Below the pieces are notes generated by a model. The model was not told where the DNA came from. It searched no databases and saw nothing but the letters and a program-made list of their open reading frames with translations. A stretch of DNA of 26,431 nt from a virus. Of this stretch, positions 1 to 26,431 are shown in pieces. Numbering within the stretch: position 1 is the stretch's first letter; the number at the start of each line of letters is the position of its first letter. The position numbers and the translations under genes are program-made. The stretch lies in the IMG/VR virus record IMGVR_UViG_3300031576_000521, positions 1 through 26,431 of that record; one strand, 5' to 3'.

Positions 1-924
1 CCGGGGCTGTTTCCGCGCTACTTCATCATAGAGCCAACGGCGGTGTGCAATCGGCGCTGCCCGTTCTGCACGATTCTGGTGACGAATCGCAAAGGCATGA
101 TGCAATGGGTGCATTTTGTCCGGTTGCTCGACGAGTGCCGGGACTTCGGGGTCTATGGCATTTCGCTCTATCAGCTAGGCGAACCATTCTTGTGGCATGG
201 CAAAGAGGGGGACGGCAGGCGGCTCGACATCAGCGATATGGTCAACGCTGCGAAGACCGTCGGCGGCTTTCGCGCTGTCAATTTGTCCACCAATGGCGAC
301 GTATCGAATCTCGATTGCGTTCTCGGCTCGCAACTGGACGACCTGATCATTAGCATCGACGGCGCGACGGCGGAAGTTTACGACGCCAACCGGCCCAGCA
401 CGAAGCCGAACGACACTGGCGCGTTCGAGCGCACGGTGCAGCGCGTGCGGGACTTCTTGGAGAAGAAGGCAGCGCATGGCGACGTCAAGCCATTCGTCCG
501 ACTTCAGTGCATCAACAAAGAGAATACGGCGGCGCAGGTGGTGGACTTCGTGCGGTACTGGATTCAGATTCCGGGCGTGGACGATGTGCTGATTAAGAAT
601 CTGGATAGTATGCGGCCGTGGCTGGGCGACAAGGTGGTGAGCGACGAGGAAGACGCCATCAAGGCGGCGCGCGTGGCTTCTATGCCGTGCCAGCATATTT
701 ACAGTGTCGGATCGATGGTTGCGGACGGCAGGTTCAATGCGTGCTGCCACGACGCCTATACCGAACTGACGACGGCGGGCGCAAACATCGACGCGATGGC
801 ATTCGCCGATTGGTGGAATGGCGACTACATGAATGCGTTGCGGGCAGAGCACGAAGGCAAACCGGCGGCGGGGCGCCGGCTGCCGTGCCGCGAATGCAGG
901 GAGATGGATACGTGGCTGGGGTGA
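1..924 (+). CDS. Radical SAM / SPASM-type protein (5' end outside window)
   Basis: The reading frame is open from the first base, so the true start lies upstream. The codons at 46, 58 and 67 form the CxxxCxxC motif (CNRRCPFC) that binds the radical-SAM 4Fe-4S cluster. A later CQHIYSVGS...DGR..ACCHD segment and a terminal PCREC motif fit a SPASM-like auxiliary cluster domain. The middle, with LSTNGD and LDDLIISIDGA, matches the TIM-barrel strands of the family. Known members use SAM radical chemistry on peptides, sugars or cofactors; the substrate cannot be read from the sequence. It precedes an ATP-grasp gene with which its end overlaps, so the two are probably one operon. A radical SAM gene is accessory in a phage late region. 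Confidence 0.85.
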   Translation, partial: PGLFPRYFIIEPTAVCNRRCPFCTILVTNRKGMMQWVHFVRLLDECRDFGVYGISLYQLGEPFLWHGKEGDGRRLDISDMVNAAKTVGGFRAVNLSTNGDVSNLDCVLGSQLDDLIISIDGATAEVYDANRPSTKPNDTGAFERTVQRVRDFLEKKAAHGDVKPFVRLQCINKENTAAQVVDFVRYWIQIPGVDDVLIKNLDSMRPWLGDKVVSDEEDAIKAARVASMPCQHIYSVGSMVADGRFNACCHDAYTELTTAGANIDAMAFADWWNGDYMNALRAEHEGKPAAGRRLPCRECREMDTWLG

Positions 925-2174
925 AGACTCTTATCCTTCTCGGCGGCGGCGTCGAGGCCGTCCCCATCATTCGGCGCGTGCGTGAGCTTGGCTTCCGGGC
1001 CGTTGTCGTGGATGGCGATGCCGGCTGCGCGGGCCGCTCGCTGGCCGATGATTTCGTGCATGCCTCGTGCTACCACGGCGAGCAGGCCATTCCTGCATTG
1101 TCGGCGCATGCTTACGGCATGCGGTTGTCTTACGACGGCGTGATGTGCGCGGCTGTGGATGCGCCGGTCGTGGCGGCGGAGATCGCGGCGGCGTTCGGGC
1201 TGCCGAGTGACGGCGGCAATCCGTTGAGCGTTGAGGCGGCGCGGCTGAGTATGGACAAGCTGGCGCAGAAAGGAATGCTGGCGGGCCATGTTCCACTGCC
1301 GATGTTCAGGTCGTGGCCCTTTCCGGTCTCGTTGCATAAAATGGATTCCATCGGCAGAGAGGGAGACACATTTGTCCATGTCGTGAAGCCGGTCGATTCT
1401 CGCGGCGGGCGCGGCGTTATACGTATCACGGAGAGCGTCGATCCGGCCTGGGCTTACGAGCAGGCGCGCTCCCACTCCCCCACCGGGCGCGTGATGGTCG
1501 AGCAGTGGCTGGATGGGCTGCAGCTCAGCACGGAGAGTATCGTGCAGGATGGCCGTGTGCTGTTTACGGCGGTTGGACTGCGGAACTATGCGCGGTTGGA
1601 GGAGTTCGCGCCGTTCGTGATCGAGGATGGGTTCGATGAGCCGTGGGGCGGCAATGGATTGCAAACGGATATTGGCCGAGTTATCGAATCCGCTTGCCGT
1701 GCGCTGGAGTGGTATCAGAGCGGCGCCGGCATCGTCAAAGGTGATCTCGTTGTTCACGACGGGCGCGTGTATGTCATCGAGCTGGCGGCGCGGCTGTCGG
1801 GCGGTTTCTTTGCCACACATGGGCATCCGATGGCTTATGGCGTGGATTTCGTCGGCGCGGCTGCACGACACGGATTGGGGTACGGATACACGGAAGAGCC
1901 GAAGCCATATGCGCGGGGATTCGTGAGTCAGCGGTATGTTTTTCCAGCGCCAGAGGACATCGGCAAGGCAGTCGACGAAATTAGATGGCCTGATGAAATC
2001 GAGGGCGTCTTGTTCCATACCTACAATATAAGCACAGGGAAAAAGATCGAGCCTGTCGATTGCCACCCGCGCCGCTGGGGGCAGGCGTTGGCGACAGGCC
2101 GCACACCCGACGAGGCACGGCAGCGGGCCGAGGCGGCGGTTGTGGCGATGAAGGCGGGGGTCGTGCTGGAATGA
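912..2174 (+). CDS. ATP-grasp domain protein
   Basis: A protein of about 420 residues. The N-terminus (VKTLILLGGG) looks like the nucleotide-binding preATP-grasp fold. VKPVDSRGGRG, near residue 158, is the ATP-grasp lysine and glycine-rich loop, and VMVEQWLDG follows. The metal-binding part is near residue 289 (VIELAARLSGG). Family members ligate a carboxylate to an amine or thiol via an acyl phosphate. I chose GTG at 912 because GGGAG lies 8 bases upstream; GTG at 921, overlapping the preceding stop, is an alternative. The much longer upstream open frame is only read-through of the radical SAM gene in another frame. A dispersed repeat of family A is translated within it near 1867-1895. The substrate is unknown. 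Confidence 0.82.
   Translation: MAGVKTLILLGGGVEAVPIIRRVRELGFRAVVVDGDAGCAGRSLADDFVHASCYHGEQAIPALSAHAYGMRLSYDGVMCAAVDAPVVAAEIAAAFGLPSDGGNPLSVEAARLSMDKLAQKGMLAGHVPLPMFRSWPFPVSLHKMDSIGREGDTFVHVVKPVDSRGGRGVIRITESVDPAWAYEQARSHSPTGRVMVEQWLDGLQLSTESIVQDGRVLFTAVGLRNYARLEEFAPFVIEDGFDEPWGGNGLQTDIGRVIESACRALEWYQSGAGIVKGDLVVHDGRVYVIELAARLSGGFFATHGHPMAYGVDFVGAAARHGLGYGYTEEPKPYARGFVSQRYVFPAPEDIGKAVDEIRWPDEIEGVLFHTYNISTGKKIEPVDCHPRRWGQALATGRTPDEARQRAEAAVVAMKAGVVLE
1867..1895 (+). repeat. Dispersed repeat family A, copy 1 (inside ATP-grasp gene)
   Basis: ACACGGATTGGGG followed by TACGGATACACGGAA matches the family A pattern ACACGGATT-(N)GGG-CACGGAT-(A/G)CACGGA seen at five other places. This copy lies wholly inside a gene and is read as the residues HGLGYGYTEE, so the reading frame tolerated it. 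Confidence 0.7.
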
Positions 2175-2175
2175 T

Positions 2176-3132
2176 ATGAGTGATTACGCCGTCGTCATCA
2201 CGGCGCGCATGGCCTCCGAGCGTCTGCCAGGCAAGGCGCTCTCCGTCTACAGCCCAAATGGCACGCCGAACCTGATCCAGATTGTCAAGCGTTGGCAAGC
2301 CTCCGACCGAGATCCAGCTATCATCGTTGCCACAACGGATGGACCGGAAGACGGCGCTATTGCCGATCTCTGCGTCGGCTACGGGGTGCCGTGCTATCGT
2401 GGCTCGCGCGACGACGTGGTGGGCCGCATGGACAGCGCGCTCAAGGCATTTGCGCCGGACGCGAGGTGGATTGCGCGAGGCTCGGCGGACAATCCGCTGG
2501 TGGACGTGGGTCTGGCCGATTGGCGGATGGACATCCTGACAGACACGAACGCTGAGGGGTTGGTCTACGCCGACGACATGCTGCGCCTGACGTATTGCGC
2601 GACGACGGATGTGTGGTCGCGGTCGGGATGGGATAAAATCGCCGAGGGATCGAGTGGGAGCCAGCGTGAACATCCGGGCACATTCTATTTCGAGATGCTT
2701 CACCGATTTCAGTGGGTGGCGATTCAGTTTCCGCGCCGGGAGTATGTCACGCCGCACCGCACGGAGCTGGACACGCCGCAAGATCTGGAGATGTTTCGGG
2801 GATTGTGGCAGGCGTGGGGGAACAACGGATCGGGAGAATTCACGGATCAGAAGATGGCTCGGATGGACGGAGCAAATGGCGTGCTACCCACGCTGTGGGC
2901 GCTGGGCTACCTGGATGAACATCCTGAATTGGCGGCTCTCAATGCGGGCGTCGAGCTGAAGACGCACACGAAAGTTCGCTGGAAGAAGGGCCGGCCGGTG
3001 CTGTGCCAGACGTGCCAGGCGCAGGTCGGGGCGAATGTCGCGGGGAATTTCGAGGTAGGCTGCCCGCGCTGCGGGAAGCCGCTCAAATGGTACAGTCAGG
3101 GGAAGCCGAAGCCGTCGATGATGACGTATTGA
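2176..3132 (+). CDS. SpsF-like cytidylyltransferase with C-terminal zinc ribbon
   Basis: The N-terminal ~215 residues resemble the nucleotidyltransferase family that includes acylneuraminate cytidylyltransferase and SpsF: VVITARMASERLPGKAL is the nucleotide-binding signature (R..S.RLPGK), followed by IIVATTD and HRTELDTPQDLEM. Such enzymes activate sugars or sugar acids with CTP. From residue 216 a segment encoded by a family B repeat (NNGSGEFTDQK) forms a linker, and residues ~230-318 carry a C-terminal extension with CxxC pairs at 277/280 and 296/299, a zinc ribbon not expected in the family. It starts one base after the ATP-grasp stop, so it is co-transcribed. Its TGA stop lies inside the -35 box of the next promoter. 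Activity inferred from family; substrate unknown. Confidence 0.8.
   Translation: MSDYAVVITARMASERLPGKALSVYSPNGTPNLIQIVKRWQASDRDPAIIVATTDGPEDGAIADLCVGYGVPCYRGSRDDVVGRMDSALKAFAPDARWIARGSADNPLVDVGLADWRMDILTDTNAEGLVYADDMLRLTYCATTDVWSRSGWDKIAEGSSGSQREHPGTFYFEMLHRFQWVAIQFPRREYVTPHRTELDTPQDLEMFRGLWQAWGNNGSGEFTDQKMARMDGANGVLPTLWALGYLDEHPELAALNAGVELKTHTKVRWKKGRPVLCQTCQAQVGANVAGNFEVGCPRCGKPLKWYSQGKPKPSMMTY
2825..2852 (+). repeat. Dispersed repeat family B, copy 1 (inside cytidylyltransferase gene)
   Basis: The pattern CGGAT-n-GGAGAATT-ACGGATCAG matches the copies at 20289, 20362, 26128 and 26175. Here it is translated and sits between the catalytic domain and the zinc-ribbon extension. Confidence 0.65.
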
Positions 3133-3158
3133 CAGCGCAATGCGCACAGGGGTATAAT
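3129..3158 (+). promoter_or_regulatory. Sigma70-type promoter of cassette 1, with inverted repeat
   Basis: Consensus TTGACA (3129-3134) and TATAAT (3153-3158) are 18 bases apart. The -35 box contains the TGA stop of the preceding gene. TGCGCAC (3141-3147) and GTGCGCA (3159-3165) form a perfect 7-bp inverted repeat around the -10 box, a possible operator. Confidence 0.8.
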
Positions 3159-3164
3159 GTGCGC

Positions 3165-3236
3165 AGCAGTCACCCGGCGCGAAGTGCGCAAGAGCGGAGC
3201 GAGCGGGCCTCCGGCAGAGATGCCGGGGGCTTTTTT
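3165..3236 (+). ncRNA. Predicted short terminated transcript, cassette 1
   Basis: Transcription from the promoter at 3129-3158 should start near 3165 and end at the terminator at 3207-3236, giving an RNA of about 70 nt. It contains a GCGC-GAAGT-GCGC hairpin, then CGGAGC, then the terminator stem, an arrangement shared with the RNAs near 9100 and 21348. There is no convincing reading frame. It may be a stable small RNA or an antitermination site. Transcript ends are inferred. Confidence 0.5.
3207..3236 (+). terminator. Intrinsic terminator, cassette 1
   Basis: GCCTCCGGC (3207-3215) pairs with GCCGGGGGC (3222-3230) in a 9-bp stem with one G.U pair and a 6-base loop, followed by six T (3231-3236). 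Confidence 0.88.
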
Positions 3237-3249
3237 GTTTGAGAAATGC

Positions 3250-3282
3250 ACGATACGGATTCGGGCACGGATGCACGGAAGG
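3250..3282 (+). repeat. Dispersed repeat family A, copy 2 (carries the SD of the methyltransferase gene)
   Basis: ATACGGATTCGGGCACGGA followed by TGCACGGAAGG. The 3' end (GGAAGGG, 3277-3283) lies four bases before ATG 3288 and can serve as its Shine-Dalgarno sequence. Confidence 0.75.
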
Positions 3283-3287
3283 GTTTG

Positions 3288-4571
3288 ATGAGCGCGAAGG
3301 CGGGTGTTGTCAATGCGGTGGTGAAGGTCTCAGAGTGCAAGCCGCACCCTGAGAATTATAACGCGCACGACGACGCGCAGATCGCCGATCTGCGCGAGAG
3401 CCTGCGGCAGTTTGGGCAGGTGCGCTCGATTGTGGTGCAGCGCAACGGGCGCGGGTATGTGGTCGTGGCGGGCAATGGCTTGCACGAAGCGGCGCGGCTG
3501 GAAGGATTCAAGACGCTGCGCGCGGACGTGGTGCCGGCGGCGTGGTCACAGACGAAGGTTCTGGCGTACCTGGCCGCCGATAACGAGCTGGCCCGGCGGG
3601 GCAATCCCGATGAGGCGCAGTTGGCGGCGATTGTGGCGAGGGTGTACGAAGCCGAGGGTGAGGCGCTGGCGATGCTGGCGGCAGGCGAACGACAGGCGAT
3701 GGCTCGGCTGCTGGCGCTGGCGCGGGATGGCGATGGGCAGGCGGACGCGGAGCCGCAGATTGAGCGGGCGGAGGAGTTGAACCGGAAGTGGAAGGTCAAG
3801 ACGGGCGACCTGTGGCGCATCGGGGAGCATCGGCTATTGTGTGGGGATTCGACGCGGCGCGAGGATGTGGAGCGGGTGATGGGGGGAGAGAAGGCGGATG
3901 CGATCGTGACTGATCCGCCATACTCTATCTTGGGGGGTGGAACATCTTCTGCAGGCAAAGGAATTAAAGCATCGTTTGATCGCCAATTTTTCCGCGCTTG
4001 GTTTCAGGCATTATTGGCAATCTTAGATCCAGCATTAAATGATGGCGCAGCGCAATGGATGACTATTGATTGGCGTGGTGCTACAGCGATCGAGGAAGCA
4101 GTGACGAATACCCGTTGGCGCCTAGCTGGTCTTGGCGTATGGCATCGTGGTGGTTTAGGGATGGGATTTGCACTTCGTAAAGTATATGAAAATTTCATCT
4201 TCTTGGTTTCCGAGGGATGGAAACGAGCTAAAACAGATGAACCTGATTTGTGGGAGTATTTGTGGACACCTGGCGATAGAACAGAAGGACATTCTGCCGA
4301 GAAGCCTGTTGAATTGATAGTGCGGGCTGTGGAGTTGTGTGATGGTAATGTAATGCTCGATCCATTTCTCGGCAGTGGCACGACCCTTGTCGCCTGCCAA
4401 AACTTAGGCCGCCGCTGTCAGGCCATCGAAATCAGTCCGGCTTACTGCGCCGTGGCCCTCCAGCGCATGACTGATGCGTTTCCGGGGATCGAGATAGAGC
4501 GAATCGAGCATGACGAAGCGAAAGACACGGATTCGGGCACGGATACACGGAAGCGGCGGCGACAAGCCTGA
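3288..4571 (+). CDS. ParB-like domain fused to beta-class DNA methyltransferase
   Basis: A 427-residue protein. Residues ~1-110 resemble a ParB/sulfiredoxin-like domain (PHPENYNAH, LRESLRQFGQ, VVVAGNGLHEAARLEG). After a linker, LWRIGEHRLLCGDS leads into an amino-methyltransferase: catalytic motif IV DPPY at 209-212, and the SAM-binding motif DPFLGSGTT at 358-366. This order (IV before I) is the beta class, methylating adenine N6 or cytosine N4. ParB-methyltransferase fusions are common in phages, where they may protect phage DNA or tune expression. I chose ATG 3288 (GGAAGGG upstream); ATG 3246 would add 14 residues from a dispersed repeat. The stretch 3961-4320 is 46% GC by hand count, against 65-73% in lines counted upstream. 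The C-terminal DTDSGTDTRK is encoded by another repeat copy. Confidence 0.9.
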   Translation: MSAKAGVVNAVVKVSECKPHPENYNAHDDAQIADLRESLRQFGQVRSIVVQRNGRGYVVVAGNGLHEAARLEGFKTLRADVVPAAWSQTKVLAYLAADNELARRGNPDEAQLAAIVARVYEAEGEALAMLAAGERQAMARLLALARDGDGQADAEPQIERAEELNRKWKVKTGDLWRIGEHRLLCGDSTRREDVERVMGGEKADAIVTDPPYSILGGGTSSAGKGIKASFDRQFFRAWFQALLAILDPALNDGAAQWMTIDWRGATAIEEAVTNTRWRLAGLGVWHRGGLGMGFALRKVYENFIFLVSEGWKRAKTDEPDLWEYLWTPGDRTEGHSAEKPVELIVRAVELCDGNVMLDPFLGSGTTLVACQNLGRRCQAIEISPAYCAVALQRMTDAFPGIEIERIEHDEAKDTDSGTDTRKRRRQA

Positions 4572-5031
4572 GAGCAGGCAATTCAAGCCGGGGCTAAAGC
4601 GGCGTGGGGGGAATCCGAACCCGCCGCCGCCGCCGAAGGAATACCAGTTCAAGCCGGGGCAGAGTGGCAATCCGGGTGGCCGGCCGAAGCTGCTCGGCGA
4701 CGCCTACCGCGCGCAGCTCGCAAAGCCCGTGCCGGGAGATCCGGAGGGGCGCACCTATGCTGAAGCGATTGCCCAGGCGATGGCGATTGAGTCATTCAAG
4801 GGCAATGTGCCGGCAGCGCGTGAGGTTCGCAGCGCGACAGAGGGCGAGCGCATCAGGACGTGGCGTGACGAGGTGATCGATCTGCTCAGGAAGGGCGAGA
4901 TAACACCAGATGACGTTATCGCAGAGTTCGGAGCCGACGAGGCTCAGCCGCTACTTGTCGCCGCAGGCATTCGCCGAGATGAAGGCGGCGAAGCTCAGGG
5001 CGAAAGCGGCAAATCGGCAGGAAGCAAATAA
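4510..5031 (+). CDS. DUF5681-like protein, candidate small terminase subunit
   Basis: A 173-residue protein, basic at the N-terminus. YQFKPGQSGNPGGRPK (~residues 45-60) is the signature of DUF5681-type proteins, often found just before large terminase genes; a second, degenerate FKPG motif precedes it at about residue 26. The C-terminal half is helical and charged (WRDEVIDLLRKGEITPDDVIAEFG). Position and charge suit a DNA-recognising terminase partner, but this is inferred from location. The gene starts inside the 3' end of the methyltransferase gene (62-base overlap) and its first codons are made of family A repeat copy 3. Its 3' end overlaps the terminase gene by about 120 bases if ATG 4910 is used there. 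Confidence 0.7.
   Translation: MTKRKTRIRARIHGSGGDKPESRQFKPGLKRRGGNPNPPPPPKEYQFKPGQSGNPGGRPKLLGDAYRAQLAKPVPGDPEGRTYAEAIAQAMAIESFKGNVPAAREVRSATEGERIRTWRDEVIDLLRKGEITPDDVIAEFGADEAQPLLVAAGIRRDEGGEAQGESGKSAGSK
4524..4553 (+). repeat. Dispersed repeat family A, copy 3 (translated in two frames)
   Basis: GACACGGATTCGGGCACGG followed by ATACACGGAAG. It lies in the overlap of two genes and encodes DTDSGTDTRK in the methyltransferase and KTRIRARIHGS in the next protein. Confidence 0.78.
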
Positions 5032-6388
5032 CACCAGGCTACTCGAGTTTCGCGGCGCGGCGCTGGCGCTGCAAGCCTGGCGCGCCGGCGAGGTCGTCAT
5101 CAGCGGGCCATACGAGACGGGCAAGACGCTCGCCGCACTGTACCTGATCGACACACTGGCCCGGGCGCACAGGAACCTGCGGGCGTCGATCGTGCGCAAG
5201 GTGCGCGGCGACCTAGACGCGACGGCGCTAGAAACCTTCCGGCGCTTTATCATGCGCGACGACGTGCGGACCTACGGCGGTGAGCACCCGGTATTCTACG
5301 AATACCCGAACGACTCGCGCATCTGGATCGGCGGCATGGATAGACCTGGTAAGGCGCTCTCCGGCGAGCGCGATGTCATTTACGTGAACCAAGCCGAAGA
5401 ATTGAACCTGGAGGACTGGGAGACGTTCATCACACGCACGACGGGGCGGGCCGGCGCGCTCGTGCCCGGCCTGCTCATGGGGGATTGCAACCCTGGACCG
5501 CCATCGCACTGGATCAGGCACCGACCACAACTGACGCTGATCGAAAGCAGGCACGAGGATAATCCAGTGTTGTTCACGGACGCCGGCGTGCTGACGGAGC
5601 AAGGCGGGCACTCGATGGCCGTGCTGGATAGTCTGACGGGTGTGCGCTATCTGCGCGGGCGGAAGGGCTTGTGGGTGCAGGCCGAGGGCGTCGTCTACGA
5701 CGAATTCGATCCGGTGCTTCACGTTATCGACGAGATGCCGCCGAGCTGGCAGCAGTGGCGCAAGTTCCTCGCTATCGACTTCGGATTCAAGAACCCGTTC
5801 GTCTGCCAATTCTGGGCAATGGATGGCGACGACCGACTCTATCTCTACCGTGAAATCTACATGACGGGGCGGCTCGTCGAAGATCACGCGGGCCAAATCA
5901 ACGATCTGCTCGCGGGCGAGGAGCTCCGCGCCGCGTTTGCCGACCACGACGCGGAGGACCGCGCCACGCTCAACCGATACGGTATCTCGACGGTGGCCGC
6001 GAGCAAGGCGATCTCGTCGGGTATCGAGGAAGTCAAATCGCGCCTGAAAATCGCCGGCGATGGCAGGCCGCGCATCCTCTTTTTGCGCTCCGCGCTGGTC
6101 GAGCGCGACGAGGAGCTGGCCCGCAAGCGACTGCCGGCATCGACGGTTCAAGAATTCGAGATGTACGCCTGGCCGAAGGACGCCGGCGGCAAGGCGCTGA
6201 AGGAAGTCCCGGCGGACGCATACAATCACGGCATGGACGCCATGCGCTACATGGTGGCCTCGTCGATGCCAGCGAACCTGGGAGCGGTCCAGGAGGCGAA
6301 TCCGAAAGCGCGCTCGAAATTCGTGCGCGACGATCTGCAGGGTGGCCGCTTCGGGCGCGACCGGCCGGCAGGACATCACAGGCGATAG
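4910..6388 (+). CDS. terL: Terminase large subunit
   Basis: A 492-residue packaging motor protein that cuts and translocates phage DNA into the prohead. Walker A is GPYETGKT at residues 66-73; a Walker B-like strand with acidic residues follows (DVIYVNQAEEL). The C-terminal RNase H-like nuclease is shown by AIDFGFKNPFVCQFW (first acidic residue), ADHDAED, and YNHGMDAMRYM (last aspartate). The length is usual for the family. Start choice is uncertain: ATG 4910 gives a 122-base overlap with the previous gene, and ATG 4979 (residue 24) is also possible; neither has a strong ribosome site. It ends just before a family A repeat at 6393. Confidence 0.92.
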   Translation: MTLSQSSEPTRLSRYLSPQAFAEMKAAKLRAKAANRQEANNTRLLEFRGAALALQAWRAGEVVISGPYETGKTLAALYLIDTLARAHRNLRASIVRKVRGDLDATALETFRRFIMRDDVRTYGGEHPVFYEYPNDSRIWIGGMDRPGKALSGERDVIYVNQAEELNLEDWETFITRTTGRAGALVPGLLMGDCNPGPPSHWIRHRPQLTLIESRHEDNPVLFTDAGVLTEQGGHSMAVLDSLTGVRYLRGRKGLWVQAEGVVYDEFDPVLHVIDEMPPSWQQWRKFLAIDFGFKNPFVCQFWAMDGDDRLYLYREIYMTGRLVEDHAGQINDLLAGEELRAAFADHDAEDRATLNRYGISTVAASKAISSGIEEVKSRLKIAGDGRPRILFLRSALVERDEELARKRLPASTVQEFEMYAWPKDAGGKALKEVPADAYNHGMDAMRYMVASSMPANLGAVQEANPKARSKFVRDDLQGGRFGRDRPAGHHRR

Positions 6389-6392
6389 TTAC

Positions 6393-6421
6393 GACACGGA
6401 TTGGGTCACGGATACACGGAT
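6393..6421 (+). repeat. Dispersed repeat family A, copy 4 (terminase-portal junction)
   Basis: GACACGGATTGGGTCACGG followed by ATACACGGAT fills nearly all of the 39-base gap between the terminase stop and ATG 6428. Confidence 0.78.
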
Positions 6422-6427
6422 AAAGAT

Positions 6428-8080
6428 ATGATAGACCACAAGGCGCGCAACGCACAAATCCTCGATGCATTGAAAGACGAATCCCCGAAAGCCGTCGCCG
6501 AGCGATTCGGCTTGTCGCGCTCTTACATCTACCGGCTGCGCTCTGGCTCGAATGGGCACGACTCAGAGACGTTCCGAGTGAACGGGCGCCCGACCGGGCC
6601 GGTGTTCAGCGAGATTGGCACGACTGGCTTGCGCCAGTTCGCCGGCAACGTCGACGAGGATTACGATCGGATCTTCAAGCCGCTGTACCGCAAGGTGCAG
6701 CTCTACAAAGAGATGGGCGACGACCCGATCGCCGCGGCCGTTTTGATGGCGACGAAGATGACGATTCGGCGGCTGTCGTGGAGTGTGGAGCCGGCCGGTG
6801 AGACGCGCGCTGACGAGCAGGCCGCTGAGTTTCTGGACGGCTGCATGGACGACATGAGCCAGTCCTGGGCGGACGCTATCGACAACGCGCTCGATATGCT
6901 CCAGTACGGCTTTGCGCTGTTCGAGGTAGTTTACAAGCGCCGGAAGGGAGAGACGCGCGAGCCGGCCAGTAAGTACGACGACGGCAAGATCGGATGGCGC
7001 AAGTGGACATTCATCGGCCAGGACACGCTGGCGCAGAATGAGCCGTGGCTATTCGACGAGCATGGCGGTATCCAGGGATTCCGGCAGCAGGACCCAAACA
7101 CGGGCGCGCCGCCTGTCGAGATCCCGATTGAAAAGGCGATCTTGTTCCGCACGACCTCGCGCAAGAACGACCCAGAGGGCCGCGCCCTCCTGCGCGCCAT
7201 GTACCCGCCGTGGTACATGAAGAAGAACCTGGAGGAGATCGAGGCCATCAGCGCCGAGCGGTTCGGCAGCGGCCTGCCAGTAGTGTATCTTGGCTCGGAC
7301 ACGTCGCGCACCGACGACGCCAACTCCGATTTGGCCGCTTACAAGAATATCGTGCGCAACATCCGGGTCGACGAGCAGATGGGCGTCGTCAACCCCTACG
7401 CTAAAATGGGAGCTGGCGCGCTGGAGGGCCAGGGGGTTCTGGTTGAGCTTCTGACGCCCAGCGGCGGCCGGCCTGTTGTGCTCGACACGACGATCCAGCG
7501 ATACGAGAAGCGCATGGCAATGGTTGGGCTGGCGCAGTTCATCCATCTGGGCATGGACAAGGTGGGGACGCAGGCGCTGGCCGGCGAAACGGTTGACTTC
7601 TTCACGCTGTCCGTAGCGGCGTGGGCGGACGCGATCGAAGAGACAATCCACCGCTTCGGCACGGAGCGGCTGTTCAAGCTGAATCACTTTCCTGGCCTGA
7701 CGGGGACGCCGCGCATCGTCCACTCGCCGGTGTTCAAGCAAAGTTTGATCGACGTCGCCACGTACATTGAGAAGATGACGAATGCCGGCCTGCTCACCGC
7801 CGATCCTGAATTCGAGGCGCACATCCGGCAGCTGGCCGACTTGCCGGAGAAGCCGGTCGAGGTCATCCGGCAGCAGCAGGAGGAGGCCGAATTGCGCCAG
7901 GAGCAAATGCGCAAGATGCTCGAGACAGGAAAGAAAGAAAAGGATGAGGGCGAAGAGGGTGAAGGCGAAGCACAGCAAGAGGTCGAGGAGGCAAAGCTTG
8001 CCGTCGTGACGAATGCGGAACTATTCGGCGAGCTGCGGCGGGCGCTGGCGTGGCTGGATGAGACAGGGGCGATCGCATGA
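6428..8080 (+). CDS. Portal protein, Mu gp29-like (DUF935), with N-terminal HTH
   Basis: A 550-residue protein. The body matches the Mu-type portal family (DUF935): residues ~60 onward include FKPLYRKVQLYKEMGDDPIA, ATKMTIRRLSWSVEPAG, ALDMLQYGFALFEVVY and AERFGSGLPVVYLG, with a glutamate-rich C-terminal tail. Portals form the dodecameric gate for DNA entry and tail attachment. Residues ~10-40 (ILDALKDESPKAVAERFGLS, then RSYIYRLRSG) look like a helix-turn-helix, which portals normally lack. I chose ATG 6428; a TTG at 6401 would start inside the repeat. The ribosome site is weak. The stop overlaps the next start (ATGA). Confidence 0.9.
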   Translation: MIDHKARNAQILDALKDESPKAVAERFGLSRSYIYRLRSGSNGHDSETFRVNGRPTGPVFSEIGTTGLRQFAGNVDEDYDRIFKPLYRKVQLYKEMGDDPIAAAVLMATKMTIRRLSWSVEPAGETRADEQAAEFLDGCMDDMSQSWADAIDNALDMLQYGFALFEVVYKRRKGETREPASKYDDGKIGWRKWTFIGQDTLAQNEPWLFDEHGGIQGFRQQDPNTGAPPVEIPIEKAILFRTTSRKNDPEGRALLRAMYPPWYMKKNLEEIEAISAERFGSGLPVVYLGSDTSRTDDANSDLAAYKNIVRNIRVDEQMGVVNPYAKMGAGALEGQGVLVELLTPSGGRPVVLDTTIQRYEKRMAMVGLAQFIHLGMDKVGTQALAGETVDFFTLSVAAWADAIEETIHRFGTERLFKLNHFPGLTGTPRIVHSPVFKQSLIDVATYIEKMTNAGLLTADPEFEAHIRQLADLPEKPVEVIRQQQEEAELRQEQMRKMLETGKKEKDEGEEGEGEAQQEVEEAKLAVVTNAELFGELRRALAWLDETGAIA

Positions 8081-8874
8081 CGGATCGCGCCGACGTCATC
8101 CGCGCCGTCGCCCGCACGCTGGACACGCTCGAGGCGCGCGGCGCATACATTCCTGCCGATATCCTGGAGGCGGCAGCGCCGTATCGCGCAGAACGTTTTC
8201 AATCCGACCTGCGCGGCGGCGGGCCCGGGCGACGTCCCAAGGCTATCGAGTTCGTCAACGACTATCAGCGCGACCTGGAGGAAATCTATGACGACTGGTC
8301 GCGCAAGCTCGCCCGCGATCTGGCTGCCGCCGATGAGGATCGGCGCGATGAAATCTTAGCGGCTGCGCTTGCGGCGCTGCTCGTCCTGCTGCGCCAATCT
8401 GGCCGCGAGCGCATGGCGGCCTGGCTGGCCAGCGTCGAGCCGACGCCCGAAGTGCTGCAGGCGCTGGCCGATGCCGTAGCGGAGAACGACCGCCTGGTGG
8501 AGCAGAGCTTGTTGCCCGCCATCGAGCGCAAGGTGCGCGATGGCCTGCGCGACGAGGACATTCTGAAGGCGCTGGCGCTGGGCACGGGCGCGGCGGCGCT
8601 GGCCGGGCTGCTCGCTACGAGCCGGGCGCGGGCGGCGCTGTACGCCGGCGGGCTGTGGTCGTTCATGCAGGAGGCAACCGGGCTGACGGCAAAGGCGCGC
8701 GTGTATTGGCGGCTGGAGCCGCGCGCTCAGCATTGTGTCACATGCCTGGCGTTCGGCGACAAGGCGTATGATTCGTTCGAGGCGATGCTGCGCGAGACGG
8801 GCGGCGCGTGGCCGTCGCATGGGACGCAGTGCGATGGGAATTGTCGATGCTGGCTCGAAGCGGCTGCGGCTTAG
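8077..8874 (+). CDS. Phage head morphogenesis protein, Mu gpF-like
   Basis: A 265-residue minor head protein. The C-terminal part carries the conserved cysteine/histidine pattern of the Mu F/SPP1 gp7 family: HCVTCLAFGDKAYD, then GGAWPSHGTQCDGNCRCWLE. The first ~170 residues are alanine-rich helices with many charged residues, suited to contact with portal or scaffold. MuF-type proteins are packaged with the portal and may be injected. It starts in ATGA overlap with the portal gene, so translation is probably coupled. Confidence 0.88.
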   Translation: MTDRADVIRAVARTLDTLEARGAYIPADILEAAAPYRAERFQSDLRGGGPGRRPKAIEFVNDYQRDLEEIYDDWSRKLARDLAAADEDRRDEILAAALAALLVLLRQSGRERMAAWLASVEPTPEVLQALADAVAENDRLVEQSLLPAIERKVRDGLRDEDILKALALGTGAAALAGLLATSRARAALYAGGLWSFMQEATGLTAKARVYWRLEPRAQHCVTCLAFGDKAYDSFEAMLRETGGAWPSHGTQCDGNCRCWLEAAAA

Positions 8875-9068
8875 GCATTCTGCCCACACATGGCTTTTAT
8901 GGCCCGTCCGTTGCCATTGTCCGCACATTGCGCGATGGGGCGGTGACACACGAGTGGCTGCCGCAATTCCTGGCTGAGCAGGTCATCGCTATGATTCCGT
9001 TCGAGGAGCCGCTGGTCGCCTCGGCGCGGATTGCGTACTCCAACCTTGGCTATCGCCGCTCCTCTTGA
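8847..9068 (+). CDS. Small hypothetical protein, 73 aa
   Basis: The frame ATG 8847 to TGA 9068 encodes a plausible globular protein (GILPTHGFYGPSVAIVRTLR, then DGAVTHEWLPQFLAEQVI). GGGA lies about 10 bases before the ATG. It overlaps the end of the MuF gene by 28 bases. Its stop codon is part of the -35 box of the next promoter. No family recognised; an earlier GTG at 8808 is possible. Confidence 0.55.
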   Translation: MLARSGCGLGILPTHGFYGPSVAIVRTLRDGAVTHEWLPQFLAEQVIAMIPFEEPLVASARIAYSNLGYRRSS

Positions 9069-9093
9069 CAAAATAACCTAAAGTCGCTACACT
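9065..9093 (+). promoter_or_regulatory. Sigma70-type promoter of cassette 2
   Basis: TTGACA (9065-9070) and TACACT (9088-9093) are separated by exactly 17 bases. The -35 box overlaps the stop codon of the preceding small gene. Confidence 0.75.
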
Positions 9094-9099
9094 ATCGGC

Positions 9100-9169
9100 A
9101 ACTGGGCGCATTCTGCGCGCACCTGGCGGCATTCCAGCCGCCCGATCCAATCGGATCGGGCGGCTTTTT
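9100..9169 (+). ncRNA. Predicted short terminated transcript, cassette 2
   Basis: The expected RNA of about 70 nt runs from near 9100 to the terminator. It has a GCGC-ATTCT-GCGC hairpin, then ACCTGGCGGC, then the terminator stem, like cassettes 1 and 3. No reading frame is evident. Ends are inferred from promoter and terminator positions. Confidence 0.5.
9137..9169 (+). terminator. Strong intrinsic terminator, cassette 2
   Basis: GCCGCCCGATCC (9137-9148) pairs perfectly over 12 bp with GGATCGGGCGGC (9153-9164) around a 4-base loop, followed by five T. Its end is 7 bases from the next start codon. Confidence 0.92.
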
Positions 9170-9176
9170 GTGTTCT

Positions 9177-9458
9177 ATGCGCTATGACGTGACCTGCGAC
9201 ATCTGTGGATATACCGGCGAGATCGAGAAGCGCCTGATCGAAGCGCTCCCGCCCTGCCCCACTTGCGGCGGCGAGATGCGACAGATCTACAGCGCGCCGG
9301 GCGTCATCCTGGCCGCGTCAGGATTCCACTACACGGACTACACGCGCTTCGAGTCGCAGGTCGGCAAGGAGCGCGCGGCGCGATTCAGGGCGCAGCGCGC
9401 AGACGCCGAGGGGCGCGCGAAGGCGGGTCGGCTGACGGAGTACGAGAAGGCGCTGTGA
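9177..9458 (+). CDS. FmdB-type zinc ribbon protein
   Basis: A 93-residue protein whose start, MRYDVTCDICGYTGEIEK, and CPTCGGEMRQIYSAPGVI match the FmdB/CxxC_CXXC_SSSS zinc-ribbon family: two CxxC pairs bind one zinc. The rest is a charged helical tail. The function of phage copies is unknown. Family starts usually lie just before the first CxxC, so ATG 9177 fits; TTG 9168 lies inside the terminator T-run. There is no Shine-Dalgarno sequence between the terminator and the ATG. The only purine-rich sequence upstream is the terminator stem itself, so expression may depend on read-through and opening of that stem. Confidence 0.78.
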   Translation: MRYDVTCDICGYTGEIEKRLIEALPPCPTCGGEMRQIYSAPGVILAASGFHYTDYTRFESQVGKERAARFRAQRADAEGRAKAGRLTEYEKAL

Positions 9459-9462
9459 GCAC

Positions 9463-9492
9463 AACACGGATTGGGTCACGGATGCACGGATG
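9463..9492 (+). repeat. Dispersed repeat family A, copy 5 (before protease gene)
   Basis: AACACGGATTGGGTCACGG followed by ATGCACGGATG lies between the zinc-ribbon stop (9458) and ATG 9509. Confidence 0.78.
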
Positions 9493-9508
9493 TATGATAT
9501 GAATAGAG

Positions 9509-10906
9509 ATGAGCGAGGAATCGATGCTCCGATGGATTGAGCCATTCGCATATCAGGCAGGCCAGCCGTTCCGGGTAATGCCGCTCGGCACGTTCAAGCG
9601 CGGCGAGCGGACGCTGACGATCACGAAAGACGACCTGGCGCAGATGGCTGCCAACTTCGAGAGCGGCCGGCCCCGCTGGAAAGTTCCTCTGTATTTCGGT
9701 CATCCGACTGTCGAACAGCCCGATCCGCCGAAAATCGGCAACGTGCAGAAACTAGAGGTGCGCGACGATGGCCTGTATGCCGTGCCAGAATACACCGGCA
9801 AAGGCAAGGCCAGCGTCGAGGCGGGCGAGTATCAGTTCGTCTCGCCCGGCGTGCTGTGGAATAAAAACGGATCGGCCTACGTGGACGAGCAGGGCCGACA
9901 GTTCGACAATGTGATTGAGCACGTCGCTCTGACGAATCGGCCATTCTTCGGTCAGCATGTCGCGCTGTTCAGCGAGCCTGGGGTGCTCGAGCACATGGCC
10001 GAGCATGAGGACGAGGGCGAATCGCATGAAGGCAGGATGGCGCGCATGAAGCGCATGCTGCGCCAGATGTTGTCCATGATGGGCGGCGAGGAGATGGCTG
10101 GCGCGGAACCAGGCGCGGAAACTTTCAGGGATTACGACGCCGAGACGCGGCGCGCATTTGCCGAGAAGGGTTGGGCGCTCCCGGATGGCTCGTATCCTGT
10201 CGCAGACAAGTCAGATCTTCAGAACGCGATTCACGCCATCGGGCGCGGCAAGACTCCGCACGGCGCGATTCGCAATCACATCATCAAACGCGCGAAGGCA
10301 TTAGGCGCGACCAACATGCTGCCGCCCGATTGGGCGGACAGCACAAAAGAGGAATCGTCAGATTCAGAGCAAGGAGTTGAAAACATGGCAGACAAGATTG
10401 ATGCACAGCCCATCATCAGCGCCGAGGAGTTCGCCGCGCTGAAGGCGAAGGCCGATAAGCTCGACGGGCTGGAGGTCGAGATCGGCACGCTCAAGAGCAA
10501 GGCGGCAGAGGCCGATACTTTCGCCGCGCAGCTCGTCGAGATGAAGCGCCAGCGCCGGCGCGACCAGCTCCTGCGGCGCGCTGAGCAGTTCGTGGCGATC
10601 CCGGAGAAGCCGGAGATCCTCGCCGAGAAACTGCAGGCGCTGGAGGAAAAGGACGCCGACCTGTTCAAGTGGCTCGACGGCCTGCTGGGCACGCTCGATC
10701 AGCAGCTCGTGACTGCCGACCTGTTCGGCCAGAAGTCAGTCGCGCAGAAGGAGCAGGCCGATACATTCGAGGCGGCGGTCGAGGCCAGGCTGGCCGAGAA
10801 GTTCGGCGGGGACCGCGCGAAGTATGCCGAGGCGATGGAGGCCGTTGGCGCGGAGCGGCCCGACCTGGCGTACCAATATACCCTGCGCCAGCGCAAGGCG
10901 CGGTGA
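9509..10906 (+). CDS. Capsid maturation protease fused to scaffold, Mu gpI-like
   Basis: A 465-residue protein in three parts. Residues 1-160 match the Mu I-like prohead protease (FRVMPLGTFKRG, PLYFGHPT, EYQFVSPGVLW, HVALTNRPFF). Residues ~207-275 form a small domain with AFAEKGWALPDGSYPVADKS, NAIHAIGRGKTPHGAIRNHI and LPPDW, a pattern seen in other phage head proteins (DUF6582-like). From ~293 the sequence is rich in E, K, A and L and resembles a coiled-coil scaffold. The protease trims head proteins and the scaffold shapes the prohead. A strong internal ribosome site at 10371 precedes in-frame ATG 10385, so the scaffold may also be made alone. ATG 9509 has only a weak GAGA upstream. Confidence 0.87.
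   Translation: MSEESMLRWIEPFAYQAGQPFRVMPLGTFKRGERTLTITKDDLAQMAANFESGRPRWKVPLYFGHPTVEQPDPPKIGNVQKLEVRDDGLYAVPEYTGKGKASVEAGEYQFVSPGVLWNKNGSAYVDEQGRQFDNVIEHVALTNRPFFGQHVALFSEPGVLEHMAEHEDEGESHEGRMARMKRMLRQMLSMMGGEEMAGAEPGAETFRDYDAETRRAFAEKGWALPDGSYPVADKSDLQNAIHAIGRGKTPHGAIRNHIIKRAKALGATNMLPPDWADSTKEESSDSEQGVENMADKIDAQPIISAEEFAALKAKADKLDGLEVEIGTLKSKAAEADTFAAQLVEMKRQRRRDQLLRRAEQFVAIPEKPEILAEKLQALEEKDADLFKWLDGLLGTLDQQLVTADLFGQKSVAQKEQADTFEAAVEARLAEKFGGDRAKYAEAMEAVGAERPDLAYQYTLRQRKAR
10371..10387 (+). promoter_or_regulatory. Internal Shine-Dalgarno and in-frame start for nested scaffold
   Basis: AAGGAG (10371-10376) is 8 bases before ATG 10385, in frame with the protease gene. It is stronger than the site of the full-length gene. 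Confidence 0.7.
10385..10906 (+). CDS. Nested scaffold protein (internal start of protease-scaffold gene)
   Basis: In-frame initiation at ATG 10385 would give a 173-residue protein starting MADKIDAQPIISAEEFAALK, with long charged helices (ELKSKAAEADTF-like heptads, LLRRAEQFVAIPEKPEIL). Phages such as Mu (I/Z) and lambda (C/Nu3) make the scaffold from an internal start in the protease gene, and the strong ribosome site here suggests the same. It should be more abundant than the protease and degraded on maturation. Internal initiation is inferred, not shown. Confidence 0.6.
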   Translation: MADKIDAQPIISAEEFAALKAKADKLDGLEVEIGTLKSKAAEADTFAAQLVEMKRQRRRDQLLRRAEQFVAIPEKPEILAEKLQALEEKDADLFKWLDGLLGTLDQQLVTADLFGQKSVAQKEQADTFEAAVEARLAEKFGGDRAKYAEAMEAVGAERPDLAYQYTLRQRKAR

Positions 10907-10914
10907 GGTGAGAC

Positions 10915-11340
10915 ATGGCAACTTACAAAGCAGTTTCTCCCGATGGCGACGTCAGCTTCCAGGCCGACGTCGACCTGACTTTGATTCAGTACTATTTCGT
11001 CACCCCGGCCTCGACAGCCGGCAATGTCAAGGTCGCCACAGGCGCGAGCAATCCGGCACCGATGGGGGTGCTCCAGAACGCGCCGAGCGCGGGTCAGGAG
11101 GCGCGGGTTCGCGTCATGGGCATGAGCAAGGTGTTCGCCGTGACCGACGGCACATGCGCGCTGGCCTGGGGCCGTTTCTTGACTGCGAATGCGTCTGGCC
11201 AGGCGGCCGGCGTCGCGGCGGAGCAGGCCGTGACATTGGGTCGCTGGCTGGACACCAGCGCGCCGCTTTCGGCGTCCCGCTTCGGGAACGCCTTCATCAA
11301 TTGCCTGGCCGCGACTGGCTGCGCGCCAAGCGCGTCATGA
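10915..11340 (+). CDS. Head decoration protein 1, paralogue of the 12315 protein
   Basis: A 141-residue protein just before the major capsid gene, in the usual place of decoration or cement proteins (DUF2190-like). It is rich in A, G, S and T with alternating beta-strand pattern (YYFVTPASTAGNVKVATGAS, PMGVLQNAP). Over 43 residues starting at QYYFV it is identical to the 12315 protein at 35 positions by hand count. TGAGGTGAG upstream gives a reasonable ribosome site for ATG 10915. Decoration role is inferred from position and the paralogue. Confidence 0.7.
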   Translation: MATYKAVSPDGDVSFQADVDLTLIQYYFVTPASTAGNVKVATGASNPAPMGVLQNAPSAGQEARVRVMGMSKVFAVTDGTCALAWGRFLTANASGQAAGVAAEQAVTLGRWLDTSAPLSASRFGNAFINCLAATGCAPSAS

Positions 11341-11348
11341 GGTGAGAA

Positions 11349-12272
11349 ATGGCTAAACCGACTTACGCAATGGTGCATGTCGATGCACCACTGACCAACA
11401 TCAGCATCGCCTATGCGCCGACGAAGTTCATCGCGGCGCAGGTGTTCCCGTTCGTGCCGGTGCAGAAGATAAGCGACAAGTTCTTCAAATACACGAAAGC
11501 CGACTGGCTGCGGCGCGAGGCCGAGCCGCGCGCGATGGGCACACGCGCCAGCCGGGGCGACTACGGCCTGACCACGGACAATTACGTCTGCGCGGAGAAG
11601 GCCATTGCGAAGGGCGTGCCGGACGAGATCGTGGACAACGCGGACAACCCGCTCAACCCGGCGGCAGACGCCACGCGCTATGTGACTGGGCAGATCATGC
11701 TCGAGCTGGAGAGCGAGGTCGCGGGCAATGCCTTCGGCACGGGCTGGTCGTCCAGCGCGACCCCTTCCCCCACCTGGGACAACGCCACTTCGACGCCGAT
11801 CGAGGATGTGGAGACGGCGCTGAACACGGTCGTCTCGACAATCGGCAACGAGGCCAATCTGGGCGTGATGGGGCGCGGTCTGTGGCGCTACGTAAAGCAG
11901 CATCCCGACATCGTGGACCGCATCAAGGGCGCGGCCGGGCCTGGATCACCGGCGGTCGTGACGCTCCAGGCAGTCGCGGCCTTGTTTGGCCTCGATCAGC
12001 TGCTGATCGGCGTGACCATCGAGGACACCGCCGCCGAGGGCGCCGCCAGCTCATTGGCGTATGTCTGGGGCAACCACCTGCTGGTGGCCTACGTGACGGC
12101 TAGACCATCGCTGCTGGAGCCGAGCGCAGGATACGTGTTCACCTACAAGAATCGGGTGATCAACCGCTATCGCGAGGAACAAGAACATCAGGACGTGATT
12201 GAGGCGGTCCAATCGTGGGACACCAAGGTCACGGCCTCCGATGCCGCATATCTCGTGAAGTCGGCCGCATAG
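11349..12272 (+). CDS. Major capsid protein
   Basis: A 307-residue protein, the usual size for an HK97-fold capsid protein without a long cleaved delta domain. It has the N-terminal arm and P-domain features of Mu-like and related capsid proteins: YAPTKFIAAQVFPFVPVQK, FFKYTKADWLR, then VADEIVDN-like VPDEIVDNADNP, and a C-terminal region with VWGNHLLVAYVTARP and SAGYVFTYKNRVINRYREEQ. It lies after protease/scaffold and a decoration gene, as expected. GAGGTGAGA precedes ATG 11349. Capsid role rests on size, order and these motifs. Confidence 0.87.
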   Translation: MAKPTYAMVHVDAPLTNISIAYAPTKFIAAQVFPFVPVQKISDKFFKYTKADWLRREAEPRAMGTRASRGDYGLTTDNYVCAEKAIAKGVPDEIVDNADNPLNPAADATRYVTGQIMLELESEVAGNAFGTGWSSSATPSPTWDNATSTPIEDVETALNTVVSTIGNEANLGVMGRGLWRYVKQHPDIVDRIKGAAGPGSPAVVTLQAVAALFGLDQLLIGVTIEDTAAEGAASSLAYVWGNHLLVAYVTARPSLLEPSAGYVFTYKNRVINRYREEQEHQDVIEAVQSWDTKVTASDAAYLVKSAA

Positions 12273-12314
12273 CCTCCGGCGCCTGGCGCGCTGGTCATCA
12301 GACTGGAGGTTCGC

Positions 12315-12764
12315 ATGGCGATCAACTACCGGAACAAGGCCAACCTGCTCTCGGGCGCGGCCATCGACGAGATTTTCACCGCCGACGTGTCGCTGACGGC
12401 GAAGCAGTACTACTTCGTCTCCCCCGCCTCGACGGTCGGCAACGTCAAGGCCGCGACCGGCGCGTCGAACCCCGCGCCGATCGGCGTCCTGCAGAACGCG
12501 CCCGACGCGGCGGGGAAGGCGAGGGTGCGCGTCTTCGGCTTGACCAGGCTCACGGCCTGCGCCGGCACGTGCAATATGATCTACGGCAAGTTCATTCGCT
12601 CCAGCTCGGTCGGCGCGGCTGAAGTCGGCGCGTCGGGCGGCGACAATATCGTCGCGGCGGGCCGCTGGTGGGCTGCGTCCGTGGCGACGAATGCCAGCGC
12701 GTTGGGCGACTGCTTCATCAATCTCCTGGGCTTTGGCGGAGTCTGCTCGGTGAGCGCGTCATAA
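12315..12764 (+). CDS. Head decoration protein 2, paralogue of the 10915 protein
   Basis: A 149-residue protein with a slightly longer N-terminus (MAINYRNKANLLSGAAIDEI) than its paralogue upstream of the capsid gene. The shared core runs from QYYFVSPASTVGNVKAATGA to ARVRVFGL, and both end in a cysteine-containing, serine-rich tail. CTGGAGG upstream is a good ribosome site. The pair flanking the capsid gene may occupy different capsid positions or come from duplication of a single decoration gene. Confidence 0.7.
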   Translation: MAINYRNKANLLSGAAIDEIFTADVSLTAKQYYFVSPASTVGNVKAATGASNPAPIGVLQNAPDAAGKARVRVFGLTRLTACAGTCNMIYGKFIRSSSVGAAEVGASGGDNIVAAGRWWAASVATNASALGDCFINLLGFGGVCSVSAS

Positions 12765-12788
12765 GTCCTCTTCTCTCCTCCTTTGTGC

Positions 12789-12849
12789 GGGACGGGCGCC
12801 GGGTCTCCTTACTCAGCGCCATGGCGCGGCGCTCTTGGGCGCCCGTCCC
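12789..12849 (+). other. Large nested hairpin after the capsid genes
   Basis: GGGACGGGCGCC (12789-12800) pairs over 12 bp with GGCGCCCGTCCC (12838-12849). Inside it AGCGCC (12815-12820) pairs with GGCGCT (12828-12833). A pyrimidine-rich stretch lies just upstream. No T-run follows, so it is not a typical intrinsic terminator. The gap 12765-12903 otherwise holds only a possible 16-codon frame, 12866-12916. Confidence 0.5.
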
Positions 12850-12903
12850 ATCGGAGTGATCGGCGATGGCTGACACGAGCACGAATCAATCAGGCGGTCT
12901 CAC

Positions 12904-13191
12904 ATGGCAATCATAGTGCCGAACACCGGCTCCACCTTCGCGTCGGCTGGCTGCGTTGTAGGCTCCGAGGACAAGTGGTGTTTCCTCGGTTTCAGAACCC
13001 TGCCGAACGCCAGCGGCTCGGCGACGTTCTACCGCACCAATGCATCGACAAGCGGAAGCGAAATATTATCCATCAGCCTGTCGCCCGGCCAGGTGACGGT
13101 CATCCCGCAGGCGTTCAATTCGCCATGCGGCATCTACATCGCCGGCGTGACGGGCGGCTGCGCCATCGTCTGGATGAAGGAGAAACAGTGA
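12904..13191 (+). CDS. Small hypothetical structural protein, 95 aa
   Basis: A small protein of predicted beta structure (TFASAGCVVGSEDKWCFLGF, EILSISLSPGQVTVIPQAF) with four cysteines. AGGCGG lies before ATG 12904. No family recognised. It sits between head genes and a tail-fibre-like protein and ends one base before the next ATG, so it is likely a virion protein. Confidence 0.6.
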   Translation: MAIIVPNTGSTFASAGCVVGSEDKWCFLGFRTLPNASGSATFYRTNASTSGSEILSISLSPGQVTVIPQAFNSPCGIYIAGVTGGCAIVWMKEKQ

Positions 13192-13192
13192 C

Positions 13193-13585
13193 ATGAGTGC
13201 GCTGACCGATTTCGGCGAGAACAAACTAATCGACCACTTCTTCAATGTGGCTTCCTACACCGCGCCGAGCGTGTATTGCGGGCTGTTTTCCACGTCGCCC
13301 GACGATGCAGCCAGCGGCCTCGAGGTCAGCGGCGGCGGCTATCTACGGCAGCGCGTCGTCAACTGGGATACGTCGGCGTCGGGTGCGACAGAGAACTCCA
13401 GCGCGATTACCTTCCCGCAAGCGACGGCGAGCTACAACGTCCTCGCCGTGGGCCTGATGGACGGATCGACTGCGGGCTGCGCGACGAATATGTGGTGGTA
13501 TGGCAAGCTCTCCACATCGCGCCTGGTCAACCAGAACGATACGTTCGAGATCGCCGCATCCAGCCTGGATGTGACACTCGCTTGA
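13193..13585 (+). CDS. Phage tail fibre-like or adhesin domain protein, 130 aa
   Basis: Begins MSALTDFGENKLIDHFFN and continues with VYCGLFSTSPDDAASGLEVS, then GGGYLRQRV, ITFPQATASYNVLAVGLMDG and WWYGKLSTSRLVNQNDTFEI. This arrangement is common in small phage proteins annotated as tail-fibre or hypothetical virion proteins. Such proteins are beta-rich and may decorate the head or tail tip. It starts one base after the previous stop. Exact role unknown. Confidence 0.68.
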   Translation: MSALTDFGENKLIDHFFNVASYTAPSVYCGLFSTSPDDAASGLEVSGGGYLRQRVVNWDTSASGATENSSAITFPQATASYNVLAVGLMDGSTAGCATNMWWYGKLSTSRLVNQNDTFEIAASSLDVTLA

Positions 13586-13591
13586 GGCTGA

Positions 13592-13663
13592 ATGTCTGAC
13601 CTGATTGATCGCATCGCAGGGGGCGAGAGCATCACTCGTCCGAAGCTCAATGTGGGAGGTTGA
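13592..13663 (+). CDS. Tiny conserved-looking ORF, 23 aa
   Basis: ATG 13592 to TGA 13663 encodes MSDLIDRIAGGESITRPKLN and three further residues. TTGAGG upstream is a usable ribosome site. It fills the gap between two genes almost exactly, with its stop immediately before ATG 13665. Acidic/amphipathic start with a basic RPKLN motif. Function unknown. Confidence 0.5.
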   Translation: MSDLIDRIAGGESITRPKLNVGG

Positions 13664-13664
13664 G

Positions 13665-13979
13665 ATGGCGATTGTGCAAGGGTTTTCCATGCGGTTGGTG
13701 CACCCCTTGGGCTTGGTGTCGGTGACGGCGTTTTACGATGATGCGGACGGGCGGCCGGTGCGGTTGGATACGACGAACACGACGGGGCGGCCCTTCCGTG
13801 TGCGCCTGGCGCTGGCGGATGGCTCGCGGCAGGTGAGCGCGGTCATTCAGGCGGGATCGAACAGCGTGATCGTGCCGGCGCAGGTGGCGCAGCGCATCGA
13901 CCTGCGGCCGTACGGCGACGAGCCGGGCGAGCTGCCGGGGGTGAATCCGACCGCGTGGGTGTGCCAGTTGGAGATATAG
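13665..13979 (+). CDS. Hypothetical phage protein, 104 aa
   Basis: A beta-rich protein starting MAIVQGFSMRLVHPLGLVSV. GGGAGGT lies 6 bases before ATG 13665 and decides this start over upstream alternative codons that lie in the tiny 13592 frame region. Segments TTGRPFRVRLALADGSRQVS and SNSVIVPAQVAQRIDLRPYG suggest an immunoglobulin-like or beta-sandwich fold. It ends three bases before GTG 13983. No family assigned. Confidence 0.62.
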   Translation: MAIVQGFSMRLVHPLGLVSVTAFYDDADGRPVRLDTTNTTGRPFRVRLALADGSRQVSAVIQAGSNSVIVPAQVAQRIDLRPYGDEPGELPGVNPTAWVCQLEI

Positions 13980-13982
13980 GCC

Positions 13983-14672
13983 GTGGCGTTTCCCTCGGTC
14001 CGGGCGGTTGGCGCGGACTACATCACGACGGGTGCGACGAGTCATGTGATCGATATGCCGGATGGTATTGTCTCCGGCAATTTGCTGATCGCGTTCTTCG
14101 CGCACGACGACGAGAGCAGCCAGGAAACGGTGACCTGGCCGGGGGGCTGGACGGAGTTTGTCAGCGCGGATGCGGGCGGCAGCGCCGGCGTAAACTATGC
14201 TTACCGTATCGCGGGCGGCAGTGAAGCCGCGTCAATCACGGTCACGACGGGCACGAGCGAAGCCGCCGCCGCCAAGATTTTCGAGATTCGGAATTGGCAC
14301 GGCACGTCGCCGCCGGAAGCGGCGACGGCCAACAGCGCGACCGGCGATCCTGATCCGCCGAGCCTGACGCCGAGTTGGGGCGCGGCGGATACGTTCTGGG
14401 TTGCGTCTTGCGGCCTGAACGCGGGTTCGGGGACGTGGGCGTATCCCGCAAGCTACACGACCGATCAGTACAGCCTGACAACCGGCGGCGCGGGTGCGAC
14501 GGCGCTGGGGCTTTGTTCTCGGCCGCTGAATGCGGCGAGCGAGAATCCGGCGGCGGGCGCATTTACCAATTCCGGTTGGGTGGGGGTTACGGTAGCGGTT
14601 TCTCCGGCGGCCGGCCCGAGGGTGCGTGTTCCGCTACGACGAATCGAAAGACTGACCCATTACAGGATGTGA
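13983..14672 (+). CDS. Beta-sandwich putative virion protein, 229 aa
   Basis: A protein rich in G, A, S, T and W with regular beta-strand spacing: DGIVSGNLLIAFFAHDDESS, TVTWPGGWTEFVSADAGGSA, KIFEIRNWHGT and DTFWVASCGLNAGSGTW. The pattern is typical of lectin-like or jelly-roll domains in phage fibres and environmental virion proteins. The C-terminus is short and basic (RVPLRRIERLTHYRM). The start is GTG. Carbohydrate binding is a reasonable guess but not shown by a specific motif. Confidence 0.62.
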   Translation: MAFPSVRAVGADYITTGATSHVIDMPDGIVSGNLLIAFFAHDDESSQETVTWPGGWTEFVSADAGGSAGVNYAYRIAGGSEAASITVTTGTSEAAAAKIFEIRNWHGTSPPEAATANSATGDPDPPSLTPSWGAADTFWVASCGLNAGSGTWAYPASYTTDQYSLTTGGAGATALGLCSRPLNAASENPAAGAFTNSGWVGVTVAVSPAAGPRVRVPLRRIERLTHYRM

Positions 14673-14675
14673 GGC

Positions 14676-15116
14676 ATGCCCATTTACACGAGCCGACTCG
14701 ATGCAACCTCCGTCAGCAGCGCGGCGACATTAGTGCAAGTCAACGCGCCATCGAACGCCGCGCTCAAGATTTTGCGCGCCTGGATCAGCGTCTGCACCGT
14801 TTCAAGCTGCGCGCTACAGGCTCGTCTATCGCGGCGCACGACCGGCGGCACGGGCACATCCTTCACGCCGATTCGACACGATCCGTGGGATGTCTCGACC
14901 AGCGCCACGGCGACGGTCAATCACAGCGCCGAGGGTTCGCTGGGCGACGTGATTATCCGGGATACGTTTAACGTCTTGAACGGCCTGCTCTACCTGCCCA
15001 TCCCAGAGGAGCGCATCATCGTTCCGCCCGGCTGCGCGCTGTCGCTGGATTTGCCCGTCGCGCCGGACAACGCATCGTCGCTGAACGCCGGTATAACCTG
15101 GTCTGAGCGGGAGTGA
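14676..15116 (+). CDS. Hypothetical virion protein, 146 aa
   Basis: Beta-rich protein beginning MPIYTSRLDATSVSSAATLV. LQARLSRRTTGGTGTSFTPI and GLLYLPIPEERIIVPPGCAL resemble small phage proteins thought to be capsid or fibre accessories. ATG 14676 follows the previous stop by three bases with GTGAGG nearby. Function not assignable. Confidence 0.6.
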   Translation: MPIYTSRLDATSVSSAATLVQVNAPSNAALKILRAWISVCTVSSCALQARLSRRTTGGTGTSFTPIRHDPWDVSTSATATVNHSAEGSLGDVIIRDTFNVLNGLLYLPIPEERIIVPPGCALSLDLPVAPDNASSLNAGITWSERE

Positions 15117-15120
15117 GGAT

Positions 15121-16233
15121 GTGGCGCAGCACGTCTTCCGAGCGCCGCCCAGACCGGCACAGCGCACGCGCTCTGTATTTCCCGCCGCACTGCCCAAGCC
15201 GGGCATCGTCAGCGGCACGGCAACGCTTGCGGCTTTCGGCTCATTAACATCCGACGCGCAAATTACACTGCGGCCTGATGCGGCCTTGTCCGCCTTCGGA
15301 TCGCTGACGTCTGACGCGGCCATGAGGCTGCGCGGCGACTCCGCGCTGGCGGCTTTCGGCGGCGTGAGCTCCGATGGCGGCCTGCGCATCCCCGGCAACG
15401 CGACGCTGGCGGCGTTCGCTGACCTGAGCGCCGAGGGCATTAGGAAAGTCTCCGGCGACGCGACGCTGGCGGCCTTCGGATCGCTGGCGTCGGATGGCCG
15501 TCTGACGCTGAATCCGAACGCGACTCTCGCGGCATCCGGCGATCTCACCGTGGCAGCGCAAATGCTGCTGCGGCCTGGCGCGGCGCTGGCCGCCGTTGCT
15601 GGCCTGGACGCATCGGCGCAATTGACGCTACGCGGCGACTTGTTGAGCGCGGCCTTCGGATCGCTTACAGCTGACGGCAGTGTCATTACGCCGGTCGAGG
15701 TGGCGATGGCCGCGTTCGGCGGCCTGGCCGTCAATGGACGGTTGATCCTACGGACCGACGCGACGTTGGCCGCCTTCGGCGCTCTGACGGTCGAAGTCGG
15801 CAAGGTTTTTGGAATGGCGGCGCTGGCCGCCTTCGCCGGCTTGGCGCCGGATGGTCAGCTTGTCGCGCGGGGCGATTCCGCGCTGGCCGCTTTCGCATCG
15901 CTGACCGGGGACGGCGCGCTGACGCAGCGGGGAACGGCGTTGCTGGCGGCGGCGGGCACGTTGGCCGTCAATGTGCAACTGAAGATCGGCGGTGAGGTCA
16001 TCCTATCCGGCGTGGGAACGCTGACGCCGGATGGCCGGCTGACGATCTCGCCGCAGGCGGTTCTGGCGGCCTTCGGCTCGCTGACGGTGGCCGGCGATAT
16101 ACAGGTTCAGGATGTTTTTGCGGCGCTGGCGCTGACGCTGGCGCGCCGGGATCTCACGTTGGAGCTGCGGACACGCGGGCAAATGCTGCACATGCCGCGC
16201 CGGTCGCAGACGCTGAAGACGAAGAAACGATAA
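15121..16233 (+). CDS. Virion protein of fifteen 20-residue repeats
   Basis: A 370-residue protein. After a 30-residue proline-rich start, residues ~32-330 consist of about 15 tandem units of 20 residues (60 bp) with consensus GDATLAAFGSLTSDGRLTLR; one unit is 19. Alternating hydrophobic residues and turns at (S/A)DG suggest a beta-solenoid or stacked-hairpin fibre. Similar AALSGSGTL-type repeats occur in phage minor tail proteins. The tail, residues 331-370, is helical then strongly basic. The start is GTG 15121. The stop and the next start overlap (TAATG). A fibre or head-surface role is inferred. Confidence 0.72.
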   Translation: MAQHVFRAPPRPAQRTRSVFPAALPKPGIVSGTATLAAFGSLTSDAQITLRPDAALSAFGSLTSDAAMRLRGDSALAAFGGVSSDGGLRIPGNATLAAFADLSAEGIRKVSGDATLAAFGSLASDGRLTLNPNATLAASGDLTVAAQMLLRPGAALAAVAGLDASAQLTLRGDLLSAAFGSLTADGSVITPVEVAMAAFGGLAVNGRLILRTDATLAAFGALTVEVGKVFGMAALAAFAGLAPDGQLVARGDSALAAFASLTGDGALTQRGTALLAAAGTLAVNVQLKIGGEVILSGVGTLTPDGRLTISPQAVLAAFGSLTVAGDIQVQDVFAALALTLARRDLTLELRTRGQMLHMPRRSQTLKTKKR

Positions 16234-16559
16234 TGCCGACAGTCCTCGAGTTCAGGGATAGCCCATTCGACATATCGGACGCAGAACGGCTCGCGTTCGG
16301 CTTTGATACGGCGGCCTGGGGAATCACCTGTCCGCTGTCGCCATCCGCTGTGATTCTGGATGCCAGCGGCGCCGATCTTTCGGCGTCGCTGTTCGCAGGC
16401 TCGGCGGCCATCTCGGCGTGCACGGCGACGTGCATTATCACACCGCGCGTGCAGAATCTGGTGGCGGGCTGCACATACCGGCTGGAGGTGCGCTGGGAAG
16501 ATAATCAGTCCACGCCGAACCGCTTTCAATGCGCGCTTTCAATCAAGGCGGCCTCCTGA
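16233..16559 (+). CDS. Hypothetical phage structural protein, 108 aa
   Basis: Beta-rich protein with AFGFDTAAWGITCPLSPSAV, CTATCIITPRVQNLVAGCTY and RLEVRWEDNQ. The last segment resembles small phage proteins that describe a reaction of field-to-value type beta sandwich near the connector. Overlaps both neighbours by one to three bases (TAATG and TGATG), indicating translational coupling. No precise family. Confidence 0.6.
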   Translation: MPTVLEFRDSPFDISDAERLAFGFDTAAWGITCPLSPSAVILDASGADLSASLFAGSAAISACTATCIITPRVQNLVAGCTYRLEVRWEDNQSTPNRFQCALSIKAAS

Positions 16560-17059
16560 TGGCTTACGCATCCGCGAGCGACGTAGGGGCTTTGACACGC
16601 AATCTTCTGGGCGGCGCGTCGTCCTTCACAACGTCGACCTCGCCGACGCTGGCGCAGGTGAATTCCTGGCTATCCGCCGGCTGTGCGATGATCGAGACGG
16701 TGGCGGGCGGAACGTCCATCGGCGCGACGCGCACGGTCTACGGGTTTGCCGTCGAAGCCAATGCGCTCTATGCGGCCTGGATGGCCGAGCGGTCGCGCAC
16801 CATGGCGGCGACGACGGCGCAGGAGCGCACCCGGGCCGATATGCTGAGGCGAGATTTCTTCGATCATCTGGGATGGCTGGAGAAGTACGGTCAGTCGCGG
16901 GGCGGCGTCACGCCGGTCAGCCTGGCCTATGCAGGAGGGATCAGCAAGAGCGACAAGGAGTCGGTCGAGTCCGACGCCGATCGAGTCACACCGCGCTTCA
17001 GGCGCGGGCAATTCAGAAACCCGGAGGCGCTAACGCCGGATGATACAAGCGCAAGTTGA
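16559..17059 (+). CDS. Head-tail connector protein, gp6-like
   Basis: A 166-residue protein, largely helical: MAYASASDVGALTRNLLGGA, LAQVNSWLSAGCAMIETVAG, AVEANALYAAWMAERSRTM, RADMLRRDFFDHLGWL. Adaptors of the HK97 gp6 group share this pattern of N-terminal ASASDV followed by a helical bundle, and lie between head and tail-completion genes. ATG 16559 overlaps the previous stop; the upstream GTG/ATG extension is read-through. Overlaps the next gene by 20 bases. Confidence 0.68.
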   Translation: MAYASASDVGALTRNLLGGASSFTTSTSPTLAQVNSWLSAGCAMIETVAGGTSIGATRTVYGFAVEANALYAAWMAERSRTMAATTAQERTRADMLRRDFFDHLGWLEKYGQSRGGVTPVSLAYAGGISKSDKESVESDADRVTPRFRRGQFRNPEALTPDDTSAS

Positions 17060-17630
17060 CGCTCACTGGCCGGGCGTGCATGAAATCGAAATCAACATTC
17101 CGCAGCCGCTCACGTCCGTTGATGGCAATCCACATATCTGGGAAACGATGACGCTATGTCAGATTGCCATAGCCGCTCAAGCGCGCACGACATTCGAGAT
17201 TGGGACCTACAACGGCTCGACGGCAATTGCCTTGAGCGCTGTTCCTGGAATGGAACGGATATGGACACTCGATTTGCCCGCGCATCAGGCGCCCGCGCTG
17301 TCCATCCTGGAAGACGATTGGCGCTACATAGGCGTAGTGAAGATGCCGTTTCCGTCGAATGTTAAGCAGCTCTGGGGGGACAGCGCCACGTTCAACTTCG
17401 GGCCTTACGTGGGCCGCTGTGATTTGGTGTTCGTGATGGGGGCGCACAGCCCGAGGTACATCGAGAATGATTTGGCGGTCGCGTTTCGATTGCGCTCGCC
17501 CGGCGGCGCGGTCGTGCTGCACACGGGAACGGCAGAGCCGATGCGCGCGGTGACGGAGAAATACAGCGCGTGGCTGGTCAGCGATCGGATGGCGGTGATT
17601 GATGAACCAGCAACACGACACGGATTTTGA
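17040..17630 (+). CDS. Class I SAM methyltransferase-like protein
   Basis: A 196-residue protein with the SAM-binding motif FEIGTYNGSTAIAL near residues 52-65, acidic WTLDLP at the end of the second strand, and DLVFVMGAHSPRYIENDLAV, which corresponds to the FIDGAHSYEYVKND signature of the Methyltransf_24 group. The usual DG aspartate is replaced by methionine here, so activity is uncertain. Such enzymes modify sugars or small molecules. The last codons and the TGA stop come from a family A repeat. It begins the accessory cassette that continues with glycosyltransferases. Confidence 0.72.
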   Translation: MIQAQVDAHWPGVHEIEINIPQPLTSVDGNPHIWETMTLCQIAIAAQARTTFEIGTYNGSTAIALSAVPGMERIWTLDLPAHQAPALSILEDDWRYIGVVKMPFPSNVKQLWGDSATFNFGPYVGRCDLVFVMGAHSPRYIENDLAVAFRLRSPGGAVVLHTGTAEPMRAVTEKYSAWLVSDRMAVIDEPATRHGF

Positions 17631-17648
17631 GCACGGATACACGGAAAG
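17617..17648 (+). repeat. Dispersed repeat family A, copy 6 (gives stop and SD)
   Basis: GACACGGATTTTGAGCACGG followed by ATACACGGAAAG. Its TTTTGA supplies the TGA stop of the methyltransferase gene, and its GGAAAG end is directly before ATG 17649 of the glycosyltransferase gene. Confidence 0.78.
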
Positions 17649-18893
17649 ATGACAGTTTCACAAAATGGCTTGCATCTCATATATCTCTATGCCGATAGCG
17701 CGACGGAATGGAATTGTTCCCAATGGCGCGCGCTTTCCCCGTCGGATGCGATCAATGCCGAGCATGAGCGCGGCACGACGCCGATGACGGCGCAGTTGTT
17801 TTTCATGCCTACCGCGCTGGTCTGGGATCACCCTGGGGTGCAGCGCCAGATTGGCGCGGCGGATGTGCTGATTTTCCAGCGCAATGTCCTGATCAAGGAG
17901 GTGTGGGACGCGATGAGCTACTGGCGCGCGCTGGGCAAGACCGTCGTGGTCGATCTCGACGATCACTATCCCGGCCTGCTGCCGAGCAACCCGGCGTTCC
18001 CTTATTGGATCCTCAACAAGCCAGGAATCGAGCCGCATCCCGTCGCAGGCCTGGAAGAAGGCTTGCGCCGGGCGCACGCGCTCACGTCGCCGTCAAAGGT
18101 TATCTTGAAAGATTGGGAGCACGTCGTTAGGGGTTTTTTCCTTCCGAACTGGACGCGGCGCGCGTGGTACGAGGACATCGAGCACAAGCCGGCAGATGGA
18201 CATGATTATCTGTTTCAGTACGACGACGAGGGCAATCTGCTTGCCACGCCGCGCGAAGGCTCAGAAGGCGAAATCATCCTCGGCTGGGGCGGCTCGATCA
18301 GCCACGTTGATTCGTGGCTGTACAGCGGCATCATTCCGGCGCTCGATCGGATATTCGAGGAGTTCCCGGCCGCGCGGCTGAAATTCTGCGGCCACGAAAA
18401 GAGGTTGGAAGACCTGATGCTCGGCCGGTGGGGCGAGCGCGTGATTCGGCAGGGCGGTGTCATGCCCACTCACTGGCCGAAGGTCGTTTCGACGTTCGAC
18501 ATCGGGCTTGCGCCGCTCGATCCTCGGCCGCTCCCGCCGTGGCGTGAAGACGCGCCGGTCGTGTCTTACGACGATCGCCGATCGTGGCTCAAGGCGGCGG
18601 AGTACCTGACCGCTGGCGTGCCGTGGGTGGCGTCGCGCAGCGAGACCTACCGCGAGCTGGCGCACCTGGGAAACGTAGTCGACAACACACCAGAGGCATG
18701 GTTCGACACGCTTTCGTACACGCTCCGGCATCTGGACGACGCAAAGACCGAGGCGTGGAAGCGGCGGCGCTGGGCGTTGGATAGGTTGACGCTTGAGGGA
18801 AATATCGGGCGCTACACCCAGATCGTGGACAACATCATTGCCGTGGCCCAGGTCGCAGGCGGCGCGAAGCTGCCAGGGACGATCTACGTATGA
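17649..18893 (+). CDS. GT-B glycosyltransferase (GT4-like)
   Basis: A 414-residue protein. The N-terminal half has QLFFMPTALVWDHPGVQRQI, DVLIFQRNVLIKEVWDAM, TVVVDLDDHYPGLLPSNP, then ALTSPSKVILKDW and FLPNWTR; the C-terminal half has IILGWGGSISHVDSWLYSGI, LKFCGHEKRLEDL, STFDIGLAPLDP and SWLKAAEYLTAGVPWVASRS, the nucleotide-sugar-binding region of GT4-type enzymes. It should transfer a sugar from a nucleotide donor to an unknown acceptor, possibly virion protein, DNA or host glycan. It is preceded by a repeat that provides its ribosome site and followed by an ATGA overlap with a small gene. Confidence 0.82.
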   Translation: MTVSQNGLHLIYLYADSATEWNCSQWRALSPSDAINAEHERGTTPMTAQLFFMPTALVWDHPGVQRQIGAADVLIFQRNVLIKEVWDAMSYWRALGKTVVVDLDDHYPGLLPSNPAFPYWILNKPGIEPHPVAGLEEGLRRAHALTSPSKVILKDWEHVVRGFFLPNWTRRAWYEDIEHKPADGHDYLFQYDDEGNLLATPREGSEGEIILGWGGSISHVDSWLYSGIIPALDRIFEEFPAARLKFCGHEKRLEDLMLGRWGERVIRQGGVMPTHWPKVVSTFDIGLAPLDPRPLPPWREDAPVVSYDDRRSWLKAAEYLTAGVPWVASRSETYRELAHLGNVVDNTPEAWFDTLSYTLRHLDDAKTEAWKRRRWALDRLTLEGNIGRYTQIVDNIIAVAQVAGGAKLPGTIYV

Positions 18894-19081
18894 CACAACG
18901 CGAGGCGCAAGAGAGCAGCTACCGCATAGCGACGCAGTGGTATGTCGAGCATGATGTCACCTGCGGTGATGTGTCGCTCGGCGATGTGATGGAGTACGAT
19001 GTGCTGCGCGTCGTGGGCGCGTTGTTCCTGAACGAGATTAGAGGCGATGGCCGAGATCAAGAGCGAAGCGAAATCGGATAG
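18890..19081 (+). CDS. Small hypothetical protein, 63 aa
   Basis: Starts MTQREAQESSYRIATQWYVE in ATGA overlap with the glycosyltransferase stop and overlaps the next glycosyltransferase start by 35 bases. It is acidic (DVSLGDVMEYDVLRVV). No family recognised. Coupling on both sides suggests it works with the two transferases. Confidence 0.55.
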   Translation: MTQREAQESSYRIATQWYVEHDVTCGDVSLGDVMEYDVLRVVGALFLNEIRGDGRDQERSEIG

Positions 19082-20282
19082 TAGGATTCTGATTCTGCCG
19101 GGGCATCCTGTGTCGTCCTGCGCCTGGCGCGCGCTGGCCGAGCATTACGCGCTGCTATTTCTCTATCCGCAGGCCAAGCAGCACGCCGATTCATTGGCGC
19201 TGGCGACGGCGCACCTGGGCCAGTTCTACAGCCCGGATGCGCAGGAGTGGGCAGCGAACGAGACGGCGCGCATGCTGGGTGAGCTGCATTCGGCGCAGTG
19301 GGATTTTCAGAGATTCAGCGAGCGCCTGCCGCACGACCTGAATAGCCGGCTGCCGCAGTGGTGGCCGGGCTACATCCTGACGCACGCGCAGGGACTGGCG
19401 CAGCGCATCGCATCACTGGAGGTTGTGTCGCAGAAATATGAGGTGTCCGGCCTCGTGCTGCACGAAGACGTGGCGCCGGACACGCGCTCGATGGCGCTGT
19501 GGGCGCGGGCGCGCGGCATCCCGACGATTCACGTCCCGCACGCGAATTGCCATCTGCGCGACGACGCCGGCCCGGATATTCACCGCGAGACGCGCACGGA
19601 TTGGCTGGCGGCCAGCGGCGCATACGCGGCGGATTGGTACGCGCGCCAGGGATTCCCGCGTGAGCAGATCACCGTTGTGGGAGCGCCGCAGTGGGATGCG
19701 CTGTACGAGGATGTGACCGACCGGGACAGTGCGCGGCGCATCTTCGGATTCGAGGCAGGTGACACTGTGCTCGTCTACGCCACGACCTGGGCGCAGACGA
19801 CCGGGCTGCGCGGCGGCTGGCAGGATGAACATGAGGCAGGCTTGGCAGCCGTGCTGAGCCTGGCCAAAGAGATGAGCGCTGCGCTCGTCATCAAGATTCA
19901 TCCGAACGATCAGCAGGGCAGCGAGGACATATTCGCGGAGAGGATGAAGGCGGCGGAGATACACGGGCGCGTGACACGGCAGCACAACGCCTTCGCCTTG
20001 CGCGCCGCCGATGTGTTCGTCGCCCAGGGACCGAGTAATATGTGCGTGGAGGCGGCGATCATGGGCACGCCGGCGTGTTATATCCAGACTGAGGGGTTTG
20101 ATTACTCGCACGCGCTCCCCTTCCGCTGCGCGCCGGATGGATTGTCGCAGGCGGCGCGTCTGGCGCTGGAGAGCCGGGGCGATCCGCTGTGGCAGGATTT
20201 CATCCGCTTCTACAATGATGTGCACCCGGGCGGCGGCGCGGTCGCGCGGCTGGTGGAGTTCGTGAGAGAGAAGTGTCCGTGA
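19047..20282 (+). CDS. Second GT-B transferase (CDP-glycerol/epimerase-like fold)
   Basis: A 411-residue protein. Features: ILILPGHPVSSCAWRALAEH, VLHEDVAPDTRSMALWARAR, GIPTIHVPHANCHLRDDAGP, WLAASGAYAADWYARQGFPR, EQITVVGAPQWDAL, VLVYATTWAQTTGLRGGW, VIKIHPNDQQGSEDI and ADVFVAQGPSNMCVEAAIMG. This is the GT-B pattern of CDP-glycerol transferases and UDP-GlcNAc 2-epimerase-like enzymes (KIHPN; GPS..CEA). It should use an activated sugar or polyol; the cytidylyltransferase at 2176 could supply a CMP/CDP donor, which is speculative. A duplicated repeat follows it. Confidence 0.78.
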   Translation: MAEIKSEAKSDSRILILPGHPVSSCAWRALAEHYALLFLYPQAKQHADSLALATAHLGQFYSPDAQEWAANETARMLGELHSAQWDFQRFSERLPHDLNSRLPQWWPGYILTHAQGLAQRIASLEVVSQKYEVSGLVLHEDVAPDTRSMALWARARGIPTIHVPHANCHLRDDAGPDIHRETRTDWLAASGAYAADWYARQGFPREQITVVGAPQWDALYEDVTDRDSARRIFGFEAGDTVLVYATTWAQTTGLRGGWQDEHEAGLAAVLSLAKEMSAALVIKIHPNDQQGSEDIFAERMKAAEIHGRVTRQHNAFALRAADVFVAQGPSNMCVEAAIMGTPACYIQTEGFDYSHALPFRCAPDGLSQAARLALESRGDPLWQDFIRFYNDVHPGGGAVARLVEFVREKCP

Positions 20283-20288
20283 ACAACG

Positions 20289-20325
20289 GATTCGGAGAAT
20301 TCGACGGATTAGAGGCGGGCTATTC
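20289..20325 (+). repeat. Dispersed repeat family B, copy 2
   Basis: GATTCGGAGAATTCGACGG followed by ATTAGAGGCGGGCTATTC. It differs from the copy at 20362 by one base in 37. Between them is an 8-codon ATG frame (20335-20361). Confidence 0.8.
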
Positions 20326-20361
20326 TCGGAGGCCATGCGCGCCGTGATGACAACGGCGTAA

Positions 20362-20398
20362 GATTCGGAGAATCCGACGGATTAGAGGCGGGCTATTC
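20362..20398 (+). repeat. Dispersed repeat family B, copy 3 (SD region of 20399 gene)
   Basis: Second copy 73 bases after the first. AGAGGCGGG within it can act as ribosome site for ATG 20399. The gap 20283-20398 holds only this duplication and the 8-codon frame. Confidence 0.8.
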
Positions 20399-20890
20399 AT
20401 GATCCGCATACGCTCTGACGGAGTTCTGGAGCAGATCGAGGCGCAGGCGCGCAGCGCGCCGCAGTGGGTTCCGCAAGAAATCGCGTTCAATATGCGGAAG
20501 CTCGGGCCGAAGGCCGTCAAGCGCATGCGGGAAGCCGTGCATGTGCATCGCTACACGGGCGCGCTGGAAGACTCCATTGACGACCACTACTCGCGCGGCG
20601 ACATGCAAATCGACATCTACCCGGGAGCGCAGCGCGGCAAGTGGGATGCGGGGCTGCTCCTGGAGTTGGGCACGGGGCCGATTCCCCGCGCGCCATATCG
20701 CCCGATCGCGGCATGGGCTGCGTTTCGAGGCGCGCCGATGCCGGGGGCGTGGCTCAAGATTCGCACGCGCGGCGTGTCGGCGCATCCATTCCTGGATCGC
20801 ACGGCGGCGGCCATTATTCCTGACGTCGAGGAAGCGGCGGCGGGGATGGCGCAGGACATCGCTGTGCGCCTGTTGTGGGGGACGCGATGA
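20399..20890 (+). CDS. HK97 gp10-like tail/head-tail joining protein
   Basis: A 163-residue protein: helical start (VLEQIEAQARSAPQWVPQE, MRKLGPKAVKRMREAVHVHR), then TGALEDSIDDHY and a beta-rich part ending LLLELGTGPIPRAPYRPI and SAHPFLDRTAAAIIPDVEEA. The FxHPFL.pA-type ending and TG.L..SI motif are characteristic of HK97 gp10-family proteins, placed just before the tail terminator. Stop overlaps next start (ATGA). Confidence 0.8.
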   Translation: MIRIRSDGVLEQIEAQARSAPQWVPQEIAFNMRKLGPKAVKRMREAVHVHRYTGALEDSIDDHYSRGDMQIDIYPGAQRGKWDAGLLLELGTGPIPRAPYRPIAAWAAFRGAPMPGAWLKIRTRGVSAHPFLDRTAAAIIPDVEEAAAGMAQDIAVRLLWGTR

Positions 20891-21312
20891 GCCTGCAGGA
20901 CATTCGAGAGGGGCTTTACACAACGCTCCATACCTGGGGGCCGTTCGCCGCTTCGGAGATGAGCGCGTGCGGATACGATGTGCTGGAGACGGCCAATGTC
21001 TGCGCCATCGTGTTCGCGCCGGGTGAATCGACGTTTCAGCCATTGACATTCGGCGCGAGCGCGATCGATTCCGGCGCGTGGGGCATTGATGGCGAGATCT
21101 ACATCAAGGACACGGGAGCTCCGATGGCGCTGCTCGGCAGGGTGTGGCAGGCACACGACGATCTGCGGGACACGCTGGAGCGCGATCGGCGGCTGAGCAA
21201 TACCGTGCAATACGCGCGGCTATCGCGCATGGCGTTCAGCCCGGTCCTCTTCGAGGCCGGCGGCCAGGGCTGGGCGCGCGTGGAGTGGACGATTATCGCG
21301 GAAGAGTTCTAG
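20887..21312 (+). CDS. Tail terminator-like protein
   Basis: A 141-residue protein starting MSLQDIREGLYTTLHTWGPF. APGESTFQPLTFGASAID and WARVEWTIIAEEF show the alternating strands seen in tail terminators (HK97 gp11 / lambda U type). Position between gp10-like and tail tube genes supports this. ATG 20887 overlaps the previous stop. Its TAG stop directly abuts the TTGACT -35 box of the next promoter. Role inferred mainly from order. Confidence 0.66.
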   Translation: MSLQDIREGLYTTLHTWGPFAASEMSACGYDVLETANVCAIVFAPGESTFQPLTFGASAIDSGAWGIDGEIYIKDTGAPMALLGRVWQAHDDLRDTLERDRRLSNTVQYARLSRMAFSPVLFEAGGQGWARVEWTIIAEEF

Positions 21313-21341
21313 TTGACTGCCACCGCCGTTTTTGATATACT
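21313..21341 (+). promoter_or_regulatory. Sigma70-type promoter of cassette 3
   Basis: TTGACT (21313-21318) and TATACT (21336-21341) are 17 bases apart. The -35 box begins on the base after the TAG stop of the upstream gene. Confidence 0.78.
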
Positions 21342-21347
21342 GTAGTC

Positions 21348-21414
21348 AGCGGCCCGCAAGGGCACTCTTGACGGAGCATCGCGCCGTCACCTCATTCAAG
21401 GTGACGGCGCTTTT
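21348..21414 (+). ncRNA. Predicted short terminated transcript, cassette 3
   Basis: Expected RNA of about 67 nt from near 21348 to the terminator. A GCCC-GCAA-GGGC hairpin is followed by ACTCTTGACGGAGC and the terminator stem. AGTCA before the hairpin and CGGAGC after it also occur in cassette 1. No reading frame is evident. Ends are inferred. Confidence 0.5.
21381..21414 (+). terminator. Intrinsic terminator, cassette 3
   Basis: GCGCCGTCACC (21381-21391) pairs perfectly over 11 bp with GGTGACGGCGC (21400-21410) around an 8-base loop, followed by TTTT. Confidence 0.88.
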
Positions 21415-21443
21415 GCATTTCAGGAACACGACAAGGAGGCAGT

Positions 21444-21472
21444 ATGCCATTCATACACGGATTGAACGGGGT
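21444..21472 (+). CDS. Tail tube protein, exon 1
   Basis: AAGGAGG lies a few bases before ATG 21444. The exon encodes MPFIHGLNG plus the first two bases of a valine codon. Unspliced, the frame stops at TGA 21477-21479. MPFIHG-type starts are typical of phage tail tube proteins. The exon ends at T21472, the U of the U.G pair in P1 of the intron. Joined to 22148-22553 the frame is intact: 29 + 406 bases give 144 residues. Confidence 0.8.
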
Positions 21473-21541
21473 TAAGTGATAGCCCCTCTGCGCGGTGACG
21501 CGCAGAGCAAACCCGGAATATCGGTGGAAGCCTGAGAAGTC

Positions 21542-21943
21542 TCAGGTGATGTGATAGAAGGCGAATACACCAGACTTTTCAAGATAATGGCGATAGATAT
21601 GACAGGTAGGACACAGGATGACAAGGTTAGAGAGATCCCCATTGGTTCTATCATGATCGACATGATGAACCTGAAGAACCATCTTAGCCTTGTTCCATCC
21701 GCAATCCGCACATCTTTCACCATGATGACTCATGGCCTCAGTGCGATGCTGGGCCGTATCACGTCTTGGTTGATAGACGATTCTCTGTCTTTCTCGTATC
21801 TGTTCTTGATTAGTTTGGTAATAAGCCTGCGGGGTCCCGCGTTTCTTTTGAATACTCCAATGGCAATGATGACAATAGCGGCCATTTTGTGCTGGCCGTT
21901 CTTGGCACATCACACATGGTCCGATGTGTTTTTTTCTCGGCAT
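21542..21943 (-). CDS. HNH homing endonuclease, antisense within the intron
   Basis: A 133-residue protein. An N-terminal zinc finger uses C10, C13, C24 and C27. The HNH nuclease has CADCGW (C78, C81), VHHVDH (93-97), NLVILCPTCH with N106 and the C111/C114 pair. Homing endonucleases of this type cut intronless alleles and spread the intron. AGGAAGG (21949-21955) is 5 bases before the ATG on the minus strand, and an extended -10 promoter lies upstream. Two lines of its coding sequence count 47% GC, below the GC-rich phage genes. Its stop codon lies in an intron hairpin (21531-21546). Opposite orientation to the host gene is unusual. Homing activity is inferred. Confidence 0.85.
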   Translation of the reverse strand: MPRKKHIGPCVMCQERPAQNGRYCHHCHWSIQKKRGTPQAYYQTNQEQIRERQRIVYQPRRDTAQHRTEAMSHHGERCADCGWNKAKMVLQVHHVDHDRTNGDLSNLVILCPTCHIYRHYLEKSGVFAFYHIT

Positions 21944-21957
21944 GTCAGCCTTCCTCT

Positions 21958-21974
21958 CGGTGTTTCTTACACCG
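21958..21974 (-). other. Leader hairpin upstream of HNH start
   Basis: On the minus strand CGGTGT-AAGAA-ACACCG forms a perfect 6-bp hairpin between the promoter and the ribosome site of the HNH gene. Confidence 0.5.
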
Positions 21975-21975
21975 A

Positions 21976-21984
21976 ATTATATCA
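21976..21984 (-). promoter_or_regulatory. Extended -10 promoter for HNH gene
   Basis: Minus strand reads TGATATAAT, i.e. TGn followed by consensus TATAAT, about 35 bases upstream of the start. No good -35 box is seen, as is usual for extended -10 promoters. Confidence 0.6.
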
Positions 21985-22147
21985 TATTCCTGAGCGGTAA
22001 CGCCGAGGCACAGGCCGCAAGGCAAGGCCGTAACGACTACCAACGGGCGACTCCCTGAGTCGATGGCATAGTCTGGTCTGCAACGAAATGAAGTTGCAGA
22101 GGCGCACAGAGATGACGCGCCCCCGCGAAAGCGGAGTAACAGAAACG

Positions 22148-22553
22148 AATTTTCGTGTGGGATTCCGCCGGCACGTGTCGCAACGTGAGCGGCGATCTCA
22201 ACAGCGTCACGCTGGCGTGGACGCGCGATAACCCGGATACGACGACGCTGGGCAAGGTGAATGTCCAACGCATCACGGGCATCCGCGACGCGCAACTGTC
22301 CGGCGCGGGCATCTGGAATTCGGACAACACGACCGGCACGGACGACATCTTCTCTGCGCTCATGGGCGCCAGCAATGTCCATACGATGGTCGCGTGGGCG
22401 CCGGCTGGCTGCGCCGTATCGGGCTGTCCGCTGTACTCCGGCTGTTTCCAGATCAGCCAGTACGAACCCACTGGCCCGGTCAACGGCCCGGTCGCGTACA
22501 ATTGGACATTTCAGTTGTCGAGCGGCTCGATCACCGCCGGCAGCGTCGCGTAA
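22148..22553 (+). CDS. Tail tube protein, exon 2
   Basis: The exon continues the protein as (V)IFVWDSAGTCRNVSGDLNS and LAWTRDNPDTTTLGKVNVQR, followed by DIFSALMGASNVHTMVAWAP and ending NWTFQLSSGSITAGSVA. The D..TTLGK stretch and terminal beta strands are characteristic of siphovirus tail tube subunits, which polymerise around the tape measure. A GTG at 22155 could be mistaken for the start but has no ribosome site and lies in the middle of a beta strand. Position before the G/GT chaperones and tape measure supports the assignment. Confidence 0.8.
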
Positions 22554-22568
22554 GCGAAGGAGAGCATC

Positions 22569-22985
22569 ATGGACGCATCCGAGTTGTCGGAGCGAATCGC
22601 CAACCTCGTGCGCGAGGGGATGTGGTCGGAAGCGGCGGCGGAGGTGGCGCGCGCCTGGAAGGAGTTGTCGGCGTTCGGGACGCGCCGGTGCGACCTGCCA
22701 GAGTTCCCGGACGTGTTCGTGCGCTTCCATACGATAGGCTATCCATTTCGGCTGCGGCGGCAGTGGACAGACGAGGACCGCGCGGACGGGCTGCTCGAGA
22801 TAATCTTGCCGCACGTGGCGGAATGGAACCTGGCGGATCTGAGTGGCAAGCCCGTGTCGCTGTCTGACGGCGCACGCCATGCGACGCTCATGGACGACGT
22901 AGACACCGCGCTCGTGCTGTGGCTCGTGCGCCAATTCTCGCAGTTCCTCCTGGTCGACCTGGCGTCTCCCCGCCCAAACTCCTGA
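22569..22985 (+). CDS. Tail assembly chaperone (G-like), 138 aa
   Basis: A helical protein (SELSERIANLVREGMWSEAA, AEVARAWKELSAFGTRRC, DTALVLWLVRQFSQFLLV) between tail tube and tape measure, the place of lambda gpG. GAAGGAGAG precedes ATG 22569. The last codons CCA AAC TCC TGA contain a -1 frameshift heptamer, and the overlapping downstream frame has no separate start of good quality. Family not identified by sequence; role from context and the frameshift signal. Confidence 0.75.
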   Translation: MDASELSERIANLVREGMWSEAAAEVARAWKELSAFGTRRCDLPEFPDVFVRFHTIGYPFRLRRQWTDEDRADGLLEIILPHVAEWNLADLSGKPVSLSDGARHATLMDDVDTALVLWLVRQFSQFLLVDLASPRPNS

Positions 22986-23017
22986 AAGCCGTCGGCACAT
23001 TCGTGCTGCGCGACGGC
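22973..23017 (+). other. Programmed -1 ribosomal frameshift signal
   Basis: The heptamer C CCA AAC (22973-22979) is in the X XXY YYZ phase of the upstream gene, two codons before its stop. After an 8-base spacer, GCCGTCGGCAC (22988-22998) pairs with GTGC (23003-23006) and CGACGGC (23011-23017), an 11-bp stem with a 4-base bulge. Confidence 0.82.
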
Positions 23018-23248
23018 CCGATGCCGATCGATTTGTTCGAGGTGGAGCTTGCGAAGCGCATGGGCTGGACGCTCACGCAGCTAGACGCCGAGGATATGGC
23101 GCGCGTGCTGCCGGGGCTGCATGCGTCCAGCGCCCGCGATGCGCTCGAGGCTGTGATGAACCACGTGCGCACGCAGGGCAAGGTCAAGCCGTCCGACGAG
23201 GCGCTTCAGGTGTACGATGAGATTACGGAATTGATGAAAGATGGCTGA
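22979..23248 (+). CDS. Tail chaperone frameshift extension (GT-like T part)
   Basis: Read after the -1 slip at 22979, this frame adds 89 residues (LLKAVGTFVLRDGPMPIDLF, ARVLPGLHASSARDALEAVM) to the first 137 of the G-like protein, a fusion of about 226 residues. In lambda and relatives the GT fusion is made at low level and both forms chaperone tape-measure and tube assembly. The frame is also open upstream to 22919 but that part is best explained as overlap. It ends 8 bases inside the tape measure gene. Confidence 0.78.
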   Translation, partial: LLKAVGTFVLRDGPMPIDLFEVELAKRMGWTLTQLDAEDMARVLPGLHASSARDALEAVMNHVRTQGKVKPSDEALQVYDEITELMKDG

Positions 23249-26123
23249 TACCACACGGCGAGCCAGGATTATCCTCGAAGCGCGCGACGAAGCCTCGCGC
23301 GTTTTGGCCGGCATCGGCGGCGGCTTTCGCGGCCTGGGCGACGCCAAGACGAGCCTGATCCGCAAGACGAGCGACCTCGACAAGGCCGTCGCCGCCGAGC
23401 GCAAGTCGCTGATCGACTCAGCGCAGAGCGGCCATCGGCTCTCCGAATCCCTCTCTCGCGTATCCTCGCAAAAAGACGTAGCGCGCATCGCTGCACAGCG
23501 GCTCGACGCGCAGGTGCGCGGCAACCAGATCACCGTCGCACAATATAACGACGCCATCGGCCAGCTTCATGCGAAATACGACCTGTCGTCTGAGGCGGGA
23601 CGTAAAGCCGCCGATTCTCTCAAGCGGCTCAACTCTGATTTTGCGGCGGGCAAGATCGGCGCGGAACAATACGCGGCCGGGCTGGAGAAAATCAAGATCA
23701 GCGGTGGAGGACTGCCAGGCATCCTGTCCGGTATCGGCGGTATGGCCAAGTTAGCTTTCGCGGGCCTAGCGGCTGGCGCCGTGGCCGGCATCGCGGCAAG
23801 CATAAAACTCGGCATGAGCATGGAACAGACGCGCATCGCGTTCAAGACCATGCTCGGCAGCGCAGAAGCGGCCAGAAAGCATCTGGAGGAGCTTCGTGCG
23901 TTCGCGGACAAGACGCCGTTCCGATTCTCAGAACTCACTGTCGCGTCGCGGCGCCTGCAGGCATTCGGGTTCGAGGCCGAGAAGATCATCCCGATGCTGC
24001 GCGACATCGGCGACGCGGCGGCGGCGATGGGCGGGAGCGCGGATATTATCAACCGTGTGACGATCGCCATCGGCCAGATGAGCGCGAAGGGCAAAGTCAG
24101 CGCGCAGGAGATGCTGCAGCTCACCGAGGCCGGCATCCCGGCATGGCGCTACCTGGCCGAGGGCGTTGGCGTAACGACCGCAGAAGTCCAGAAGATGACT
24201 GAAAAGGGACTCGTTCCCGCCTCGCAGGCCATCGAATTGATTCTATCCGGCATGCGCCAGGACTTCGGCGGCATGATGGAAGAGCAGGCCAAGACCGCCG
24301 CCGGGCAGATGTCCACGCTCCAGGATTCCATCGAGGGCGTCGCCGTGACGCTCGGCGAGGCGCTGCTTCCGGCGCTCAAGAGCATGATCGGTGTAGCACA
24401 GGAAGGCGCGGACGCGCTCAAGCTCCTGGTCAATTGGGAAAAGAATCTGCACGATGTCTTCACGACACACCAAGCCGATATGTTCAAGCTGGTGACGGCG
24501 CAGGACGAGACACGCATCAGCGTCGAGGAGTACAACAGGGAGATTTTGCGGTCGGGGCAGTTGACGGGCGATGCAACGAAAATCGCGGATGAGCTTACGG
24601 CAATGATACGCGAGCAGTACACCGCAACGGAGTTGGCGCGGCTAGGCTTTGCGGATATGTCGGACGGTATTTACAAGGTTTCCCAGAACGTCAACCTGTT
24701 GACCGACGCAGAACTTGAGGCTTATCAGGCCGGCGTAAAGTGGAGCGAAGGTGTCGAGAATGCCACCCTGCGCGTGCGCGGGCTGATTCCGGCGACGGAA
24801 GAAGAGACGAAAGTCCTGGAGCGGTTAAAAACAGGAATGATGAATAGCCAGGTCGAGCTCAAGGACCTCAGCGGGGAATTCGATGCGCTCAAGACGATCG
24901 TGGCCGGGCCGGTCGGAAAGGCATTCGACGACTTCACACAAAAAGAGAGCGACTTGATCGCCAAGCAAAAGGAGCTGCAAGGCAATCTCCGCGAGCTGGA
25001 AGAGCAGCACGGGCGCGTCGTCACGGCGACGGGGCGGCGCAAGCTGTCTGAGGCCGAGCTGACGCTGGAGACGATCAAGCTGACCGAGGCGCAGGCCAAG
25101 CTCGCCGAGACGAGCGATCCGAAGAAGCAGGCCGAGCTTGCGGTCCAGATCGAAAAGCTCCAGGAGAAGCTGGGCGGCGCGACGGGCGCGACGCAGGCGT
25201 ACATCGACAAGTCGAAAGAGATGGACGCGATCAAGGGTCAACTATCCGAAATCGACGCAGCGCTGCTCTCCAATCGGCAGAACTTCGAGGAGAACATCAA
25301 GCGCATGATCTTCGAGCAGCTGATCGCGTCGGTTGGGGATTTCACGAAGGCCACCGATGCGCAGCGCGAATCCATCACGGAGATCGCCAAGACGTTTGGC
25401 ATCTGGGATGAATCGACGGCAACGCTAATGAATCGTGTTCCCGTGTGGGCCACACAGCTCCAGGGCATGACGAAAGACGTCGGCGATCTGGACGCGCGCA
25501 AGAAGGGGCTGATCGGCTCCGTGATGAACTACTACAACTCTGTGACGGGACAGGCGATTCCGGCGACGGATCAATATAACGACCGGCTCAAGACGAACTT
25601 CGATCGCATGATGGAGATCGAGGACGCGACGGGAAGAGCCAACAAAAACACCGATTTGTTTGCGCTGTCCGTGGGAGACGCAGGCGGCGCGCTGGAAGAC
25701 GCAGCGGGCAAGGTGGACATCTACGCAGGCAAGCTGCAGTCGCTGCCGACTTCTCATACGTTCAGGCTGAAAATCGAAACGGAAGGCGCGCTTCCGACGC
25801 TGCCGGCGGGCGCGGCTCCTATCGCGTTGCAGCACGGCGGCCAGGCGCGCCAGGACCGCGCTTACATCGTCGGTGAGCGCGGGCCGGAATATTTCATCCC
25901 GCGCATGCCGGGCTTCGTGGTGAACCAGCAGCAGGCGGCGATGGCGGTGGGGGCGGTGCACGCACGCGGCGAGCCGCAGGCGGCGGGGGCGGTGACAGTC
26001 AACGTCACGGTCAACCCGGCGCCAGGCATGGACGAGCGGGCGCTGGCGCAGGCCGTGAGTGTGGAGCTGGCGCGCCGGCTGCGGTCGGCGCGGGCATCGG
26101 GCTTGCAGTACATGGCGCAGTGA
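23241..26123 (+). CDS. Tail tape measure protein
   Basis: A 960-residue protein that sets tail length and is usually ejected with the DNA. Residues ~180-380 match the tape-measure domain (MEQTRIAFKTMLGSAEAARK, FRFSELTVASRRLQAFGFEA, INRVTIAIGQMSAKGKVSAQ, EMLQLTEAGIPAWRYLAEGV). A hydrophobic segment LAFAGLAAGAVAGIAASIKL precedes it, as in proteins that may enter the host membrane. The centre is coiled-coil-rich (QKESDLIAKQKELQGNLREL, EQAKTAAG, QAELAVQIEKLQEKL). At the usual ~0.15 nm per residue the tail would be about 140 nm. The start overlaps the upstream frame. Confidence 0.92.
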   Translation: MADTTRRARIILEARDEASRVLAGIGGGFRGLGDAKTSLIRKTSDLDKAVAAERKSLIDSAQSGHRLSESLSRVSSQKDVARIAAQRLDAQVRGNQITVAQYNDAIGQLHAKYDLSSEAGRKAADSLKRLNSDFAAGKIGAEQYAAGLEKIKISGGGLPGILSGIGGMAKLAFAGLAAGAVAGIAASIKLGMSMEQTRIAFKTMLGSAEAARKHLEELRAFADKTPFRFSELTVASRRLQAFGFEAEKIIPMLRDIGDAAAAMGGSADIINRVTIAIGQMSAKGKVSAQEMLQLTEAGIPAWRYLAEGVGVTTAEVQKMTEKGLVPASQAIELILSGMRQDFGGMMEEQAKTAAGQMSTLQDSIEGVAVTLGEALLPALKSMIGVAQEGADALKLLVNWEKNLHDVFTTHQADMFKLVTAQDETRISVEEYNREILRSGQLTGDATKIADELTAMIREQYTATELARLGFADMSDGIYKVSQNVNLLTDAELEAYQAGVKWSEGVENATLRVRGLIPATEEETKVLERLKTGMMNSQVELKDLSGEFDALKTIVAGPVGKAFDDFTQKESDLIAKQKELQGNLRELEEQHGRVVTATGRRKLSEAELTLETIKLTEAQAKLAETSDPKKQAELAVQIEKLQEKLGGATGATQAYIDKSKEMDAIKGQLSEIDAALLSNRQNFEENIKRMIFEQLIASVGDFTKATDAQRESITEIAKTFGIWDESTATLMNRVPVWATQLQGMTKDVGDLDARKKGLIGSVMNYYNSVTGQAIPATDQYNDRLKTNFDRMMEIEDATGRANKNTDLFALSVGDAGGALEDAAGKVDIYAGKLQSLPTSHTFRLKIETEGALPTLPAGAAPIALQHGGQARQDRAYIVGERGPEYFIPRMPGFVVNQQQAAMAVGAVHARGEPQAAGAVTVNVTVNPAPGMDERALAQAVSVELARRLRSARASGLQYMAQ

Positions 26124-26127
26124 ATAA

Positions 26128-26221
26128 CAGCGGATTTTAAGAATTTACGGATCAGGGAAGGCTGATGGGTGATGCAGCGGATTTTAAGAATTTACGGATC
26201 AGGGAGAGCTGATGAGTGATG
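26128..26221 (+). repeat. 47-bp tandem duplication of family B repeat with SD and start codon
   Basis: Unit 1 (26128-26174) and unit 2 (26175-26221) match at 44 of 47 bases by hand count. Each includes a family B core (CGGATTTTAAGAATTTACGG), a purine-rich ribosome site and an ATG followed by (G/A)GTGATG. The first ATG (26165) opens a 15-codon frame whose TGA overlaps the second ATG (26212). Confidence 0.85.
26165..26212 (+). CDS. Possible 15-codon leader peptide
   Basis: MGDAADFKNLRIRES, created by duplication of the start region of the next gene. It has an upstream GGGAAGG and its stop overlaps the next start (TGATG), so coupled translation is possible. May simply be a by-product of the duplication. 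Confidence 0.3.
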   Translation: MGDAADFKNLRIRES

Positions 26222-26431
26222 CGATTGTAAAATTCACGCACGGCGGCAGGACGCTGGACATCAACAGCGGGCGGTACAGGGTCGGTCCGGACTTCGCGCC
26301 GCCGGCGGCGAACCTGTCACCGCTCCTGGCGTCCGGGACGAGCGTCAATCGTTATGGGGGAAGCCGGAAGCTCGGCGAGCGCGCGCTGGATCGGCAATGG
26401 AGTTTCAGCATCCATGTGCATGCGGCGAGCG
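26212..26431 (+). CDS. Distal tail or baseplate protein, N-terminal part (runs off window)
   Basis: ATG 26212 with GGGAG upstream opens a frame to the window end: 73 residues starting MSDAIVKFTHGGRTLDINSG, with LGERALDRQWSFSIHVHAAS at the edge. Position right after the tape measure is that of distal tail proteins in siphoviruses. No domain can be confirmed from this fragment. Confidence 0.7.
   Translation, partial: MSDAIVKFTHGGRTLDINSGRYRVGPDFAPPAANLSPLLASGTSVNRYGGSRKLGERALDRQWSFSIHVHAAS

Follow-up and report, generated by a model that had tools for sequence, protein, structure and literature searches.

The window analyzed here, the whole of a linear 26.4-kb viral record, contains a tail tube gene whose reading frame is broken close to its start (Table 1). 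Specifically, translation of the unspliced gene from the ATG at 21444 gives MPFIHGLNGVK and then reaches TGA after 11 codons, and joining T21472 to A22148, with the 675 nt between them (21473-22147) removed, gives a single frame of 144 codons and a stop. The joined protein of 144 aa begins MPFIHGLNGVIFVWDSAGTCRNVSGDLNSV..., and the peptide expected across the exon junction is GLNGVIFVWDSAG.... The interruption has the features of a group I intron, and in the loop of its P5 lies an intact ORF for an HNH homing endonuclease in antisense orientation, with all other genes identified in the window carried on the plus strand.

Table 1. Features of the split tail tube gene, its intron, and the antisense HNH gene (window coordinates).
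Feature	Position	Strand	Evidence
Tail tube gene Shine-Dalgarno, AAGGAGG	21433-21439	+	sequence
Tail tube exon 1 (MPFIHGLNG and first two bases of codon 10)	21444-21472	+	homologues share start residue; last base U pairs with G21482
Predicted group I intron (675 nt; terminal base G22147)	21473-22147	+	structure, covariance model, family covariation
P1 GGGGUU/AGCCCC (21468-21473 with 21481-21486); U21472.G21482 wobble at 5′ splice site	21468-21486	+	sequence, covariance model
P2, 8 bp, GUGA loop	21487-21506	+	sequence, covariance model
5′ strands of P3 (21512-21515), P4 (21522-21526), and P5 (21530-21532)	21512-21532	+	partners 22044-22047, 22001-22005, 21996-21998
AT-rich insertion in P5 loop, 452 nt, 45% GC (63% for whole window); flanking direct repeat CCTGAG (21531-21536, 21989-21994)	21537-21988		L105 comparison
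HNH homing endonuclease ORF, 133 aa; N-terminal zinc-ribbon-like CxxC..CxxC, HHV...N...H core	21542-21943	-	Pfam, PHROG
Extended -10 TGATATAAT (21984-21976), hairpin CGGTGT-AAGAA-ACACCG (21974-21958), Shine-Dalgarno AGGAAGG (21956-21950)	21949-21984	-	sequence, consensus match
3′ strands of P5 (21996-21998) and P4 (22001-22005); P6 (22007-22009 with 22027-22029); P6a	21996-22029	+	covariance model
P7 GACUA (22035-22039)/UAGUC (22069-22073); P3 3′ strand (22044-22047); P8 (22048-22053/22057-22062)	22035-22073	+	covariance model, family covariation
P9 (22078-22099); P9.1 with family CAGAAAUGA-type loop (22101-22121); P9.2 GAAA hairpin (22123-22134)	22078-22134	+	covariance model, family covariation
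Tail tube exon 2 (from the third base of codon 10 through codon 144 and the stop)	22148-22553	+	protein matches, alignments, frame join

Residues 3-141 of the joined tube protein matched the PHROG major tail protein in a profile search (E 2.4e-16), and the Pfam model Phage_tail_2 matched the same protein weakly. From residue 1 onward the protein was colinear with proteins annotated as major tail in Microcystis phage Mae-JY09 and in the Arthrobacter phages Ottawa and Kovu; M1, F3, H5, and G6 were invariant in the alignment. Moreover, the uninterrupted tube gene of locus L006, the product of which is 59% identical over residues 1-143, contained the exact empty site, ATGCCATTCAGTCACGGTCTTCAGACGGT^CATTTGG (ACGGT^CATTTGG), and exact removal of the insert thus restores the frame of a conserved protein, as is expected of a group I intron. 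A protein search for related loci with the exon 2 product alone gave no match. Because the joined protein aligns from residue 1 with intron-free homologues and L006 has the empty site, the tube gene is truly split, and calling its start at GTG 22155 would truncate it. The initial annotation had proposed this split from the same Shine-Dalgarno sequence, ATG, and early stop, with the same junction after a terminal G, and had warned of the truncated call at GTG 22155; the alignment with intronless tail tube proteins that it called for upheld these proposals, as the homologues share the start at residue 1 and a conserved N-terminus. A programmed frameshift in the tube gene is ruled out by the 675-nt interruption together with the continuous homologues.

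The core of the intervening sequence followed the order P3-P4-P5-P6-P7-P3′-P8-P7′, with the conserved P3-P8 and P4-P6 elements and a P3/P7 pseudoknot, and the U.G wobble of P1 (U21472.G21482) and the terminal G22147 lay at the splice sites. P3 comprised only 4 bp and P9.1 contained one mismatched pair, while inspection by eye for P10 pairing of exon 2 with the guide region found none. P1 with its U.G pair, P2 with the GUGA loop, P3, P7 (GACTA/TAGTC), P8, P9, P9.1, and the GAAA hairpin had been listed before, and all are present. The earlier reading was therefore incomplete rather than wrong: its intron identity and splice sites stood, but it had overlooked the antisense HNH gene and the P4, P5, and P6 elements that the HNH insertion splits, as well as an ORF-less copy elsewhere and the precedents of Twort orf142 and of the LittleE and BAKA introns.

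We then relied on covariance models for an assessment of group I identity. A model trained on the introns of L105, L106, L114, and KLEP7 only (R1), from which the tube intron was left out, matched the 3′ half of the tube intron at 21930-22152 (123.4 bits, E 2.2e-34) and the 5′ half at 21462-21679 (36.3 bits, E 1.7e-9), the intron being found as two halves because of the 452-nt segment in the P5 loop. R1 was built from alignment A3; the MAFFT alignment A2 misplaced the 5′ half of the Wanda intron and was excluded from counts. The Rfam model RF00028 (Intron_gpI), by contrast, gave no match in the window with any of the thresholds applied, so that the tube intron fails to score with this family model; subthreshold Rfam matches in the window (rne-II on the minus strand, snoR113, mir-600, and sucC) were taken as chance. 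The lack of a covariance-model hit, which the initial annotation had named as grounds for abandoning the intron, thus did literally occur with RF00028. We attribute it to the limited sensitivity of that model and not to the lack of any defining group I feature, because relatives of the tube intron do pass: four of 20 tested family loci reached the Intron_gpI cut-off (L201, 86.8 bits; L128, 79.3 bits; L196; and L234), with L106 (36.5 bits, E 5.6e-8) and LittleE (30.7 bits) falling below it.

A search with the P9-P9.1 signature returned at least 120 viral contigs, and nearly all of those listed were recognized by R1. In the resulting family alignment of 96 rows (93 distinct), which was fitted to the R1 model and favors helices other than P7 to some degree, 94.4% of pair cells in the distinct rows were standard pairs, changes on both sides were seen in 43 of 51 pairs, and the covariation score was 0.627, as compared to 0.157 in shuffles and no more than 0.076 with partners slid. 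P7, though absent from the model structure, was 99.8% paired across the family, and U.G was the commonest type of pair at the 5′ splice site (66 of 96 rows; 64 of the 93 distinct rows). Given the R1 matches, the family covariation, the members that pass Rfam Intron_gpI, and the RT-PCR-proven splicing of the LittleE and BAKA relatives, the assignment of the tube insert to the group I introns, made from its sequence, is secure. That the splice sites are exactly those proposed is supported by the intron-free homologues with the same N-terminus, by a covariance model free of the window, and by the family members that pass Intron_gpI. For the tube-intron phage itself, self-splicing is what we infer from these analyses.

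Copies of the intron were present in other genes. The P7-P8-P7′ signature TAACGACTACCN{10,40}GGCATAGTC, searched in IMG/VR, had four matches (L104, L105, L106, and L107), all of which were real introns; the same P7-P8 signature had five matches in bacterial genomes, which contained no other intron elements and were discarded as chance. L105, from a relative of the tube-intron phage (capsid 86% identical), contained an ORF-less copy of 215 nt, whose 3′ core was 93% and whose 5′ part was 90% identical to the tube intron. Its host gene is a homologue (74% identical) of the gene at 13193-13585, which is uninterrupted in the tube-intron phage, and the product (13193-13585 and L105:1517-2124) matched Pfam Gp80, a podophage fiber protein. 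L106 likewise had an ORF-less copy (224 nt), in a host gene read as a capsid gene, and the L104 and L107 introns each had an ORF on the sense strand. A second pattern search exposed an ORF-less copy of 223 nt in another tail-protein-like gene, close to its start (L114); L113, L115, and L117 proved to be chance matches of the P4 pattern. With an ORF-less copy as query, a DNA search identified relatives in phage KLEP7, in a ribonucleotide reductase gene, and in cluster J mycobacteriophages; the whole 675-nt intron as DNA query had no match in known phages.

The predicted splice joins gave continuous frames in L105, L106, L107, and L114. Additionally, the guide matched the local exon in each gene, as GGGGU/GCCCC in the tube gene and GGAU/GUCC in L105, with own-exon matches also in L106 (GCCU) and L114 (GGGU) and, by eye, in KLEP7 (CCGU) and L107 (GUGGU). 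The presence of related cores in different genes, each with a guide that fits its local exon, indicates that the intron moved to new genes with P1 re-matched. A short sequence is common to the L105 site (GGAT^CATTTG) and the site in the L006 tube gene (CGGT^CATTTG), which may be meaningful or mere chance. Homing by an endonuclease would account for spread among alleles at the same site, but not for the ectopic step between the tube gene and the L105 gene, which may have gone by way of reverse splicing or recombination.

The antisense gene itself lies within a segment that the L105 copy lacks, the similarity of the tube intron to this ORF-less copy ending at 21537 and restarting at 21998. Its product scored above the cut-off for Pfam PF01844 (28 bits, E 2.4e-6) and matched the PHROG HNH family (E 6e-9), and the intact ORF is preceded by a ribosome-binding site, with the Shine-Dalgarno sequence AGGAAGG ending 5 nt ahead of the ATG on the minus strand. 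A promoter scan yielded no complete sigma-70 -35/-10 pair for the gene, and for this reason expression of the gene is presented here as probable only. Upstream of the ribosome-binding site, a perfect 6-bp inverted repeat (CGGTGT/ACACCG, 21958-21974) may form a hairpin involved in translational control. With one CCTGAG copy removed, P5 reads GCC-UGAGC-GGU, as compared to GCC-UGCGAU-GGU in L114 and GGC-UGAGAU-GCU in L105, and P5 of the tube intron can still close (GCC/GGU), as in L114. The simplest history would be that an endonuclease gene later invaded an ORF-less intron. Among the full-length relatives of the HNH protein that we saw, the closest (29% identity over 130 aa) is encoded on the sense strand inside a family intron (L229), and no homologue of the HNH gene sharing its intron position and orientation was found elsewhere. 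Relatives in known phages were distant (at most about 50% identity over 40-55 residues), and a locus search based on the HNH gene had a single match, L002, which was rejected as an HNH gene unrelated to any intron.

Taken as a whole, we consider it highly probable that a group I intron resides in the tube gene and that its ORF-less form was later invaded in P5 by an antisense HNH gene that confers mobility. The frame, the splice junction, the covarying structure, the family, and the identity and integrity of the HNH ORF are computed results, and splicing in this phage, antisense expression, and the target and activity of the enzyme are predictions. The intron interrupts the major tail (tube) gene after codon 9 and two bases, and P1, holding the U.G splice site, would allow excision with exogenous guanosine during late transcription, such that U21472 is ligated to A22148 and full-length tube protein is made. 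The ancestral ORF-less intron would have measured about 220 nt before the HNH gene entered the P5 loop in antisense, and a promoter of its own, on the opposite strand, probably drives that gene. The enzyme is predicted to cut intron-free tube alleles, upon which the intron, or the HNH gene itself, would be copied and hence be mobile.

A second reading, to which we assign an appreciable but lesser probability, accepts the intron and regards the HNH gene as a passenger of the free-standing type in P5, one that targets the intron or some other site while the intron moves otherwise, for example by reverse splicing. The antisense orientation of the gene, its AT-richness, and its position between CCTGAG direct repeats are consistent with such a passenger, as are HNH genes that adjoin family introns but lie outside them in L122 and L185, and an ORF-less core with a re-matched guide, located in another gene in a related phage, is an outcome that endonuclease homing alone does not yield. 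However, a place in a group I intron loop is the usual one for homing endonucleases, and the related HNH gene of L229 sits in sense orientation inside a family intron. The HNH gene of L122 was rejected as an antisense gene inside an intron, since it sits past the terminal G. A further tail-protein-like gene, in L185 (6890-7960), has an intron very close to its start (MATGIKRLRKIQLG^HEGTPGSAV...), and the antisense HNH gene is just upstream of that intron.

The possibility that the insert is degenerate and no longer splices, with a truncated tube protein made from GTG 22155, is very unlikely. The 452-nt insertion in P5, the P9.1 mismatch, and the Rfam miss might be expected of a decayed intron, but every core helix is intact and P5 remains closable, and the truncated product would be without the N-terminus conserved in homologues, would start from a GTG with no evident Shine-Dalgarno sequence, and would replace a protein that is expected to be essential. 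An assembly artefact fusing two sequences is scarcely credible. The source is a single metagenomic contig, but the fit of its exons is exact to the base and yields a colinear protein, and the intron core recurs at other sites, with exact joins, in independent contigs (L105, L106, L107, and L114).

The group I intron with its HNH gene in P5, as favored above, appears to be one member of a wider lineage. We compared the 3′ exons of 40 introns, picked for a readable exon and not for function, to PHROG, and the families matched were almost all virion structural (major head, major tail, tape measure, portal, and minor tail), with one ribonucleotide reductase; this tally covers the 25 families seen most often out of 38, several of which could be matched by a single member. 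A Pfam rescan agreed, save for one glycosyltransferase domain. Across L121-L238, the P9-P9.1 element was almost invariant (loop CAGAAAUGA), scores were mostly below the Rfam cut-off, and hosts were nearly all virion structural genes. In L200, L219, L227, L141, L127, L161, and L196, three to five family matches lay within a few kb of one contig and were apparently tandem introns in one gene or in adjacent genes.

Phage group I introns have been summarized as favoring genes of nucleotide and DNA metabolism (PMC11878797, PMC12350094), in contrast to the occurrence of this lineage almost only in virion genes among the introns scanned. We see an evenly balanced case for a large, mostly unannotated phage group I intron lineage that prefers the late genes of the virion (head, tail tube, tape measure, and portal), is carried by interchangeable HNH and LAGLIDADG enzymes in sense or antisense at varied positions, and moves to new genes with its guide retargeted. 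If so, the tube intron and its L105 counterpart, with 90-93% identical cores in two genes and two matched guides, would represent a recent jump. How a group I intron gains a new target could be studied cleanly in this natural pair. The analysis corrects the annotated gene for an abundant virion protein, and the few tested loci that reach the Rfam cut-off, together with the tube intron that does not, indicate that standard Rfam annotation overlooks the lineage in most places. The antisense endonuclease, moreover, poses a regulatory question, as its transcript would be antisense alongside high late transcription of the tube gene.

Several components of this arrangement were already known, namely introns in a tail tube gene, from Twort, and an antisense endonuclease with ORF-less sister introns, from LittleE and BAKA. 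Twort orf142 contains several introns, which are of subgroup IA2. This gene of Staphylococcus phage Twort is described as a tail tube gene with introns (PMC11878797), and our likening of it to the tube gene here is by description; Twort belongs to a different phage group. RF00028 has its core order in common with the tube intron and scores several R1-family members above its cut-off, but leaves the tube intron itself undetected. The intron Dsq.L2066 of Didymium (PMC9548176) similarly has an antisense homing endonuclease gene in a peripheral loop that needs its own promoter, but it differs in residing in eukaryotic rDNA, in its His-Cys enzyme, in the location of the endonuclease gene in P9.2, and in its unrelated ribozyme subgroup (IE). 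The HNH domain is shared with enzymes of PF01844 and PHROG 8048, and is typical of phage homing enzymes, although the sequence kinship is distant.

The nearest precedents were found in mycobacteriophages, where introns interrupt the major capsid gene of LittleE and a minor tail gene of BAKA and Optimus (Pope et al. 2013, PMC3706429). R1 matched LittleE at 64.5 bits and Wanda, which has the BAKA-type site, at 63.1 bits, over the core and P9-P9.1, and these introns have in common with the tube intron their family, a virion structural host gene, and an ORF-less copy at another site in related phages. Splicing of the LittleE and BAKA introns was proven by RT-PCR, with exon 1 ending in U and the intron in G (PMC3706429), as predicted for the tube intron, which is located in a tail tube gene of a different phage. 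In LittleE, as here, the endonuclease gene (gp14) is opposite to the host gene, on the minus strand; it is, however, of LAGLIDADG type (PF14528), and its ORF overlaps and follows P9.1. Gp14 (L119:2036-2569, minus strand) is annotated as an HNH endonuclease, and its Pfam match is LAGLIDADG_3, not HNH. Judged by these matches, the tube intron is a member of the LittleE/BAKA lineage that differs in the type of its endonuclease (HNH versus LAGLIDADG) and in the loop that holds it (P5 versus the end of P9.1).
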